Source: a virus. From it: a stretch of DNA of 64,000 bases. Shown in pieces: positions 1 through 64,000 of the stretch; the first letter of the stretch is position 1, and the number at the start of each line of letters is the position of its first letter. Where the stretch lies: positions 1 through 64,000 of the IMG/VR virus record IMGVR_UViG_3300049215_000527; one strand, given 5' to 3'. The translations under genes were made by a program, and so were the position numbers. The notes under the pieces were generated by a model that saw only the letters and a list, made by a program, of their open reading frames with translations, made no database searches and was not told where the DNA came from.

Positions 1-249
1 AGGGCTGACGATCCAGGTAGACACGACTGGTATAAGACGACGCAAACCTTGCCTGTGCCTGACTTTCCCCCACAGCTTTCCCGTGTGCAGAAAACACCGA
101 CAGCGTTGACCGCTACACAACGTACCGCCATTGCCACGCTCCGAAATGAAGGGGTATCGGCGCAAGCGATTGCTGCTCAGTATCACCTCCACATCCGAAC
201 AGTCGATGCCATCGTGCGGCGCGTGATGCGCGAAGGGGGTGCGCGATGA
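1..249 (+). CDS. C-terminal part of a helix-turn-helix protein (partial)
   Basis: The frame is open back to base 1, so this is probably the end of a gene that starts outside the window; a TTG at 49 is the only internal start I see. The last 40 or so residues (from LTATQRTAIATLRNEGVSAQ) look like a resolvase- or transposase-type helix-turn-helix: a helix, the turn VSAQAIAA, and a recognition helix IRTVDAIVRRV. It would bind DNA; the rest of the protein is not visible. It ends two bases from the convergent gene at 252. Confidence 0.5.
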   Translation, partial: RADDPGRHDWYKTTQTLPVPDFPPQLSRVQKTPTALTATQRTAIATLRNEGVSAQAIAAQYHLHIRTVDAIVRRVMREGGAR

Positions 250-251
250 CG

Positions 252-485
252 CTACTCGCTCGCGGCCTCTTTGCGCAGCCGCTCGTTGCGCCGCGCTGCC
301 AAGAATCCATCCAAATCCGCACGCTTGTACAGCGGATTGGGTTGACGATCAAGAGCATCGTTCAAATTAAACGGCACGATTTTGCCAGAACGACGCCAGC
401 GATAAAAAGTGTCTCGACTGATATGCAGATAGGCAATTGCCTCATCTGTGGTCAGTTCCTCTTTTTGGGGTGCCGACACGCTCAT
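252..485 (-). CDS. Excisionase/MerR-like HTH DNA-binding protein (HTH_17 type)
   Basis: A 77-aa protein. Residues 10-60 fit the small winged-helix family of phage excisionases and helix-turn-helix-17 proteins: LTTDEAIAYLHISRDTFYRW followed by a short basic wing and a YKRADLDGFL end. It probably acts as a transcription regulator or recombination directionality factor. It is transcribed leftward from the divergent region at 486-600, which carries a perfect dyad overlapping promoters in both directions, so autoregulation is plausible. It lies far from the integrase at 13 kb, so an excisionase role is uncertain. Confidence 0.7.
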   Translation of the reverse strand: MSVSAPQKEELTTDEAIAYLHISRDTFYRWRRSGKIVPFNLNDALDRQPNPLYKRADLDGFLAARRNERLRKEAASE

Positions 486-529
486 CAGTCCCCTCCCTTC
501 ATTTTACTAGCTGTGACGCTTACGGATAG

Positions 530-580
530 TATACGACTTGACAGACCACCTTGACAAGTCGTATAGTGCTGATGTATCGT
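530..580. promoter_or_regulatory. Divergent promoters overlapping an 11-bp operator dyad
   Basis: TATACGACTTG (530-540) and CAAGTCGTATA (555-565) are perfect inverted copies. Rightward, TTGACA at 538-543 pairs with TATAGT at 562-567 (18-bp spacer), and TTGACA at 551-556 pairs with TATCGT at 575-580. Leftward, TTGTCA and TATACT face the HTH gene at 252-485 with an 18-bp spacer. A repressor bound to the dyad would cover both directions; the neighbouring HTH protein is the obvious candidate (inference). Confidence 0.6.
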
Positions 581-624
581 ATTTAGTAGACGGTACATAC
601 TGAAAATACCGAAAGGAACCCATC

Positions 625-936
625 ATGCACGCGATGCAAGCGATTTACCGACAAGGCGATGTCCTGTTCATCCGCATCGAGGCGATGCCAGAAGAAGATC
701 TCACCCCCAAGGGGGATAACGTGATTGTGGAGGGCGAAACCACTGGCCATGCCCACCGCCTCACGGTGGGGCAGATCCTGGTGGACACCAAAACCACCAT
801 GTATCTGGCCTGTCAAACGATGTCGCAGGTGGTGCATGAAGAGCACCTCACCATTGACCTGCCGCCCGGACTCTATCGAGTACAGCGGCAGCGCGAGTAC
901 GTTGCACCAGACATTTCGCGCATGGTCATCGACTGA
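625..936 (+). CDS. Conserved small protein of the RQGDVLF type
   Basis: A 103-aa protein beginning MHAMQAIYRQGDVLFIRIEA, with conserved-looking blocks GETTGHAHRL, HEEHLTIDLPPGLYRV and RQREY. I recognise the family as a small bacterial and phage protein often encoded beside DUF6745 proteins, as here, but I know of no established function. The ribosome site AAAGGA sits before ATG 625; ATG 634 is an alternative start. A strong hairpin follows the stop, separating it from the next gene. Confidence 0.75.
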   Translation: MHAMQAIYRQGDVLFIRIEAMPEEDLTPKGDNVIVEGETTGHAHRLTVGQILVDTKTTMYLACQTMSQVVHEEHLTIDLPPGLYRVQRQREYVAPDISRMVID

Positions 937-942
937 TCGATC

Positions 943-973
943 AACCTCGGTCTATCAGGGATAGACCGAGGTT
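943..973 (+). terminator. Perfect 14-bp hairpin, possible terminator or attenuator
   Basis: AACCTCGGTCTATC (943-956), loop AGG, then the exact complement (960-973). There is no long T-tract after it, so it may be an mRNA-stabilising or attenuating stem rather than a full terminator. Confidence 0.5.
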
Positions 974-1005
974 CTCATCATACCAGAAAAGGAAATGGCA
1001 TCATT

Positions 1006-2118
1006 ATGGATATATCCACTCCCAAAATCCGCAAAGGGCAGCGGGAACTCACCCCAGCACAATTGGCGTCGGCGCGCCTTTTTGCCCAGGAACGCATTCA
1101 AGCCATCCTCTCAACAGAGCCAGTCAATGAGTCCAGTGCCGAGGAACATCTGCGTCAAGCCTATCGTGCAGCGGGACTCGAACCGCCGACTACCATTCGT
1201 TGGTTTGACTCGCCACTCGGTTTTTGCCTTGCGCGGTCACTGCTCAATAAAGAGGTGGGGGACAGCGTGCGGGACAGCGTGCGGGACAGCGTGTGGGCCA
1301 GCGTGCGGGCCAGCGTGGGGGCCAGCGTGCGGGACAGCGTGGGGGCCAGCGTGCGGGACAGCGTGTGGGCCAGCGTGTGGGACAGCGTGCGGGCCAGCGT
1401 GGGGGCCAGCGTGGGGGCCAGCGTGCGGGCCAGCGTGGGGGCCAGCGTGGGGGCCAGCGTGCGGGACAGCGTGTGGGCCAGCGTGCGGGACAGCGTGGGG
1501 GACAGCGTGTGGGACAGCGTGTGGGCGTTATGGGACGCAGATGATTGCGCATTCCTCTGGTTCTTCCATACGGCGTTTCGGGAGAATGCCTTTATCCATT
1601 TCGCGCAGATGAATGAAATGATTCACGGTTATTTTCTGGGACGCAATGAGGCGTGGTTAGTGCGCCATGCCACGCGCCTTGAACGTGATGAGCGTGGGCG
1701 ACTCCATAGCGATAATGGGATGGCGATCCAGTACGCTGACGGCTGGGGCTTCTACGCCTGGCACGGCGTGCGTGTACCAGAACCAATCATCCTGCGGCCC
1801 GAAACCCTCACAAAAACGGACTGGTTGGCTGAGTCAAATCTTGAGGTGCGTCGCGTCATGCAAGAGCGACTGAGTCCCGATCAGTTCGTGGCCCTTGTCG
1901 GAGCCACTGCGATCCACGCCGATGAGTGCGGTACGTTGGTCGAAGTCGATCTCGGTGACGATCCGGAGCGTGTCGCGCGCTATGTCCATGTCCATGATAG
2001 CTCGACGCCCCGCGAATACTACCTGCGGGTACCACCGGACACAGAGCGCGCGCGGCAGGGTATCGCGTGGGGATTCGATATCCCTGAGGCAGAGTATTGC
2101 CCAGTGCAGGAAGCATGA
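1006..2118 (+). CDS. DUF6745-like protein with a hypervariable tetrapeptide repeat
   Basis: A 370-aa protein. The N-terminal 80 residues hold a helical segment (LTPAQLASARLFAQERIQAI). Residues 84-171 are 22 tandem tetrapeptides of the form V-[G/R/W]-[A/D]-S. The C-terminal half (RGRLHSDNGMAIQYADGWG ... RVPPDTERARQGIAWGFDIP) matches what I know of DUF6745. The function of the family is not known to me. The repeat region would form an extended, regular surface. It sits directly after its usual small partner at 625-936, separated by a hairpin. Confidence 0.7.
   Translation: MDISTPKIRKGQRELTPAQLASARLFAQERIQAILSTEPVNESSAEEHLRQAYRAAGLEPPTTIRWFDSPLGFCLARSLLNKEVGDSVRDSVRDSVWASVRASVGASVRDSVGASVRDSVWASVWDSVRASVGASVGASVRASVGASVGASVRDSVWASVRDSVGDSVWDSVWALWDADDCAFLWFFHTAFRENAFIHFAQMNEMIHGYFLGRNEAWLVRHATRLERDERGRLHSDNGMAIQYADGWGFYAWHGVRVPEPIILRPETLTKTDWLAESNLEVRRVMQERLSPDQFVALVGATAIHADECGTLVEVDLGDDPERVARYVHVHDSSTPREYYLRVPPDTERARQGIAWGFDIPEAEYCPVQEA
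1255..1518 (+). repeat. 22 x 12-bp coding minisatellite (GTG-NGG-GMC-AGC)
   Basis: Twenty-two uninterrupted 12-bp units. Variation is confined to two bases per unit: the first base of codon 2 (C, T or G, giving Arg, Trp or Gly) and the second base of codon 3 (A or C, giving Asp or Ala). GTG and AGC are constant. The frame is never broken. Confidence 0.95.
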
Positions 2119-2138
2119 GAGAGGCAAGGTAAACGAGT

Positions 2139-2519
2139 ATGACCGAAACACTAGACCGCCTGCATACTGCCGCGAATCGCCGCCCAGATCGTTTCGCGGC
2201 AAACTGGTACGCCGCTATGCAAGAGCGGTGGGCAGCGTACCAAGCCTATGCCAGAGAGGTGGCGGCGCAACTCCCGTTTGCGTGGCATGTGGTGGCGTGC
2301 GATAACCCCACCCAAAATCACACGGGCGCGACCAATGGTCGCAGCCATATCGTGTGTGATGCCCCCGTGGATATGGGGCGGTTACATCGTGCTGCTGGCG
2401 ATGGGCTGTGCGGGCAAAACAGCCCCAACATGTGGTGCAACGCGACCGAGATCACCTGCAAACGGTGTCTCGTGGTGGCAGAACGCATCATTGCCCGCAA
2501 GGGGGAGTCACGATCATGA
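2139..2519 (+). CDS. Hypothetical protein with CxxC zinc-ribbon-like end
   Basis: A 126-aa protein of unknown function. The N-terminal 50 residues are helical (FAANWYAAMQERWAAYQAYA). The C-terminal part has several Cys and His (SHIVCDAPVDMGRLHR, GDGLCG, MWCNATEITCKRC), resembling small phage and actinobacterial proteins with a degenerate zinc knuckle. It overlaps the next gene by four bases (ATGA at 2516), indicating translational coupling. Confidence 0.6.
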   Translation: MTETLDRLHTAANRRPDRFAANWYAAMQERWAAYQAYAREVAAQLPFAWHVVACDNPTQNHTGATNGRSHIVCDAPVDMGRLHRAAGDGLCGQNSPNMWCNATEITCKRCLVVAERIIARKGESRS

Positions 2520-2869
2520 GCGAGACCACTATCGCGCCGCATGCCGAGGCATTCGCGCTGCAATGTATCAGGACAGACCACAAGCGCAATCGCTTCATAT
2601 TTTACGACGCGATCACCTTCCCAGGTCGAGAGCGCGATGGCATCGGCACGGCAATTCGTCGTTTGCTGGGCAACGTCACAGCCACACCGAACGATGCCAC
2701 CTATGCGGTGCTAAGCATCATCGACCAAAATGAGACTGAGGTCCAGGAACTCTATCTCACTAAGCGTGGTTTTCAGTACCTGCAACGGACGCTCAAGTTT
2801 CGCGTCATTCCTGAAGGCGAGGTAAACGAGCATGAAAACGCGACAAGAAGTAGAAGCACTGAAACTTAA
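2516..2869 (+). CDS. Hypothetical protein
   Basis: A 117-aa protein. I chose ATG 2516, which overlaps the upstream stop, over an upstream GTG-type start inside the previous gene. The sequence alternates short strands (NRFIFYDAITF, TYAVLSIID, VQELYLTKRGFQYLQRTL); the last stretch looks like a folded helix. No family recognised. Its 3' end overlaps the small gene at 2832. Confidence 0.55.
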   Translation: MSETTIAPHAEAFALQCIRTDHKRNRFIFYDAITFPGRERDGIGTAIRRLLGNVTATPNDATYAVLSIIDQNETEVQELYLTKRGFQYLQRTLKFRVIPEGEVNEHENATRSRSTET

Positions 2870-3005
2870 TTGGATGTCAGATCCCTGCTGGTCTCTTGCC
2901 ACAGCGGGAGGCTTTGAAGAGTACCAAGACGAGTTAGCAGGGTTTGAGATCGAGGTGAATCTGAAGTGGATGCAGCCGCGCCTCTTTGATCTGGAGGCCG
3001 CGTGA
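2832..3005 (+). CDS. Small conserved phage protein (57 aa)
   Basis: ATG 2832 with GAGG upstream. The protein starts MKTRQEVEALKLNWMSDPCW and continues TAGGFEEYQDELAGFEIEV, a pattern I associate with short conserved phage and cyanobacterial/chloroflexal proteins of unknown role. It overlaps its upstream neighbour by 38 bases and shares TGATG with the next gene, so it is part of a coupled operon. Confidence 0.6.
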   Translation: MKTRQEVEALKLNWMSDPCWSLATAGGFEEYQDELAGFEIEVNLKWMQPRLFDLEAA

Positions 3006-3241
3006 TGCGCAAACACCCCACCGCAGCCGTTCAGATGCCCCTCTTTGCCGAGCCAGCGCCACAGGGGTGGGCATTCGCCCTCATCCGCAAGCCGGATGCG
3101 TGGCTGGTCCGGTTCCGCAACGGTGCCACAGGCTATGGCCATTCGTGGCGCTGTGACCCCGCCACGCCACGCGAGGTGCTGGCAGCGCGGGCGCAAGCGG
3201 CGTGCGACCACTACAACGCGGCGCGAGGGGAGGCGGCATGA
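3005..3241 (+). CDS. Hypothetical protein
   Basis: A 78-aa protein starting at ATG 3005 inside the TGATG junction. The middle (QGWAFALIRKPDAWLVRFRN) looks like a small beta-sheet domain, and the end is helical (REVLAARAQAACDHYNAARG). No family recognised. It sits directly upstream of the cytosine methyltransferase and overlaps its start. Confidence 0.5.
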   Translation: MRKHPTAAVQMPLFAEPAPQGWAFALIRKPDAWLVRFRNGATGYGHSWRCDPATPREVLAARAQAACDHYNAARGEAA

Positions 3242-4320
3242 TGCGCTGGGGGATTTTATTCGCGGGCATCGGCGGCGTGGAATGGGGTCTGGAGGCTGCC
3301 GGGCATCAGCCGATATGGGCCGTGGAAATGGACCCAATAGCCGCCGAGTATCATCGGCGCAACCATCCCAACACGCAGATGATCGCGTCGGATGTGCAGC
3401 AGGTCGATGTGTGCGAGTTGCCCAACATTGACGCGCTGCATGCCAGCCCACCCTGTCAAGGGCATAGTCGGGCGCGGAGCAAAGGTCTGTCAGTACGCGA
3501 GGATGTGTGGGTGGGGCGCGATATTCTGCGCTATGCCCGCGAGCTGGCCCCGCGCCTCATCACCGTCGAGAACGTGCCACAGTATGCCCGCCACGCCGTC
3601 TTTCGGGAGATTGTGGCAGGCCTGGACACGCTGGGCTACCACGTCGAATGGCGGGTGCTCAATTGCGCTGATTATGGCATTGCCCAGACCCGTGAGCGGC
3701 TCATTGTCCAGGCCAGACGTGATGGGCAGATAGCGTGGCCAGTGAAAGCCAAACGTCGGGTAGGCTGGTATGAAGTGATTCAGGATATCCTGCCAGCCCC
3801 TGACAGGCCACTTGCCCCGTGGCAGGCATCACGGTGGAACGCCGCATACAACCAGATGAGGCCAGTCTATGTGGACTGGCAATTTGCCGCAGCGCGTACC
3901 CCTGGCCACCAGAAAACCATGATGACCATTCGACAGGAACACGAGCCATCAGCAACCATCACGGCGCATAGCAACCGTCAAGAGGTCGTCTACCCAGTGT
4001 TGCTGGACGGGCAGTTGGTGTTCAATGACGTGCAGCGGCTGCACGTCATTGAACAGCGCGATCCGGCCCCCACCATCATGGCATCGGCCCATAGCGTCAA
4101 TTACATTGTCTATCCTGATGCTGGCCCGATGCGGGCGCGCTTAAATGCGCGGTGCTCAGCACGACTGCAAACGATACCCGATGCCGCGATTCTGCCTGAA
4201 ACACAGAGTCAGGCCATCAGGCTCATTGGCAATGCCGTGCCACCACTACTGATGCAACGCATCGTTGAGGCAAGCGCCACGGTGTGGCAGGGAAGTTTGT
4301 TTCATCAGGAGGCGGCATGA
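3238..4320 (+). CDS. C5-cytosine DNA methyltransferase
   Basis: A 360-aa enzyme that transfers a methyl group from S-adenosylmethionine to C5 of cytosine in DNA. Visible motifs in order: I (LFAGIGGVEWGLEAAG, residues 6-21), IV with the catalytic Cys in SPPCQGHSRAR (about residue 80), VI (ENVPQ), VIII (QTRERLIVQARR), a variable recognition region (about 190-300), and X (RLIGNAVPPLLMQRIV). No restriction endonuclease is visible beside it, so it is probably an orphan that protects phage DNA. Start ATG 3238 or 3241; both lie at the upstream stop. A perfect 16-bp inverted repeat lies inside the gene at 4020-4054. Confidence 0.92.
   Translation: MMRWGILFAGIGGVEWGLEAAGHQPIWAVEMDPIAAEYHRRNHPNTQMIASDVQQVDVCELPNIDALHASPPCQGHSRARSKGLSVREDVWVGRDILRYARELAPRLITVENVPQYARHAVFREIVAGLDTLGYHVEWRVLNCADYGIAQTRERLIVQARRDGQIAWPVKAKRRVGWYEVIQDILPAPDRPLAPWQASRWNAAYNQMRPVYVDWQFAAARTPGHQKTMMTIRQEHEPSATITAHSNRQEVVYPVLLDGQLVFNDVQRLHVIEQRDPAPTIMASAHSVNYIVYPDAGPMRARLNARCSARLQTIPDAAILPETQSQAIRLIGNAVPPLLMQRIVEASATVWQGSLFHQEAA
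4020..4054. repeat. Perfect 16-bp inverted repeat inside the methyltransferase gene
   Basis: GTTCAATGACGTGCAG (4020-4035), loop CGG, then its exact complement (4039-4054). It lies in coding sequence (VFNDVQRLHVIEQ) in the recognition-domain part of the gene. An RNA hairpin this strong, or a protein-binding dyad, could regulate the gene. Confidence 0.8.
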
Positions 4321-4559
4321 TGGCAACGCGCAAACAGCGCACAATCACCGCCGCCATGCTCACCACGTTAGAGCGGCAGTGCCAAGCGGAATATGACCGC
4401 GAAATAAAACAAGCCGATGAGGCTGCGGGGCGAGGCCGCATCACCCTAGCGCAGCACGAATACAACGAACGGTACCATTTCATCCTGCTGAGCGGCCAAA
4501 CCGATGTCATCCGGCGGCTGCGGGACATGCTGGCAGAGAGCGAGGTAGCGGCATGGTAG
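4317..4559 (+). CDS. Hypothetical protein between two methyltransferases
   Basis: An 80-aa, highly charged helical protein (MLTTLERQCQAEYDREIKQA, EYNERYHFILLSGQTDVIRR). ATG 4317 or 4320 overlaps the upstream stop; its own stop overlaps the next gene. No family recognised. Its position between two methyltransferases suggests an accessory role, but nothing in the sequence proves this. Confidence 0.55.
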   Translation: MMATRKQRTITAAMLTTLERQCQAEYDREIKQADEAAGRGRITLAQHEYNERYHFILLSGQTDVIRRLRDMLAESEVAAW

Positions 4560-5341
4560 CACGCAAGCGGCAAGCGAACGGGGCCACGGTGCTAGAGGGC
4601 TTGCCCCACAATACGACGGTGTTGGGCTATCGTGGTGGCAAAAGCTATCTCGCCAAATATCTCGTGCCCCTCTTGCCGCCGCATGCGCGTTACCTGGAAA
4701 CCCACTTCGGCGGCGGATCGGTGTTCTTTGCCAAGCCGCCCGCGCCGTATGAAGTGGTTAATGACTTGGATCGCAACGTGACCACCTTCTTTCAGTGCTT
4801 GCGCGACCAGCCCACCGACCTTATCGCGCAACTATGGGCCACGCCGTACAGCCGCGAGGAATTCACCACGGCACTCCAGGAAGCGGATAACCTTTCGCCC
4901 TTGGAAGCCGCGCGGGTGTTCTTTATTCAGCAGAATCAGGGCTTTTCGGGCAAGGCGACCACTGAGGGTAATTGGGGCGTGGGACAAGATGTATCGCGGG
5001 AAATGGCGCAACAGCCCGCCAAATGGCAGACGAAAATCACCTTGCTCGCGGGCGCAGCCGAGCGCCTCCGTAACACGATGATTGAACACCAGGACGCGGC
5101 GCGGGTGATCGCCCGCTATGCCACACCCGAAACGCTTTTATACTGCGATCCGCCGTATCTGCCTGAGACGCGCACGGGTACCGATTATCGCCATGAGATG
5201 ACGGCAGCCGACCATGAGCGCCTGTTGCGCGTGCTGACCACTACCGACGCGATGGTGGCCCTCAGTGGCTACGATAGCGAGATGTATCGGGATATGCTGA
5301 CGGGCCTGGCACCTGACCACCTGGGACGTATCGGCGCATAG
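4553..5341 (+). CDS. D12-class N6-adenine DNA methyltransferase, frameshifted near its end
   Basis: A 262-aa reading frame. N-terminal GYRGGKSYLAKYLVPLLPP and ETHFGGGSVFFAK are the SAM-binding motifs of Dam/D12 enzymes, and the catalytic motif DPPY is present (LLYCDPPYLPETR, about residue 200). The expected ending (SGYD followed by an RTE/LWxNP block) is missing in this frame but present one frame over from about 5300 to 5462. Restoring it needs removal of one base near GGGCCTGG at 5297-5304. It would methylate adenine to protect phage DNA or alter gene regulation. The break is either a real mutation, a programmed shift, or a sequence error. Confidence 0.85.
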   Translation: MVARKRQANGATVLEGLPHNTTVLGYRGGKSYLAKYLVPLLPPHARYLETHFGGGSVFFAKPPAPYEVVNDLDRNVTTFFQCLRDQPTDLIAQLWATPYSREEFTTALQEADNLSPLEAARVFFIQQNQGFSGKATTEGNWGVGQDVSREMAQQPAKWQTKITLLAGAAERLRNTMIEHQDAARVIARYATPETLLYCDPPYLPETRTGTDYRHEMTAADHERLLRVLTTTDAMVALSGYDSEMYRDMLTGLAPDHLGRIGA

Positions 5342-5462
5342 TGCGGGGCGCGTCGGCAAGCGCAAGGGGCAAGCGTCCCCACGGCGGGTTGAGCATTTAT
5401 GGCGCAACCCCGCCGCGATGGCCGCGATCCACCAGCAACGCACGCTATGGGAGGTGGCATAA
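5301..5462 (+). pseudogene. Out-of-frame C-terminus of the N6-adenine methyltransferase
   Basis: Read in the neighbouring frame this encodes WHLTTWDVSAHSAGRVGKRK, then RRVEHLWRNPAAM, which is the family's normal ending (compare LWxNP). Its stop TAA at 5460-5462 forms a TAATG overlap with the next gene, the junction style used throughout this operon. This supports the longer frame as the ancestral one. Confidence 0.65.
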
Positions 5463-5647
5463 TGCTGACCTATGCAGAGCGCCTCGTCGCGCGCTACCTG
5501 GCCCGATGCCCGGTGTGGCAGGGGCATCCGGTGGCGAGCATCAGGCGGTGCGCGACGGTGACGGGGCTGGCCCAAGGCGAGGTACGCCGGGCAATGGCGA
5601 GACTACTGGCAATGCGAGAATCCGGGCCGGACATGGCGGCGGAATAA
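5462..5647 (+). CDS. Small winged-helix-like protein
   Basis: A 61-aa protein starting at ATG 5462 in a TAATG junction. The pattern (AERLVARYLARCPVWQG, then VTGLAQGEVRRAMARLLAM) looks like a minimal winged helix, with the second part as recognition helix. It could be a small DNA-binding protein; no family recognised. Confidence 0.5.
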   Translation: MLTYAERLVARYLARCPVWQGHPVASIRRCATVTGLAQGEVRRAMARLLAMRESGPDMAAE

Positions 5648-5673
5648 TCACGGGTGGATGAAGAGGTAGCGAT

Positions 5674-6492
5674 ATGCGGATGCCCTGGTTGCGGCTTCAC
5701 TCTGAAGCACGCTGCGACCCGAAACTAGAGCTATTGTCGGATGCCCAATTTCGGGTATGGTTCCGCTTACTCTGCTTTGCCAACGATCAGCCAGAGCGTG
5801 GCACCATCGCTTTTCGTTCGATGAAGCTCTTAGCGGTGCAAGTCTCCAAAGGTGATGAGGCGCTGCTTGCTGAGGTCTTGGCCCTCTTAGTCGAACTCAA
5901 TATCATCGACGTGGACGATGAAGATGAATTGGTAGCGTTCGTCCACTGGACGGAGCGCCAGTACGATAAGCCATCCGACGCCCCTCAAGCCACGCGCGAA
6001 CGCAAAGCGCGTCAGCGTGACAAGAGCGATCCGCCACCAACAGATCCACTTACTTCCACCCCGTCACGCGATGTCACGCCGATGTCACGCGATGTCACGC
6101 GATGTCACGGGCAAGAGGAGAAGAGAGAAGAGGAGAAAGAGGAGACGACGAACGCGCGCGCAAGCGCCTCACTGGTACCCGATGTGTCTACATCGTCGTC
6201 ATCCCTTTCCGAGCAATTACAGCGTGAACTCAATATTTACACCCACGCTGTTGATGCAATCGTGGCGGAATATGCCCCACAGCTTGAGGCAATCGGAAAA
6301 ACCCTCTTGGGAGAAGCTGCTAAGTGGCGACAAGACAACCCAACAGGTCGTTTAAAGAATTTTGAAAATTGGCTGAGAATTGCGCTCAAGCCAGATAGTT
6401 TTTCCGCGCAAGCACCACCCCGCGCAAGCCCCACCGCGCCACCTTCCAAGAAATACCGGACCCTTGAAGAAACCCGTAAGAAATCGGCATAG
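5674..6492 (+). CDS. Replisome organiser / replication initiator-like protein
   Basis: A 272-aa protein. The N-terminal 115 residues (WLRLHSEARCDPKLELLSDA ... VWFRLLCFANDQPERG ... FVHWTERQYDKPSD) match the winged-helix domain of phage replisome organisers. A low-complexity linker (SRDVTPMSRDVT, EEKREEEKEETTN) follows, then a helical C-terminal part (AAKWRQDNPTGRLKNFENW) resembling DnaD-like or primosome-recruiting tails. It probably opens or marks the origin and recruits the helicase encoded ten bases downstream. The linker DNA carries repeats that look like origin iterons. Confidence 0.75.
   Translation: MRMPWLRLHSEARCDPKLELLSDAQFRVWFRLLCFANDQPERGTIAFRSMKLLAVQVSKGDEALLAEVLALLVELNIIDVDDEDELVAFVHWTERQYDKPSDAPQATRERKARQRDKSDPPPTDPLTSTPSRDVTPMSRDVTRCHGQEEKREEEKEETTNARASASLVPDVSTSSSSLSEQLQRELNIYTHAVDAIVAEYAPQLEAIGKTLLGEAAKWRQDNPTGRLKNFENWLRIALKPDSFSAQAPPRASPTAPPSKKYRTLEETRKKSA
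6063..6109. repeat. Phased iterons in the replication initiator gene, candidate origin
   Basis: GATGTCACG occurs at 6070, 6081, 6091 and 6101, with a partial copy (GTCACGCGAT) at 6063. Spacing is 11, 10 and 10 bp, about one DNA turn, so a protein would meet every copy on one face. Placement inside the initiator gene parallels lambda ori in gene O. Origin function is inference. Confidence 0.5.
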
Positions 6493-6501
6493 GAGCGCAG
6501 C

Positions 6502-7938
6502 ATGTCAGAGAGAGAAGCCCCGCCGCCATCCAATCTTGAGGCGGAAACGAGCGTTATTGGCGCGGTGTTGCTGGACGCGAGCAACGTTGCCCGGCTATCC
6601 TGGATCACACCAGAGATGTTTACCCATCCGGGGTATGCCCTGGCCTGGCGGGTGATGAACGACCTCACCAGCGAGGGCATTGACGTGGATATATTGACCG
6701 TCACCGAGCGGATGAAGCATATCAAATATGGCGCAGAATATAGCGTCCTGCTGAATCAATCCGTTACGCACACCGCTTCCAGTGAACACGCCCGCCAGTA
6801 TGGCGCGATGGTCCTGAAGGCGTACCAGCAACGCCAATTGCTAGAACTTGCCCAGTATTTTGCCACCCAGGCATATAGCACCACCGATCCGGCGGTGGCG
6901 GGTCAACAGGGCATGACCACGCTCTCGCATCTCTTAGCCCTTTCGCCTGCCCACACCACAGGCCGCAAAACGTATTCCGAGGTGCTTGACCTGTTGCATG
7001 AGGACACGTATACCCGTGCGGAAAAGCCGGATATGACGCTGAAAACGGGTTTTGCTCGCATTGATGCGTGGTCCGGGGGCTTTGAGCCAGGACAATTTAT
7101 CCTCATTGCGGGTCGTCCTGGGAGCGGCAAATCGGCGCTGGCGCTGTCGATGGCGCGGCGTTTCGCTGGGCGCTTTCATCATCAGGGCGCGGGTGCAGTG
7201 GACGTGGTGACAATGGAGATGAGCATGCTCAGTCAGGCACGGCGCATTGTGGCGGCACGCGGCTTGCCCGTCATCGATACCCGCCTCATTCGTACAGGCT
7301 TTCGGGATGAGCAAGATGAGTTTGATGGGCAAGCCTACAGCTATTTTATGGAGATGCTAGAGGCTGACCGCGCCGAAGTGGGTGATGCGCTAGCCTTCCA
7401 CGAGGGCGTTATGACCACCGACCAACTGGCGGTGATTGCGCAAGATGCCAAGACCAACCACGGCATGCAAGTGCTGATCATCGACCAACTGGACTTGTTT
7501 GCGGATACCAACCGTAACGGCGAATATGAGCGGGTCACGAACATCAGCCGGAAACTGAAGCAACTCGCCATGCGTTTGGGTATCATCATCATCTGCTTGG
7601 TGCAACTGAACCGCGAAGTCGAAAAGCGCGGCGACAAACGTCCGCAGCTATCGGATCTGCGGCAATCAGGGCAGCTTGAGCAAGACGCCGATATCGTTAT
7701 GGCGCTCTATCGTCCGGCGTATTATTTCCCGCCGATTGAGGATTGGCCGGAAAAGACCAACGAGGTCTATGCGCAATGGGCCGAATTGTTGACCCTCAAG
7801 TTTCGTGATGGGCAAGCGGACGTATTGACGCCGCTCTGCTTTCAGGGCGCGGCGGCAAGTTACACGGATTGGGACGGTGACGCCTATCCCATCGGCGATA
7901 TCCGCAATTTAGTGGCAGGACGGGAGAAAATGGGATGA
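6502..7938 (+). CDS. dnaB: DnaB-type replicative helicase
   Basis: A 478-aa protein, about normal DnaB length. The N-terminal domain (SNLEAETSVIGAVLLDASNV) is followed by a linker and a RecA-like ATPase core: Walker A GRPGSGKSALALSMARR (about 204-220), LIIDQLDLFAD (Walker B region, about 328-338), and the later block QLSDLRQSGQLEQDADIVMA. As a hexamer it would unwind DNA at the phage fork, loaded by the upstream protein. GGAG precedes the ATG. The stop overlaps the next gene (ATGA). No intein seen. Confidence 0.95.
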   Translation: MSEREAPPPSNLEAETSVIGAVLLDASNVARLSWITPEMFTHPGYALAWRVMNDLTSEGIDVDILTVTERMKHIKYGAEYSVLLNQSVTHTASSEHARQYGAMVLKAYQQRQLLELAQYFATQAYSTTDPAVAGQQGMTTLSHLLALSPAHTTGRKTYSEVLDLLHEDTYTRAEKPDMTLKTGFARIDAWSGGFEPGQFILIAGRPGSGKSALALSMARRFAGRFHHQGAGAVDVVTMEMSMLSQARRIVAARGLPVIDTRLIRTGFRDEQDEFDGQAYSYFMEMLEADRAEVGDALAFHEGVMTTDQLAVIAQDAKTNHGMQVLIIDQLDLFADTNRNGEYERVTNISRKLKQLAMRLGIIIICLVQLNREVEKRGDKRPQLSDLRQSGQLEQDADIVMALYRPAYYFPPIEDWPEKTNEVYAQWAELLTLKFRDGQADVLTPLCFQGAAASYTDWDGDAYPIGDIRNLVAGREKMG

Positions 7939-8276
7939 ACTTGGAAGAACTCATTGACAGTCTTGAAACCCTATTGACGGAGGCCAATCAGGCACAGAAA
8001 GAGTATGAGATGATTGGCTTGACGGCCCAAGAGACCCGTGGCAAGGCGTATATTCGGGTCCGCTCTGCTGCCAGTGAGAGCAACGCCAAAATAACAGAGA
8101 GTTTCATTGATGCGCTCATTGCAATGGATGGCGAAGTCTTGGAAAGCGAGGAATCGCTGATAAACGCCCGCTTTGCTTGGCATGAGGCACAATCCCGCGT
8201 GGAAGTGCAACGGGAGCGCATCAAAGCGAAACGTCTCATAATGCAACAAGAAACCACGTTCAAGGGGATGTACTAA
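7935..8276 (+). CDS. Hypothetical coiled-coil protein
   Basis: A 113-aa, mostly helical, charged protein (LEELIDSLETLLTEANQAQK ... FAWHEAQSRVEVQRERIKAK). It starts at ATG 7935 inside the helicase stop. Its place directly after dnaB suggests a replication or recombination accessory role, but no family is recognised. Confidence 0.6.
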   Translation: MNLEELIDSLETLLTEANQAQKEYEMIGLTAQETRGKAYIRVRSAASESNAKITESFIDALIAMDGEVLESEESLINARFAWHEAQSRVEVQRERIKAKRLIMQQETTFKGMY

Positions 8277-9022
8277 TGCCCACCATCCGCAAGGGCCAAC
8301 CCCTCTTGAATCCGCCCCCGCTGTCGGCCTATGACCGTGTGCTCGCCGATAACCCCTGGCTGGTGCGCTACACGCAGTTGGTGCAGGAGAGCATGGCGAT
8401 AGTGCGGCGCTATTACGCCGCCACCACAGCGGTGCAAGCGGCCCGTATCCTGGCCCAGATCGCGGCGAAAGACGCAGAGATCCGGGCGTTGGGGCAAGCG
8501 CAGGGGTTGCGGCCCTACATCCCGCCCCGCCCAGTGCGCGGCGAGCCAGCGATGACGCTGAGCCAGCCTGCAAAGAAGGTCATGCCAGAGGTTGCGCCAC
8601 CATCGCTCTTTGACAGCGCCACACCGCCCGCCACGGCAGCCAGTGACCACGCTATCTATGTTGATGAGATTGTGCGATGGGATATCAAACCCGCCTCTGG
8701 CGCGGAACGCTATTTCGGCAATGGCAAGCCCTCGTGCCACATGAGCACGCCGGACCACTCGCCAGAGGGTCTGGCGGCGTTGCATCGTTTCGCGGAAAAG
8801 CTGGGCATGCGGCGGTCCTGGTTCCAAAATGACAAGGTGATGCCCCACTATGACCTGACTCCAAGCAAAAGGGCGCTGGCATTGAAGGCGGGTGCGGTCG
8901 GTGTAACGGGCCAAGATATTATCCGGCTGTGCGCGCGCTATGACCTGCGCCAAGAATTGCAAGATGGGGATGCACCAGAGCCAGCACGGCCCGTGTTTGG
9001 GCAGAAGGGGCAAGTGGCATGA
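8276..9022 (+). CDS. DUF4031-domain protein
   Basis: A 248-aa protein. The N-terminal 80 residues are helical and unrecognised. From about residue 120 the sequence fits DUF4031: IYVDEIVRWDI, SCHMSTPDHSPEGLAALHRF, AEKLGMRRSWFQND, then HYDLTPSKRALALKAGAVGV. In that family a short acidic and His pattern is conserved; its biochemical role is not established to my knowledge. It overlaps the preceding and following genes by a few bases. Confidence 0.75.
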   Translation: MPTIRKGQPLLNPPPLSAYDRVLADNPWLVRYTQLVQESMAIVRRYYAATTAVQAARILAQIAAKDAEIRALGQAQGLRPYIPPRPVRGEPAMTLSQPAKKVMPEVAPPSLFDSATPPATAASDHAIYVDEIVRWDIKPASGAERYFGNGKPSCHMSTPDHSPEGLAALHRFAEKLGMRRSWFQNDKVMPHYDLTPSKRALALKAGAVGVTGQDIIRLCARYDLRQELQDGDAPEPARPVFGQKGQVA

Positions 9023-9192
9023 TCTATCTCTCTGGCACGAGCCGCCCGTCCGTGATTGCCGCCTGGGAGCGCGTCATGCCAGGGGTGCCGACCATTGCTG
9101 AAGATGCATCTCCGAAGCGCAAGCGCAAGAAACTTTCAGTATCCTCAGCGGATCGAAGAGCAATGAAGCTGGGTGAGTTTGAGGGATTCTGA
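9019..9192 (+). CDS. Small basic hypothetical protein (57 aa)
   Basis: ATG 9019 overlaps the upstream stop. The protein begins MIYLSGTSRPSVIAAWERVM and contains a very basic run (PKRKRKKLS). No family recognised. Confidence 0.5.
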   Translation: MIYLSGTSRPSVIAAWERVMPGVPTIAEDASPKRKRKKLSVSSADRRAMKLGEFEGF

Positions 9193-9219
9193 GGAAGGCA
9201 GGAAAGGAAGGTAACAGAG

Positions 9220-9426
9220 ATGCCAAAAGGCTATTATCAACGGCGCATCACGCATGTGCCACAGGCACCCGATCCGGTGGTCATTCTCTGGCAACTGATC
9301 CACGAGTTGCCACTGGACACCTGGCAGTGGACAGCCACCAAACGCGAGCAGTGGTTTGCCGCCCTGCACGCATCACTGGATCTGGTCATGGACGTGGTAG
9401 ACGAACCGATAGAGAGTGAGGCATAG
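9220..9426 (+). CDS. Hypothetical protein (68 aa)
   Basis: A good ribosome site (AGGAAAGGAAGG) stands before ATG 9220. The acidic, tryptophan-rich sequence (LWQLIHELPLDTWQWTATKR, EQWFAALHASLDLV) looks like a compact helical domain. No family recognised. The stop abuts the next start. Confidence 0.55.
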   Translation: MPKGYYQRRITHVPQAPDPVVILWQLIHELPLDTWQWTATKREQWFAALHASLDLVMDVVDEPIESEA

Positions 9427-9918
9427 ATGCGCGTATTATCCTTAACCCAGCCCTGGGCGACGTTGGTGGCCTGTGGCGCGAAAAAGATCGAGACTCGTTC
9501 CTGGCAGCCACCTAAGGCCCTCATCGGCCAACGTATTGGCATCCACGCGAGCAAAGGGCTGGCTGATATGACACAGCGCGATTTCAATGATTTGTGCATG
9601 CGCCCTGTGTTTCGTGCGGCATTGGTTGCTGGGTGGAAGGCGGGCCTCATCAAGAGCGCCAAAGAGCACCTCTATCCGTGGGACTTGCCACGCGGCATGA
9701 TCCTCGCCACCGCACGCATCACGGGGTGTTGGTCAACGAATGATGAGGCATTGGTGGATCGGCTGCCAGATGCAGAGCGGGCGTTTGGGAATTATGCCTA
9801 TGACCGCTACATGTGGGCGCTCGATGAGGTGCATGCGCTGGCTGAGCCGATTGCCGCCAAAGGTGCGCTGGGACTGTGGACGTGGCAGCCCCCTGAAGGA
9901 TGGGAGGTGGCAGCATGA
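9427..9918 (+). CDS. ASCH-domain protein
   Basis: A 163-aa protein with the classic ASCH start: LSLTQPWATLVACGAKKIET followed by RSWQPPKALIGQRIGIHAS, and later LATARITGCW. ASCH domains are beta-barrels related to PUA and are thought to bind RNA or modified nucleotides. In phages they sit among accessory genes, as here beside DUF4326. The substrate is unknown. The stop overlaps the next start (ATGA). Confidence 0.85.
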   Translation: MRVLSLTQPWATLVACGAKKIETRSWQPPKALIGQRIGIHASKGLADMTQRDFNDLCMRPVFRAALVAGWKAGLIKSAKEHLYPWDLPRGMILATARITGCWSTNDEALVDRLPDAERAFGNYAYDRYMWALDEVHALAEPIAAKGALGLWTWQPPEGWEVAA

Positions 9919-10451
9919 CCGAACGTGTAGTGCATGTGATGAAAGACGCATATGATTGCTACATTGGCCGTGCCGACCGCTTCCGCCACCTACCCAAGAG
10001 CAAGTGGCACAACCCCTTCGTCATCGGCAAACATGGCGACCGTGCCGAGGTGCTGGCCCGCTACGAAGCATACATCCGCGAGCGGCCCGACCTCATGGCG
10101 GCGTTGCCGGAATTGCGGGGTCTGACGCTCGCGTGCTGGTGTGCAGAGAAGGGCGGCGTCGGTGTCGATGATGAGTTGGTGTGTCATGGGCAGGTGCTCT
10201 TGCGCCTGCTCAGGGAGACGACGCCGATGCTGACGTTGCCACAGGGTCAGTGGTTCGCCCGCAATGGCCCCGGCACGCGCTGGCACATCACCACAGGGCA
10301 TGGCACAGGCATCTGTGGCAAGGTGTTGCACATTGATGCGAAGGGCATGGGGCAACAGGCAGTGCCAGGCGACGTGTGCAAGCGATGCGCACGGCTGGCA
10401 GGCAAAACGAGTTTGCCACATATTGCAGAAATTGGTGGTACTAGGGCTTGA
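9915..10451 (+). CDS. DUF4326-domain protein with a C-terminal extension
   Basis: A 178-aa protein starting at ATG 9915. Residues 3-90 fit DUF4326: VVHVMKDAYDCYIGRADRF, SKWHNPFVIGKHGDRAEVLA, LRGLTLACWCAEKG, then CHGQVLLRL. The remaining 80 residues carry CGKVLHIDAKGMG and VCKRCARLAG, a Cys-rich end resembling the zinc-knuckle tail of the gene at 2139. DUF4326 is common in phages; I know of no proven function. Confidence 0.8.
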   Translation: MTERVVHVMKDAYDCYIGRADRFRHLPKSKWHNPFVIGKHGDRAEVLARYEAYIRERPDLMAALPELRGLTLACWCAEKGGVGVDDELVCHGQVLLRLLRETTPMLTLPQGQWFARNGPGTRWHITTGHGTGICGKVLHIDAKGMGQQAVPGDVCKRCARLAGKTSLPHIAEIGGTRA

Positions 10452-10498
10452 CATTGAATTGATATGGGTGTATAATTCAAATGTCGATAGGGACAAAC
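10448..10498 (+). promoter_or_regulatory. Perfect consensus sigma-70 promoter with a conserved leader
   Basis: TTGACA (10448-10453), 17-bp spacer, TATAAT (10471-10476), then AATGTCGATAGGGACAAAC at 10480-10498. The same 19-base leader, downstream of another perfect promoter, occurs on the minus strand at 43997-44015. It would drive the genes from 10521 and be recognised by the host housekeeping sigma factor. Confidence 0.85.
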
Positions 10499-10520
10499 AA
10501 AACTAAAGAGGAACGAAACA

Positions 10521-10802
10521 GTGATTGACTATGATGACCAGTTGACTTACCACGCCGATCATTCAGCCTATGAGGCGGTAACGCAAGACATAGATGGACG
10601 TGCTGGCATTCTTTCAGTAAATGAAAGCGAATTCGCTGAGGTGGTTGATCGATCTCTCAAGGACGGCGAATTTAGTGACTATGAAGATGCCAAAGAACAT
10701 TATCTGAACATTGCTCTTTGGATCAATCTCGTTGGAGACAATCCTTTTGTATCCTTTGATGTCGATGCTGATGTTGACGAAGAGGATGAAGATAAGGAGT
10801 GA
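10521..10802 (+). CDS. Small acidic hypothetical protein
   Basis: A 93-aa protein with GTG start at 10521 after AGAGGAACG. Strongly acidic (DVDADVDEEDEDKE at the end), a composition seen in DNA-mimic proteins, although no specific match is evident. It is first in line behind the perfect promoter at 10448, so it may be expressed early or in the lysogen. The stop overlaps the next start (GTGA). Confidence 0.6.
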   Translation: MIDYDDQLTYHADHSAYEAVTQDIDGRAGILSVNESEFAEVVDRSLKDGEFSDYEDAKEHYLNIALWINLVGDNPFVSFDVDADVDEEDEDKE

Positions 10803-11038
10803 GCAATAAACATCGCGGCGCACCCCCAGGCAATCGCAACGCCGCCAAAGAGAAACCAGGCTTGCGCGGCACCTTCTATCTCAATGCCGCCGATCTTGAA
10901 GTTGTCGATGCCGCGCTGGTGGCGCAACTCAACTACCATCCGAGTGATGCCGAGCGGCTAGAATTCGCTCGGCATCTCATGCACATGGCACTTCGTGCGT
11001 TGCGCGACAAGCAGGATAATGAGCCGATCATCCTGTGA
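10799..11038 (+). CDS. Hypothetical protein, possible DNA-binding
   Basis: A 79-aa protein starting with GTG 10799. The opening NKHRGAPPGNRNAAKEKPGL resembles the basic, Gly-Asn rich start common in small phage DNA-binding and terminase-small-like proteins. The rest is helical (DAERLEFARHLMHMALRALR). It is coupled to the acidic gene upstream; an acidic/basic pair of this kind could form a complex (inference). Confidence 0.55.
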   Translation: MSNKHRGAPPGNRNAAKEKPGLRGTFYLNAADLEVVDAALVAQLNYHPSDAERLEFARHLMHMALRALRDKQDNEPIIL

Positions 11039-11063
11039 TACGGCTGGCAGAGAGGATAGAGCG

Positions 11064-11453
11064 ATGAGCGAACCTGAGACTTTGGGGATGTTGGTGCGGC
11101 ATGTGTGGATAGCCTGGGCAAAAGAGCAACCGGATGTTGCAGAGCACCCGAACTGGCTGACGGAATGGGCGGATCTGGCAGACCGTGACCGTGAGGTTGA
11201 TAGTCGCATCGGTATGGCAGTGGCAGCGACCTATGAATCAGAACTGGCGGCGTTGCGGGCATGGCGTGCGACTGCGGAGCCGTTGCTGCGGACGTTGGGG
11301 AATCAGGACGTACAGATGACCTATGATGAAAACTACGAATGCCCGCTTGCGTGCGGGGCATATGTTGATCATCCCTCGTTCGCCCACGAACACGCCCCCA
11401 CCTGTCCCATCACCCTGGCGCGGGCATTGCTGGCGACGGGAGGGCAGGGATGA
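11064..11453 (+). CDS. Hypothetical protein
   Basis: A 129-aa protein. ATG 11064 preceded by AGAGGA. Helical first half (ETLGMLVRHVWIAWAKEQPD), then YECPLACGAYVDHPSFAHEH with Cys and His that might bind zinc. No family recognised. The stop overlaps the next ATG. Confidence 0.55.
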   Translation: MSEPETLGMLVRHVWIAWAKEQPDVAEHPNWLTEWADLADRDREVDSRIGMAVAATYESELAALRAWRATAEPLLRTLGNQDVQMTYDENYECPLACGAYVDHPSFAHEHAPTCPITLARALLATGGQG

Positions 11454-11662
11454 GCCAGCGCAAGCTCAAGATCACCAGTGGTGAAAAGGCCCACAGCGCA
11501 CGTGTGCTGGATAGCGAGACGGGGCAAGAAATCGCTGATGTGCTCAGTGTCGATATCCACATGACCGCCGATGGGGTGACGGCGACGATCACCCTCTATC
11601 AGCCTCTCATTGACATTGTGGCTGAGGGCAGCATTCTCAGCATTAAGGACGATCATGACTGA
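11450..11662 (+). CDS. Hypothetical protein (70 aa)
   Basis: A beta-rich small protein (RKLKITSGEKAHSARVLDSE, TATITLYQPLIDIVAEGS), starting at ATG 11450 in an ATGA overlap and overlapping the next gene by 8 bases. No family recognised. Confidence 0.55.
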   Translation: MSQRKLKITSGEKAHSARVLDSETGQEIADVLSVDIHMTADGVTATITLYQPLIDIVAEGSILSIKDDHD

Positions 11663-12101
11663 CGTGCAATCGATCTGCCTGATGGTGATCATCCTGGCGA
11701 GCTTCGCGTTCTTCGCATTCGTGGTGTGGATCGATAGCCGTTCTCCAAAACTTACCCAAATAGGACAAGCCTACTCCGTGTTTGGTTCCTGCTTCACCGA
11801 GACTGCCGTTAGTGCAAGCACCATTGGTCTTAGGATCTCTCCACAGGCGTCGATTTCCGCTGAACTAGCGGTATACTCTCCGGACGATCAACGTGCAGTC
11901 CTGCCGAAAGAACGTGGTTTTTGTTCTCTGCGACCAGACCATCTGTTGGTATTCTACCACAAAAGGGGAGATTTGGGTATGGAAATAGGAATTATTTACA
12001 ACCCCCGACGTGAGCCGCGTGGGCATGGGGCATCGCCCACCAAGACGCCACAGTACCCGCCCAAGGGAGGGCGACCCCCACAGAAACGAGGGCAGCCATG
12101 A
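11655..12101 (+). CDS. Single-pass membrane protein gene disrupted or extended by a TnpB remnant
   Basis: A 148-aa frame. One N-terminal membrane helix (ICLMVIILASFAFFAFVVWI). From about residue 30 to 116 the reading frame runs through a foreign AT-richer segment (11741-12002) that on the minus strand encodes the end of a TnpB protein. The tail (REPRGHGASPTKTPQYPPKG) again looks like phage. Removing the insert would give a short membrane protein with a basic, proline-rich tail. The frame is open through the insert, so a longer hybrid protein may be made. Confidence 0.5.
   Translation: MTDVQSICLMVIILASFAFFAFVVWIDSRSPKLTQIGQAYSVFGSCFTETAVSASTIGLRISPQASISAELAVYSPDDQRAVLPKERGFCSLRPDHLLVFYHKRGDLGMEIGIIYNPRREPRGHGASPTKTPQYPPKGGRPPQKRGQP
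11741..12002 (-). mobile_element. IS200/IS605-family remnant: tnpB 3' end plus right end
   Basis: Read leftward, one frame gives NHVLSAGLHVDRPESIPLVQ then RKSTPVE, and after one frameshift LRPMVLALTAVSVKQEPNTE with a stop at 11771-11773. TPVE and the terminal KQEPNTE are hallmark TnpB C-terminal motifs. The 30 bases after the stop would be the element's right end. Only the tnpB tail and the ends remain, the section that normally encodes the omega RNA scaffold. Boundaries are approximate; the segment is AT-richer than its flanks. Confidence 0.6.
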
Positions 12102-12529
12102 GTGAAGATCCCACCAACTATCTCACGCCCCGTGAGGCGCTAGAGATTGTGGCCGCACACAGCGATGATAAGGCCATGCGGGTGCTGGCCGAGACGACGC
12201 TGACCCATGCACCCTACACCATGACCCATGACGCCGCCGTGGCGCTGTGTGAGCGCATCATGGCCACCCGCGCCGCGCCCCTTGTGACAGGCTGGCAAGC
12301 CACCCCCAAGCTGCTCTTGCACGAAACACTGCGCGGCACCTGGGATGGGGATTGGTCCGTGGTAATAGAGCACCCCCGCTCGCGCTGCTCCTACATCATC
12401 GGCGCGTGGGACGATTGGGAAGTGTGGTTGGCGAGCGATGTTCTGGTCGATGAGTTCGATCAGGATGAGCTATCGCTATGGGACGTGACGCTGGCCGATG
12501 GGCTAGAGGAGGATGAGACCGATGACTGA
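12098..12529 (+). CDS. Hypothetical protein
   Basis: A 143-aa protein starting in an ATGA overlap. A helical N-terminal half (NYLTPREALEIVAAHSDDKA, MRVLAETTLTHAPYTMTHDA) is followed by a tryptophan-rich beta segment (RGTWDGDWSVVIEHPRSRCS, IIGAWDDWEVWLASD). No family recognised. Confidence 0.6.
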   Translation: MSEDPTNYLTPREALEIVAAHSDDKAMRVLAETTLTHAPYTMTHDAAVALCERIMATRAAPLVTGWQATPKLLLHETLRGTWDGDWSVVIEHPRSRCSYIIGAWDDWEVWLASDVLVDEFDQDELSLWDVTLADGLEEDETDD

Positions 12530-12842
12530 GCAAGAGGCACGCGCGGCGCTGCTACACGTCCTGGCGGCGCGGTCAGGGGGACTGGCGAAGGATGAAGCGG
12601 CGCGACTTGCAGCGCAGGCGATCATCCTTGTGGGAATGCACTTCCAGCAGAAGGTTATTCCAGCCATGCAAATGGTGGGTAATCTGTTCAGTATCGCCAT
12701 TGAGCGCACCGCTGCATCGTTTGCGCAGTTTGGTCGCCTGTATCTCTACAGCGCGGTTATGGCACGCCACCGACGCCGTGCCGAGCAGTTGCGTGTGCTG
12801 GCGTTGCCCGCGCCGCAAGAGAAAGAGCAGGACGACCGATGA
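12522..12842 (+). CDS. Hypothetical helical protein
   Basis: A 106-aa protein; ATG 12522 overlaps the upstream stop (ATG 12513 is an alternative). Helical throughout, with an amphipathic section (AIILVGMHFQQKVIPAMQMV, GNLFSIAIERTAASFAQFG) and a basic end. No family recognised. Confidence 0.55.
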   Translation: MTEQEARAALLHVLAARSGGLAKDEAARLAAQAIILVGMHFQQKVIPAMQMVGNLFSIAIERTAASFAQFGRLYLYSAVMARHRRRAEQLRVLALPAPQEKEQDDR

Positions 12843-12846
12843 TGAA

Positions 12847-12987
12847 ATGCGTAAGTGGGTACAGATCCTTGCGAACGCGATGGCCATTGCCGCTGGGTAT
12901 AGTTGTCATGGACGTAACTCACGTCCTATCAACCCATTTCAGGTGGGATATCACGGAATAGAAGTACTCAAAGAGCCAACAGAATAG
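12847..12987 (+). CDS. Small hypothetical protein (46 aa)
   Basis: Starts MRKWVQILANAMAIAAGYSC and continues HGRNSRPINPFQVGYHGIEV. A competing frame starts at ATG 12839 in an ATGA overlap and ends at 12961 (40 aa); I prefer 12847 because its composition is more protein-like. Low certainty either way. Confidence 0.35.
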   Translation: MRKWVQILANAMAIAAGYSCHGRNSRPINPFQVGYHGIEVLKEPTE

Positions 12988-12989
12988 CC

Positions 12990-13027
12990 GTTGATAATGA
13001 GGGTAAACAACGACTATTTATCGTCAA
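12990..13027. promoter_or_regulatory. Imperfect dyad upstream of the integrase
   Basis: GTTGATAAT (12990-12998) and ATTTATCGTCAAC (13015-13027) are related in inverted orientation with one extra base. It lies between the upstream operon and the integrase ribosome site (AAGGAGG at 13034-13040), so it could be a regulator or recombinase arm site. Confidence 0.25.
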
Positions 13028-13045
13028 CTAAAGAAGGAGGCAGTG

Positions 13046-13984
13046 ATGGGGACAAAGCTACAAATCGTCGTACCTGAGACGCCCTACACCCCGATCATTC
13101 GGATGGTGCTTGATGGCTTGGATAGTCTGCATTCCCAGCGGGCCTATGAACGGGCCTTAAACGACTTTCTGGCCTGGTATCATGAGGCGGGCCACCGCGA
13201 ATTGAAACGCAGCATTGTTGCGAGTTATATCGCCTATCTGCGCGATAGCCTGGGAATGGCCCCTGCTTATATCAATCTGCGCCTCGTTGCTATCCGGCGT
13301 TTAGTGCGTGAGGCGGCGGAAAATAACCTGCTTGATCAGCAAACGGCTATGGCTATCGAGCGGCTCAAGGGGGTGCGGGATGAGGGGCATCGCACGGGGG
13401 TGTGGCTTACTCGTGGCCAGGCGACCGACCTCATCAATACTCCTGACACGGCAACGGTGAAAGGATTGCGGGATCGGGCCGTGCTGGCAACGCTCATCGG
13501 GGCCGGACTGCGGCGCGAGGAATTAACCAATCTCACGTTTGCCCACATTCAGCAACGTGATGGGCGCTGGGCCATTATCAACATCGTGGGCAAACGGAAT
13601 AAAGTCCGCAGTGTCCCGATTGCCCCGTGGAACAAAGTCTACTTAGATGCGTGGGCCACAGCGGCGCATCTCACGGAAGGGGCCATATTTCGGGCAATGG
13701 ATCGTGGCGACCATGTGACACCCAAACCGCTCTCGCCGCAGAGCATCATGGATATCGTGAAGCAGTACATTGACGAGTCTGGCTTGAGTGGGATCGCCGA
13801 TGCCGCGCCCCACGATCTGCGGCGTACCTTCGCGCAGCTAGCCCGTAAGGGCGGGGCGTCGCTGGAACAGATCTCCATTAACTTAGGTCATGAGAGCATC
13901 GAGACGACGCAACGGTACCTGGGCATCGAGCAAGATTTTATTGATGCACCCTGCGATCACCTAGGGTTACAACTCAGTGCCTAG
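13046..13984 (+). CDS. int: Tyrosine recombinase / phage integrase
   Basis: A 312-aa protein. The N-terminal SAM-like core-binding domain (SQRAYERALNDFLAWYHEAG) is followed by the catalytic domain: first Arg in GAGLRREELTNL, beta-strand Lys in VGKRNKVRSVPIA, HxxR in APHDLRRTFAQLARKG, then LGHESIETTQRYLGI with the catalytic Tyr. It would integrate and excise the genome by site-specific recombination. AAGGAGG five bases before ATG 13046 favours that start over GTG 13043. No attP core could be identified. Confidence 0.93.
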   Translation: MGTKLQIVVPETPYTPIIRMVLDGLDSLHSQRAYERALNDFLAWYHEAGHRELKRSIVASYIAYLRDSLGMAPAYINLRLVAIRRLVREAAENNLLDQQTAMAIERLKGVRDEGHRTGVWLTRGQATDLINTPDTATVKGLRDRAVLATLIGAGLRREELTNLTFAHIQQRDGRWAIINIVGKRNKVRSVPIAPWNKVYLDAWATAAHLTEGAIFRAMDRGDHVTPKPLSPQSIMDIVKQYIDESGLSGIADAAPHDLRRTFAQLARKGGASLEQISINLGHESIETTQRYLGIEQDFIDAPCDHLGLQLSA

Positions 13985-14006
13985 TCTTGTATATAAGGTA
14001 GGGGCT

Positions 14007-14086
14007 TGACAGCGTGTAAGGGGAATTAAACGACATTGGAGAGCACTAGCCATTCAGTGCCGCAACCATAACCATATGGTATACTA
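14007..14086 (+). promoter_or_regulatory. Candidate promoter/operator of the XRE gene
   Basis: GGGGCTTGACA near 14003-14013 resembles the start of the two perfect promoters in this window but lacks a good -10 box. About 60 bases on lies the dyad ACCATATGGT followed by TATACT, a more likely -10 region. The dyad would suit an operator for the adjacent XRE regulator. Confidence 0.35.
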
Positions 14087-14133
14087 TCCATAAGCAAGCC
14101 TTGTGGTGATGTTGTTGATTGAGGAGCCTCCCC

Positions 14134-14409
14134 ATGACCGATCCCGCTCGCCCCCCCCGCTTTGCCCCAGGTGAAATGAAACGGCTGCGTAAATCGGCGG
14201 GCCTCAGCCAAGAGAAGGTTGCCGAATTGATGCAGTATTCCGTGTGGCAGATTCGCCGCTGGGAAAAGGGTACCCCCATCATCAGCCTAGAGAACGCCGA
14301 ACACTTCTGCCGTATCATCAAAGAACGTGCCATGCGCGAAGACACGTTGCGGAATGACATTGACACCCTCTCCTTCCCCCAGCAACCCCCACTGGAAAAA
14401 GCCTCCTAG
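14134..14409 (+). CDS. XRE/Cro-family helix-turn-helix regulator
   Basis: A 91-aa protein. Residues 8-65 form a Cro/CI-type domain: APGEMKRLRKSAGLSQEKVA, ELMQYSVWQIRRWEKGTPI, then SLENAEHFCRIIKE. The start is ATG 14134 after GAGGAG. It is probably a repressor or Cro-like switch component, placed after the integrase. It lacks the peptidase domain of full CI repressors. Confidence 0.8.
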   Translation: MTDPARPPRFAPGEMKRLRKSAGLSQEKVAELMQYSVWQIRRWEKGTPIISLENAEHFCRIIKERAMREDTLRNDIDTLSFPQQPPLEKAS

Positions 14410-14537
14410 AACGCCCCAGTATTGTGCGGTGTTCCGCTCTGGTGCCAACGCCCCATCTCCTGTACGCTTGATATGGGTGAGTGTGCGGTGTCTTTTGCCT
14501 TTCTGGCCGTTACGCTCTCCTTATCGGAGGCGACGCC

Positions 14538-15053
14538 GTGGCGAAAGTCCAGAAGCTGCCAGCCAAAACCACCCTGAATACCGATACCCTCACGGGCGAA
14601 CGCTTGAGCTATCGCCCTGGCACCGTGCGCCTGCCCACGCCCGATGACGACCGCATCTGCTATCCCCACGGCGATCCCCAATGGCTCAATGGCTATCGGG
14701 TGGCCCTGCCCCTGCGCCTGCACACTCGCACCCCCGAAGGCCGCTTAGGCGCGCCCACGTTCGGGCGACGCACGATGCAGTATCTGGCCAGCCAAGACCC
14801 CAGAAAAGTCTATCAGGAACACACTGAGTACGAGTTGCGCAACTGGTGGACGCCGCCGTGGGCCGAACGGGAGTTGTACGCTTTCTATGATGCGGAGGCC
14901 GTCGATATCGTGCTGAGTGTGGTGCGTGATGCGCAAACCTGGGAAGAGGCGACCCGTGGTGTGCAGCGCCCGATAGCCGAGTGCAAGGCCATCATGCGCA
15001 ACATGCGGCGCCACTGCCAACGGCTCATCACCGCTGGCCAGCGCGCGGCCTAA
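14538..15053 (+). CDS. Hypothetical protein
   Basis: A 171-aa protein. GTG 14538 with ATCGGAGGC upstream is better supported than an upstream start. Features include a polar N-terminus, a middle block (WWTPPWAERELYAFYDAEAV) and a helical C-terminus (ECKAIMRNMRRHCQRLITAG). No family recognised. It begins the rightward late-gene side of the map. Confidence 0.6.
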   Translation: MAKVQKLPAKTTLNTDTLTGERLSYRPGTVRLPTPDDDRICYPHGDPQWLNGYRVALPLRLHTRTPEGRLGAPTFGRRTMQYLASQDPRKVYQEHTEYELRNWWTPPWAERELYAFYDAEAVDIVLSVVRDAQTWEEATRGVQRPIAECKAIMRNMRRHCQRLITAGQRAA

Positions 15054-15151
15054 CAGAATATTGCTACGCCGGGTGCGGATGCCCGATGGTCAGGTCCCAA
15101 TCCACCGCCCGTGCCGCTGCATGGGCAACAACAGAAAGAGAGCAACAAATC

Positions 15152-15607
15152 ATGGGACGCTATCAGCGTAAAGCGGTGGTCGAGATTGCCCGTTTGGGCA
15201 AGGACCTCACCATCGTCACGGAATGGAAAACCGACTGGCAGGGCAACCGCCGCCCCAAGGAATTGGTCACGATTCCCGCAGGGAATGCCCTGGTCATCGA
15301 CGGCGAAGGCGTGGATCAAGAGATCTATGGCATGCCCTGGAACGAGGCGTTGCAGCAGTTTGAGCCGACCGATGAAGTCACCCACCGTACCTCTGGCGGC
15401 AATCGCCAGCAGCAACAGGGCAAACGGAATAACCAACAGGACCCCCGCAGTTATGAGCGCGACGACCGCACCGAACGCCGCCATGACGATGTGCAACCCC
15501 TCATGCTCGATCCTGGCATCAGCGCATGGCGACTGCCGACACAGGCGACGACCGCCCCGGCATGGTCTGACCCCAACCAGCCGACCACGCAGGTAGTCAA
15601 AGCATAG
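15152..15607 (+). CDS. Hypothetical protein with Gln/Asn-rich linker
   Basis: A 151-aa protein from ATG 15152. The first 80 residues look like a small beta domain (YQRKAVVEIARLGKDLTIVT, ALVIDGEGVDQEIYGMPW). Then a disordered segment (GGNRQQQQGKRNNQQD, ERDDRTERRHDDV). No family recognised. Confidence 0.55.
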   Translation: MGRYQRKAVVEIARLGKDLTIVTEWKTDWQGNRRPKELVTIPAGNALVIDGEGVDQEIYGMPWNEALQQFEPTDEVTHRTSGGNRQQQQGKRNNQQDPRSYERDDRTERRHDDVQPLMLDPGISAWRLPTQATTAPAWSDPNQPTTQVVKA

Positions 15608-15616
15608 TTCCCCCTA

Positions 15617-15711
15617 TCGCTGATCGCCCCCAATGGCAGGGCATGACTGAATGGTCAGTTCGCGGTGGCATGATGCCGCCAGGGTTGGCGGGTTCAAATC
15701 CCCCTCAGCGA
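15617..15711 (+). tRNA. tRNA-like element with a degenerate anticodon arm
   Basis: Seven perfect acceptor pairs (TCGCTGA 15617-15623 with TCAGCGA 15705-15711), a 4-bp D stem (GCCC/GGGC), a 7-bp long variable arm (GGTGGCA/TGCCGCC, class II style) and a T arm GCGGG-TTCAAAT-CCCCC with one mismatch. The anticodon arm does not give a 7-base loop with T33, so no anticodon can be assigned. It may be a decayed tRNA or a tRNA mimic. Confidence 0.4.
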
Positions 15712-15714
15712 TGC

Positions 15715-15736
15715 GGCGGCGTTGCAAGACGCCGCC
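15715..15736 (+). terminator. Strong 8-bp GC hairpin
   Basis: GGCGGCGT, loop TGCAAG, ACGCCGCC. It directly follows the tRNA-like element and may end or process its transcript. No clear T-tract. Confidence 0.4.
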
Positions 15737-15761
15737 AGTATTCTCCCCACCGAGGTCTTTT

Positions 15762-15920
15762 ATGCCACGCGACATTTACTATATGGCCATCATGCTCAAA
15801 CTCCGCTATGGTCAGATTCCCCTGCCCTTTGCCCTCGTTGATGTCGCCACTTGGCTCGGCTTGGTCGATGCGACGCCCAATGAGGTGGCCGTGTTCTTTG
15901 GAGACGATGACGATGCGTGA
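15762..15920 (+). CDS. Small hypothetical protein (52 aa)
   Basis: Starts MPRDIYYMAIMLKLRYGQIP and ends in GDDDDA. It has a hydrophobic middle (FALVDVATWLGLVDATPNEV) that reads as a helix-turn-helix-like fold. GAGG precedes it. No family recognised. Confidence 0.5.
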   Translation: MPRDIYYMAIMLKLRYGQIPLPFALVDVATWLGLVDATPNEVAVFFGDDDDA

Positions 15921-16011
15921 TACCCTGACCGCGCTTCTGCTCATCGTCGCTGGCCTCGCACTGACCTGGGGCATGATCTTCTGGCAAGATGTGCAGATGC
16001 TGGCGCGGTGA
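15913..16011 (+). CDS. Membrane microprotein (32 aa)
   Basis: ATG 15913 (or 15907) overlaps the upstream stop. The product MRDTLTALLLIVAGLALTWG plus 12 residues is a single membrane helix. Unknown role. Confidence 0.5.
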   Translation: MRDTLTALLLIVAGLALTWGMIFWQDVQMLAR

Positions 16012-16018
16012 GTACGCG

Positions 16019-16177
16019 ATGAAACCCTGGTTTGAGATAGAGTTTGAAGCGGATAACCCACTGTCCGTTAAGCGCATCATTTTTCGGCGCTGGCACCCAG
16101 GTTACTGGGATTATCTTATCACCTGCGTCTGGCCCGACCAGATCGCCTTTTGGTGGCAACGCGCACGGAAGAAGTAG
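16019..16177 (+). CDS. Small hypothetical protein (52 aa)
   Basis: Aromatic-rich small protein (MKPWFEIEFEADNPLSVKRI, RRWHPGYWDYLITCVWPDQI). No family recognised. It is part of a run of tiny genes before the first head-type gene. Confidence 0.5.
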   Translation: MKPWFEIEFEADNPLSVKRIIFRRWHPGYWDYLITCVWPDQIAFWWQRARKK

Positions 16178-16185
16178 GCGTCCCC

Positions 16186-16836
16186 ATGTCCCTCTCCCTC
16201 CTTGCCCAGCGCGTGGCGGATCTGCGCCGTCAGTTGACCGCTACCCTCACCACTTTGGCCGAGGCCACGCTCATCCGTGCCTTCAATGCACTGGAATGGG
16301 ATGAGAACCAACACCCCCGTGGCGCGAATGGCAAGTTCATCGGCGGTGATGGGTTGCATGCCGAGCGCGAGTTGGCGCACCTCAATCATGGTCTCAAGAC
16401 CTTTGATGCCCGCACCAAGACGCTCGATCCCGCCGTGGTGCAACAGGCCAAAGAGCGCATGACGTGGCGCGGTGGGTATAAGGGCTATCGCGATGTGCGG
16501 ATGCAGGCGACGACGGACCTTATCACTAAGGCGGAAAACGGTGCCCGGAGCACGGCAGTGGATCGGATGGATCTGATGCGCCTCGCCTATCTCCGTAACC
16601 TCTATCTGCGTGCCGCCGCCAAAGCCACCATCAGTGCCGCCGCCAAAGCTCGTCTGCGCGATGAAGTCGCTATCATCGACCGCTACACCAAACGGTTCGG
16701 GCGTTTGCTCAAACCCACCGATGCGATGAAACTGCCCGCCGATGAGCGCACCATCCTTGATGCCCAAGTGCATGATGCTATTGCCCGTGACGCCACTCAG
16801 CCTAGTCGCGCTGCTACACGGGTCACGGCCCCCTGA
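16186..16836 (+). CDS. Hypothetical protein with virion-type linker motif
   Basis: A 216-aa protein from ATG 16186. After a helical start (LLAQRVADLRRQLTATLTTL) comes WDENQHPRGANGKFIGGDG, the same kind of Pro-Arg/Gly linker found in the head proteins at 29533 and 20052. The rest is helical (RAAAKATISAAAKARLRDEV). The motif suggests a virion or DNA-packaging protein; the function is unknown. Confidence 0.6.
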   Translation: MSLSLLAQRVADLRRQLTATLTTLAEATLIRAFNALEWDENQHPRGANGKFIGGDGLHAERELAHLNHGLKTFDARTKTLDPAVVQQAKERMTWRGGYKGYRDVRMQATTDLITKAENGARSTAVDRMDLMRLAYLRNLYLRAAAKATISAAAKARLRDEVAIIDRYTKRFGRLLKPTDAMKLPADERTILDAQVHDAIARDATQPSRAATRVTAP

Positions 16837-17030
16837 GCGGGGCGCACCTGATCCACCCGCAAACGCACGGGTTCGGCCAGGTCGCCCCGCTCGTAGCCCG
16901 ATACCCACCAACCTCCATACGTGCGGCGGATGGTGAGTAGCAACACCTCGACACCATTGAGCGTGACGCAGGTGCCGAGGCGGTCCCGCAGCCAGAAGGC
17001 GCGGGTAACGCTATCCCACGATGTCCACAT
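16797..17030 (-). CDS. Small beta-rich hypothetical protein, antisense to neighbours
   Basis: A 77-aa protein starting MWTSWDSVTRAFWLRDRLGT, with a ribosome site (AGAGAGG) upstream. The pattern of short strands (GVEVLLLTIRRTYGGWWVSG, YERGDLAEPVRLRVDQVRPA) looks like a real small beta-barrel. It overlaps the end of the rightward gene at 16836 by 40 bases. It is the only leftward gene in this part of the map. Confidence 0.5.
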   Translation of the reverse strand: MWTSWDSVTRAFWLRDRLGTCVTLNGVEVLLLTIRRTYGGWWVSGYERGDLAEPVRLRVDQVRPAQGAVTRVAARLG

Positions 17031-17087
17031 ACGATGCCTCTCTTTCCGAGCACACGATACCACAAGACGATAGAGCGAGCCACTGTC

Positions 17088-17627
17088 ATGCCACATATCC
17101 GTAAAGCCGATGAATGGGATGAGGTCAAAGAAAAAGCCCTTGACTACATCTTTGCTGGTCGGTATTCGACGACGAAAGTGGCGGAACTCGTCGGGGTTTC
17201 CTCCCGCTCGATCGAACGCTGGCTCGCCTCACCCATCTTTCAGCAACGCCTCGAAGCCAAGCGTGCCGATTTGGATGCGGCGCTGGCATCTGTTACGTAT
17301 GCCGATAAGGTTCGCCGCATCCTGGCGCTGAACGAGATGGCCGAAATGGCACGCTGCGAATATGAGGTCCACCCCATCCTGTTGGAAACGCGCCCCATGC
17401 CCAAGGGTGGCGAGCCTGCCGTGACCGAACGCTTCAACCGCGATGCCTTTGAGTGCTTTCGTGGAGCATTGGATGATATCGCCAAGGAACTAGGACAGCG
17501 CAAAGTTGACCCAACGACGACGATTAACAACATTCAGCAGATGGAAGTCGTGGTCTATATGCCGCAGATCGGGCAAAGTGAAGTGACCTATGATCCCGTC
17601 GTCATCGATAGCCCCCAAGCGGATTGA
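17088..17627 (+). CDS. terS: Terminase small subunit (probable)
   Basis: A 179-aa protein with an N-terminal helix-turn-helix (YIFAGRYSTTKVAELVGVSS, RSIERWLASPIFQQRLEA), the standard DNA-recognition domain of small terminases, followed by an oligomerisation-type helical stretch (KVRRILALNEMAEMARCEYE). It directly precedes and overlaps the large terminase gene by 38 bases. It would bind the packaging site and load the motor. Start ATG 17088 chosen over 17034 because the HTH alignment begins there. Confidence 0.8.
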   Translation: MPHIRKADEWDEVKEKALDYIFAGRYSTTKVAELVGVSSRSIERWLASPIFQQRLEAKRADLDAALASVTYADKVRRILALNEMAEMARCEYEVHPILLETRPMPKGGEPAVTERFNRDAFECFRGALDDIAKELGQRKVDPTTTINNIQQMEVVVYMPQIGQSEVTYDPVVIDSPQAD

Positions 17628-19029
17628 GTTGCGCCCCCAACCCGGCCCCCAAGAAGCGTTCCTTACCAACGAAGCAGACATCCTGATTTACGGGGGAGCT
17701 GCTGGCGGCGGAAAAACGTGGGCGTTGCTCTTTGACATGATGCGCTATGCTGCCATCAATCCGGTCGCAGGGTTTGGCGCCGTCATTTTTCGCCGCACCA
17801 GTCCTCAGGTCTTGCAACAGGGCGGCTTGTGGGATGAGTCCAGCGCCCTGTATCCTCTCGTTGGCGGCAAGCCCAACCTGAACCGCCTTGAATGGTCCTG
17901 GCCGCAGCATAAGACGCGCATCCGCTTCTCGCATCTACAATACGAAAGCGATATGTTCAACTGGCAAGGGAGTCAAATCGCCCGGCTGGGCTTCGATGAA
18001 TTGACCCACTACCCCGAATCGGTCTTCTGGTATCTGTTGTCCCGCAATCGGAGCACCTGCGGAGTGAAGCCGCAGGTGCGTGCCACCACCAACCCTGATG
18101 CTGACAGTTGGGTCAAGACGTTCTTAGCTCCGTGGGTCGATGAGACGTTCCCGTTACCCGCCAAGAGTGGCGAGGTGCGCCGCTTTGTGCGTGATGCGGG
18201 ACAAATCGTCTGGCTGCCCCCTGGTACGCAACACGCCGACAGCAAAAGCGTGTCCTTCATCGCGGCAAGTATCTTTGACAATCCGGCGCTCCTCAAGGCC
18301 AACCCTGACTATCTCGCCAACCTCAAAGCCTTGCCCCTGGTCGAACGCCAACGCCTGTTGTATGGCGACTGGTCGATTCGCCCATCAGGCAATCTCTTTA
18401 AGCGCCACTGGTTTGAGATTATCGACACGCCCCCCGCCCAGTTCGAGCGCACCGTGCGCTACTGGGATTTGGCAGGTACGGCAGTCAATGGCAGCAATGA
18501 CCCCGACTGGACGGCAGGCGTCAAAGTGGGCCTCTTGGATGGCCGCTACTATGTCCTGGACATCCAGCATGTGCGTGAGACGCCCCACACGGTGGAGCAG
18601 TTGGTGAAACAGACGGCGCAGTTGGATGGGCGGCAATGCCACATCTACATGGAGCAAGAGCCAGGCAGCGCGGGCAAGAAGGTCATTGACGATTACCGCA
18701 CGGCGCTGGCAGGCTATATCTTTAACGGTGTGCGGGTGACGGGGGACAAGGTGCTGCGGGCACAATCCACGTCCAGCCAGGCCGAAGGCGGCAATGTCAA
18801 GTTGGTGCGCGCCTACTGGAATGAAGTGTTTCTGAATGAACTGGCCGCCTTCCCCATGGTCGGTATCCACGATGATATGGTCGATGCGGTGAGTGGTGGC
18901 GTCGAGACCTTGATCATGATGAGTGGCGATGCCCTGGCCTGGGTCAACGAAATGGCGGCCCTCGTCGGTCATGACACCCAACACCACGCCACGCAACACA
19001 GCCAGGACTATCCCACGAACGAACGCTAG
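17590..19029 (+). CDS. terL: Terminase large subunit
   Basis: A 479-aa DNA-packaging motor and nuclease. Walker A YGGAAGGGKTWALLFDMM (about residues 33-50), Walker B-type LGFDELTH (about 133-140), coupling region with RATTNPDAD, then the RNase-H-like nuclease with RYWDLAGT (about 290) and the late acidic motif HDDMVDAVSGG (about 427). It cuts concatemeric DNA and drives it through the portal encoded 1 kb downstream. Length is normal for phages of this type. Confidence 0.95.
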   Translation: MIPSSSIAPKRIELRPQPGPQEAFLTNEADILIYGGAAGGGKTWALLFDMMRYAAINPVAGFGAVIFRRTSPQVLQQGGLWDESSALYPLVGGKPNLNRLEWSWPQHKTRIRFSHLQYESDMFNWQGSQIARLGFDELTHYPESVFWYLLSRNRSTCGVKPQVRATTNPDADSWVKTFLAPWVDETFPLPAKSGEVRRFVRDAGQIVWLPPGTQHADSKSVSFIAASIFDNPALLKANPDYLANLKALPLVERQRLLYGDWSIRPSGNLFKRHWFEIIDTPPAQFERTVRYWDLAGTAVNGSNDPDWTAGVKVGLLDGRYYVLDIQHVRETPHTVEQLVKQTAQLDGRQCHIYMEQEPGSAGKKVIDDYRTALAGYIFNGVRVTGDKVLRAQSTSSQAEGGNVKLVRAYWNEVFLNELAAFPMVGIHDDMVDAVSGGVETLIMMSGDALAWVNEMAALVGHDTQHHATQHSQDYPTNER

Positions 19030-19044
19030 CAGAAAGAGCAAAAG

Positions 19045-19503
19045 ATGAGTATGGATCTGGTCCCCTATGCGGGCCACGAACTGGTGTTGGCACCCCATGA
19101 GGACGCCGCCTACGATGTGTTGCTAGATGTCGCCCATCATCGTGCCGAGCAGGCCCAGGCAGAGGCACTCTACACCACGTCCCGCGCCCAAGCGGCCCTG
19201 GAACTACACACCTCGGTGCTGGTGAGCGCCTACAACACGAGCATGCGTCGCGCCGACCCCCCCACCCCCGATCTGTGTGTACCGCTGGATGGCAGCGCCC
19301 TCTCTGAGTCGCAGCGCACCGCGTTTCAAGCATGGTTGCAGACGCAAGAGGCATGGCGGGTGGCATCACCCGTTGGTCCCGTTGAGTTGATGCAGGCGGC
19401 GTTGTTAAAGCAAGAGGAATTACAGGCGCGGGTCTATGAGGATCTGCATGCCTTGTACGAGGTGCCCTTAGAGGTGACGGTGCGAGAGGAGCCCGCGTCA
19501 TGA
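19045..19503 (+). CDS. Hypothetical head-region protein
   Basis: A 152-aa, mostly helical protein (DVLLDVAHHRAEQAQAEALY, ELMQAALLKQEELQARVYED). Lies between terminase and portal; no family recognised. The stop overlaps the next start. Confidence 0.6.
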   Translation: MSMDLVPYAGHELVLAPHEDAAYDVLLDVAHHRAEQAQAEALYTTSRAQAALELHTSVLVSAYNTSMRRADPPTPDLCVPLDGSALSESQRTAFQAWLQTQEAWRVASPVGPVELMQAALLKQEELQARVYEDLHALYEVPLEVTVREEPAS

Positions 19504-20015
19504 CGACTTATGTCCCCGCCACGGGCGTGCAACTGCCATCGACCTTTGGCCCTGATGGCAAGACCCGCATGCCGTGCCCCTACTGCACGCACATCATCCC
19601 CGATGTGACGTTGGCACAGCGCACGATCTATGAAGTGACGGGCGTTGCCACGTGGATTGATTGTGCCTGCTTCACGGGGCAAGGGGAATCGCCCTTCAAT
19701 GTCCACCTCTCTGGCTGTAACTGCATCGCTCGCTTTCGTGTGAAACCTGTGGGCGGTGGGCGCTACGAAGTGGATGGGGTGGATTACCCCACGATGGAGG
19801 CGCGGCGGGTGGAGCGCGAGGAGGTCACGTATGCACCTATGGACGATGCGCCATTGCCCGCTGCTCTGCCAGCGCCGCCGACGGAACCCGCAGCGGTTGC
19901 CCCAGAGGAAGCGGCGGATACGCCATTGCCCGCTGGCCATTCACGCCCGATCTTGAGTGATGCGCACTTGGTCGATGAGGCACCCAAGCCGAAACGTTCC
20001 CGCCGCACAAAGTAA
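19500..20015 (+). CDS. Hypothetical protein with Cys-rich zinc-type core
   Basis: A 171-aa protein. Residues 25-80 hold RMPCPYCTHIIPDV, WIDCACFTG and LSGCNCIARF, a likely zinc-binding fold. The C-terminal 70 residues are proline- and alanine-rich and end in a basic KPKRSRRTK. It sits just before the portal gene. Confidence 0.6.
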   Translation: MTTYVPATGVQLPSTFGPDGKTRMPCPYCTHIIPDVTLAQRTIYEVTGVATWIDCACFTGQGESPFNVHLSGCNCIARFRVKPVGGGRYEVDGVDYPTMEARRVEREEVTYAPMDDAPLPAALPAPPTEPAAVAPEEAADTPLPAGHSRPILSDAHLVDEAPKPKRSRRTK

Positions 20016-20051
20016 CTGTATTGCCCTCATCCCCAGCATAGGACACCCCAC

Positions 20052-23000
20052 ATGGCGACAACTGCCCGCATCAAGCGCACTGGACAACCGGATACGACGC
20101 GCGCGGTGCCGCAGGTGCCACAGGGGGCCAAACTGCGCGCGGTGCGCAAAGAGGCGCAGGTGGGGCCCTATCTTGCCAATCAATACGGCAACAACACGAT
20201 CCCAACAGATATCCTGAATGCGCCGCTCTCCATCCAGCAGGCACCGACGACCTTCCTGCCTGGCGATCCGGTACGCGCGACGCCAGGCCTCGATGATGGG
20301 CAGGCGGGACCCCGCACGTGGTCGTATCCGGTCGGCACCAATATCAATCCCCTGCCCCGGCAAACCGAGTTCATCCCCTTTGAGATGTTGCGGGGCTTAG
20401 CCCGCAACTTCTATGGCATTGGCCTTTGCCTCGAAGTCCATAATCGCATCATCCAGCGCCTCGAACCACAGTTTCAGCCCCGCGACGGTATCGTGCCCCC
20501 CGACGAAGACCCCACCGATCCCAAGTGGACGCGGCCTGCTATGCTCATGAATGAGTGGCTCATGGATGGCCCCAATGTAGGCCATGATGGCCGCGATCTG
20601 CATGGCTGGCTCAGTGCCTTGCATCGGGATTTGATGGAGATTGATGCCGCCGCCATCTATCATGTGCAAACCAAGGCAGGTTGGCTCGATGGCCTCCGCC
20701 TCATCGCCGCCGACACCATTCAGACGTTGTATGACACGACGGGTGAACGGCCCCAGCCGCCCTATGCCGCCTTCCGGCAAGTGTTGTATGGTGCCCCGGC
20801 GAAGGCCCTGACGACGGACAACCTCGACTATCTGATGTTCAATCCCCGTAGCGACAGTCCGTATGGTATCAGCCCCGTCGAACGCATGCTCATCAGCGTC
20901 AATGTGGCCCTGCGCAAACAGGACTGGGATCTGCGGCGCTTCACCGATGGCGCAACGCCCGCTGGGCTCTTGCTCAACAACAACACCAACAGCACCAACT
21001 GGACACCAGAGCAGGTGCGGCTCTTTGAGCGGCAATTTAACGAGATCCTGGCGGGCAATACGGCGCTGCGGGTCCGCACCAAAGTGCTGCCCCCCGGCTG
21101 GACGTTCCAACAGAACCAGATGGAGGCGATTGACTCCACCTTTGACCGCTACTTGCTCAACATTGCGGCGGCCATGTTTGGGCTCACGATGGATGAGTTG
21201 GCCTTCACGGAGACCTCGAATCGTAGTGTAGGGGATAGCCAAGAGGCGGTGACGTATCGCAACGCCATCAAGCCCCGCTCTGATTATCTGGCCCGCTATA
21301 TCACCCGCATTGCCCATCGCTATGATGGCACGCCGCTGTTGTCCCATGCCCCGACCGTCTCCCGCCGTAATGCGCCAACCAAGAGCCGGGGCGAGTGGGA
21401 TGCACGGTACAAATTGACCTGGGGGGGCATCGAGGAACCGGACGACTTCGCCACCAAGGCCCAAGCCGTGCAGGGCCTCATGACCAGCGGCGTGCTGACA
21501 CGATTGCAAGCCAAGCGCGTCCTGAAACTGCCCATTGACCAGGGTGAGCAGGACACGCCGCCCTTCACCGTCTTCAATGGTGGCATGAGTGCCGTCATTC
21601 CGCTGCAAGACATCGACGGCAGTCGCAAGGCCATTATGGCTCAACTCCAAGCGCAGTCGCAGTCGGCCCAAGTCGGCGTGCAGACGGCACAGGCGGGCCT
21701 CAAGATCCAGCAGGACCAGGGCAAGATGCTGGACAACCAGGTGAGCCAGGCCGCCCAACAGCAGCAATCCCCCGATCAGTCGGACCAGGGTGGCGACGAA
21801 GGTGAAGGCCAACCCCCACCCGATGACGGCAGCCAGGGGCCGGATAACGGCCCCACTGGCACGCCACCAACGCCACCTGCTCCCAAAGGCAGCAAGGGCA
21901 AAGCCAGTGCCGCGCCATCGGCGGATACCTCTGGTGACGACGAAGGGGAGAACACCGACCAGGGTGATACGGGGGCAGGCAATGATGCCGCCGCCGAAGC
22001 CGAGGTGGATGCGCTGATCGCCCAGGCCAAAGCGAAGGCAGCGGCTAAGGGCAAGAAGACGCAGCGGGCGCAGGCGGTGGATGATGTCTATCTCCCCATG
22101 CCGCCGATTGCAGAAGATACCGCCTCAGAGTGGCGACGCTATCGTGAGTTTGCCCTCAATCGGGTGAAGCGCGGTCTTGCCATCACGCCCTTCACCAGCG
22201 ATGTCCTGCCCACCCACCTACACACGTATGCCGCCGATGCGTTGCAACGCGCCACGACCCCCGATGCGGTGCGCGCCGTGTTCGCCGAGATTCGTGATGC
22301 GGAGACGCACCCCACGGATTGCCGCTGCATGGTGTGTGGGTGTGGTGAACCAGGGAACGATCACGGCATGCCCTACCCCGTCATCATTCCTGGCGATACG
22401 GAGAATGAGGGGTGCATGGTCGCGTTCTTCTTGCCCGCCTCGCTGTCACAGCAACTGGCGATTCCAGGTGGCATGCCTCAGCAAGACATGCACATCACTC
22501 TTGCCATGCTGGCGAAAGATATCACCGAGACACCAGTGAACAAGGCGCGTCTGTTGGCCGCTGTACAGCAATGGGCGACGACGCAAACGCCGATCCAGGT
22601 CGATCTTGACCACCTGACGCGCTTCGATGGGGATACCGAGACCTATCCCGTGGTGGTACGCAGTTACACCCAAGCCTTGATGGATTTGCGGGCCGATTTG
22701 GTGGCGGCGCTAGACAATGCGGGCATTGCCATCGACACCACCTATCCCGATTACAAGCCGCATGCGACGCTGTGTTATCTGCCGCAAGGTAGCCCGTTGC
22801 CTGCGGTACCTGAACCAAACGTGCATGGGAACTTGTCCCAGGTGTGGGTGGCGTATGGCGATGAACGCTACGCCTATCCCTTGGGTGGCAACGACGACAC
22901 CGCCAACATGGCAGAGACCCCCGTCAATGACGCGGTGGTGCAGGAACTGCGGGCCATGCGTACTGACGTGCTGGCGTTGCTGGGAAGCGAAGTCGTCCAG

Positions 23001-24293
23001 CCCCCTTTTCCTCTCGCCGTGCAACAGGCGGATGAGCAGCGTTGGGCGGAGCATGAGATTGTCCGTGGGGCGGGCGGCAAGATCATCGGCAACATCTATG
23101 ATGGCGTCTTTCACCCCGTAAGTGGCATGCCTCATGCCGAGATCCGTGCTGCTCTGCCTCATGTCGATCCCACCTTCCACCGCGCCGTCGCCTCCTATCT
23201 CGGCAATCACCCGCAAAACATGGCAGAGCAGGCCAACTACTGGCAGGACAAACAACATCTCACGACACTCCTGCGTCAGGTTGATCCGCTAGAAAAGATG
23301 ATCGACGCAGCTAAGCGTGAGGTTTCATTCCATACGTGGAATGCACAGGTCTCAGCACATGGTCAATCGCAACTTGATGCTGCAAATAGGAATCTAGCAG
23401 AATTACTGAGTCTGCAAAAAGAGTTGGCGGAGGAAATCCACAACACACAAAGTCGCTTACAGGCTAGTCCGGTTGCGGCATCAATCCATCTTTTGCCGCC
23501 CACCGTCATCCATGAGCGTGCCGATACGCAACAGACCATCCAAGCCACCTTTGGGCGGGCGCTCTCTGATCAGGAAGTGGCGAGCCTCGTGGGGGCGCAG
23601 CACGGCGACCTCGTGACGGTCACGACCATTGGTGGTGGCTCGGCGCTGCAACTGCATCTTTATCAGCCGGATGGGTTATACGAAGCGCAACGCACAGTGG
23701 AGCGTGACCCCACGACGGGGCAGATCGCCCTCGACAACAGCGCCTTTCAGGTGCGCGACACAGGGCAAGGCTTGGGGACACGGGTGTTCATTGATCAGGT
23801 GCGTAGTGCCGCCGCTTTGGGTGTTGCCACCATCCTCACCGTCGGCGGCAAGGGTAACGTCACCACAGACCTGGGCGTCATGACCAACGCCAACGGCTAT
23901 TACACCTGGCCGCGCTTGGGGTATACTGGATCATTGATGGCGGACTTCGCCGACAAAGCGTCCCAGGCATTGGGGTATCGGGTGACCACCGTGATGGATT
24001 TGATGCAAACCCCAGAGGGCCGTGATTACTGGCGGGCCAACGGCTATCAGACCGACCTGTATTTTGATCTGCGACCCGATAGCCCGTCACGCCAGATCTT
24101 GGCTGCCTATGCCGCCGCCAAGGGCCTTGATACCACCGGAGTACAGCGCATGCAACAACCTGACGACCCACAAACGCCCCCATGGGTGGATCTCGATTGG
24201 ACAGAGGCCGACGAAGCCGCCGCTGATGCGGCTTGGGCAAACGTCTTTCCCCCGAAAGATGCCTCTGCTGAAACCCCTGCCACCGAGGAATAA
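20052..24293 (+). CDS. Portal protein fused to 2H phosphoesterase and GNAT-like domains
   Basis: A 1413-aa protein, two to three times a normal portal. Residues about 60-480 fit an HK97-type portal (FEMLRGLARNFYGIGLCLEV ... YLMFNPRSDSPYGISPVERM). A disordered acidic linker follows (about 530-670). Residues about 775-945 carry two HxT motifs, HITL (814) and HATL (904), the signature of 2H phosphoesterases. A glycine linker (VRGAGGKIIGNIYDG) and coiled coil lead to a C-terminal domain with GQGLGTRVF (about 1238) and NGYYTWPRLGY, which looks GNAT-like. The portal forms the DNA channel; the added domains could face the head interior or be injected. The portal call is firm; the roles of the extra domains are inference. 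Confidence 0.85.
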   Translation: MATTARIKRTGQPDTTRAVPQVPQGAKLRAVRKEAQVGPYLANQYGNNTIPTDILNAPLSIQQAPTTFLPGDPVRATPGLDDGQAGPRTWSYPVGTNINPLPRQTEFIPFEMLRGLARNFYGIGLCLEVHNRIIQRLEPQFQPRDGIVPPDEDPTDPKWTRPAMLMNEWLMDGPNVGHDGRDLHGWLSALHRDLMEIDAAAIYHVQTKAGWLDGLRLIAADTIQTLYDTTGERPQPPYAAFRQVLYGAPAKALTTDNLDYLMFNPRSDSPYGISPVERMLISVNVALRKQDWDLRRFTDGATPAGLLLNNNTNSTNWTPEQVRLFERQFNEILAGNTALRVRTKVLPPGWTFQQNQMEAIDSTFDRYLLNIAAAMFGLTMDELAFTETSNRSVGDSQEAVTYRNAIKPRSDYLARYITRIAHRYDGTPLLSHAPTVSRRNAPTKSRGEWDARYKLTWGGIEEPDDFATKAQAVQGLMTSGVLTRLQAKRVLKLPIDQGEQDTPPFTVFNGGMSAVIPLQDIDGSRKAIMAQLQAQSQSAQVGVQTAQAGLKIQQDQGKMLDNQVSQAAQQQQSPDQSDQGGDEGEGQPPPDDGSQGPDNGPTGTPPTPPAPKGSKGKASAAPSADTSGDDEGENTDQGDTGAGNDAAAEAEVDALIAQAKAKAAAKGKKTQRAQAVDDVYLPMPPIAEDTASEWRRYREFALNRVKRGLAITPFTSDVLPTHLHTYAADALQRATTPDAVRAVFAEIRDAETHPTDCRCMVCGCGEPGNDHGMPYPVIIPGDTENEGCMVAFFLPASLSQQLAIPGGMPQQDMHITLAMLAKDITETPVNKARLLAAVQQWATTQTPIQVDLDHLTRFDGDTETYPVVVRSYTQALMDLRADLVAALDNAGIAIDTTYPDYKPHATLCYLPQGSPLPAVPEPNVHGNLSQVWVAYGDERYAYPLGGNDDTANMAETPVNDAVVQELRAMRTDVLALLGSEVVQPPFPLAVQQADEQRWAEHEIVRGAGGKIIGNIYDGVFHPVSGMPHAEIRAALPHVDPTFHRAVASYLGNHPQNMAEQANYWQDKQHLTTLLRQVDPLEKMIDAAKREVSFHTWNAQVSAHGQSQLDAANRNLAELLSLQKELAEEIHNTQSRLQASPVAASIHLLPPTVIHERADTQQTIQATFGRALSDQEVASLVGAQHGDLVTVTTIGGGSALQLHLYQPDGLYEAQRTVERDPTTGQIALDNSAFQVRDTGQGLGTRVFIDQVRSAAALGVATILTVGGKGNVTTDLGVMTNANGYYTWPRLGYTGSLMADFADKASQALGYRVTTVMDLMQTPEGRDYWRANGYQTDLYFDLRPDSPSRQILAAYAAAKGLDTTGVQRMQQPDDPQTPPWVDLDWTEADEAAADAAWANVFPPKDASAETPATEE

Positions 24294-24386
24294 CCCACTT
24301 ACCCTCATACGTTACGCGCTGCGATGACTCCCCGTCATCGCATCCTCGCCCTGTTCCCTGAATCTGCCCCCTAGTGAGGTCCCGCC

Positions 24387-26360
24387 ATGCTCTCGCTCTC
24401 TGCCCTCCAAGCCTATATCGCCCAGATTCAGTGTGACTGTGACCGCGTGTGGATCGCCGAGCAACTGCGGGCGCTGCACGATGAGTCCGATGATCCCACC
24501 TATCGCATGCAGTTGGCGGAGTTGCAGCGGTTCGCCTGTGCCAATCCGATCTTTGGCTACCATCACTATTTCGCAGGCTGTGCTGATGGCGGTGGCAACA
24601 AGGCGGTGGTGCGATCTGATGTCAGTAAGATGGCAGGGATGCAGCATGAGGTGGATCTGCATGAACTAGAAAAGTCTGATAGATCCGACCGTGAGGCTCT
24701 CGATCAAAAAGCGGATCTCGAATCTAAGGCGCTGGCAGCGGCCCAAAAGATGACGCCTGAAGAGCGGCAGGTACTTTCCGATCATCTGGATCGTATTCAG
24801 TCCCAAGTACAGCGCCTGAACGCCGATCTTATCCATGCGTTTGAGAAAAACCCTGAAGCCGATATGAATGACCCCCATATTCGCAGCGTTGCCGAGCAAC
24901 TGCGTACACGGCAAGCGGAAGCGCACATGCTATCCACGCATCTGAGTCGTGCGCAGAATGAAGAGAACGCTCGGCAAGGGCGTATCGCTGCTTTCGCCAA
25001 GTCGATGGCAAAGGATCATGAAGCAGGGCTCAAAAACGTGCAGGAAGCGAAAGCAAGGGATGCCGCAGCCGCAAAGGCCAAAGCCGATGCCGTGCAAGCG
25101 AAAGCCGCGAAAACCGCCGCCCTCGCCCAAGCACGTGCAGAACGCGAGCAACGCCGCCTTGAAGAGATTCAGATGCGTGAGAATGTGCGTCGCGCGAAGG
25201 CGCAGATTGAGATTCGCTACGCCCGTGAGGCTGTGAAGGCTGCTCGCAGCAAACTGGATGATGCGGTGGCGAAACAGCGCCCCGCCAAATCCATTGCCTC
25301 CGCCAAAGAGAAGTTGCGCCAAGCGCGTTTGCAGGTACAGATCCTAAACGCCAAGGAAAAGAACCGTCAATCGGTGCAGATGAAACTTGACCTAGCCGAG
25401 GCGGCCAATAAGCCCACCCGCAAAGCATCGTCCAAACGGGCAATGGTAGCAGACCTCATCCAGCGTACCATGATGCAGGCCAATATCCTCCGGTTTGGCT
25501 GCACGCCAGAGAACGTGATTCGAGGGTATAACGGCCATTTCGCAGGATGTGCGGGTGGCGGTTCCACGGGTAAGGCAGTCCATTCCCAAGTCATTCACAC
25601 CCGTGGTGGGATGAAAGCGGAGATCGATCTGCGGATGCACGAACGCGATGCAAAAGCCTTTGTTGCCAAGAATGGTGCTGCCCAGTACAAGGCGGTGCAT
25701 GATGATCTCGTGCAACAAGCGAAGGCGGGGGCGGCGCAACTGACGGCAGCTGACAAGACCATCTTGCAAGCCGACCTCAAAAGCGTGTTAGCTAAGGCGG
25801 CGGCGATTGAGCGCAATGGGCAAAGTGCCACGTATTTACGGGATGAGGCGCTGATGTTGCAGCGGCAGTTACAGCGGGCAGGGGTGACAAAAAGCGCAGG
25901 CAAGGCGACGGGGAAACAAAACGTTCCCAGTGCTCCGAAACCCGCCCATAAAACCAGTAACATCCATCCATCCTTTACAGTGCCAAAATATGATTTTGAT
26001 CCGCTGGCCCCGATCAATCCTCGTGCAGTGCATCTCATGTATGGCACGGATAAGTTTCGCCAAGCACTTGTCGAGGAAACGTTGGCGGGACTGAAAACGG
26101 CAGCCAGATCCTGGGCGAATGCCCATCCGGCAGATGGACAGCCCGCATCGTACTCAAAGAAATCGGATCTCGTGGACTATTTGTTTGATCGGGTCACCAA
26201 ACATGATGGCACGATTGCATCATCTGCCGATGTTGCCGCTGCGGTGGCAAAAGAGCCAGTGGTGGATGCGCCGCTTCCTCCTACTTCTCGTGCCATCCAA
26301 GCCACCCTCGTCGCCACCCGTCTCGCGCATCTACGCACCCAACTCGACCGCGTGAAGTGA
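24387..26360 (+). CDS. Coiled-coil virion protein with duplicated motif and SAP/Rho-N-like end
   Basis: A 657-aa protein. A motif occurs twice: GYHHYFAGCADGGG (about residue 55) and GYNGHFAGCAGGG (about 385), each followed by a VDLxxxER-type stretch. Between them is a very long alanine-rich coiled coil. The end (YGTDKFRQALVEETLAGLKT ... KKSDLVDYLFDRVTK) resembles SAP or Rho-N-like repeats of the 29533 gene. Probably an internal head protein or scaffold. Not recognised by name. Confidence 0.65.
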   Translation: MLSLSALQAYIAQIQCDCDRVWIAEQLRALHDESDDPTYRMQLAELQRFACANPIFGYHHYFAGCADGGGNKAVVRSDVSKMAGMQHEVDLHELEKSDRSDREALDQKADLESKALAAAQKMTPEERQVLSDHLDRIQSQVQRLNADLIHAFEKNPEADMNDPHIRSVAEQLRTRQAEAHMLSTHLSRAQNEENARQGRIAAFAKSMAKDHEAGLKNVQEAKARDAAAAKAKADAVQAKAAKTAALAQARAEREQRRLEEIQMRENVRRAKAQIEIRYAREAVKAARSKLDDAVAKQRPAKSIASAKEKLRQARLQVQILNAKEKNRQSVQMKLDLAEAANKPTRKASSKRAMVADLIQRTMMQANILRFGCTPENVIRGYNGHFAGCAGGGSTGKAVHSQVIHTRGGMKAEIDLRMHERDAKAFVAKNGAAQYKAVHDDLVQQAKAGAAQLTAADKTILQADLKSVLAKAAAIERNGQSATYLRDEALMLQRQLQRAGVTKSAGKATGKQNVPSAPKPAHKTSNIHPSFTVPKYDFDPLAPINPRAVHLMYGTDKFRQALVEETLAGLKTAARSWANAHPADGQPASYSKKSDLVDYLFDRVTKHDGTIASSADVAAAVAKEPVVDAPLPPTSRAIQATLVATRLAHLRTQLDRVK

Positions 26361-26363
26361 CCT

Positions 26364-27839
26364 ATGCCTGATCGTACCGCCGCCCTCATCGCCGCTGATG
26401 CCCGTATCCGCGCCACCATCATGCGTCTGGAAACCCGTCGCATGCCCAAAGGGCCAGCAGGGTTGCGGCTCGTCACACCACAGCGAGAGCGGGTGACGGG
26501 GCAGATCGTGCGCGAGGTCGCCTGGCCGCGCTATCTCGTGTGGCACAGCTACATCATGAGTCAGGTGCCGACCTCAGCCAGCGTCACGGTGATGGCACAT
26601 CGGTTGCATGGCCACCTCTTGTATCGTGCCGCGTTGTGGTGCCAAGCCCACGGACTGCCCCTGCCCACGAAGGATCACACGACGCCACCCGCATGGGCGA
26701 TGCAGCCCTACCAAACGCTGTCCATCACCCGCGCTGTGGATGACGGCGGCGACCCCGAAGCCTACTGGGATGACTATGGTGATTGGCCCGATGCGCTGGA
26801 AGGATTGACCCCGCAAGAGATTGCCGCCTGGGGATTGGAAAGCAGCCAACAGGCCAGTGACAGCGCGACCTTTGATGCCTGGATTGCCAATGAAGTCATG
26901 ACCGACCTGGGCGTCCTGCAAGTATTGTCCCAAATCTGGAATGGCAGTGCGGCACAATTGGCGATGGGGGAATCGTTGGGGGCGATGGGCATCACGGGCA
27001 GCTTTGATTTGGTTGATCCCACGATGATGTCCTTCCTGCAAAACCAAGCAGGGTTGCTCGTGGGCGGGCAGGCGAACCGCTTAGCCAGTGCCGAGCGCAA
27101 CCTCTTGCAACAGGCGCTGTTCGAGGGGCTAGGCGGCGCTGATGGCGGCGTGGGGCTGGCGATGCCAGGACTTGCCCGCATGCTGCAAGACGCGATGGCG
27201 GCGTATGGCGGGGCGCTGGCCGATATGAGTAGCGCACGGGCGATGATGATTGCCGTGACGGAGACGGCGCGGGCCGAGACTATCGGCCAGTTTGCCTCGA
27301 TGCTCGCCACCGGAGCGCAGCAAAAGCAGTGGATTGCCACCGCCGGGGCATGCCAAATCTGCGCTGAAAATGAATCCGTCAGTCCCATCGGCATTATGGA
27401 AGAGTTTCCTAGTGGTGGCCTTGCCCCGCCAATTCACCCTCTGTGCCGATGCTCAATCGCCGCCTACGTCGATCCGACCGCACCCTTTGACCCCAAACAA
27501 TGGGCCAATGCGCCAGGGCAAGATGCCATCAATAGCTTCTTTAGTGACCCCGCCTGGGCCTTGTGGCCCCAGATCCCTGATGGCGTCGATATGTCGGCGC
27601 TACGTGCCACCCAACCCACGCCCAACCTTGCGGCGGAGTGGGCACGGGGCAGCGCACTGGCGACGCGCATTGGCGCCGTCGCCCAGCGATTCGAGGGGCA
27701 GGGTGACACCCTGGATGAACTGGCACACCACCTCACCCCTGCCCAGATGCGCCACGCTGCGAGCGAGATCCGGCAAGTCATCGTGCAGGATATCAGTGAC
27801 TTTCGGGCTAGGAGTAATTATCTATTCTCAAACGATTGA
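26364..27839 (+). CDS. MuF-like minor head protein
   Basis: A 491-aa protein. Its C-terminal half has the MuF/SPP1-gp7 pattern: TETARAETIGQFASMLATGA, then KQWIATAGACQICAENE, and IHPLCRCSIAAY. Such proteins sit next to the portal inside the head and are sometimes ejected with DNA. Position right after the portal region fits. The N-terminal part is helical and unassigned. Confidence 0.85.
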   Translation: MPDRTAALIAADARIRATIMRLETRRMPKGPAGLRLVTPQRERVTGQIVREVAWPRYLVWHSYIMSQVPTSASVTVMAHRLHGHLLYRAALWCQAHGLPLPTKDHTTPPAWAMQPYQTLSITRAVDDGGDPEAYWDDYGDWPDALEGLTPQEIAAWGLESSQQASDSATFDAWIANEVMTDLGVLQVLSQIWNGSAAQLAMGESLGAMGITGSFDLVDPTMMSFLQNQAGLLVGGQANRLASAERNLLQQALFEGLGGADGGVGLAMPGLARMLQDAMAAYGGALADMSSARAMMIAVTETARAETIGQFASMLATGAQQKQWIATAGACQICAENESVSPIGIMEEFPSGGLAPPIHPLCRCSIAAYVDPTAPFDPKQWANAPGQDAINSFFSDPAWALWPQIPDGVDMSALRATQPTPNLAAEWARGSALATRIGAVAQRFEGQGDTLDELAHHLTPAQMRHAASEIRQVIVQDISDFRARSNYLFSND

Positions 27840-27852
27840 GTTTTACACTATG

Positions 27853-27886
27853 ATTGAAGTATCAAGAAGCAATGAGGTACTTCAAT
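27853..27886. promoter_or_regulatory. 9-bp dyad at the start of an HTH gene
   Basis: ATTGAAGTA (27853-27861) and TACTTCAAT (27878-27886) are perfect inverted copies ending on the start codon of the gene at 27885. Placement is typical of an autoregulatory operator. Confidence 0.5.
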
Positions 27887-28115
27887 GCCAGATGAAAAGC
27901 AACCCCAACTGCCCCCTCCCACAGGCTGGATGAGTGCCAAGGGAGCAGGGGAATTTTTAGGGCTAAGCCCTATTACAGTCCGTAACCTTGTTCGTAACAA
28001 GGTGCTTGACCCTGGCTACATTGGTACGAACCTTTATGTCAGTGAGGTAAGTGTTCGGCGCTACGCGAAAGAACGGAAACCCTCTCATCGCCCTAAGAGC
28101 AAAAGTATTAAGTAA
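27885..28115 (+). CDS. Small HTH DNA-binding protein
   Basis: A 76-aa protein with a MerR/helix-turn-helix-17-like fold: GWMSAKGAGEFLGLSPITVR, NLVRNKVL, YIGTNLYVSEVSVRRYAKER, and a basic tail. It probably binds the dyad over its own start, or the palindrome just downstream at 28130. Unlike its neighbours it is not a structural gene; it looks like an inserted regulatory cassette. Confidence 0.7.
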   Translation: MPDEKQPQLPPPTGWMSAKGAGEFLGLSPITVRNLVRNKVLDPGYIGTNLYVSEVSVRRYAKERKPSHRPKSKSIK

Positions 28116-28129
28116 AACTAGAGCGATTG

Positions 28130-28145
28130 TGTTCCACGTGGAACA
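28130..28145. promoter_or_regulatory. parS-like 16-bp palindrome
   Basis: TGTTCCACGTGGAACA, a perfect palindrome that matches the bacterial centromere site parS (family consensus TGTTNCACGTGAAACA) at all but one position of the asymmetric half. It lies in the short gap between two HTH genes. The window also encodes a complete ParB module at 45018. Binding is not shown by sequence alone. Confidence 0.65.
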
Positions 28146-28157
28146 GTGGGAGGGAAT

Positions 28158-28412
28158 ATGGATGCCTATGCACGATTTGCGATCATTCAGGCTGGTTTGC
28201 CCCATTGGATGCGCAGAGAAGAGGCCATCTCACTGCTGAAAACTTCTGGTTCCCAACTTTCGAGATGGTGCAAGGCTGGCGTAATTACAAGCCGAAAAGA
28301 TTTGAGTGATTTTCGCATTGTCTGGTTGAAACGCAGTGACGTGGAGCAACTCATTGTGAAGCGAGAAAATTCCTCGGCCCAAAATTGCTCAGAGATCGGA
28401 TTGCTAAAATGA
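28158..28412 (+). CDS. Second small HTH protein
   Basis: An 84-aa protein from ATG 28158 (GGGAGGGA upstream). The core (LPHWMRREEAISLLKTSGSQ, LSRWCKAGVITSRKDLSDF) reads as a helix-turn-helix with a wing. The C-terminus is short and polar. It follows the parS-like site by 12 bases and pairs with the HTH gene at 27885. Confidence 0.6.
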   Translation: MDAYARFAIIQAGLPHWMRREEAISLLKTSGSQLSRWCKAGVITSRKDLSDFRIVWLKRSDVEQLIVKRENSSAQNCSEIGLLK

Positions 28413-28453
28413 CTCATTCCCGAAACGCATCTTTGTAATGTTCGGGTAAGGTC

Positions 28454-28796
28454 ATGCACACCAACGATGTAGATCCGCAAAAATGCGAATCCTCAATCTG
28501 ACTTTTCCTTGCTGCTGCAATTGGATGGCGCTGATTGCACTCACCCCCCTTGTTCAATGTGTGCCACCCTGCCACAAAAGCCGTCAAATGCCAAAACTCA
28601 ACTCGCACGTTACACGGTTGCTTGCCAAGAATGGGAAAAATCCAGCACCTCAATTCCTCCAAAGCATGGTTTTAGGCCAGTTGAGGCGGTCTTTTGCCCG
28701 ATTTTGGGAAGGATTGAGGTGCAAAAATTTGACGGCCTGTTTTCGGACACGTGGGACCCGATCCACTTACGAATGATTGCCTGCCTGTTGAGTTGA
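28454..28796 (+). pseudogene. Frameshifted small Cys-rich protein (candidate)
   Basis: From ATG 28454 the first nine codons read MHTNDVDPQ, then a run of five A (28479-28483) shifts the frame. One frame over, an open run of about 105 codons to 28796 gives LLLQLDGADCTHPPCSMCAT and later EWEKSSTSIPPKHGFRPVEA. The protein-like composition supports a real gene with one extra A. Alternatively it starts at TTG 28509 with no frameshift. No family recognised. Confidence 0.35.
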
Positions 28797-29311
28797 GAAA
28801 TCTGCCGTTAGCTATTTCGTAATGTCCGGCAAGTAGTTAATCAATCACTTGATTGGCTGGTGTGCGAGGTATGGGTGATGGGACCGATGGCAGTGGTGAC
28901 GGTGGCGGGTGACGGTGGTGGTGGCGAGTGACCGCCAGGTATGAGGTACGTGCGATGCTGACTCCCCAAGCGTTACAGGATTATTGTGGAATGACACGAT
29001 AAAAATCTCATCTTCGCCAGGATTCCTGTCCCCAAAATGACATCAATCCAGGAGTACCCAGAGATGTGCTGCTTAACTGCTTTGCCATGATTCGCGTCGA
29101 GATCATGTACCCCTTTGCGAATGCATGAATTGATGCCTCGCAACGCTTGCTGTCCCGACGCGAATCATGGCAAATGGGATAGTAATGATGGCATTCAGAA
29201 TCGGGATCATTGCGCGGGACAAGAATCATGGCAACGACCAAACGTGGAACCCGCTTTTTACGTGCGCACGAATCCTGGCAACGCGGACTTTTATCCTGTC
29301 AACCCACACTG
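28797..29311. other. Long gene-free region with G-rich tract and repeats
   Basis: About 515 bases with no convincing coding frame, unusual in this compact genome. It contains a G-rich, repeated GGTGACGGTGG tract (about 28890-28935) and, from 29015 to 29280, five copies of a short motif in both orientations (listed separately). It may be a regulatory or DNA-binding centre, an untranslated RNA, or a decayed insert. Confidence 0.6.
29015..29280. repeat. Five copies of GAATCMTGGCRA in both orientations
   Basis: Minus-strand copies near 29015-29025 and 29082-29093; plus-strand copies near 29161-29172, 29222-29234 and 29270-29281. The two central copies belong to a perfect 19-bp inverted repeat (29081-29099 with 29156-29174). 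Two copies are extended by GGGACA. Spacing is about 50-80 bp. Confidence 0.75.
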
Positions 29312-29527
29312 ATGTCCCCCACCCCTGACTATCCCGCCGTGATTCGTGCCGCTGGCCCTGATGCCATGCATGCCTATGACGCCCTCATCCAACGCCTCAC
29401 CGCCGCCAATGGCGCGGCGGGGCCAGCGACGCTGTACCCTGAAGAGGTCGAACTGCTGGTGCATCAGGCGGGTGGCCCTATCCCACCAGACCTCTTGCAG
29501 CACCCCATCCCCCCTGATACGGAGTAA
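29312..29527 (+). CDS. Hypothetical protein (71 aa)
   Basis: Starts MSPTPDYPAVIRAAGPDAMH; helical with a proline-rich end (HQAGGPIPPDLLQHPIPPDT). An upstream in-frame start exists at 29210 but lies in repeat sequence, so I chose ATG 29312. No family recognised. It precedes the large gene at 29533 by five bases. Confidence 0.5.
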   Translation: MSPTPDYPAVIRAAGPDAMHAYDALIQRLTAANGAAGPATLYPEEVELLVHQAGGPIPPDLLQHPIPPDTE

Positions 29528-29532
29528 CGCTG

Positions 29533-32500
29533 ATGGTTGCGCGCCCGACGCTAACTGAACTACGGGCGCGCCTCACCCGCATGCAAGAGGCCGTCGTTGC
29601 CCGTGACTATCATCCCGATCAACCTCGCACAGCAGATGGGCGGTTTGGCTCGACAGGTGGCAAACCTGTCGACCTCTTGCTCAATCCAGGCGACGACATG
29701 GGCAAGTACGCCAAGATCATTGCCAAGGCGGCAGGCAACGAAGAGATCGTTGGTCAGTGCTCCCATTGCTCGCGCATGCTTTCTGGCCCGCTAGCAGGTA
29801 AACGCATCGGAGTTATCGTGCGCAAAAACGCCTGGACCACTGGCCTCAAGACGGGCTTCTCGCATGGGGTATGTCGGTCATGTCAGAAGGACTGGCTCAT
29901 CGATGTCTATACCAAGAAAGGGTTGACACCTGAGCAGGCCACGGCACGGGCGACGCTCTTTCAGGCGGGCAAACCCATCCCTGATGACCTGCGTACCGAG
30001 GCGGAAAAGGCCCAGCGTGCCATGACCCCCGATGAAGCATACGCCCTACTGCGTCAGGCCCAGGCGGCACGGTTACAGTTGGTGCGCACTCGCCTGGCGC
30101 TGCACATCCTGCGTGTGCGAATGGCCGATGAGACCCGCTATGAGGGTGGGTTGAATGGGCGCATCCCCTTGTTCGCAATGGGTGCCGATGGTAAGATGCA
30201 CTTCGCAGGCAGTACACCAGGGGCGGGCAAGGCCCCAATTCCGACATCGCCGGGCCATCTGCACATCCCTGGCGTGACCCATGTCGCGCATACCGATGGC
30301 AAGGGCGGGGGGGTGAAAGCGAGTGGCAAGCATGGTGCAAAGACCCCATCCGTCGCCGATCTGCACCATGCGTCCCGCGCATGGCAAGCAGCGAACCCGC
30401 ACACCCCAGAGACGCCACCTACGCCCGTCGATCAACTGGTGCTTGTCCAGCCCGTCGATATGCGGGAAATTGACCCGTATACCCATCCCGATGCCCACCG
30501 ACTCGCCAGCATCTTCGGCGAGCATCAGGTGGGGGCGGCCATCAGCAACTTCACCGTTAGCACCTTGCAGCAGATGGCAAAATCCCTGGGCATCTCCACC
30601 ACGGGCATGCGCAGCAACCATGATGCGTTGGTCTCGGTCATCACAGCGCATGTAACAAATGGCCACTACAGCGCCGATTTCGGCACGCAGACGGCGACGG
30701 GCAAGACGGCGGGGACGAAAGCCCAAAGCGAAGAGGCGGGAAGGTTCCCAGCCGCACGGATAGAAGAATTGAAGAACCGCGCCCTATATGGCGATAAAAC
30801 GGCGCAAGAAGAGGTCATGAATCTCCTGCGCGATCATTTTCACGATCCTGAGTCCAAAAGTGTTGCCACGGACAGCGAAAAGGCGGCCCGTGCCGCCGAT
30901 CTCATGCTGCAATATCGGGGTCGCTATGAGAGGGAGCAGTCCGGCTACCTTACGGATAACGGTAGACCGCTTTCCCGTGCGGCTGATCCCGCATTGTTCT
31001 GGCACGCGGCTGGTGGCGACCCGGAACTCATGGAACTCATGTTGAAGTCTGGCGTGGGAGGCATGATGCCGCATTATCTGCGTCAGCATCCCGATATGCT
31101 AGGCATGGAACGATTTAACAATGGCCAGGTGAATCGCGACCCATCACCAAAGGAAATTGTGCAGGCGCTGCAACTGCAACATGACGGTAAAGTGACTTGG
31201 CGCGTTGGTTCGGATGGCGGCGCACCCCCCAACCCTGCTGATCCCCGTGCCGCCAACTACCTCGCCGACATGGCCCGCCTACGCGAGACCCATGCGGCGT
31301 ATCTGGCTGATACCCCTGCCGTGGCCAAAGCACATGATGCGGCGACAAAAGCCGCACGTGGGGGGACGAAGGCAAAAGAGCCGACAGCCAACCAACAACT
31401 ACGCATCAATCAGCACCAAGTCGTCGATCGACTGGTTCCTATTCAGACTGGGCTTCGGTTTAACGCCTTCAATCTGTTAGATGATGCGAGCCTCACGAGC
31501 GCCCATCGAACCTTTGGCTCTGATCAACTCAAAGACGCCATTTATGCGAATCCCACAGCAGACCTTCGCGCGAAAGCGCAAGAGATGGGTATTTATCGAG
31601 CAGGGATGACGCATGAAGATTTGGCCCGTACAATTGCTGCCGCCTGGATTGCCAAAGAGGGCCACATTGACGGCCCGCCCTCTCATTTGGATGAGATATT
31701 GGCTCAGACGAGCAAACCCGACGCCTATACGGGTGCGGATCTGGTGCCGATCTCGTCGGCGGTGGGTTACAACATCAATGTGTATGGCCCGCCACAAGAG
31801 GATATCCTGCTCAAGATCTATGGCGCGGAACAACTGCCCAAGGCGCTCTCGCTGTTTAGTACACCCAAACTCAAAGAGGCGGTGGACAGGGCGATGACGA
31901 AGTATCCTGGCACCAAGCCCGCCAGCCGCACCAAACGCGAGGATCTCATTGCATATCTCGTACAGCAAGCGGTACATCCGGGCGAACCGATGCCAGGTGC
32001 CAGTGCGGGTAAGGATCTTACTGGCCTCAAACCTTCTGGGGCGGCGACACTCGCCATTTTGGGGTCACAGTTACTTCAGTTGAAAGATCCTGGAGATCCA
32101 ATCGAAGCGTGGCATCATTTTGGTGGCACGGCGGAGTCACTGCGTGCGGTCTTATATGAAGAACCCATTGGGTATTTACGCGGTATGCTGATGCATCCCA
32201 ATATGCCTCCTGGGCCATCCCCCCGTGGCAAATCGCGGCAAGTGTTGGCCGACAACATCGTCAAACGCCTCGATGCGCACTTCAATCCGCAGCCGCCCAC
32301 CAGTGCGGGCAAGGGTCTTAGTGGCCTCAAACCCTCGGGGGTTGCGGCATCACCAGCCGACCCCTATCACACAATGAGTCCTCATGATCTGTTGCATGCG
32401 GTAGGCGAGGCTCAATTCCATGAGGCATTATCCCGTATGTCCACGGCAACCCTGCGGGAGATGGCAAAAACCTATGCCATCCCCACGGGCCGCGCCAAAC

Positions 32501-32664
32501 GCGATATGGTGGATGCTATTGAGCAGTGGACGAAGGCGCATCCCGAAATGGCAGGCGTCTATCCCACAAAGGGTAGTACCGCCATCAAGGATAGCGCGAC
32601 ACGCATGACCCTGCCCGATCTCGCCGCCAAACTCGCTCACCTGCGCGCCGCCGCCCGCATGTAA
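29533..32664 (+). CDS. Large multi-domain virion-type protein with SAP/Rho-N-like repeats
   Basis: A 1043-aa protein. In order: a helical start, the linker DYHPDQPRTADGRFGSTGGK (about residues 25-44), a zinc-ribbon-like block with CSHCSRML and CRSCQKDW (about 75-120), a second start-like helix and glycine linker (about 195-270), then at least four repeats resembling SAP or Rho-N DNA/RNA-binding units (for example TLQQMAKSLGIS, LKEAVDRAMTKYP, LREMAKTYAIP). It probably packs inside the head with DNA. The fold assignments are from pattern alone; no named family. Confidence 0.65.
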   Translation: MVARPTLTELRARLTRMQEAVVARDYHPDQPRTADGRFGSTGGKPVDLLLNPGDDMGKYAKIIAKAAGNEEIVGQCSHCSRMLSGPLAGKRIGVIVRKNAWTTGLKTGFSHGVCRSCQKDWLIDVYTKKGLTPEQATARATLFQAGKPIPDDLRTEAEKAQRAMTPDEAYALLRQAQAARLQLVRTRLALHILRVRMADETRYEGGLNGRIPLFAMGADGKMHFAGSTPGAGKAPIPTSPGHLHIPGVTHVAHTDGKGGGVKASGKHGAKTPSVADLHHASRAWQAANPHTPETPPTPVDQLVLVQPVDMREIDPYTHPDAHRLASIFGEHQVGAAISNFTVSTLQQMAKSLGISTTGMRSNHDALVSVITAHVTNGHYSADFGTQTATGKTAGTKAQSEEAGRFPAARIEELKNRALYGDKTAQEEVMNLLRDHFHDPESKSVATDSEKAARAADLMLQYRGRYEREQSGYLTDNGRPLSRAADPALFWHAAGGDPELMELMLKSGVGGMMPHYLRQHPDMLGMERFNNGQVNRDPSPKEIVQALQLQHDGKVTWRVGSDGGAPPNPADPRAANYLADMARLRETHAAYLADTPAVAKAHDAATKAARGGTKAKEPTANQQLRINQHQVVDRLVPIQTGLRFNAFNLLDDASLTSAHRTFGSDQLKDAIYANPTADLRAKAQEMGIYRAGMTHEDLARTIAAAWIAKEGHIDGPPSHLDEILAQTSKPDAYTGADLVPISSAVGYNINVYGPPQEDILLKIYGAEQLPKALSLFSTPKLKEAVDRAMTKYPGTKPASRTKREDLIAYLVQQAVHPGEPMPGASAGKDLTGLKPSGAATLAILGSQLLQLKDPGDPIEAWHHFGGTAESLRAVLYEEPIGYLRGMLMHPNMPPGPSPRGKSRQVLADNIVKRLDAHFNPQPPTSAGKGLSGLKPSGVAASPADPYHTMSPHDLLHAVGEAQFHEALSRMSTATLREMAKTYAIPTGRAKRDMVDAIEQWTKAHPEMAGVYPTKGSTAIKDSATRMTLPDLAAKLAHLRAAARM

Positions 32665-32694
32665 CCCTCTCGCAATCATCCCCCTATTTTACGC

Positions 32695-32717
32695 AAAGCC
32701 GCTCTACAGGCGGCTTT
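32695..32717 (+). terminator. Rho-independent terminator
   Basis: AAAGCCGC, 7-base loop, GCGGCTTT followed by T. It stands between the 1043-aa gene and the protease-scaffold gene, with its own ribosome site AGGAGG after it. Confidence 0.7.
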
Positions 32718-32748
32718 TCTGTTGCCCGCCAACAGGAGGACCGCCCGC

Positions 32749-35523
32749 ATGGCTGTGAAATATGCCAAAACCCAACGCGCCAAGAAGTTCCAATCCCCTG
32801 GCCACTACACGACCAAGGACCGCACCACCATCGATGCCGCCGATTTTGGCGACCCAGCGCACAAACTCTTCCCCATCGTTGTGGCGGCGGACGTGGCCGA
32901 TGCGGCCCGCCTCATTGGCAAGGCCGCCGACCCCGACGCCGTGAAAGCACGGATCATCAAAATCGCCAAGAAAAAAGGTTTCCCGTTGCCCGCAAGTTGG
33001 GAAGAGGAGAGCGGCGCCCGCGCCCTTCTGCCCACCGAAACCCGCGCCGATGCCGCCAGCGTCACCACCCTCCCCTTTGCCCGTGTCACGCGCATTGATG
33101 AGCAGAACCGCCTCGTCACGCTACGGGCAACGTCGGAGGCAACGGACTCCTTCCGCACTGCCTTTGCCTATGAAGCCAGCAAAGATGCGTTTTCGCGGTG
33201 GGAGCAGGCCGCAGGCAACATTCGCGAGATGCACGCCCCCAAGGCGGTGGGCCGGGCGGTGCAGGTGGAGTACGACGATGCGTCGCGCGCCATCGACGTG
33301 ACCCTGCGGATCTCGAAAGGGGCCCAAGACACCTGGGAAAAGATTGTGGATGGCACGTTGCAAGGCGGCAGCATCGGCGCCTCGAATGTGGTCTGGCAAG
33401 TGAATCAGCAACGGGTTGCCAATGCCCCCGAAAAGATTGCCACGAAATACGACCTCGTGGAGCTCTCGCTCGTGGACAATCCGAGCAACCCCGATTGCCG
33501 CGTCCTTGCCGTGCGTGCCGCTGGTGCCACCGATATTCTCGAAGCCCTGGACGACGCCCCCGCCCCCGCCGCGCACCCCAAAGGCATGGCCAACCCCGCG
33601 AATCTTCCCCCCACGATTGCCGCCGCCATGGCCGCCGCCTATGGCGACGCGCCCGACGAAACCCTATCATCGGCGCCACGCGCCGCCACACCACAGGAGG
33701 CCCCTATGGGCATGAACGCCAAGAACCGGGCGCGAGAGGCGGCGCAACGTGCGGCGCAGGAACGCGCGCTGAAGATCCGTGCCGCCGGAGACGCGGCGGT
33801 GAAAGCCGCAAACCTTACCCAATACGCCCCAGGACGCGGCAGCTTTGATGTCTTTACCCAACAGGTCGCCGCCGTACGCGGCACTGCCGAGGCCGAGGCG
33901 GCACGGGCCTTGCCGCCCGTCATGGGGCGCTTCGCCGCCCCCGACACCGCGCCTGCCGCCCCGACCGAGACGCGCTTCGACGACCCTGCTGGCATCATCC
34001 CCGCACCAGACACGGCGGCCAATCCCGCCAGCATGCCCGAAACACCGCTCGCGGTGTCGTTGGACGATCAGTCCTCGGCCAGTCACCCCTTGCCCCATGT
34101 CCATGCCCATGCCCACACCCATAGCGATGGCATGACGCATGCCCACCCGCACAGCCACAGCCACGAGGAACACGTCATGCGGGCCGACATGCCGGACAAC
34201 GCGCCGCATGCGGAGCACGCCCATGTCTATCGCGGCGGCGTGGCGTATGACGCCACCCTCTTGCAGCAGCCCGAACTGTTGCGCGGCACGCCGTGGCAAA
34301 TCAACCCCATCGCCGCCGCCACCGCCGAGGCGGGTAACGTCCACGGCACGCAGTTGGTCGCCGCCAAGATGGCCAAAACGGGCACGGCCATGATGCAGCC
34401 GCAAGGCGTGGGCCACCCGGTCATGTATAACAGTGAAGACGCCAACATGCTGGGCTTTGCCGTGCCCGTCGCCGCCGATCCGGTGCAGGCCACCCCCACC
34501 GACAACGTGACGCTGGACCCCGCCATGTTCCACTCTGGCGGCCATAGGCCGCGTGTGGATAACGTCCATGTCAAGGAACCCATGGCCGATCAGGATGGCG
34601 ACCATGACGCGGCAGAGGACGAGACGGAGCGGACCGAAGGGGACAAGATCGTGGGCGGCGGGTTGCCTGCCTTCACCGTGCCCAATCGGGATGTGGAGGC
34701 GACGCCCCGCATGGCGGCAGCAGATGACGGTGGGTTGCCCGCCTTTGCCGATCTCGTCGAGGAACTGCGCACGGCCCTGGCCGAGCACCTCAACCTCGAA
34801 CTGCGCTATGGCGCCCGGCTGTCCGGGGATAGCATGGACGCCGTGCATGGCATTCGCGATAGTGCCCTGGCCACGGCGCAGATGGCGACGGCGCACTGCG
34901 GCTGCGACGAGTGCCAGGCCCACCAACCTGTGATTCTGGCCCTCATGAACGGCGAACCGCCCGATATGGGGGACGAGGACGATGAGGACGAGGACGAGGA
35001 CACGGGGGCAGGCGACGATGACGGCATGCGCCTGCAATTAGCCGAAACACAGCGGCAAACGGCGGAGGCACTGAACATGGTCTTTGGCCAAGTGCAAACG
35101 CTGGCCACACGCCTCGCGACGCTGGAAACCCAAACGCCATACCTCGCCGCGCAGTTGAGCGATCTCACGCTGACCCTCGCTGATCAGCAGCGCATGCAAT
35201 CCGCCACCGTGACCCGTGCGCAATCGGCGCAAGACGCCCAGACCCAGGCCCTGCAAACAGCCATTATCCAGCGAATGGAAGCGTTGGCTGCGGACGCCGC
35301 AGCGACGAAAGCACTCGTGGAGCAAGTGGCGGCGCAACCTGTGGCGGGCAATGCCCCGCTCGCCCCCTGGGCCGTGCCAGTGGACAAACGGATGGGCGGC
35401 TACTATGGCAACGCCCAACCCGAAAGCACGCCAGAACAAATCCGGGCCTGGATCGCCCAGCGCCCAATGGAAGACCAAATCGACCTTGCCGCCCAACTCG
35501 TGCGGCCCGCAACCCGCAAATAA
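32749..35523 (+). CDS. XkdF-like prohead protease fused to scaffold
   Basis: A 924-aa protein. The first 90 residues (KYAKTQRAKKF, DFGDPAHKLFPIVVAADVAD) resemble the lead-in domain of XkdF-like proteins. Residues about 105-265 fit the phage serine protease: TRIDEQNRLVTLRATSEATD, MHAPKAVG with the His, then GTLQGGSIGASNVV with the Ser and YDLVELSLVDNPSNPDC. The remainder is scaffold-like, with a His-rich stretch (HVHAHAHTHSDG, HAHPHSHSHEEH, about 445-500), a poly-acidic run, and a helical end. It would mature and organise the head before DNA enters. AGGAGG precedes ATG 32749. Confidence 0.8.
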   Translation: MAVKYAKTQRAKKFQSPGHYTTKDRTTIDAADFGDPAHKLFPIVVAADVADAARLIGKAADPDAVKARIIKIAKKKGFPLPASWEEESGARALLPTETRADAASVTTLPFARVTRIDEQNRLVTLRATSEATDSFRTAFAYEASKDAFSRWEQAAGNIREMHAPKAVGRAVQVEYDDASRAIDVTLRISKGAQDTWEKIVDGTLQGGSIGASNVVWQVNQQRVANAPEKIATKYDLVELSLVDNPSNPDCRVLAVRAAGATDILEALDDAPAPAAHPKGMANPANLPPTIAAAMAAAYGDAPDETLSSAPRAATPQEAPMGMNAKNRAREAAQRAAQERALKIRAAGDAAVKAANLTQYAPGRGSFDVFTQQVAAVRGTAEAEAARALPPVMGRFAAPDTAPAAPTETRFDDPAGIIPAPDTAANPASMPETPLAVSLDDQSSASHPLPHVHAHAHTHSDGMTHAHPHSHSHEEHVMRADMPDNAPHAEHAHVYRGGVAYDATLLQQPELLRGTPWQINPIAAATAEAGNVHGTQLVAAKMAKTGTAMMQPQGVGHPVMYNSEDANMLGFAVPVAADPVQATPTDNVTLDPAMFHSGGHRPRVDNVHVKEPMADQDGDHDAAEDETERTEGDKIVGGGLPAFTVPNRDVEATPRMAAADDGGLPAFADLVEELRTALAEHLNLELRYGARLSGDSMDAVHGIRDSALATAQMATAHCGCDECQAHQPVILALMNGEPPDMGDEDDEDEDEDTGAGDDDGMRLQLAETQRQTAEALNMVFGQVQTLATRLATLETQTPYLAAQLSDLTLTLADQQRMQSATVTRAQSAQDAQTQALQTAIIQRMEALAADAAATKALVEQVAAQPVAGNAPLAPWAVPVDKRMGGYYGNAQPESTPEQIRAWIAQRPMEDQIDLAAQLVRPATRK

Positions 35524-35574
35524 CTTCACCCCTACTCCCCTCCCTTGAGGGGATACTTATAAGGAGACCCATTC

Positions 35575-37083
35575 GTGCAAATTTCCGAAGAGACGATCCG
35601 CCTCGTTGAGGAAGCGATCGCCACCCGTCAGATGATGCCCAATGTCACCCGTGGCATCACGATCAGTTCTAATGACATTGGCTATGACCTTGAAGCCCCC
35701 GCCAAAGTCATCGTCCCAGTGCAGACGCCGCTCGTCAACATGCTGCCCCGCAAACCAGGGCCTGGCATCAACATCACCAACTGGAAGGCCATCACCGCCT
35801 TCGACACCTCGCGCAGTTGGGGTACCCTATCCGGCAACAACGTCCCCACTGCCGTCACGTACAGCTTCGTCTCCCTCTCCAACAACTACCATACCATCGC
35901 CCTGTCGAACTCCGTAGACTTCGAGGCGCAGTGGTATGGGCGCAGTTTTGAAGGCGATGTCCGGGCGCGGCGCTTGGCCGAACTGCTGTACCAGGTCAAG
36001 ATCACCGAAGAGCGGTGGCTCTTGCAAGCCTCAGCCAAGTTGATGGTGCCCCCGGCCCCGGTGCTCTCCACCACGACCAGTGGCGGCGCGGCGCTGGACA
36101 GCACGACGTACTATGTCACGGTGACGGCAGTTAACGCCAACGGCGAAACGACGCAGAGCAGCGCCACCAGCATCACCACAGGCAACTCTGGCTCCAATGT
36201 CAATACCCTCAAGGTCACGCTCTTCACGGTCCCGAATGCGACGTACTACAACGTCTATATTGGCACCAACAGTGCGGCGGCCCGCACCACGCAGTGGCTG
36301 CAATCCTCCATCTCCGGCAACAGCAACGCTCCGCAGCCCTCCGTCAACGTGGCCGTCTCGCTGAACGGCGGCGGCTCGACGGCCTGTGGCGAAGTCCAGG
36401 CCCCTACCGTTGGCCCCTTGTCCCTCACGGCGTCGGTTGCCTCCTCTGGCACGAACCCGCCCTCCACCAACGGCGCGAACACCTTCCAGGACTCGAACTC
36501 CAACACGACGATGTGGGATGGCCTCATCTCCCAAGGCCTCTTGAACGCGGGCACGGGCAATGGCTTGACGCTGGGGACGCAGGTGGCACAACCCGCCGCC
36601 ACCAATGGTGTGCTGGCCCTGTCCGACATCGACAACCTGTTGGTCTCAGCCTACAACCAGGCTGCCGCCGACCCCGATGTCTTGATCATGAACAGCATCG
36701 TCCATCGCAAGCTCACCAACCTCGTGGCGCAGGCCAACCAGACGCGCTACGTCGTGGATTCGACGCAGGGTCAGGCCCAGGGCAACCTCACGGCGCAATA
36801 CCGCGTCACGCATTACCTCAACGAAGCGACGGGCAAAGAGATCCCGATTGTCGTGGACCGCTACTGCCCCGCCGACACCATCGTGGCGCTGCCGATGTCC
36901 ATCCCCTATCCGGTGCCCGAAATCAGCAACGCCGTGGAGATCGAAGTGAACCAGGAATACTGGGGCATCGACTTCGCCATCACGAACAGTTCCTTCCAAT
37001 TCGCGGATTACGTGAACGAGACCTTGAAGGTCTACTTCCTGGGCGGCTTGTGCGTTCTGCGCGGCATTACTCCCGCTGTCTAA
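35575..37083 (+). CDS. Major capsid protein with inserted FN3/Ig-like domain
   Basis: A 502-aa protein with GTG start after AAGGAG, highly placed for abundant expression. The N- and C-terminal parts (TLSGNNVPTAVTYSFVSLSN; VDRYCPADTIVALPMSIPYP, WGIDFAITNSSFQFADYVNE) have the pattern of capsid proteins of the SU10/DUF5309-like kind. Residues about 160-255 form an FN3-like beta domain (TYYVTVTAVNANGETTQSSA), probably displayed on the shell surface. It directly follows the protease-scaffold gene and is followed by a strong terminator. Confidence 0.85.
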   Translation: MQISEETIRLVEEAIATRQMMPNVTRGITISSNDIGYDLEAPAKVIVPVQTPLVNMLPRKPGPGINITNWKAITAFDTSRSWGTLSGNNVPTAVTYSFVSLSNNYHTIALSNSVDFEAQWYGRSFEGDVRARRLAELLYQVKITEERWLLQASAKLMVPPAPVLSTTTSGGAALDSTTYYVTVTAVNANGETTQSSATSITTGNSGSNVNTLKVTLFTVPNATYYNVYIGTNSAAARTTQWLQSSISGNSNAPQPSVNVAVSLNGGGSTACGEVQAPTVGPLSLTASVASSGTNPPSTNGANTFQDSNSNTTMWDGLISQGLLNAGTGNGLTLGTQVAQPAATNGVLALSDIDNLLVSAYNQAAADPDVLIMNSIVHRKLTNLVAQANQTRYVVDSTQGQAQGNLTAQYRVTHYLNEATGKEIPIVVDRYCPADTIVALPMSIPYPVPEISNAVEIEVNQEYWGIDFAITNSSFQFADYVNETLKVYFLGGLCVLRGITPAV

Positions 37084-37102
37084 ATCCCCCCCCATTTCAT
37101 TC

Positions 37103-37130
37103 ACGGGCGGTGGCGAAGGCCACCGCCCGT
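37103..37130 (+). terminator. Strong 12-bp GC hairpin after the capsid gene
   Basis: ACGGGCGGTGGC, loop GAAG, then the exact complement, followed by TTGC. It would limit read-through from the highly expressed capsid gene or stabilise its mRNA. Confidence 0.65.
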
Positions 37131-37149
37131 TGCATAGGAGTACCCCCTC

Positions 37150-38334
37150 ATGGCAACAACTGCCAATACCCAAGGACTCATTGACAGCAGCGCGCGCACG
37201 CTGCCTACCCTGCACTCGCCGGGCAATGCCCAAGAATCCGCCATCATGGCGGGCACGCAAATCATAGACAATGTGACGGGCGAGCCATATGCGCCCCAGG
37301 TGACGCAGATCGGTGATCGCAGCACCCCGGCGCAGGCCGCTGCCGTTGACACCTTCGGCAACCTTTCCATGAAGTTGGGCGGTGTGGGCTATCCCGTCAT
37401 TGTCCAGAAAGGCAACGCCGCCAGCACGGGCTCGGTGGCGTCGCTGGCCAAAGCCTTCACCACCGCCAACACCGCAGGCAATACCATCGTGGTCGTGGCA
37501 GGCTGCGGCAATGGCACCGCCATGACGGTGGCCGACACCCTGGGCAATACCTACGTCTCGGCGGTGGCGGCCCCCAACAGCACGACGTTTGCGTCCCAGA
37601 TCTTCTATGCCGCTGGCGTCCTCGCGGGGACGAACACCGTCACCGTCACCAACGCGGGTACCACGGCTTCGATGGCCATGGAAATCTACGAAGTCTCCGG
37701 CCTTTTGGCCGTAGCGGCGGGGCAGCCCGACTACACGTCGCTGAGCACGGGCACCAGTGCCACCCCCAGCGCGCCCAACCACGCGCCAAGCCTGCCCAAT
37801 AGTATTGCCTTCATGGGCGTGGCCGTCGGTACGGCAGCCCAAGCCGTGAGTGCCACCGCCTCCAGCGGCTGGACCCTGGATTCGACGCAGAACACCACGA
37901 CCCCGGCGGGTTTGTATACCTTTGGCGCGCTCTCGGCCTTCCTGGCCTCCACTGCGCCTATCACGCCCAAGGCGACCTTGGCGGGATCAGAGCCGTATGC
38001 TATCGCGGCGGCGGTCTTCCGGCCCGTGGCGCTGCCCATCACGGGTATCGTCACCCAGGACGGCTACAACTATACGCACTTCAACACGGCGCAGACCAAC
38101 ACCATCGTCAAAACGGGTTCTGGCATCCTGCACGCCTTGATCCTCAATACGGCGGTCGCCAGCGCGACGTTCGAGTATGACGATGCCATCACGCATACCA
38201 ACGCGATGGGTATCTTCACCCTGCCTGGTACGTTGCTCGCCTCCAACGGCTACTACGAACTCGACGTGCGCTTCAACACGGGCTTGGCGATCACCTCAAC
38301 GGGCACGGCGGACTGGACGGTCGTCTGGAAATAG
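37150..38334 (+). CDS. Beta-rich head decoration or fibre protein
   Basis: A 394-aa, Thr/Ser/Ala-rich protein with many short strands (GNTIVVVAGCGNGTAMTVAD, NTVTVTNAGTTASMAMEIYE). The last 90 residues (GIVTQDGYNYTHFNTAQTNT ... ELDVRFNTGLAITSTGTADW) look like a separate sandwich domain of the type seen in phage capsid-attached proteins. It follows the capsid gene, so decoration or a head fibre is likely. No family recognised. Confidence 0.6.
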   Translation: MATTANTQGLIDSSARTLPTLHSPGNAQESAIMAGTQIIDNVTGEPYAPQVTQIGDRSTPAQAAAVDTFGNLSMKLGGVGYPVIVQKGNAASTGSVASLAKAFTTANTAGNTIVVVAGCGNGTAMTVADTLGNTYVSAVAAPNSTTFASQIFYAAGVLAGTNTVTVTNAGTTASMAMEIYEVSGLLAVAAGQPDYTSLSTGTSATPSAPNHAPSLPNSIAFMGVAVGTAAQAVSATASSGWTLDSTQNTTTPAGLYTFGALSAFLASTAPITPKATLAGSEPYAIAAAVFRPVALPITGIVTQDGYNYTHFNTAQTNTIVKTGSGILHALILNTAVASATFEYDDAITHTNAMGIFTLPGTLLASNGYYELDVRFNTGLAITSTGTADWTVVWK

Positions 38335-38339
38335 TCCTT

Positions 38340-38371
38340 GCGGTGCGTGCGCCGTACCGCGCACGCACCGC
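38340..38371 (+). terminator. Perfect 13-bp hairpin
   Basis: GCGGTGCGTGCGC, loop CGTACC, exact complement. First of two strong stems in the 100-base gap between the decoration and connector genes. Confidence 0.55.
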
Positions 38372-38388
38372 GTCTATCTCGCCCATAC

Positions 38389-38418
38389 CCCAGACGGACC
38401 CCAACGGGTCCGTCTGGG
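38389..38418 (+). terminator. Second perfect 13-bp hairpin
   Basis: CCCAGACGGACCC, loop CAAC, exact complement (GGGTCCGTCTGGG). Ends 16 bases before the connector start ATG, so it may control that gene's translation rather than terminate transcription. Confidence 0.5.
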
Positions 38419-38434
38419 CAGTGGAGGTTGCCCC

Positions 38435-39418
38435 ATGACGGTCTTCGCGGTGTACATCGATCTTCCGACCTTCCTGAACCAATCGGCAGTCAATCAGGAA
38501 ACGAATAGCCTGGTGGGGATGAACACGACCCTGGTAGGGGGCAGTGGTGGCACGTATCCGGCAGGCAGCACCACGCTCGCGGTCGGCAGCACCACGGGCA
38601 TCACCAACGCCTCACCGTCGGCCAATAACCCCGCCACGACGTGGATCTTGGATGGCCTCAATAGCGAGATCGTGAGCGTCACCGCCATCTCTGGCACGAC
38701 GCTGACGCTCACGGCGGGGACGCTGGCGGCGCACACCAATGGGACCAGCATCAGTACGGCGGGCACGGCGGGATGTTTGGCCGATATGATTCACCAGGCA
38801 TCGCGTGAGGTGGATAATATCTGCTGCCAAGGGCCAGAAGGGGTGACCGAGTATGATGGCACGCCGCTCTCGACTGACCGCAGCCTCTATGCCATCAGCC
38901 GTGTTGAGACCTATGAAGCGCCCTATGGCTATGCCCAATTCAATGTCGATAATGCCCTCACGATCTATCCCTATCACTTTCCCGCCCGCAGCGTCACCAG
39001 CATCACGGTGCAAGTGGGCGCCATGACGCCCGTCTCGATGGGGACGCAGTATCTCACTTTTTCCCAAGGCGGGCGGGTCGTGACCGTACCCTATGCCCAA
39101 CTGACCTCGACGCCGCCCAATATTCAAAGCTATTTTGTCTATCCCTTTTCCCGCAATCAAGAAACCTTCCTGGTCATGACCTATACGGGTGGCCCCATTG
39201 CCAGTGCCAGCCTCTCTGCTGTGCCCGGCGATATCCAACGCGCCACGATGCTGCTCGTAGCGGACACGATGGCGACCCGCAAGAACCCCTACGGTGCCGC
39301 CACGGCCCGCCTGGGCGATGAACAACACATGTTTGAACTGCGCGGCGACACGGCGGGCAAATCCCTCTTGTGGAAAGACGCCGCCCACCGTCTGCAACCC
39401 TACACGCGAAAGGTTTAG
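38435..39418 (+). CDS. Head-tail connector protein
   Basis: A 327-aa protein. The N-terminal half is beta-rich (LTLTAGTLAAHTNGTSIST). The central block (DMIHQASREVDNICC) is the helical pattern found in gp6-like adaptor proteins, and the end (GDIQRATMLLVADTMATRKN) is another conserved helix of that fold. Its place after the capsid and decoration genes fits. It is larger than usual connectors because of the N-terminal extension. Confidence 0.65.
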   Translation: MTVFAVYIDLPTFLNQSAVNQETNSLVGMNTTLVGGSGGTYPAGSTTLAVGSTTGITNASPSANNPATTWILDGLNSEIVSVTAISGTTLTLTAGTLAAHTNGTSISTAGTAGCLADMIHQASREVDNICCQGPEGVTEYDGTPLSTDRSLYAISRVETYEAPYGYAQFNVDNALTIYPYHFPARSVTSITVQVGAMTPVSMGTQYLTFSQGGRVVTVPYAQLTSTPPNIQSYFVYPFSRNQETFLVMTYTGGPIASASLSAVPGDIQRATMLLVADTMATRKNPYGAATARLGDEQHMFELRGDTAGKSLLWKDAAHRLQPYTRKV

Positions 39419-39421
39419 CCC

Positions 39422-39694
39422 ATGTCTGAAGCTGCCCCACCGCTGGCCCATCATGAACGCTTTCGCCGCGCCGCTGCGGCCCACCATCGGGGCTTGCCCT
39501 ATGACGACGCCGAGATGCTGGCCGAAGTACGCCACGTCGAGGATGAGATCCTGCTCATGACGACCTTCAATGGCTATGACGCCGTGCGCTCTGCCCGCGC
39601 GCAGTATCCCCAGTTCGTGGAAGATGTGCTGGCGTATCTGCATGTCAAGGCCGCCGCTGAGGCGGAGCGAGCGGCACGCACTCCCAGGAAGTGA
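39422..39694 (+). CDS. Small helical connector-region protein
   Basis: A 90-aa, mostly helical protein (PPLAHHERFRRAAAAHHRGL, DAEMLAEVRHVEDEILLMTT). Lies between connector genes; no family recognised. Confidence 0.55.
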   Translation: MSEAAPPLAHHERFRRAAAAHHRGLPYDDAEMLAEVRHVEDEILLMTTFNGYDAVRSARAQYPQFVEDVLAYLHVKAAAEAERAARTPRK

Positions 39695-39697
39695 GCC

Positions 39698-40045
39698 ATG
39701 TGGACGACCACTGTCACCGTGCAACGGCCCGAAGGCACGACGCTTACTGATGCCACCAATCGCCCGGTGACGCATCTACCCGTGAAGGTCGATGCCAGTA
39801 GCGGCACGTTGGCCGAAGCCATCGCCTCGGCGATGCTGCCACAGTATCACAGTGGCATCAAGTTCAAAATCTTGGTGGATTGGCAACCCAATGCGTTGCT
39901 GAAACAGGCCGATATCTTGATCGACGAAGCGCAGATCGACCCTGACACGGGCACCTATTACAAGTATCGCGTCATTGCGCGCCCCATGAATTTTGTGGGG
40001 TCTCACCAACAACTCGAAGTCGAGACCGTGGTCGGTACGGTGTAA
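39698..40045 (+). CDS. Head-tail joining protein (probable)
   Basis: A 115-aa beta-rich protein (TTVTVQRPEGTTLTDATNRP, QADILIDEAQIDPDTGTYYK, NFVGSHQQLEVETVV) with the size and pattern of phage head-closure or stopper proteins. Position between connector and tail genes supports this. Confidence 0.6.
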   Translation: MWTTTVTVQRPEGTTLTDATNRPVTHLPVKVDASSGTLAEAIASAMLPQYHSGIKFKILVDWQPNALLKQADILIDEAQIDPDTGTYYKYRVIARPMNFVGSHQQLEVETVVGTV

Positions 40046-40047
40046 CG

Positions 40048-40272
40048 ATGTTTCAACTCGTCTCTACCTGCCCCACCTGTGGGGCACCCCTCTTTGCGGA
40101 AACCCCCACCGCCATCTCGACCTGGGATCTCTGGCCCCACGTCCCTGCCATCACCTATACCTGCATCTGTCGCCTGAGTGCGGAGCCACTGCCCACGGAA
40201 ACACCCCTAGAGCCGTACTGCCGCCCCAAGCGGAAACCTTCTGCCTTCGGTGGCAGCAGTCTGCGAGATTAA
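40048..40272 (+). CDS. Small zinc-ribbon-like protein
   Basis: A 74-aa protein with VSTCPTCGAPLFAE at the start and YTCICRLS in the middle, four Cys positioned like a zinc ribbon. Highly basic, proline-rich end. It starts two bases after the upstream stop. Function unknown. Confidence 0.5.
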   Translation: MFQLVSTCPTCGAPLFAETPTAISTWDLWPHVPAITYTCICRLSAEPLPTETPLEPYCRPKRKPSAFGGSSLRD

Positions 40273-40273
40273 C

Positions 40274-40822
40274 ATGAGTTACACCCCCACCACCTTCGCC
40301 GATCTCGCCGCGTGGCAACTCACGGTGCAAAACGAGGTACAGATCGGCGGGTCGAGTCCCTTTCCCCTCATGACGGCGAACGACGCCGCGCTGTATGGCG
40401 CGACCCTCACCTTCGGCACCGATGTCGCGATCTTTATCGGTGTTCCCAAAGACCTCAAGACGCTCTATCCCTATCAATGCTGGCTCACCCCCTTGAGCGA
40501 AAACGTCTATCGCAAGACATTGGGCGGTTATGTCTTCGATGAGATTGAAGTGGCCATCGTCGTTGCGGGGAACTGGACGACCAATGCGTATGCCGTCCAA
40601 AAACAGATCTACGCCATTCGTGATGTGTTTGAGACCGTCATCGCGAAACATGCCGAGCAGCCCAATGCCGCCGAAGTCGTCGGCGCGAAGTGGGGCGCAT
40701 CGGGCAGTAGTGGCTCGCACGGTTTTTATATGTTGGAAGAGATCGGCTACGGCTGGTACTGCTGGCGCACCACGCGCTGGATGCGCCGCCAATGGATCGT
40801 GCAAGGCAACGTGCAACAATAA
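40274..40822 (+). CDS. Tail terminator or tail completion protein (probable)
   Basis: A 182-aa protein from ATG 40274. Alternating strands and helices (LTFGTDVAIFIGVPKDLKTL, EIEVAIVVAGNWTTNAYAVQ, IYAIRDVFETVIAKH) match the size and style of tail-completion proteins. It ends in RTTRWMRRQWIVQGNVQQ. A terminator hairpin follows. Exact family uncertain. Confidence 0.55.
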   Translation: MSYTPTTFADLAAWQLTVQNEVQIGGSSPFPLMTANDAALYGATLTFGTDVAIFIGVPKDLKTLYPYQCWLTPLSENVYRKTLGGYVFDEIEVAIVVAGNWTTNAYAVQKQIYAIRDVFETVIAKHAEQPNAAEVVGAKWGASGSSGSHGFYMLEEIGYGWYCWRTTRWMRRQWIVQGNVQQ

Positions 40823-40847
40823 GACCAACCCCACCAATAACACCATC

Positions 40848-40869
40848 GGCCAGCCCCAAAAGGCTGGCC
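40848..40869 (+). terminator. 8-bp GC hairpin
   Basis: GGCCAGCC, loop CCAAAA, GGCTGGCC. Located in the gap before the small gene at 40905. Confidence 0.55.
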
Positions 40870-40904
40870 TCTGCCATCCCACTTTACCCCCACGAGGTAC
40901 CCGC

Positions 40905-41189
40905 ATGCCCAAAAAGCCTGATCCCGCACCCATTGTTTACCAGCCCGAAGATCCGCCCCCCGTCCCCGAACGTGTCCTGGTCGGCGGCACGGAAACGGGC
41001 CTGCCGCAGGGTCTGCACCTCAACGGCCAGTTCTACGCCACACGCCTCTCTGATGGCCGTCTGGTCGTGGAAGGGCTGCCCGACAGCCTCATGGCCCGCT
41101 ATTATCCCGACCTCTTTCCTCCCGCCCTTCCCGTGGCGGCTGACCCTGTGGCGGATCTCCCGCCCCCACCAACGATAACTGAGGTATAA
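40905..41189 (+). CDS. Proline-rich hypothetical protein
   Basis: A 94-aa protein, N- and C-termini proline-rich (VYQPEDPPPVPERVLVGGTE, PPALPVAADPVADLPPPP), with a short central beta part (GLHLNGQFYATRLSDGRLVV). It lies just before the tail tube gene; function unknown. Confidence 0.55.
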   Translation: MPKKPDPAPIVYQPEDPPPVPERVLVGGTETGLPQGLHLNGQFYATRLSDGRLVVEGLPDSLMARYYPDLFPPALPVAADPVADLPPPPTITEV

Positions 41190-41192
41190 GCC

Positions 41193-42818
41193 ATGCCAAG
41201 TACACCTCGTGGGTATAATCTTTTCGTGCAGGAGAATACGAGCGGGCTGCAACAACTGCTCACCGCCACCGCCGTTTCTGCACTCCCTGTTGGCCTCACA
41301 TCCAGCACGGCGCTGACCGCTGCCACCACGGGCATGCACCTGCTCATCCGCATCTACAACCACACCGCCACAGGCACCATTACCGTGGCAGGCACGGCCC
41401 CGCTCACGGGTGGCGCGGTGAGTGAGACCACGCCCACCATTCCGGTTATGGAATCGCCTGGCACCTATTACGACTATGTGACAACGAGCGTCTATGCCAC
41501 CGTCACGGCCAGCACGGGCATCTCGGTGAGCGGCCTCACGGGGGGCAGTATCACCATCTATGGCATCCAGGCCGCCTCACGGGGTATGCCATTAGAGGTG
41601 AAATTGACCGACAAAAATAGCGTCTATGTCCCCGTGGCGCAACGCGGCGATTTCAGTCAGTCCCACGTGCGCGCCCTCAAGACGGCGGACAATCCTGAAT
41701 GGGAGGCAACGGGTGCCCTGTGGCCGGATAGTGCCTCCCTTATCATCCCAGGGGCCTGGTCTACCTCGCCCACCTCGACGCAGTTGCCCGGCAGCGCCAT
41801 CAGTATCTTGGCCAGTACGGGCATCACCACAGGGTCAAATGCCAGCGCCGCCAACCAGCCCACGGCGCCCGGCATGATCCTGAAATGCGTCATCTCCTCC
41901 TCGCCCACGACGGCGGCGACGGTGAGCGTCACAGGTACCAACCTCTATGGCGAGACCATCACCGAGGTGGTCGTGCCCAGCACCAAGAGCAACGGCACTT
42001 ACTACTCGCAGAACTCCTTTGCCAGCATCGCTTCGAGCGGCATCGTGTATGGCAGCTTTGGCGCAGGCAACTTGGTGATATCGGGTATCTTTGGCGCGAC
42101 GCTTTCGGGCAACCTCGCCAACGCCCCCTACAGCACCTTTGCCATTGGCCAGTATGACGGCATCGGCAGTTACGTCGCGCCGTGGGCCACGGTGGAATCG
42201 TGGGAGATCACGGGTGGCATGGACAAGGAGTGTATGATCGCCCTCAAGGGTCCCTGTCAAGCCGTCCTGCCTGTGGGTGTGTATTCCACCACCACCAGCC
42301 AAATCCCCGCCCTGGTCAACCCCATCGACGAGCCCATCGTGGGCTGGCGTTCCCTCGTCTTCATCGACGCCATCAGTGGCACGGCGGGCACGACGCAGTT
42401 TTTGGACGTGATGGAGTGGAAAGTAGCGGGCGTCATGAAGACCAAGACGACGCACCGCTCAGCCTTCAATCCCCCTGCGACGTTCTGGTCGGCACTGGAC
42501 TATGGTCGCCACGAACTCTCCTGCGAACTGAAAGTCTATATGGATGCTACGGCGTACCAGAACGAGTATGCCCTCGCATTCAAACAGGGCAAGAAGCGCC
42601 TCGTGCAGATCCAGCTCTACGGCGGGCCGAACCTCTCGGCGGCCAACCAGCAGGGCTTGACGCTGACCTTCCCCTGCGAATGGGTGGAAGATCCCCAGCG
42701 CGTCTTCACCCTCAATCAGGAGTATGTCGAACTGACGCTCAAGGGTGATATCTACCGCGATGACGCCCTGGGCTATGACTTCAACTACTCCTGGAACACG
42801 CGCTTCCCCACGTACTAG
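41193..42818 (+). CDS. Major tail (tube) protein
   Basis: A 541-aa protein. The C-terminal third (WEITGGMDKECMIALKGPCQ, FLDVMEWKVAGVMKTKTTHR, LNQEYVELTLKGDIYRDDAL) reads like a tail tube domain. The N-terminal part carries two Ig-like modules (TGTITVAGTAPLTGGAVSET; AATVSVTGTNLYGETITEVV), which would decorate the tube. No sheath gene is evident, which supports a non-contractile tail. It sits between the connectors and the tail chaperones as expected. Confidence 0.75.
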   Translation: MPSTPRGYNLFVQENTSGLQQLLTATAVSALPVGLTSSTALTAATTGMHLLIRIYNHTATGTITVAGTAPLTGGAVSETTPTIPVMESPGTYYDYVTTSVYATVTASTGISVSGLTGGSITIYGIQAASRGMPLEVKLTDKNSVYVPVAQRGDFSQSHVRALKTADNPEWEATGALWPDSASLIIPGAWSTSPTSTQLPGSAISILASTGITTGSNASAANQPTAPGMILKCVISSSPTTAATVSVTGTNLYGETITEVVVPSTKSNGTYYSQNSFASIASSGIVYGSFGAGNLVISGIFGATLSGNLANAPYSTFAIGQYDGIGSYVAPWATVESWEITGGMDKECMIALKGPCQAVLPVGVYSTTTSQIPALVNPIDEPIVGWRSLVFIDAISGTAGTTQFLDVMEWKVAGVMKTKTTHRSAFNPPATFWSALDYGRHELSCELKVYMDATAYQNEYALAFKQGKKRLVQIQLYGGPNLSAANQQGLTLTFPCEWVEDPQRVFTLNQEYVELTLKGDIYRDDALGYDFNYSWNTRFPTY

Positions 42819-42831
42819 GTTGGTTCATGCA

Positions 42832-42861
42832 ATCCTGCCAAGTGTCATTACTTGGCAGGAT
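42832..42861. terminator. Shared bidirectional terminator between tail tube gene and moron
   Basis: ATCCTGCCAAGT, loop GTCATT, exact complement ACTTGGCAGGAT. It lies between two convergent genes and can act on either strand. Confidence 0.7.
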
Positions 42862-42869
42862 ATGGCTGG

Positions 42870-43154
42870 CTACGGATGTGACGCCCATGCGTCGGTGTCC
42901 TGATATGTCTCTGTCAGGATCTCTTCCACATTCGCTTGCAGTGAGGGTGGCGATGTGCGAACCCAATTCGGTTGCCACTCGTCCTGCTCATAACGTACTT
43001 CTGCATCAGGATATGCGCGCATAATGCGTTCCGTGGCGAGGTCGCAATAGGCAGTTACGAGGGTAGGGTCATCTGTCACTTGCTGGGCAAGTTCCGTGTC
43101 GTCGCTCCCGACAAAGAGGCCGGGGTTTTGGTTAAAGGTGATTACCTGTCGCAT
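42870..43154 (-). CDS. Moron gene 3, hypothetical
   Basis: A 94-aa acidic protein (MRQVITFNQNPGLFVGSDDT, AYPDAEVRYEQDEWQPNW). Last gene of a leftward three-gene cassette inside the rightward tail genes. It overlaps the upstream gene by 13 bases. No family recognised. Confidence 0.6.
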   Translation of the reverse strand: MRQVITFNQNPGLFVGSDDTELAQQVTDDPTLVTAYCDLATERIMRAYPDAEVRYEQDEWQPNWVRTSPPSLQANVEEILTETYQDTDAWASHP

Positions 43155-43669
43155 GGCTGCTCTCCATTCTTTGCCGTATTGAGGAGGCGATAAATCGCAT
43201 CACTCATGCTCTCGCGCGGTCCGCGCTGCGCATCGAGCCACGCGAAAAGATCCTCTGAGATCATGGCGGCGATGCGATGAGAGCGTCCTTGCGATGGCCG
43301 TCCCATTACTGGGCGCGGTTCTGGTGTGGAGAGAATCATTTTCATGGCCAGCATGACTTCGTTTTGTTGATCGCGTGCCACCGCAATACTGCGCCCGAAC
43401 TGATGATTCCACAGCCCGTCGACCAGCAATTCCACAAAAGCGGCAATGCGTTGGCGTTGCGGTTCGGTAGGATAACGTCCATCAAGTTGTGTTTGCAGCC
43501 AATCGGCACATTGGCCGCATATGCCCATTTGCAGATCATCATCCTCAGCACCATCGCTGACTAGACCTGCATCAATGGTTGAAAGCAATGCCTGATAGGC
43601 CGTGCGCATGAGGGCATATGGATCAATAGTCGAGATATCCCGTAAGGCGCGAGCGATGTCTTGATACAT
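43142..43669 (-). CDS. Moron gene 2, with C-terminal ribbon-helix-helix-like end
   Basis: A 175-aa protein; start at 43669 in a TAATG overlap with its upstream neighbour. Helical N-terminal region (YALMRTAYQALLSTIDAGLV) and CGQCADWLQTQ. The end (SHRIAAMISEDLFAWLDAQR, ESMSDAIYRLLN) resembles a ribbon-helix-helix DNA-binding domain, so it may regulate the cassette promoter, which has a perfect operator dyad. Not recognised by name. Confidence 0.6.
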   Translation of the reverse strand: MYQDIARALRDISTIDPYALMRTAYQALLSTIDAGLVSDGAEDDDLQMGICGQCADWLQTQLDGRYPTEPQRQRIAAFVELLVDGLWNHQFGRSIAVARDQQNEVMLAMKMILSTPEPRPVMGRPSQGRSHRIAAMISEDLFAWLDAQRGPRESMSDAIYRLLNTAKNGEQPCDR

Positions 43670-43974
43670 TAGTAGCGCTCCCATCCATCCAACGCCGCCA
43701 TGCCATCACCGCCCGCCATATGCGGATCGTAAGCCGTGATATAGCGGGCATTATGCTCAATCGAAACGCCGTCCATATCGGTCGCCCATGCACTGCTCGC
43801 AGCAACAGCAATGTAGATGTCGCGTTGTGCCTTGGGGGCGAATCCCGGCCCTTCCCAAGTATAGCCTGCTTCTTGCAAACGTGCTTGGAACGCTTCGCTC
43901 GTTACCCAGAGCATATCGCCGTTGCCCAGATACGCCTGGTATGCATCGACATAAATGTTGTAGTCTAGTTCCAT
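43669..43974 (-). CDS. Moron gene 1, hypothetical (ArdA-like candidate)
   Basis: A 101-aa acidic protein (ELDYNIYVDAYQAYLGNGDM, YTWEGPGFAPKAQRDIYIAV, MDGVSIEHNARYITAYD). It is the first gene behind the moron promoter, so it is likely the best expressed in the lysogen. Its acidity recalls anti-restriction proteins, but I see no diagnostic motif and make no functional claim. Confidence 0.6.
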   Translation of the reverse strand: MELDYNIYVDAYQAYLGNGDMLWVTSEAFQARLQEAGYTWEGPGFAPKAQRDIYIAVAASSAWATDMDGVSIEHNARYITAYDPHMAGGDGMAALDGWERY

Positions 43975-43996
43975 TGCCGTGTCCTTCTTTCGTTTC

Positions 43997-44047
43997 GTTT
44001 GTCCCTATCGACATTCTTATTATATACATTGCTGCAATGTATGTCAA
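43997..44047 (-). promoter_or_regulatory. Moron promoter with operator dyad in the spacer
   Basis: On the minus strand: TTGACA (44042-44047), 17-bp spacer, TATAAT (44019-44024), then the 19-base leader AATGTCGATAGGGACAAAC (44015-43997). The whole spacer is a near-perfect dyad (TACATTGC-A-GCAATGTA), ideal for a repressor that blocks RNA polymerase. The leader and the sequence just upstream (GGTAC...AGGGC) are shared with the promoter at 10448. Confidence 0.85.
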
Positions 44048-44121
44048 GCCCTTGGTACCCCAGTTTCACCAAGGTGAAGATTTCTTCACCTAACCCACCC
44101 ACAGAAAGAGAGCACCATCCC

Positions 44122-44733
44122 ATGCCCGTCTCCCACGCTATCAGCACCCGCGAGACCATTGATCTCCACGCCCCCTGGTGGTCGCCAAAGCGCACCCAGG
44201 ACGGCACGCTCACCACGCCAGAGGTTGGCCCCGATGATGAGGGCCGCTACGTTGAACGCTGCGTCATCTATGCCCAACTGTTTCATATCGATGAGGAGTG
44301 GGCACAGGGCAAGTCGCTGGGCAAGTTCGATATGAAGAAGAAGGCGATGGACCCCATGCAGGCCGCCAAAGCGCCGCGTTTCCTGTTGCAACGCATGGTG
44401 CAAGAAATTACCGACCCCACAGGCCACCCCCTGCCCAAGACCGCCACGGGCGATCATGGCGAGGCGATCTACAGCGAGGCATTCTTCGCAGGGATGTTTT
44501 CGCAAGACACCACCTGGATCAGCGAACAGATCAACGCCCTCAAAGAGCCGCCCGTCCCCGTGATCGACGCCGATGTGGCGGTGGCCGAGAAACGCGAGGA
44601 ACGGTACCTGCACCTCGTAGGGCAAGGGTATGGCGACGATCACCCCCTGGTGACACGCATCGGCGCGCGCGACGCGGAGGTGGTCGCTCAGGAACGGTTT
44701 CCTGGCGATGGTGCAAGCGATCTTTACGAGTGA
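44122..44733 (+). CDS. Tail assembly chaperone (first of a pair)
   Basis: A 203-aa protein from ATG 44122. Helical (QGKSLGKFDMKKKAMDPMQA, SQDTTWISEQINALKEPPVP). Its position between tail tube and tape measure, and its overlap with a second shorter frame (44708), match lambda gpG/gpGT organisation. It would hold the tape measure protein during tail assembly. Confidence 0.6.
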   Translation: MPVSHAISTRETIDLHAPWWSPKRTQDGTLTTPEVGPDDEGRYVERCVIYAQLFHIDEEWAQGKSLGKFDMKKKAMDPMQAAKAPRFLLQRMVQEITDPTGHPLPKTATGDHGEAIYSEAFFAGMFSQDTTWISEQINALKEPPVPVIDADVAVAEKREERYLHLVGQGYGDDHPLVTRIGARDAEVVAQERFPGDGASDLYE

Positions 44734-45004
44734 GCCACTCTCCCGCGAGTTTCAGTTAGATGATGCGGAGATCGAGGCTGATCTGGATCTGTTCGTGAAG
44801 GAAGCCATCCTCGACTATCGGGTCTGCGAGAAGCGCGGCTACGCCTTCCTGCATGACCACCCGCCGACCGCAGCGTATGTGTGGCGCACCGAAGCCATTC
44901 TGGCGGCGGAGGCAGCGGCCACGGCGCACATCGAGAACAAGCACGCCCAACGGCTCAAGGCCGAGTCTGATGCGCTCAAAAGCCAGATGCACACCCGCCG
45001 CTAA
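44708..45004 (+). CDS. Second tail chaperone frame
   Basis: A 98-aa acidic helical protein (FQLDDAEIEADLDLFVKEAI, CEKRGYAFLHDHPP). It lies in the +1 frame relative to 44122-44733 and overlaps it by 26 bases, so it could be made by frameshift as gpGT, or by its own ATG 44708. I see no classical slippery heptamer. Confidence 0.55.
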   Translation: MVQAIFTSEPLSREFQLDDAEIEADLDLFVKEAILDYRVCEKRGYAFLHDHPPTAAYVWRTEAILAAEAAATAHIENKHAQRLKAESDALKSQMHTRR

Positions 45005-45017
45005 AGGATACCTCGCC

Positions 45018-46769
45018 ATGACCGATCTTGCCACCCTACGCACCCGTCTCATGGCCATTCGTGCCGCCCTGCCAGACTCGCCAGAGGTGGCGCTCTTGCG
45101 GGCGTACCTGCCCACGGCACCGGACCCCGCACGGGTGGCGCTGGCCATCGCGTATCTGCAAGAGGCGGCGGTGACACGGTACGAGGGGCAAGAGATTGTG
45201 CGCGGCCCCAACGGGCGCATCGTGGGCAATATCGGTGTAGGTTTGGGTGCGGAGCGATCTGCACATGTCCTCATGAATCGTTACGGCGACCATGTGGCAA
45301 AAGGGAAAGATCCGGAAACGTTTACCCACAAAGGACTACACGGCACAAAGGACGTTGATGCCCATTTGCAAGAACTCGGTCATAAGGCCGATGCCCATGC
45401 GGCGGCGTACACCTCACAGCAAGTGGATAAGTTGATGGCACTCCATGCCCAGGCGGAAGAGGCACTGATGCGTGGCCTGGCACTGGGGTTTGCGACCAAA
45501 GCTGAGGCTGCCAAGGCGGCACGGGAGCAAGATGTCCTCAAAGCACACCTGCACCGTGTGGCAAGCCGATCCCCCGCCCAACGCGACCGCATCAATCAGT
45601 ATCTCAACGGTCGCCGCGCGGCACGGGATCAGATTGCGCGAGACATCGACCGTGCCAAGTTGCAACAGATGGCGGCGAAACTGCGCGAACACCAGCAAGC
45701 CGCAGTCGAGGTGACGCGCTACGCGGGACAGGTAGCGATTCATGGCGCAGGTGGCCGTATCATCACCAATGTGAGCGCAGGTGGTGGCAAAACACCAACG
45801 GGCGGCGGGGCGAAATCTGCCAGAGTCCCCTCGGCCAGCAAGCCCCCCAAGGCCAGTGGCGCGAAGGCGGGTAAGGCCACCAGCGCCAAAGCGTCCTCAC
45901 AGGAAGTCAAACAGATCCCCATCGCCGCCATCCACACGGGCCTCAACCCGCGCGAGTTCTTCGACCCCGCCAAGATCGCCGAACTGGCACAGAGCATCAA
46001 AGGGCATGGCCTGTTGCAACCCATCAGTGTGCGGCCCCACGAGGGCGGGTATCAAGTCATTGCGGGTGAGCGGCGCCTGCGCGCGCTGCAAGCCTTGGGC
46101 ATGACGCATGCCCCCGTCATTGTCCATCAGGTGGATGATCAGACGGCGCATGAGTTGGCGTTGATTGAGAACATTAACCGCGAGGATATGCGGCCCGGCG
46201 AGACAGCCCGCGCCTATCAGAACTTGCTCAATAGCGGCATGACGATCAAGGCCCTGGCCGAACGCACGGGCAAATCCACCGATGCCATCCAGGCCCACCT
46301 CGACCTCTTGACGCTGCCCATCCACCTGCAAGCGTTGGTGGATAAGGGCAAGCTGTCAATGGGGGTCATCCGTGGCTTGGCCCGCCTCAGTCCTAAAGGG
46401 CAGGAGGCGGCGGCAGAGCGCATCTTGCGCGATGACCTGGGCGTGAAGAGCGCCAATCGCCTCATCAAGACCATCAGCGAACGCGAATCCCAGACCAGTC
46501 TCTTTAGCGAGGTGCAGCCCGTGAGTCAAGCCGCCCATGACGCCCAAGCCGCATACCAAGACACCATGACCCGCCTCACCGAGATGCTGTCTGGCATGGA
46601 TGACGCCCACGTAACGTTGGCCGCCCAAGCGACTGACACCCCGTTACGGGAATCCGAGCGGTTGGGGCTGATGATCAAGCAACTGCAACGCATGCAGGGG
46701 GCAATGGAGACGGAGCATTACCGCCGCGCCGAACGCTCGGCACGGGCCACGCTGGTGCGGATCAGATGA
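45018..46769 (+). CDS. Virion-region protein with a complete ParB module
   Basis: A 583-aa protein. Residues 1-60 are helical, then the linker VRGPNGRIVGNIGVG, a helical middle part (about 80-240), a second linker IHGAGGRIITNVSAGGGK, and from about 297 a ParB unit: IPIAAIHTGLNPREFFDP, GHGLLQPISVRP, the CTPase motif GERRLRAL (about 350), ENINREDMRPGETARAY, then the HTH TIKALAERTGKSTDAIQAHL (about 408-427). ParB binds parS and CTP to spread on DNA. No ParA is visible. Placement between tail chaperones and tape measure suggests it is a virion or injected protein. Confidence 0.85.
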   Translation: MTDLATLRTRLMAIRAALPDSPEVALLRAYLPTAPDPARVALAIAYLQEAAVTRYEGQEIVRGPNGRIVGNIGVGLGAERSAHVLMNRYGDHVAKGKDPETFTHKGLHGTKDVDAHLQELGHKADAHAAAYTSQQVDKLMALHAQAEEALMRGLALGFATKAEAAKAAREQDVLKAHLHRVASRSPAQRDRINQYLNGRRAARDQIARDIDRAKLQQMAAKLREHQQAAVEVTRYAGQVAIHGAGGRIITNVSAGGGKTPTGGGAKSARVPSASKPPKASGAKAGKATSAKASSQEVKQIPIAAIHTGLNPREFFDPAKIAELAQSIKGHGLLQPISVRPHEGGYQVIAGERRLRALQALGMTHAPVIVHQVDDQTAHELALIENINREDMRPGETARAYQNLLNSGMTIKALAERTGKSTDAIQAHLDLLTLPIHLQALVDKGKLSMGVIRGLARLSPKGQEAAAERILRDDLGVKSANRLIKTISERESQTSLFSEVQPVSQAAHDAQAAYQDTMTRLTEMLSGMDDAHVTLAAQATDTPLRESERLGLMIKQLQRMQGAMETEHYRRAERSARATLVRIR

Positions 46770-46784
46770 GGGAGGGATAAGGAT

Positions 46785-47249
46785 ATGCTCGGTGGCGCAT
46801 ATGAAATGACCTTTGACGCGGCGTCCATTCGCCGCATTGCCGCGCTGGTCTATGCCCAACCTGTCTTCGAGATGTATTATCGCTCGGCGATGCGGGCATC
46901 CGTCAATCGGGTCAATGCCTTGGCGCAGAAGAATGCCCCAGTGGGGGACTACCCCAATGAAAAGAATCACACCGGAGGCAATCTACGGCGGGGCATTCGC
47001 GGGTTTGTGGACACCCCCTATCGGGGCCGAGTTGGTGTATTGGCGAGTGTCCCGTATGGCGCCCGGCGCGAGTTCGGCTTCGATGGCAAGACGGATAGCA
47101 TGGGGCGGTACTACCCAATGGACCCCAAAGACGCGGATAAACGCAGCCACATGATGTATGTTCATCGGGCGCTAGAAGCGTCCCTGCCCTACATTGCCAG
47201 TGCATTCAAGGCATCCACCTCACTCGCTATCCGGAAGATCGTCATGTGA
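46785..47249 (+). CDS. Tail completion / HK97 gp10-like protein
   Basis: A 154-aa protein (FDAASIRRIAALVYAQPVFE, GGNLRRGIRGFVDTPYRGRV, YGARREFGFDGKTDSMGRY) with the pattern of HK97 gp10-like head-tail proteins, which normally lie earlier in the map. GGAGGGATAAGG precedes ATG 46785. Its 3' end is overlapped by 30 bases by the convergent endonuclease gene. Confidence 0.7.
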   Translation: MLGGAYEMTFDAASIRRIAALVYAQPVFEMYYRSAMRASVNRVNALAQKNAPVGDYPNEKNHTGGNLRRGIRGFVDTPYRGRVGVLASVPYGARREFGFDGKTDSMGRYYPMDPKDADKRSHMMYVHRALEASLPYIASAFKASTSLAIRKIVM

Positions 47250-48182
47250 GAAGAGGGTGCCTTGCGTGGGTGGGGTGAAAGCGGATGATGTCGTTTGTTG
47301 CTCTCGTTGCAACCTCCGCGCTTCCCTTGCCTTAGCAAGGCCCGCAATGCCTTGAGCGCGAAATTGCTCTCTTTCTTCAGGGGTCATGCGTTCCAAGCGG
47401 TGTTTTGCGCCAACACTTCGAGATTGACTCTTGATCCCCCGCTGGCTCTGGGCAACCTTGGCGATAATCGCTTGACGTTCTTCTTCGGTTCTCTTTGCCC
47501 ACATCTTTTTAAGAGATTCCGTTTGTTTCTGGCGCGTTTCCTTTGAGACTTTTACTCCCCTTCTCTTCTCGTAACGTTCCTGTTCCTTCTCGGTTAAAGG
47601 TCTCTCGTGCCGACGGGCGTTGCCATCAATTTGCGCTTGCGTTAATCCTCTTGCTTTCATCCGTGCATATCCTGCTTGTTGTGCAGGTGTTAATGGCGCG
47701 CCTTTACGGCGTTCACGTGAGGCTCGTTCTGCTTCCGTCGGCGCACGTTCTTTACGCATGTCGTAGGCTTTACGCATATTCTCGGTCACCCGCCCACGCC
47801 TCTTACGCGCCGCATCTCTATTGGCTTGCAATGCCTCAGGGGTGAATTGAATGCCGAGGGTACTCTGCGCAATTGGGGCCATATTGTAGCCGTGATTGCC
47901 CGTTTCTTCCTGTTGTTTCTGAAACCAGTAATTCTCCCGTTCAAACAATTGCGAAGGTTCCACTTCCTCAATGATTTCAAAACGGAAGGATTCCTCACCG
48001 TACTTGTTCCAGGCTCTTTGGAGTGCAATGGAATGGTGCGTGCCTGCACGTAAGAGATGGTAATGGTGATTTCTGCGTAGCCGAACGTTGACAGCACTTC
48101 CCACGTAATATTTGCCACTAGGAACACAGTAAATGCGGTAAATGCCGCTCACGCTGGGGATGTCTGAGTATGGCAATGGCAT
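47220..48182 (-). CDS. GIY-YIG homing endonuclease
   Basis: A 320-aa protein. GIYRIYCVPSGKYYVGSA at residues 13-30 is the GIY-YIG catalytic motif, followed by H..HLLRAGTHHSIALQRAW and the conserved Glu in EIIEEVEPSQLFERENYW. The C-terminal two-thirds is basic, with repeated NUMOD-like blocks that bind DNA. It is free-standing, reversed relative to all surrounding genes, and sits just upstream of the tape measure gene, which contains a group I intron. Such enzymes cut intron-less or element-less DNA to drive inheritance of a nearby sequence. Confidence 0.9.
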   Translation of the reverse strand: MPLPYSDIPSVSGIYRIYCVPSGKYYVGSAVNVRLRRNHHYHLLRAGTHHSIALQRAWNKYGEESFRFEIIEEVEPSQLFERENYWFQKQQEETGNHGYNMAPIAQSTLGIQFTPEALQANRDAARKRRGRVTENMRKAYDMRKERAPTEAERASRERRKGAPLTPAQQAGYARMKARGLTQAQIDGNARRHERPLTEKEQERYEKRRGVKVSKETRQKQTESLKKMWAKRTEEERQAIIAKVAQSQRGIKSQSRSVGAKHRLERMTPEEREQFRAQGIAGLAKAREARRLQREQQTTSSAFTPPTQGTLFSHDDLPDSE

Positions 48183-48328
48183 GGACTTCTAGCTCCTACC
48201 AACTAGCTCCTACACACATGCACCGCCAGAGGGAGTAGGAATTCCCCTTTTCAGCGCGGTTCATGAGGCCACACTTAGACGGCAATCTTACTATACCATT
48301 CTTTTGCGAACGGGCAAAAACGGATCTG

Positions 48329-48360
48329 AACGAGGCGGTACTATCTAGTACCGCCTCGTT
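48329..48360. terminator. Perfect 15-bp hairpin before the tape measure gene
   Basis: AACGAGGCGGTACTA, loop TC, exact complement. It sits between the leftward endonuclease and the rightward tape measure gene and insulates them. Confidence 0.65.
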
Positions 48361-48396
48361 GTTACAGGAGAGGAGCAAGCTACGGATAATTCACTC

Positions 48397-49047
48397 GTGC
48401 TTACAGTATTTATCATGGCGCAAAACATGTTGGGCAACACCCTGGCCAAGATTGGGATCGATGCCCAGGCAGCCATGTCTGGCTCGATGGGGGTGGCGGG
48501 ATTAGCCACCGCCGCCGTGGTGGGCCTGGGTGCTGGGGTAGCAGCGGTGGGTGTGGCCAGTATCAAGGCCGCCTCCACCTTCCAAACCCAGATGGCCCGC
48601 ATCAGTGGCCTCACGGGGTCATCGACGGAGCAGGTCAAATACTACCAACAACAGATCCTCGCCCTCTCGCCCACCTGGGACATGTCAGCAACCGATGCCG
48701 CTAAGGCCCTTTACTTCATCATTAGCGCGGGCTTCAGTGGTTCCAAAGCCATTGATGTGCTGAACTATTCCGCGAAAAGTGCCACCGCGTCCTTGGCCGA
48801 TCAGGCCACGGTGGCGGACGCGCTCACGAGTATGCTCAACGCTTACAAAGACTCGAACATTTCCGCTGCGGAAGCCGCCAATGATCTAACCAAGATCGAG
48901 ATCTACGGTAAGGCGCAACTGGGGTCATTCGCCTCATCGCTCGGCTTCACGATGGTGACTGCCCATGCTGCGGGGATCAGCATTTCCGAGGCGTCCGCTG
49001 CCGTAGCGGATCTGAGCCAGGTGTCGGGCAACCACGGTATTCGGCGT
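48397..49047 (+). CDS. Tape measure protein, exon 1
   Basis: 217 codons. Start GTG 48397 with a ribosome site (GGAGAGGAG) 22 bases upstream; ATG 48415 is an alternative. The pattern (SIKAASTFQTQMARISGLTG, GISISEASAAVADLSQVSG) matches the TP901-type tape measure core, and the expected next block is missing because the gene is interrupted. It ends on a codon boundary at CGT 49045-49047. Exons 1 and 2 together encode about 920 aa, which sets tail length and is ejected into the host envelope. Confidence 0.8.
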
Positions 49048-49299
49048 AGACATGCATGCGCCTTTGGGGAGCAATCCCCATCGAAGAACTGTTCTGAATT
49101 CGGCGAAACCCCCAACTATGCCGCCGCATAAGTGGGCAACGCCGAGCGAACCGCCTCAGTGTTGAGTGCGGGCGTGTAGAGACTAAGTGAACGGCTCCCT
49201 ACAGTGTCGTAGGGATGGAGCCATAGTCCGACCTGCATGGGAACATGCAGAGGCCAGCAGAAATGCCTGGTCCCGCCTTCGGGTGAGTAACAATGTTTG
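49048..49299 (+). ncRNA. Group I intron in the tape measure gene
   Basis: A 252-nt ORF-less intron. Exon end GGCGT (49043-49047) pairs with GCGCC (49058-49062) as P1 with the required U-G pair at the splice site. TGCAT (49053-49057) pairs with exon-2 start ATGCA (49300-49304) as P10. P4: TCGGCG (49100-49105) with CGCCGA (49140-49145). P7: GACTA (49181-49185) with TAGTC (49224-49228). P8 and P9 stems are evident. It ends in G, and removing it joins the two exons in frame. Confidence 0.85.
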
Positions 49300-51411
49300 A
49301 TGCAAAACGAGTTCGACAACCTCGCGCGATCCCTCCTGGATATCAACGCCATCGCCAAAAGGGCTAAGGCGCAGGGCCTGAACTTCGACGCCAATTCCTT
49401 TGCGACGATGACGTTTATCCAGAAGTTACAGTACCTGCAACATATCTCAGGAGCACTATCCAGCAACATCAACGACGAAACCTACTCCATGATGAAGAGC
49501 ACCGACGCCACCCAGAACCAGTTGGCGGTGACGGCGCAGTTGGATCTCCACCTAGATAAGGCCAATTCGTCTTTCATGAAACTCACCGGGGGCGCGGCGG
49601 CCTTCATCCCCGCTGCCATTTTGCTTTCCGGTAAAGCCTCAGAGTACAACATGATCCTGGGGCAGATGCATAACCAGACCGATCTGGTCACGGCAGCCTT
49701 CCTCAACATGCGTGGCACCTTGGCACAATCGTTAAAGATGCTGGAAATTCGTTTCCAGAACATCTTGATTGTGTTGGGCTTACAACTCATCCCCGTCGTC
49801 ACCAACGTGGCCAAGAGCTTCCTCGGGGCTGTGGATGGGGTCATGGCCTTTGTACAAAGCGCCAATGGCCTCGAAATTATCAAGCAGGGCCTCATCGGTC
49901 TGGCCATTCTGCTCACGGGGGTCGTCGTTCCCGCCATTGTGAGCGCCGTCATGGCGGCGGCGCCGTTCACGCTCACCCTCATCGCCGTGGCAACGGTCTG
50001 CATTTTCCTAGGCAAAGCCGTCGAGGCCGTCGTCGCGCACTTTGGCGGGATGGATAACATCCTGCGCATGGTGCATCCCGTCATTGCTGCCATCGGGCAG
50101 GCCTTAGGCATGCTGGGGCGGGACTTGCATAAATCGCTTGCCAATCCCGCCATGCAGCAGGGCCTACAACAACTCAAGCAGGCCTTTATTGAACTCCTGC
50201 CGACCTTCAAGGCATCGGCGATCTTTGCGGGCATCATCCTGGTCGTTGCCCTCAAGCTCTTCGTCGTCGCCCTGGACGTGGTGATCAAGATCATCCCTAT
50301 CGCTGTGCGAATCATCGGCACCATCGCACTCGTCCTGGCGACGGTAGCCGCCGCCTTCACCCAGTTTGTGACGCACATCCCGCAACTCTGGTCGCAGATG
50401 TGGTCTACCATCGGGCGGGCCATCGGCAACTTCTTCTCTGGCCTGGGTACGATGGTGCATAATGGTCTCGGCAAAGTCGGGGAGTTTTTCGGCGCGGCCT
50501 TCGCGGCGCTGGGGCGGGTGATCGATGATTTCGCCACCCTCACCCCGCAAAAGATCGAGACCGCCATTGGCTATGCCATCGGCTTCCTGATTGCCCTGCC
50601 TATTCGGGGCGTGGAGTTGGTGGTGGGCTTTACCCTGGCGGCCATGCGCGCCATCGACCGCTTCGTCGTGTCGTTGCCTGCCCGTATCGCTGGCATGGCG
50701 ACCGTGGCCGTCCTGGCCATCGGACGGTTCAAGACGGCGGCCATTCAAACGTTCGTGACATTTGTCACGAATGCCATCACGACCATTCAACGGCTCATCA
50801 CCGAGGCCCCCGGCGTGCTGTTGCAGATGGCCATCGCCATGATTACCCGGCTCAAGCAACTGGTCGTTGATGGGGCGAAGCAGACGTATGACTTGGGCGT
50901 TGCCATCATCAATGAACTCAAGAAACTGCCAGGACAAGCCCTTGCGGTCATCAAGGATTTCATCCAAGGGATCATCAACGGCATCAAGAATGGCGCGGGC
51001 GCAGTGTGGGATGCCATCAAGAACATGGCGGGTGGCATGATCAACGGCTTCAAGAATGCCCTGGGCATTCACTCGCCCTCCACCATCATGTTCGCGATGG
51101 GCACCAACCTCAGTCAAGGCCTCATCAACGGCTTCAAGAGCCTCGATGTGGCGGGAGCATGGCTGGCACACACGGCGGGCCTCACCAATCCGCTCGTCGC
51201 ACCGGGTCTTGCCACCAGTGGCATCAGTTCGGCGGCGTTGGCGGGGGCAGGGGGGGGTGGCACGGTGGCTCCCGTCTACAACGTCACCATCCATGCCCTG
51301 GATGGCAAAGATGCCGCCAATCAATTTGAGAAGATGATCATCCGACACGAGCAAACCACCTATCGTCGCAGCCGCCGCCCCGGTGGCTACAGTGGCGTGA
51401 ACGCAGGATAG
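49300..51411 (+). CDS. Tape measure protein, exon 2
   Basis: 703 codons. It begins MQNEFDNLARSLLDINAIAK, which continues the TP901-like core from exon 1. Several membrane-type stretches follow (IIKQGLIGLAILLTGVVVPA, LVVALKLFVVALDV), then LNGFKNALGIHSPSTIM-type sequence typical of tape measure ends (FKNALGIHSPSTIMFAMGTN). A stray TTG at 49297 could be read as a start but is inside the intron's last bases. Confidence 0.85.
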   Translation: MQNEFDNLARSLLDINAIAKRAKAQGLNFDANSFATMTFIQKLQYLQHISGALSSNINDETYSMMKSTDATQNQLAVTAQLDLHLDKANSSFMKLTGGAAAFIPAAILLSGKASEYNMILGQMHNQTDLVTAAFLNMRGTLAQSLKMLEIRFQNILIVLGLQLIPVVTNVAKSFLGAVDGVMAFVQSANGLEIIKQGLIGLAILLTGVVVPAIVSAVMAAAPFTLTLIAVATVCIFLGKAVEAVVAHFGGMDNILRMVHPVIAAIGQALGMLGRDLHKSLANPAMQQGLQQLKQAFIELLPTFKASAIFAGIILVVALKLFVVALDVVIKIIPIAVRIIGTIALVLATVAAAFTQFVTHIPQLWSQMWSTIGRAIGNFFSGLGTMVHNGLGKVGEFFGAAFAALGRVIDDFATLTPQKIETAIGYAIGFLIALPIRGVELVVGFTLAAMRAIDRFVVSLPARIAGMATVAVLAIGRFKTAAIQTFVTFVTNAITTIQRLITEAPGVLLQMAIAMITRLKQLVVDGAKQTYDLGVAIINELKKLPGQALAVIKDFIQGIINGIKNGAGAVWDAIKNMAGGMINGFKNALGIHSPSTIMFAMGTNLSQGLINGFKSLDVAGAWLAHTAGLTNPLVAPGLATSGISSAALAGAGGGGTVAPVYNVTIHALDGKDAANQFEKMIIRHEQTTYRRSRRPGGYSGVNAG

Positions 51412-51415
51412 AACG

Positions 51416-54400
51416 ATGACGAACGCAACCACCCTTCAGTTGGGTTTTTGGCAGCAATCCACCGATCAGTTTGTGGCACACCCGAATAGTCCCACCGGAG
51501 CCATCCTCAACCTCAATGATGGTGTGACCTACACCCTCATGGATAAATCCGGGGGCAAGGGGGAAGGCTTTGACTGGGGGACATTGAAGCGCGAGGTACT
51601 GTCCACGGGCAACCCACGCACGGTGGGCGAGGTCATCACCGTCGCCAACTACCGCGAGAACCGCGAACTGAAACTCCACCTCTATCTGGGACCAGCGGCA
51701 GCCTTTGTCACGCTGGACACGGCGCTGCACAACCTCGTGCAACTCTGTCGGGGCATCACCAAAGAGTATCCAGGGGCGTTACAGTTTCAGTATGTGGGCA
51801 TGGCCACCCCCATCTACTTTGATGTCCTGGAAGCGCACGTCGATGACCACTACCAGGAGTTGATGTGGTGGCAGGGCGTGGATGACACGATTGAGGTGAC
51901 GTTCACCGTCAAGCCCTTTGCCCGTGGCGCCCGCCAATGGTTGCAAAACCTCGTCAACAATCCCGGCGCGGAGACCCCCTCTGGGCCAGGGGTGAGCGTG
52001 TTTACGGACACGCTCACCAACACCAATGCCTACCAGGCCACGGCGTACCTCAATGCCGTCGAGACGGATACCCCGTTGCGGCTCTACACGCTGGGGGACA
52101 ACGCAGGGCAAACCACCGTCGTGGATTTAGGCAGTCAACTGCAAAATGGCACGGTGACGGGCGGCGTCACGCTGGGACAATCCGGCGATCAGTTGAACTA
52201 CACGGCGGCCTTGCTCAATGGCACCACAGGCTATATCACGATGCCCAGCCCTGGCACATTGCCCACGGGCAACGCTGCATGGAGCCTGGAGGCCCTGGTC
52301 AATATCGCCAGTAACCCATCCAGCACGGCCACGGTGGTGGGCATCGGCACGAGTACATCCAGCAAGAGCGTCGGGCAGATCCTCATCACCTCCTCTGGCG
52401 TCCCGCAGGCGGATGTCAACGGCAGTACCGTCTCCGGCACGGCGCTCTCGACGGCCACGTGGCATCATCTGGTGGCAACGTATGACGGCACAACCTTGAA
52501 ACTCTACGTCGATGGCAGTAGCGTCGGCACCCCCACCACACCAGGGACGCTCTCCCTCACGGGGGCCTATGCTACCATTGGGGTGCGACCCGCTGCCTCG
52601 ACAGGGGCCTTCTTGCCCGGCACGGTGCAGATGGTGGCGGTGTATAACGCCGCACTCACCTCGACAAGGGTCACAGCACACTATACGCCACTTTCCTACT
52701 CTTACAGCACGCAGGACAAGCTGACCTACCTCGATGTCGTGCTGGCCGATGCACCTGTACGCTACTATCGCATGGATGAGGCCAGTGGCACGACCTTGCA
52801 TGACGCGATGGGCAGTGGCAACAATGCCACGACGCATGCCAGCCCCACGCTGGGGGCGACGGGCCTGCTCACGGGCGACAGTGATACGGCGGTGACGTTT
52901 GCGAGTGCCAGTAGTCAATATGCGAGCATGCCCACGACGGGCTTGCCCAGTGGCGCGATGACGGGTGGCGCAACGCTGGAATGCCTCATCAAATATGTTT
53001 CGCAGCCTGCGTCGGGCGATAACGTGATGGTGCATTTTGGCACCCCTGGCAGTGCGGGCGAGGATTTCAATATTGCCATCGACGGCACGACGAAGAAGCC
53101 GTGGGTATCGATTTGGGGCACGAACTCCCTGGGCAGTGGTGCCCTCAGTAATGCGACGACCTATCACGTCGTTGGCACCTACGATGGCGCGCAGATGCGC
53201 CTGTATGTCAATGGCTCGCTGGTGGCGGGTCCCACGACGGTCTCGGCCAATATCGTGCTGGCCACCGCCTCCATTGCCTATGGCGACACCGCAAGCACGT
53301 ATACCTCGGCCACCATGGATGAGGTGGCCATTTACAACTATGCGCTGTCCAGTGCTCGCGTGACGGCGCACTATACCGCCGCCACCAATGCGCCATCGAC
53401 CACCACTAACACCCTCTCGCTGCCTGCTGGGGCGCAAGTAACCTTCGGCAGTCCGGCCTGGACGGGCATCAATCAATGGCAGGTGCGGTTCCGCTGGACG
53501 GCATCCCTTACGGCCAACTTTTACATCCACTACCTCAATCCCAGTAACTATCTCTTGGTGCAGGCGCAAAGTAGTAGTTTGAACCTTATCAACGTCGTGG
53601 CTGGGGCTAGTACCACCATCGCCACCAATGGTTCAGTCTTTTACGTTCCTGGTATGCAGTATTGGGTGCAGATCACGCAGTTTCCCTTTCTCCCTCAGGT
53701 GCAAGCTGGCCCCTATGCGTTGGGGGTGACCTCAGGCTCGTATGTCCAGGCAACGCTGCTCGCGGATAGCGCGGGCGCGCCGGGCAATAGTATCCTGACC
53801 ATTGGTCCCGCCGCCAGCACCGATACGGGATCGGCTTACACGGGTTCTGGGGTGACCTCCTCGCTCGTGGGGCGTTGCCAGATTGGCGCCGTCGGCGCGG
53901 CGCTGGGGCTCGGCGGCAACTTCAGCAACATCAATCAGGTGCAGTTGTTTGGTCCGGGTGGGTGGGGGTACAGCAATATCAGCGCGCCGACAGGTCCCAG
54001 TAGCGGGGCGTGGGAGACGTATGCCAGCGCCTACAATGCGGGCAACACCTATGGCGGCGGTCCCGTCGTCTCGTATGGCGCGGGGCGCATCGACTGCGCC
54101 CCAGCGGGCACGGTAAATGCCCAGTGGCTCTCTGGCACGGCCGGCAGTAGCACGGCGATGATCCTGACAGGCATCGCCGCCACGCAAAACCTACCCGTTG
54201 GGAGCCAGGCGATTGGCCAAGTCTTTGGCGTGAGTGCCTGGGTCAAAGCGCCGCTCATCGGTGCCAGCGCTACCGTGACGCTGAGCGTCATCGAGTACAA
54301 CAGCAGCGGCGCGGTGACGACGAGTGGTAGCGTCGCCACCCACACCGGACCCCTGAGTAGCTATACCCAACTTAGTGGCACCTACACCGTCGCCAATAGC

Positions 54401-55492
54401 AGCACGACCTATCTCTTGGTGGCCATTACGCTGGCGGACAGCAATGCCGGGGCCTCGGCCAACGCCACGCTGTGGTGGGATAATGTGCTGGCATGGAATC
54501 AAACCGTGACGGGCGCGACGACGATGCCCTGGTGCGATCTGCGCGGCACGTTGGCCCCTGGCACGCTCGTCCTCTCTGGCCTCTTGGGTGACACCCCCGC
54601 CCCCGCCATGCTCAGCCTTGGCGTCAACATCGGCACCACCGCCTGGCCCACGGGGCGCAACGCCAACATCTTCGTGGGACGGCGCGCCAAATTCAGCAAG
54701 TATGCTTTTCTCGTCGCCAACTATGCGTATAGCATCAATGCGTCCCTGTTGACGCCCACCTTGAGCAGCACCAACTATGGTGGCTGGTACCTCTCCTCGG
54801 CGGCCTCGTCGACGAGTCAAATCCTGACCTTTCCCAGCATGGCCTTCGACACCATGGGGCACAATATCCTCGATGGCCAGTACCACGCCTTTGGTCGCAT
54901 CCAGGTGACGGGGGCCGCCACGGCCAGCGCGGTGGGCGCCAATGCCAGCATCATCTACTCAGGTGCCCTCTCCGCCGCGCCCTATAGCTATCCCAACCAG
55001 TATCCCTTTAGTGCGAATAGCACGTGGTACCAGGCCGATTTGGGCCTCTACTCCACCAACGTGAGTCTGCCCAGCACGCTGGCCAATCAGAGCAACTACA
55101 TCCAGCCCTTCATCGGCTGCGACACCAGCAGCAAAACATTCATTGCCAACGTCATGGCCCTCATCCCCGTCGATGCCGAGTTTTTCGCCCTCTACCTCGC
55201 CAACCCCTCGCTGGCCTACACGGGGGGCTGGGTCCACAGTTACCTCGATGGCATCAATCGTAGCGCCACCTTTACGGTGGACACAGCGGCGGGGGCCAAC
55301 CCCGCCAACGCCATCGCCAGCGTCTTTAGTAATGCCTCAGTGACGAGCCTGGGCTATTCGCAGCCCATCGTTGATCCGACCTTGGCGGGGGGCATCAATC
55401 AATTTGGCCTAGTGGCCCAAGATTCGACGGGCAATATCTTGCCCTACACGGTCGAGGTGATCTACTCGCCGCTGTATGATTTTAGTAGCTAA
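51416..55492 (+). CDS. Tail tip / adhesin protein with two LamG-like domains
   Basis: A 1358-aa protein. The first 200 residues resemble a distal tail (Dit) protein (TYTLMDKSGGKGEGFDWGTL, YFDVLEAHVDDHYQELMWWQ). Two LamG-like sandwich domains follow (about 270-420, YDGTTLKLYVDGSSVGTPTT; about 440-650, RYYRMDEASGTTLHDAMGSG), then carbohydrate-binding-like beta modules. It would form the tail tip and bind host surface polymers. Direct continuation of the tail operon. Confidence 0.75.
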   Translation: MTNATTLQLGFWQQSTDQFVAHPNSPTGAILNLNDGVTYTLMDKSGGKGEGFDWGTLKREVLSTGNPRTVGEVITVANYRENRELKLHLYLGPAAAFVTLDTALHNLVQLCRGITKEYPGALQFQYVGMATPIYFDVLEAHVDDHYQELMWWQGVDDTIEVTFTVKPFARGARQWLQNLVNNPGAETPSGPGVSVFTDTLTNTNAYQATAYLNAVETDTPLRLYTLGDNAGQTTVVDLGSQLQNGTVTGGVTLGQSGDQLNYTAALLNGTTGYITMPSPGTLPTGNAAWSLEALVNIASNPSSTATVVGIGTSTSSKSVGQILITSSGVPQADVNGSTVSGTALSTATWHHLVATYDGTTLKLYVDGSSVGTPTTPGTLSLTGAYATIGVRPAASTGAFLPGTVQMVAVYNAALTSTRVTAHYTPLSYSYSTQDKLTYLDVVLADAPVRYYRMDEASGTTLHDAMGSGNNATTHASPTLGATGLLTGDSDTAVTFASASSQYASMPTTGLPSGAMTGGATLECLIKYVSQPASGDNVMVHFGTPGSAGEDFNIAIDGTTKKPWVSIWGTNSLGSGALSNATTYHVVGTYDGAQMRLYVNGSLVAGPTTVSANIVLATASIAYGDTASTYTSATMDEVAIYNYALSSARVTAHYTAATNAPSTTTNTLSLPAGAQVTFGSPAWTGINQWQVRFRWTASLTANFYIHYLNPSNYLLVQAQSSSLNLINVVAGASTTIATNGSVFYVPGMQYWVQITQFPFLPQVQAGPYALGVTSGSYVQATLLADSAGAPGNSILTIGPAASTDTGSAYTGSGVTSSLVGRCQIGAVGAALGLGGNFSNINQVQLFGPGGWGYSNISAPTGPSSGAWETYASAYNAGNTYGGGPVVSYGAGRIDCAPAGTVNAQWLSGTAGSSTAMILTGIAATQNLPVGSQAIGQVFGVSAWVKAPLIGASATVTLSVIEYNSSGAVTTSGSVATHTGPLSSYTQLSGTYTVANSSTTYLLVAITLADSNAGASANATLWWDNVLAWNQTVTGATTMPWCDLRGTLAPGTLVLSGLLGDTPAPAMLSLGVNIGTTAWPTGRNANIFVGRRAKFSKYAFLVANYAYSINASLLTPTLSSTNYGGWYLSSAASSTSQILTFPSMAFDTMGHNILDGQYHAFGRIQVTGAATASAVGANASIIYSGALSAAPYSYPNQYPFSANSTWYQADLGLYSTNVSLPSTLANQSNYIQPFIGCDTSSKTFIANVMALIPVDAEFFALYLANPSLAYTGGWVHSYLDGINRSATFTVDTAAGANPANAIASVFSNASVTSLGYSQPIVDPTLAGGINQFGLVAQDSTGNILPYTVEVIYSPLYDFSS

Positions 55493-55503
55493 CAGGTGGC
55501 CCC

Positions 55504-57006
55504 ATGCCTACGCCCGTGCCCATCAGTGCCTATTTCTATAACCTCGCGCAGACGTTACCCGTCACGGATTACGGCGCGCAACTGGAAAATCTGAAGCTCA
55601 CGACCATCGCCCCTGGGGGCTTTGGCGACTTCACCTGCGATCTCTACGTGCCCAGTACCCAGATCCCCAACCAGAACTTTGCCAGCTTCAACAATGTGGC
55701 CTTGAACTGCGCGGGGACGTGGATCTTCTTGGGTCGCCTCGATGAGCCAGGGGTGGATCTCGATAAAACGTATGGCCCCGTCCTGCATTTGTCGGCGCTA
55801 GGGGCCAGTGATGTCCTCAAGGATGATCCCCAAGACACCGCCTATACCAGTCAGACATGGCTACAAATCATCACCGATCAACTCTCTGGCCCCACCGGAG
55901 CCAGTCACCCCCGCTCCAACTACCTCCCCCTCTCGACGGATACCAGTCTCATTTTGCCCGACAATCCGGCCAGCACCTATAGCCCCGAATTTAACGCACT
56001 CACCATTGAGGATATCTTGAATCAGGGCTGCAACGACCTGGGCGATTACACCTGGGCGGTGTGGAATCATCTGCAACAAATTGATGCCCAAGGCTTTCCC
56101 AAGTGGCAGTTACAGGTCCATGCCCGCAACTTTGGCCTGACCACACCCTCCATCAATTACCGTGTGACGCAAGAGCAGATCATTGATTTTGACATTCGTC
56201 CCGCCGTCGAGTACAGCTTCAATAGTATCTATCTCGTCTATCGTGACCCCACAACGCAGAACCCCGGCGCGGTGCAGGTGCAGGATAGCCGCCTCAATAG
56301 CAACCGCAGCCAGGGTACGGCACCCTTCCCCTTTCGCCTCATGCGCAAGGACGTGTCGGATGCACTCCTCACGGCCACGCAGGCCACGACCCTGGCGAAT
56401 GCGTTGCTCAATCAATACAAGAATGGCTCCTACAAAATCACGATGACGCTGGGTGCCATTAGTGATAACAACGGCAGCCCTATCCCACTCGCTACCGTGC
56501 GGGCGGATAACAACGTCTTTGTCGATCTCTTGACGCCGCTGGGGCCTACCCTACCCACGGGCATCACCAAAGATGCGGGCCTGTTCTACATCACCGAGAC
56601 CGAATACACCGAGACCAAGGGCGAGACGCCGCAGTTGGTGCTGACCTGCGACACCTTCTATGATTCCAGCGCCTTTCAGTTGGCTCGCATCCAACGGCCT
56701 GTGAAGCAAACCTTAGGGGCCAAGACGAAGGGGTCACTGTTGCAACCCGGCATTGCCGAGACGGGGCAGGTGGGGACCAGTTGGGGCGGCAATGCGCTGA
56801 GCACTGACACGTACGAAGAAGGGGTCAACTTTAAGAGTACGCTCAATTCTGCTCCTGCCAGTATTACGCTCACGGCCACCTCCACCAGTAATGCCAATAC
56901 GCCTACCGCCGCCAACATTCAAACGACGGGCTTCGAGTTCAAGGTGACGCCTACGGCTAATGGCGCGGGGCGTTGGTATGGCAGTTACAAAGGGGTAGGG
57001 ACCTGA
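55504..57006 (+). CDS. Tail-associated hub protein (Tal/gp27-like)
   Basis: A 500-aa protein (LKLTTIAPGGFGDFTCDLYV, LNQGCNDLGDYTWAVWNHLQ, AVEYSFNSIYLVYRDPTTQN) with the order of modules of tail hub proteins, followed by a beta-rich end (TGFEFKVTPTANGAGRWYG). It follows the Dit-like adhesin, the normal position for a hub. No lysozyme domain seen. Confidence 0.65.
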   Translation: MPTPVPISAYFYNLAQTLPVTDYGAQLENLKLTTIAPGGFGDFTCDLYVPSTQIPNQNFASFNNVALNCAGTWIFLGRLDEPGVDLDKTYGPVLHLSALGASDVLKDDPQDTAYTSQTWLQIITDQLSGPTGASHPRSNYLPLSTDTSLILPDNPASTYSPEFNALTIEDILNQGCNDLGDYTWAVWNHLQQIDAQGFPKWQLQVHARNFGLTTPSINYRVTQEQIIDFDIRPAVEYSFNSIYLVYRDPTTQNPGAVQVQDSRLNSNRSQGTAPFPFRLMRKDVSDALLTATQATTLANALLNQYKNGSYKITMTLGAISDNNGSPIPLATVRADNNVFVDLLTPLGPTLPTGITKDAGLFYITETEYTETKGETPQLVLTCDTFYDSSAFQLARIQRPVKQTLGAKTKGSLLQPGIAETGQVGTSWGGNALSTDTYEEGVNFKSTLNSAPASITLTATSTSNANTPTAANIQTTGFEFKVTPTANGAGRWYGSYKGVGT

Positions 57007-57452
57007 TGCTGACGCATGTAGATCATCTCAATCACACCTTCGACTTCCGCTGCGAACACTGCTATGAGCACTCCATCCAACTCCCCATACACCCTGATGC
57101 CGGGCATACCACCGTGCGGACTGAGGATGTCTTCATCACCTGCCCCGCCTGCAAAGCAAGGTGGGCAAGCCAAACGCCCTGCCCCCAGTGCCTGCATCAA
57201 CCCACAAAAATCCACCCCCCCGCGATTGAGTTGATGCTCTTTGATTACCTCACGGCAATCGACACGGGCGATGCCGAGGAGCCGGAGAGCCTCGTGGGGA
57301 CCATCCTGGAAGGAAACAATATCGTGGTGCTCGATGACCGCACGGGGCGGCGCCATCCCCAGCGCCAGCACCTCTGTCGTCTTATCCTCTCCCTGCAAGC
57401 CCATCCCCACATCGTGGCGGCCCGCGCCGCCGCCCGCGAGGTGACGCCGTGA
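57006..57452 (+). CDS. Zinc-ribbon protein of the tail/lysis border
   Basis: A 148-aa protein from ATG 57006 (overlapping TGATG). Zinc-binding pairs: FRCEHCYEHSI, FITCPACKARW, TPCPQCLHQ. The C-terminal half is helical. Unknown role; the next gene starts in its stop codon. Confidence 0.6.
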   Translation: MLTHVDHLNHTFDFRCEHCYEHSIQLPIHPDAGHTTVRTEDVFITCPACKARWASQTPCPQCLHQPTKIHPPAIELMLFDYLTAIDTGDAEEPESLVGTILEGNNIVVLDDRTGRRHPQRQHLCRLILSLQAHPHIVAARAAAREVTP

Positions 57453-57805
57453 CCGCAACGCCCAAACAACGCGCCACTCATAGCAGATGGCCCCGCTGGG
57501 CGCAACACCCCATCCTGCTTATTCTGCTCGGTGTGCTGGGTGCCAGCGCCGATACCCTCACCACCTGGGTAGCCATCGCCCATCAGGCGGAGGAGGCCAA
57601 TCCCCTCATTGCTTGGCTCATCGGCCAGGGCGCTTGGTGGGCCATCATCCTCATCAAGGGGGGCGAGATCACCCTCCTGGCGGGCTTCGTCCTGGCGCTG
57701 CGCCGTTGGCAGATTCGATCCGTCTGGGCGGATGGTTCGCTGTGGCTGGCGCTGGGCGTGCTCTGGTTTCCCGTCGTCTGGAATCTCCTGCAACTCGCCC
57801 GTTAG
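57449..57805 (+). CDS. Membrane protein, DUF5658-like
   Basis: A 118-aa protein with GTG start in GTGA overlap and three membrane helices (HPILLILLGVLGASADTLTT, AWWAIILIKGGEITLLAGFV, LWLALGVLWFPVVWNLLQLA). The pattern with ASADTLTTWVAI is like DUF5658 membrane proteins. It may belong to the lysis region, but no holin family is evident. Confidence 0.55.
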   Translation: MTATPKQRATHSRWPRWAQHPILLILLGVLGASADTLTTWVAIAHQAEEANPLIAWLIGQGAWWAIILIKGGEITLLAGFVLALRRWQIRSVWADGSLWLALGVLWFPVVWNLLQLAR

Positions 57806-57842
57806 CCCGCCTCATTATTTTTCACATTATCAGGAGCTTGCC

Positions 57843-58412
57843 ATGCCCAAGAAAGCCCGTACCACGCCCGATCACCGCACGGTGGAACACGTCCACGAGA
57901 CACATGAAGCATCCGCCACGATTGAGATGTCGCCGCCACATTCTCCGCGAGTAGAAACAGCGGCATTTCGCAAATCCCGCAAGTTCCTGCTCGAAGTGAA
58001 GAGGCAGGGCTGCGCTATCTGTGGTGTGACCATCGACACGCTTAGCGACCCCGCCAAGAATATCTTTGGGGCAAAAACACTCGAAGCCCACCACACCCCC
58101 ATCGAATTTAGCACACAGGATGCGTGTGATCCGATGAAGGTGCATCTGGACTACCCCGAAGTCATTGACCGTGAGACGCTGGCAGCCTTCGTGGATAGCC
58201 CACGCAATCTCGTGATCCTCTGCGACCAGCATCACCGCTCAGTAGATCGCGGGATTCACCATGTGTTGGTGCCGGATTTCTGGGTACAAAAATACCTTCT
58301 TGATGGGTACCAACTTACGGCCACCGCCGCTGACGCCGCCGCCGTCGAAGCACATGATGAGCAGATCGAGCAATCCGCTGGGCTGGAAGTGGCAGAGGAC
58401 AAAGCAGCATGA
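57843..58412 (+). CDS. HNH-nuclease-like protein
   Basis: A 189-aa protein with KRQGCAICGVTIDTLSDPAK, KTLEAHHTPIEFST and RNLVILCDQHHRSVDRGIHH, the Cys and His spacing of HNH endonucleases. It could be a free homing endonuclease or a packaging nuclease. The N-terminus is polar and the C-terminus acidic. Confidence 0.65.
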   Translation: MPKKARTTPDHRTVEHVHETHEASATIEMSPPHSPRVETAAFRKSRKFLLEVKRQGCAICGVTIDTLSDPAKNIFGAKTLEAHHTPIEFSTQDACDPMKVHLDYPEVIDRETLAAFVDSPRNLVILCDQHHRSVDRGIHHVLVPDFWVQKYLLDGYQLTATAADAAAVEAHDEQIEQSAGLEVAEDKAA

Positions 58413-58537
58413 CCCTGGACGATCTCATTGCCCGCCTTGCCCCCACGCCCCTGGCGGCGTGCCTCTTCTGCCTCACTGGCTACATCGCCCTTGTCTTGAG
58501 CGTGCTGCTCCTGGTGGCCGCCATCTCCCATATCTGA
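58409..58537 (+). CDS. Membrane microprotein (42 aa)
   Basis: ATG 58409 overlaps the upstream stop. One or two membrane helices (CLFCLTGYIALVLSVLLLVA). Too small for a family call; fits lysis-region accessory proteins. Confidence 0.5.
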   Translation: MTLDDLIARLAPTPLAACLFCLTGYIALVLSVLLLVAAISHI

Positions 58538-58546
58538 GGTCTCCCC

Positions 58547-58858
58547 ATGCCCCCATCGGACGACAAGCCCATGACCTTTGCCGCCACCCATGAGCGCATG
58601 ATCGGTGAAATTGACGCCAAACTCAATGCCACCGCGCAGCAACTGTCGATGTTGACGGAGCAGGTCAGTAAGATCTCGACCAATTTTGAGATCCTGCAAT
58701 ATCGCGTCAACGATCTCACCGAGCGGATGCGTGGCACTGAGGGACGCGAGCGTGACCAACAGAAGACCACCAATAACAATAGCCAGGTACTCATTCGCGA
58801 TATCGTCTACTGGGTCGTCGCCGCCGGAGCCATTCTGGTGGCGATCCTCAAGCCGTGA
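58547..58858 (+). CDS. XhlA-like / holin-associated membrane protein
   Basis: A 103-aa protein: a coiled coil (AQQLSMLTEQVSKISTNFEI, LQYRVNDLTERMR) followed by one C-terminal membrane helix (IVYWVVAAGAILVAIL). This is the layout of XhlA-type haemolysin proteins that assist phage lysis. Confidence 0.65.
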   Translation: MPPSDDKPMTFAATHERMIGEIDAKLNATAQQLSMLTEQVSKISTNFEILQYRVNDLTERMRGTEGRERDQQKTTNNNSQVLIRDIVYWVVAAGAILVAILKP

Positions 58859-58918
58859 TGTGAGATCGGACTTATCTTTTCCTTCATCCCCATCTTGCCC
58901 ATCGCCAAGGAGACCCCC

Positions 58919-59566
58919 ATGTCCCAAGCACCGAACGTGCTCTATCAGCACGTTCCGCACCCACATACCCCGCGTAACCCCAACCAAACCCATCTTGCCG
59001 AGCAACAGGCGCAAGGGTTCAACACCCGCCTCGCCGTGTGGCTCACACTGCATGTTGGGTCGATGCCCTGCGCGTACCTTTTCGCCGCCATTGGCGTCGG
59101 CAGTCTCGTGGGCGTGCTCACGGGCAACGCCTTACTCGCTGTCCTGTGTGGCTCGCTGTCCAGCTACTTCCTGCAACTGGTCCTCTTGCCCATATTGTCG
59201 GTCGGGCAGGGCGTCCTTGGGCGCAAGCAGGAACTACAAGCCGATGAACTCACGGCGACGGCGAGCCACACTTTCCACGATCTGGGCCAAGTGGGCCAGC
59301 ACCTCGACGCCCAAGATACCGTCGTCGTCGCCACCCATGCGAAGACGAGCGCCCTGGTCGATGCTGTGGCGGCATTACAAGAGAGCCACGCCGCCCTGCA
59401 CGCCAAGGTCGATGCCCTGGCAACACCCCCTGTGGCCCCAGCATCGTCGCCAGATGCCACGCCACCCAAGCGCACACGCAAAGCCCTTACCCCCACGCCT
59501 GTACCCGCAGAGAGCGTCACAACGCCACCCGCAGCAGAGCTAGCCCCCACGGAGGTGGTCGCATGA
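58919..59566 (+). CDS. Membrane protein with coiled-coil and Pro-rich tail
   Basis: A 215-aa protein with two or three membrane helices (RLAVWLTLHVGSMPCAYLFA, ALLAVLCGSLSSYFLQLVLL) resembling DUF1003-like membrane proteins, then a coiled coil and a disordered, proline-rich end. Located in the lysis module. Confidence 0.55.
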   Translation: MSQAPNVLYQHVPHPHTPRNPNQTHLAEQQAQGFNTRLAVWLTLHVGSMPCAYLFAAIGVGSLVGVLTGNALLAVLCGSLSSYFLQLVLLPILSVGQGVLGRKQELQADELTATASHTFHDLGQVGQHLDAQDTVVVATHAKTSALVDAVAALQESHAALHAKVDALATPPVAPASSPDATPPKRTRKALTPTPVPAESVTTPPAAELAPTEVVA

Positions 59567-60048
59567 GTGATGTCAAGGAGCACGAGGCGTTCATGTGGGA
59601 TGTCCTGGACCACAAACGCCTCGTCGCCAAATATGTGCAACGGGTTGCCAATGCCCTGTTTGGTCGTGCGGTGATCCACGACTATTCCAAGTTTGGCCCT
59701 GATGAATTTGCTATGTATGCGCAGGCACTCCCACGCTTTCAACAAGCGGAGTACGGCACAGAAGCATACAGGGTCGTCGTGGAAAGCGTCAAGCCTGCCA
59801 TCCAGCATCACGTCACCACGAACCGCCACCATCCTGAATATTTCGCCGACGGCATCAATGGGATGAATCTCATTGACCTCCTGGAAATGACCTGTGATTG
59901 GCTGGCGGCATCGCAGCGCGTTCCCGGCAACAGGTTACGCCTGGACCTTCAGCAAACGCGGTTCGGGATCGATCCGCAACTCCTGCGCATTATCTCAAAC
60001 ACCGTAGAGTATCTGGAAGCACCGCACGATGAGGAGTCATCACTATGA
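59563..60048 (+). CDS. DUF5662-like protein
   Basis: A 161-aa protein with HDYSKFGPDEFAMYAQ, YRVVVESVKPAIQHHVTTN, and RHHPEYFADGINGMNLIDLL, EMTCDWLAA. This His- and Asp-rich pattern fits DUF5662, likely a metal-dependent (HD-like) enzyme by appearance. It is placed with lysis genes but its role is unknown. Confidence 0.65.
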   Translation: MSDVKEHEAFMWDVLDHKRLVAKYVQRVANALFGRAVIHDYSKFGPDEFAMYAQALPRFQQAEYGTEAYRVVVESVKPAIQHHVTTNRHHPEYFADGINGMNLIDLLEMTCDWLAASQRVPGNRLRLDLQQTRFGIDPQLLRIISNTVEYLEAPHDEESSL

Positions 60049-60731
60049 GTGACTTCGGTCTCGCTCACGGGATGAGCGAATTCATCAACGGCCTCAACGG
60101 TGACTGTATTGAGACCGCAATGGCGGCGGCGATAGCGGCGGCACATGGCGAGTCGATGACCCCCGCCGAACTGGCCGACATCGTGAAGTCGATGCAGGCC
60201 GAGCATCTGGCCGCCACCAACGGGGCCACGACCATCAATGCCTGTGCCACCTGGCTCAAGGAGCATGGCGAGCATGTCCTGGTGGCGGTGGGCTACGCCG
60301 AACCCTTTCACGGTGACTGGCATGCGTTGCTCTTGGAGCATGCCGGGGTGCATCCCATCGTCCTCAACGTCGCCAACGCCCAAGCTCTACACGATGCGCA
60401 AACCAATGCTTGGGATGAGCACGGCGTGAAGTATCACGGCATCGCGGTGTTGGATAAGGGGCAGGACGGCTATTCCTGTGTCGATGGCGATAACCCGCAG
60501 GCCAACCAACGCTTCCAGGTTTACACCTATCAGACCCTCATCGCCGCCAAGCCGTGTGGCATGGTCGTCATCGACGTGCTGCATCCCGCTCCGGTCCCTG
60601 CCCCCAAACCGGAACCAAAGCCCACCCCTGCACCATCTGCCCCCACGCCATCAGATGAAGTCACGGCGCTCAAAGCGCGGGTGGCCGCCTACGAACAAAA
60701 GATCGCCGCTGCCGTTGCGGCCCTGAAATAA
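60045..60731 (+). CDS. Probable endolysin, papain/C39-like cysteine peptidase
   Basis: A 228-aa protein. NGLNGDCIETAM carries a candidate catalytic Cys (21), KYHGIAVL a His (about 131), and SCVDGDNP an Asp or Asn (about 148), the order of papain-like and C39 peptidases. A Pro-rich linker leads to a C-terminal helical segment that could anchor it to the cell wall. Its position immediately before the holin supports an endolysin, although no amidase or lysozyme signature is present. Confidence 0.6.
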   Translation: MSDFGLAHGMSEFINGLNGDCIETAMAAAIAAAHGESMTPAELADIVKSMQAEHLAATNGATTINACATWLKEHGEHVLVAVGYAEPFHGDWHALLLEHAGVHPIVLNVANAQALHDAQTNAWDEHGVKYHGIAVLDKGQDGYSCVDGDNPQANQRFQVYTYQTLIAAKPCGMVVIDVLHPAPVPAPKPEPKPTPAPSAPTPSDEVTALKARVAAYEQKIAAAVAALK

Positions 60732-60748
60732 CAAAGGAGCATCATCCC

Positions 60749-61018
60749 ATGCCTACCCTCAATCAGCAGATCGTCAAATCCGATATCGCGATGGGCCTTA
60801 CATTCCTAGCGGGCCTGTTGTCGTTCTTTGGCCTGCATCTCAACCAGGATCTGGCGCTGGCCGTGCTGAATGATATCGTGTCGTTCCTGTTTATGGTCGT
60901 CCCCGCTGCACTCTTCGTGGTGCGCGAGATTGCGCATGCCAAGCTGCGCTCACTGGTGACGCATGCCCCCGTGCCTGCCCCCACTGCGACGCCGACGCAG
61001 GCCGAATCCAAGATCTGA
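60749..61018 (+). CDS. Holin
   Basis: An 89-aa protein with two membrane helices (IAMGLTFLAGLLSFFGLHL, IVSFLFMVVPAALFVVREI) and a short polar tail, the classic class II holin layout. It is the last rightward gene and is followed by a strong terminator. It would open the membrane for the lysin. Confidence 0.75.
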   Translation: MPTLNQQIVKSDIAMGLTFLAGLLSFFGLHLNQDLALAVLNDIVSFLFMVVPAALFVVREIAHAKLRSLVTHAPVPAPTATPTQAESKI

Positions 61019-61037
61019 TCTTGCCCAGCAACACAAC

Positions 61038-61068
61038 GCCCCCGCCCATCACTGGGCGGGGGCTATTT
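61038..61068. terminator. Terminator at the convergence of lysis genes and leftward operon
   Basis: GCCCCCGCCCA, loop TCAC, exact complement TGGGCGGGGGC, then TATTTT. It ends the rightward late transcript; the leftward sigma-factor gene ends 20 bases downstream. Confidence 0.85.
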
Positions 61069-61087
61069 TGCGTCTGTAGGAGGAAAA

Positions 61088-61849
61088 CTAGGAGGCGACT
61101 TCGCGCAATTTGCGGGCAACGACAGGCTTACGTAACTTGGTGAGTGCCCCCGTTTCTATCTGGCGTATCCGTTCACGGGTCACGCCGATGGCTTCCGCCA
61201 CTTGTGCCAAACTCCACCCCTCGCCCTGGCAGCGGGGGTCTAGCCCATAGCGAAGGCGGAGCACTTCGCGCTCACGTGGGGAAAGGATGCGTAGCGCCTG
61301 CTGAATGGCCTTTGCGCGCTCAGAGGCGATGGGTACCGCCTCAAGGGCAACTTCTGGTGCGGCGATGACATCCGCCAGGGTACGCTCGTCATCTTCACTC
61401 AGGGCACGATCCAGGGAGATGGGTTGGGCAGGGATGGCGTCCAGCGCAAAGGAAGGATCTTCTCCTTTGCGGGCCTTGCGCGCCTGCTCAGTGAGATAGA
61501 CCGGAATATGAATGGCGTTGCCTTTATTGAGTCGGGCCCGACTCACGGCCTGTCGTATCCACCACGTGGCATAGGTCGAAAAGCGATAACCCAGTGCCGG
61601 ATCGAATTTCACTGCCGCCTGCATCAAGCCGATGTTGCCCTCTTGGATGAGGTCATCGAGGGTCAGATCACCTTGGCCCAGGTAGCCCCGTGCGACGCTC
61701 ACTACAAGGCGTAGGTTGGCTTCAACAAGGCGATTGCGGGCCGCAAGGTCGCCTTGTTGGGAGAGTGCGCCGAGCCGCCGCTCTTCGTCCACAGAGAGCA
61801 GAGACCAGGCGCGAATCTGGGTCTGATACGCCATCCCTTCCGTGTCCAT
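61088..61849 (-). CDS. Phage-encoded sigma-70 family factor
   Basis: A 253-aa sigma factor. Region 2 (LTLDDLIQEGNIGLMQAAVK, FDPALGYRFSTYATWWIRQA), region 3 and a full region 4 (LSPREREVLRLRYGLD, LAQVAEAIGVTRERIRQIET) are present; region 1.1 is absent, so it resembles a shortened RpoD/group 2 factor. It would redirect host RNA polymerase to phage promoters. ATG 61849 with AGGAG is preferred over 61909. It is the last gene of the leftward operon. Confidence 0.9.
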   Translation of the reverse strand: MDTEGMAYQTQIRAWSLLSVDEERRLGALSQQGDLAARNRLVEANLRLVVSVARGYLGQGDLTLDDLIQEGNIGLMQAAVKFDPALGYRFSTYATWWIRQAVSRARLNKGNAIHIPVYLTEQARKARKGEDPSFALDAIPAQPISLDRALSEDDERTLADVIAAPEVALEAVPIASERAKAIQQALRILSPREREVLRLRYGLDPRCQGEGWSLAQVAEAIGVTRERIRQIETGALTKLRKPVVARKLREVAS

Positions 61850-61857
61850 CACTGCTC

Positions 61858-62496
61858 CTAGTCCAGGGAACCCAATCCGCCAGCGAGCAGATCGACCATC
61901 CACAACCAATCCATCCGCCGCGGATCAATCTCTTCCGGGTGTTCGGTCACAAAGCGCCGAATGGCCGTGTGGGTAAAGATCCACATGTCCCCCGCTGTCC
62001 GTTCGCTCTGACGACGCGATCCCTTGAGCCATCCTTGTTCCACCATTTTGATGATTTTACGATGATCAAGGCCCAGCGCGATTTCCAGGCCCCGCATGGT
62101 GTAGCCTTCATTGGTCTTGTTGACGCCCATCCGTTTGGCCCGCACGCGGATGGCGGTCTTGGTACGCCCCAGGTGCTGAGCGATGGCGTCTAGACTCATC
62201 GTGGGGAGATGACGTTCGAGATAGGCATCATCGGCATCACTCCAAGCGGGCATGCGCTTCATCGGACGACATAAACCCAACCATGACGCCCATCGAATGA
62301 CTTTCCAGCGCGGCACCCCGAGGATCTGTTGCAGGCGGTCGATGGTTGCGGTGCGTCCGTCATACATTTCCAGTAAGATTCGCCGCGCCCGTTCATCAGC
62401 CACCCACTTTTGCTTACAGCCCCCAGCGTGCGCCCCTACCCGTGGAGCACCGACTTCGGTCATAAGGGGCTGTTTGCCTTGCCGCCGTTCTGACAT
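61858..62496 (-). CDS. DNA-binding protein with SANT-like and HTH segments
   Basis: A 212-aa protein. A Myb/SANT-like segment (WSDADDAYLERHLPTMSLDA, IAQHLGRTKTAIRVRAKRMG, about 90-130) is followed by a MerR-like HTH (RGLEIALGLDHRKIIKMVEQ). It overlaps nothing but sits 8 bases from the sigma gene, so they are co-expressed. Likely a transcription regulator. Confidence 0.65.
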   Translation of the reverse strand: MSERRQGKQPLMTEVGAPRVGAHAGGCKQKWVADERARRILLEMYDGRTATIDRLQQILGVPRWKVIRWASWLGLCRPMKRMPAWSDADDAYLERHLPTMSLDAIAQHLGRTKTAIRVRAKRMGVNKTNEGYTMRGLEIALGLDHRKIIKMVEQGWLKGSRRQSERTAGDMWIFTHTAIRRFVTEHPEEIDPRRMDWLWMVDLLAGGLGSLD

Positions 62497-62501
62497 CGTC
62501 G

Positions 62502-62834
62502 TTACCCCCGCAATCCCAACAATCGCTCGATCTCCTCCGTCACCTTTTCAATGTCAGCGAGCGATACAGGGTCGCGGATGACGTGCAGGGCGCTTTGCAG
62601 AGCCGCACGGGTACGGCCATCGAGACCCCCTTGGGTAGGGAACGTCTCTTGCAATTGCTTGAGGCATGCCTTGCACCCCGACCAGATGATCTCGGTGCCA
62701 CCGCCTTGTGTCGTTGCCTTCCACTCGAAGTAATCCACTTCGGCGACCTGATGCCCGCCTAATTGATGGACACAGGTGCGCTTCTGGATGGGGGCGGACA
62801 AAGCATTGATGATGGCCTTGTAGGGATTGCTCAT
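62502..62834 (-). CDS. Hypothetical protein
   Basis: A 110-aa protein starting MSNPYKAIINALSAPIQKRT. A central block (VDYFEWKATTQGGGTEIIWS, GCKACLKQL) contains CxxC. The C-terminus is helical. No family recognised. Confidence 0.55.
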   Translation of the reverse strand: MSNPYKAIINALSAPIQKRTCVHQLGGHQVAEVDYFEWKATTQGGGTEIIWSGCKACLKQLQETFPTQGGLDGRTRAALQSALHVIRDPVSLADIEKVTEEIERLLGLRG

Positions 62835-62905
62835 CGGTCTCACCTCTTGTGTGTGTGGTTGGTGATCATTTCAGTTTACCACGATTGCGGTGCGGGTGGC
62901 CCAGA

Positions 62906-63199
62906 TTATCCATTGCCCACCTCTAAGCGCTCTAGGAGGTCACTGGCCTCTGATGCGAGGTCATGCACCGCATTGGCAGCGCGGGAATGGACCATGCGTG
63001 ATGCAAGGTTATCAGGCATCGTGAGGATACCTTTGGTGGCGGCCATCATGAGACCAATCTCCGTCACCATCTGCGCCCGCATGTCCGATGCTTTGGCCGT
63101 ATCGGCCTCAGCAAGGCGGTCTAATAGGTCGCTGACGGCCTCCAATGCCGCCGCCGTATCGTGCAGGATATCCACCGTGGTGGTGGCACCATCACCCAT
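62906..63199 (-). CDS. Helical hypothetical protein
   Basis: A 97-aa, entirely helical acidic protein (ALEAVSDLLDRLAEADTAKA, AVHDLASEASDLLERLE). The ribosome site is the GGAGG embedded in the upstream gene's stop region. Confidence 0.55.
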   Translation of the reverse strand: MGDGATTTVDILHDTAAALEAVSDLLDRLAEADTAKASDMRAQMVTEIGLMMAATKGILTMPDNLASRMVHSRAANAVHDLASEASDLLERLEVGNG

Positions 63200-63201
63200 G
63201 A

Positions 63202-63411
63202 TTATTGGCCTCCTTTCGGTGCCAATTCCATGCGGACATAGCCCGCGAGATCGCCGTGTTCGCCCGTTGAAACATAGACGCTTGACACGCCATACCTAGT
63301 GGTAATGCCGCCACCGCGCCAGACATTTGGACGGCCATCATCATAGTACCAAGCGCAGATGATGATGATCTCTTTGGTCTCAGGATGTTGCCAGAATTCG
63401 ACTTCGTTCAT
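63202..63411 (-). CDS. Small beta-rich hypothetical protein
   Basis: A 69-aa protein (EVEFWQHPETKEIIIICAWY, GVSSVYVSTGEHGDLAGYVR). It ends APKGGQ, encoded by the same stretch that forms the ribosome site of the next gene. No family recognised. Confidence 0.55.
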   Translation of the reverse strand: MNEVEFWQHPETKEIIIICAWYYDDGRPNVWRGGGITTRYGVSSVYVSTGEHGDLAGYVRMELAPKGGQ

Positions 63412-63416
63412 GGTGG

Positions 63417-63620
63417 TTATTGCCCTCCTTTCGGCGCTGGTTGCGCGGGCAATAAGCCCGGCATGTTGGCATCATGCAACAGCTCTTCTCGCACGATAAT
63501 GACATCGGGCGGCGCCTCAATCCCGATTTTTACGCGGCCAAATTCCATGTCCAAGATGATGACCTTTATCACGCCATTCAGCACGATAGCCTCGCCTGGT
63601 TTCCTACGCAAAACTAACAT
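63417..63620 (-). CDS. csrA: CsrA translational regulator
   Basis: A 67-aa protein matching CsrA: MLVLRRKPGEAIVLNGVIKV, then FGRVKIGIEAPPDVIIVREE. CsrA dimers bind GGA motifs in mRNA leaders and block or alter translation. ATG 63620 (AAGGAG upstream) is favoured over the upstream start at 63668. The C-terminus carries an extra proline-rich tail (GLLPAQPAPKGGQ). It is encoded in the same operon as a sigma factor. Confidence 0.9.
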   Translation of the reverse strand: MLVLRRKPGEAIVLNGVIKVIILDMEFGRVKIGIEAPPDVIIVREELLHDANMPGLLPAQPAPKGGQ

Positions 63621-63645
63621 GGTTGGCTCCTTCTCGTTTAGTGAA

Positions 63646-63753
63646 TCAGTGAATCTGTGCCTTGACATACAGCGTCACTAGGGCCATGAAAACGATCAGG
63701 CCCCCGGTGACGAGGGCGTACAGACGATGTTCGCGGCGTAATTCGCGCATCAT
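63646..63753 (-). CDS. Membrane microprotein (35 aa)
   Basis: MMRELRREHRLYALVTGGLI plus a second half with one membrane helix. AAGGAGG immediately upstream. Unknown role. Confidence 0.55.
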   Translation of the reverse strand: MMRELRREHRLYALVTGGLIVFMALVTLYVKAQIH

Positions 63754-63760
63754 GGCCTCC

Positions 63761-63886
63761 TTAACCGTGGCGCATCACGATGAAAATGCCCACAGCGATG
63801 ACGGCGATGACCATTACCACGAAGGCACAGCCGAATATTTGCAGGTCCTCGAAGGCGATGAAGGTTGGCGGTTCCTCTTCTTCCAT
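63761..63886 (-). CDS. Membrane microprotein (41 aa)
   Basis: MEEEEPPTFIAFEDLQIFGC followed by one hydrophobic helix (AFVVMVIAVIAVGIFIVMRH). AAGGAGC upstream. Second of three tandem membrane microproteins. Confidence 0.55.
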   Translation of the reverse strand: MEEEEPPTFIAFEDLQIFGCAFVVMVIAVIAVGIFIVMRHG

Positions 63887-63895
63887 GCTTGCTCC

Positions 63896-63976
63896 TTAAT
63901 TGAGAAATACCCACAGGACAATGACAGCGGCGGCGGCGAAGATGAGGATGGTTAGGATGATGGTGATGAGCCTCAT
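63896..63976 (-). CDS. Membrane microprotein (26 aa)
   Basis: MRLITIILTILIFAAAAVIV plus LWVFLN, a single membrane helix. GAAAGGA upstream. First of three in this leftward operon; upstream of it the window ends. Confidence 0.45.
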   Translation of the reverse strand: MRLITIILTILIFAAAAVIVLWVFLN

Positions 63977-64000
63977 GGGCGGTCCTTTCGGGCAAAAGTG

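Follow-up and report, generated by a model that had tools for sequence, protein, structure and literature searches.

The window, the whole 64-kb stretch of DNA analysed here, is part of an 85-kb virus record with an integrase, a terminase, two DNA methyltransferases and a helicase of the DnaB type. A search of this record for RecT and ERF recombinases gave no match. In the non-structural region of the phage record, an open reading frame on the + strand (positions 1006–2118) encodes a 370-aa protein with an N-terminal helical domain, a tandem array (1255–1518) and a C-terminal DUF6745 domain (1537–2115). By its profile match to Pfam PF20530 at residues 178–369 (E = 1.1e-32, 113.5 bits against a curated cut-off of 27), the C-terminal part of the protein is clearly a DUF6745 member. 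The array is in frame with this open reading frame, which ends in DUF6745 (the C-terminal 190 residues), hence the repeat is coding. Homologues of the 370-aa protein in viral contigs show 28–56% identity.

Directly upstream lies a 103-aa gene on the + strand (625–936) matching phrog_27831 (E = 1.7e-12). Its homologues occur about 1.6 kb or closer to many array genes, on either side, and tblastn placed one near 63 of 167 array entries, some of which duplicate one locus. Homologues of phrog_27831 were also seen near the array genes of Nocardia and Mycobacterium abscessus prophage loci. Searches of Pfam, PHROGs, NCBIfam and PADLOC assigned no function to the array, to its second scaffold (see below) or to the upstream gene, apart from DUF6745 and PHROGs of unknown function. 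The name DUF6745 was not found in the literature searched, and paper searches, with subscription literature outside their scope, returned nothing describing the array repeat. Elsewhere in the window a short tandem repeat, GTCACGCGAT, is present in 4.6 copies at 6063–6109, within an open reading frame at 5674–6492.

The array consists of 22 consecutive perfect 12-bp units on the + strand, each GTG NGG GMC AGC and encoding V-[W/R/G]-[A/D]-S. The initial annotation placed all variation at base 1 of codon 2 and base 2 of codon 3 (sites 4 and 8 of the unit), and this is exact in 22 of 22 units, the ten remaining columns being invariant. Site 4 is G in eight units, C in nine and T in five; site 8 is A in ten and C in 12. 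Neighbouring units accumulate 27 differences at these two sites and zero at any other. All six of the proposed combinations of Gly, Arg or Trp with Ala or Asp are present (RD, n = 6; GA, n = 6; WA, n = 3; RA, n = 3; GD, n = 2; WD, n = 2), with Arg encoded by CGG only and never AGG, and the first base of codon 2 taking three of the four bases. Tandem Repeats Finder (TRF) extended the array to 1255–1526 (22.7 copies, score 376), ending inside a partial, degenerate unit 23 (1519–1530, + strand; GTG TGG GCG TTA, or V-W-A-L) at the junction to the C-terminal domain. An exact two-unit pattern matched 21 times in the 85-kb record, every time within the array and on the + strand, and did not match a reversed control of the same record.

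Related arrays occur in many other viral contigs. An exact three-unit pattern recovered 42 matching stretches, and a loose pattern together with protein-homology scans yielded many more; among the matches listed for the loose pattern in viral and genome contigs, many were unrelated simple repeats. The resulting set comprised 136 non-redundant arrays, each with 8 or more units, for a total of 2,769 units (median 17 per array, maximum 59); nearly all of these arrays came from viral contigs. Sites 4 and 8 were the two most variable of the 12 columns in 130 of the 136, where chance would give this result in 1/66 of cases for each array, hence the two-site pattern is far from chance.

Two scaffolds carry the arrays. 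One is that of the DUF6745 proteins; the other is a family whose N-terminal domain is of the “MCxxFS...” type or a different one, and whose C-terminal domain has the motif “...LWxxGLVPSFDGKxWRLHGG...”. Profile comparison of the N- and C-terminal parts detected zero homology between the two. The plan is kept in diverged arrays: the units read L-[W/R/G]-[G/D]-Q in L289, a deposited prophage of M. abscessus, V-[W/R/G/E]-[A/D]-Q in L290, a replicon of Nocardia farcinica, and L-[W/R/G/E]-S-S in a phage from a spring. In some arrays the W/R/G position also takes K, E, M, Q or V. A DUF6745 member of Streptomyces fungicidicus (L294) has a non-repetitive region instead of the array; cellular DUF6745 genes (Streptomyces, Deinococcus), in this locus and in plasmid matches (H11, H13), adjoin STM4015 or STM4011 family genes. 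Among approximately 1,190 evenly drawn cellular genomes from three phyla, no such array was found except in the Prevotella metagenome-assembled genome used as a centre; three other matches were single cases with identical units and without two-site variation. Two near-identical viral loci of 4.8 kb (L444 and L450; IMG samples 3300009163 and 3300009155) contain many separate degenerate arrays of GTA-based units in less than 5 kb, and apparently carry a multi-array gene or gene cluster.

Within arrays, mean heterozygosity was 0.61 at site 4 and 0.45 at site 8, with at most 0.06 at the remaining ten sites and approximately 0.03 at silent sites. Between arrays the picture is reversed, with Fst of 0.93–0.95 at sites 3, 9 and 10–12 (the Val third base, the Ala/Asp third base and the Ser codon) and of 0.15 and 0.16 at sites 4 and 8. 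Across the first set of arrays (n = 136), 24 background codon combinations occurred, with Ser encoded by AGC, TCG, TCC, TCT, TCA or AGT, hence by both Ser boxes. This contrast was repeated in three subsets of arrays, found with the strict pattern, through protein homology and with a pattern that constrained only a minority of silent sites. The encoded alphabet was preserved: 122 of 136 arrays contained all of W, R and G, and 126 contained both A and D, with W, R and G each making up about one third of units and a dispersion slightly above binomial. The initial annotation had reasoned that drift would also alter third positions. These positions do change, but only from one array to another and hardly inside one, which suggests that something specific acts on sites 4 and 8.

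Silent sites that are uniform within arrays and divergent between them are a feature of concerted evolution. Judged from these sequence comparisons, the array behaves as a coding minisatellite under concerted evolution in which two sites, unusually, escape homogenisation in nearly every array. Spider silk repeats are described (PMC3933166, PMC9779670) as coding VNTRs with intragenic homogenisation and rapid diversification; the phage arrays are unlike silk-type VNTRs in that silent sites become uniform and two sites nonetheless remain variable in almost all arrays. The expansion of a single unit followed by ordinary mutation, as in a neutral minisatellite, would account for the block duplications described below. 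However, silent sites should then vary like sites 4 and 8, and they do not; neutral simulations also lose polymorphism, and we regard this origin as very improbable. The invariance of the 12-bp context inside any one array could instead indicate that the DNA or RNA unit is the functional object, as a binding site or structural element, with the protein reading incidental. Yet the alphabet is preserved across the 24 codon sets, and the array lies in frame within conserved domains, leaving such a role for the nucleic acid barely credible.

The arrays also retain traces of copying. Arg was encoded only by CGG in 33 of 124 arrays, only by AGG in 87 and by both in four, whereas pooling would predict 105 mixed arrays; Ala and Asp codons shared the same third base in 116 of 116. 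This exclusivity of the Arg codon suggests that states are copied from within their own array, and disfavours a mutator that inserts random bases. Use of CGG differed with the Val codon (4 of 55 GTC arrays, 21 of 48 GTG and 8 of 18 GTT); GTC-CGG would make a CCGG site, and restriction-site avoidance or phylogeny are possible explanations. Words of 4 to 6 units were repeated 3- to 8-fold above shuffled arrays (153 against 47 for 4-unit words, 23 against 2.8 for 6-unit words), hence blocks have been duplicated. Pooled signed linkage between sites 4 and 8 was zero (all |z| <0.6). Complete independence of the two sites, considered in the first linkage test, was dropped, given a squared linkage per array of 0.148 against 0.065 under independence, with random sign. 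With signed linkage nil and squared linkage raised, there appears to be no fixed coupling of residues 2 and 3, only traces of shared ancestry.

Diversity-generating retroelements are phage-borne, adenine-directed systems that vary fixed codon positions of a protein, and the array resembles their targets in being phage-borne and varying at fixed codon positions. It differs in being tandem and not adenine-directed, with limited, array-specific states. The reverse transcriptase family PF00078 was absent from the 85-kb record, which may be incomplete, and the exact two-unit pattern offered no template repeat on either strand of this record outside the array. By these sequence features, the array protein does not appear to qualify as a retroelement target. 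More broadly, a site-directed mutator, whether such a retroelement or a hot spot, could alter the two bases while the protein merely tolerates the result. This would fit the restriction of variation to two bases per unit, the nil signed linkage and the finding that both single-base differences between near-identical genomes (below) fall at sites 4 and 8. However, C and A coexist at site 4 in only four of 124 arrays, against 57% of arrays in a simulated random-base hotspot, and site 8 is almost exclusively A or C. Together with the evident block copying and the lack of a reverse transcriptase or second pattern copy in the record, this makes a site-directed mutator distinctly unlikely. The initial annotation invoked selection or a biased mutator at these bases; action specific to the two sites is upheld, whereas its mutator, if drawing bases at random, is disfavoured. 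A mutator limited to existing states, or driven by short-patch conversion, may still be the source of variation.

Closely related contigs show changes in the arrays themselves. In one pair (L436/L437), in which the 600-bp flanks on both sides are 100% identical, the single difference is at site 8 of unit 7, and in the near-identical 4.8-kb loci (L444/L450), also with 100% identical 600-bp flanks, it is at site 4 of unit 9; these are the only two single-base events seen. Contigs L109 and L410 (flanks 98.6–100%) have a 10-unit block in common and otherwise differ in order. Changes in unit number or blocks between close relatives were found in this pair and in L156/L371, the latter at a contig edge. 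Two further pairs, L067/L377 (flanks 94–95%) and L011/L019 (downstream flank 95.5%), share the same backgrounds, and in both the order aligns no better than shuffled units. Many other pairs with identical flanks keep identical arrays, hence the rate of turnover is not extreme: unit order changes fast relative to flank divergence, and not in every generation. The recombination among a few unit types suggested in the initial annotation is thus borne out among close relatives, whose arrays differ by duplicated and deleted blocks, by two single-site changes and by scrambled order, and do not share a fixed unit order.

The contigs are mostly short-read assemblies, in which the unit order of a single contig is uncertain; some stop inside arrays, and some pairs lie at contig edges and were kept out of the main evidence. 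Three loci (L010, L014 and L291) carry frameshifts within the array, giving V-G-Q-R or G-P-x-x type repeats through sequencing error or decay. These features would be expected if the low-complexity repeat were an assembly or sequencing artefact, a concern already raised in the initial annotation. However, the two-site pattern recurs in more than 100 independent arrays, including the M. abscessus prophage and the N. farcinica replicon, and independent contigs agree exactly in many pairs. It is also present in records apparently from isolate genomes, as judged by their IMG numbers. An artefactual origin of the pattern is therefore highly improbable, though the unit order in a single contig may be wrong.

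The reading we consider probable is that recombination copies and scrambles units, in concerted evolution, while selection keeps the W/R/G by A/D mixture, making the array a hypervariable coding minisatellite. Out-of-register recombination and short-patch conversion between units would spread states and homogenise everything neutral, and selection at the protein level would hold residues 2 and 3 of every tetrapeptide in several states. In the NGG box all first-base changes would be tolerated, with W, R or G as the product, and GMC codes for A or D, hence one base per site switches the residue. In a toy simulation with hand-chosen parameters, neutral block exchange lost the polymorphism and the random-base hotspot mixed C and A. 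Balancing selection on the amino-acid states with mostly short-patch conversion kept silent diversity low and diversity at sites 4 and 8 high, with C/A mixing nearly absent, matching the main statistics. The observed squared linkage, which lies between the simulated regimes, and the lack of RecT or ERF matches in the record count against the scheme. As the simulated alternatives lose polymorphism or mix C and A, concerted evolution with selection is favoured. The persistence of a two-base polymorphism in more than 100 arrays, on 24 silent backgrounds and two scaffolds, points strongly to selection for variability within a phage protein.

Selection could instead act on composition alone, if the structure required bulky, charged and small residues in a certain ratio, in free order and without a recognition code. 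The near-equal thirds of W, R and G fit such a requirement, as do the near-random order and the scrambling apparently tolerated in close relatives. The right composition in a fixed order would serve equally well, however, so under a purely structural requirement fast turnover would be a side effect of repeat instability, and the extra residues (K, E, M, Q or V) used at the same position in some arrays also argue against it. We think this explanation has some plausibility, while on balance unlikely.

As the weakest step of the proposed scheme of recombination and selection, the array may serve an intracellular phage protein as an interaction surface that is modular and rapidly re-sorted; that it is a modular, variable binding surface is a guess. 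AlphaFold2 (AF2) models of both scaffolds predicted the flanking domains well (pLDDT mostly >80 for the DUF6745 domain here) and the arrays poorly. The array at 1255–1518 is modelled with low confidence (pLDDT <50), hence a binding role is conjecture. The DUF6745 domain had zero sequence matches among solved structures, and a Foldseek search of the AF2 model against the PDB returned nothing (best E = 1.8). PADLOC models of anti-phage defence gave weak matches only, the best (E = 0.004) aligned to the array, and assignment to a known defence protein was rejected on this basis.

TALE repeats are helical units of approximately 34 residues with repeat-variable di-residues, in which new specificities arise through unit recombination. 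The array resembles them in being a tandem protein repeat constant save for two adjacent residues, an analogy of design and not homology, and no TALE match to the array protein was found in Pfam or among PDB sequences. It differs in having a unit of 4 residues against about 34, and six states only. By this analogy, the arrays could be a combinatorial recognition module kept by phages on at least two unrelated scaffolds, with each tetrapeptide bearing one of six two-residue letters and units recombined within phages and perhaps between them. Every lineage would then have a unit sequence of its own, read by a host or competitor molecule. We put this forward as a doubtful but conceivable extension.

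The route to phage-protein variability suggested here looks different from that of diversity-generating retroelements. Should the array prove to be a binding code, few known modular recognition repeats would be as small, and a so far unrecognised phage–host or phage–phage conflict would come to light. The arrays also offer a clean natural system for telling apart the effects of mutation, gene conversion and selection on repeats that code for protein.
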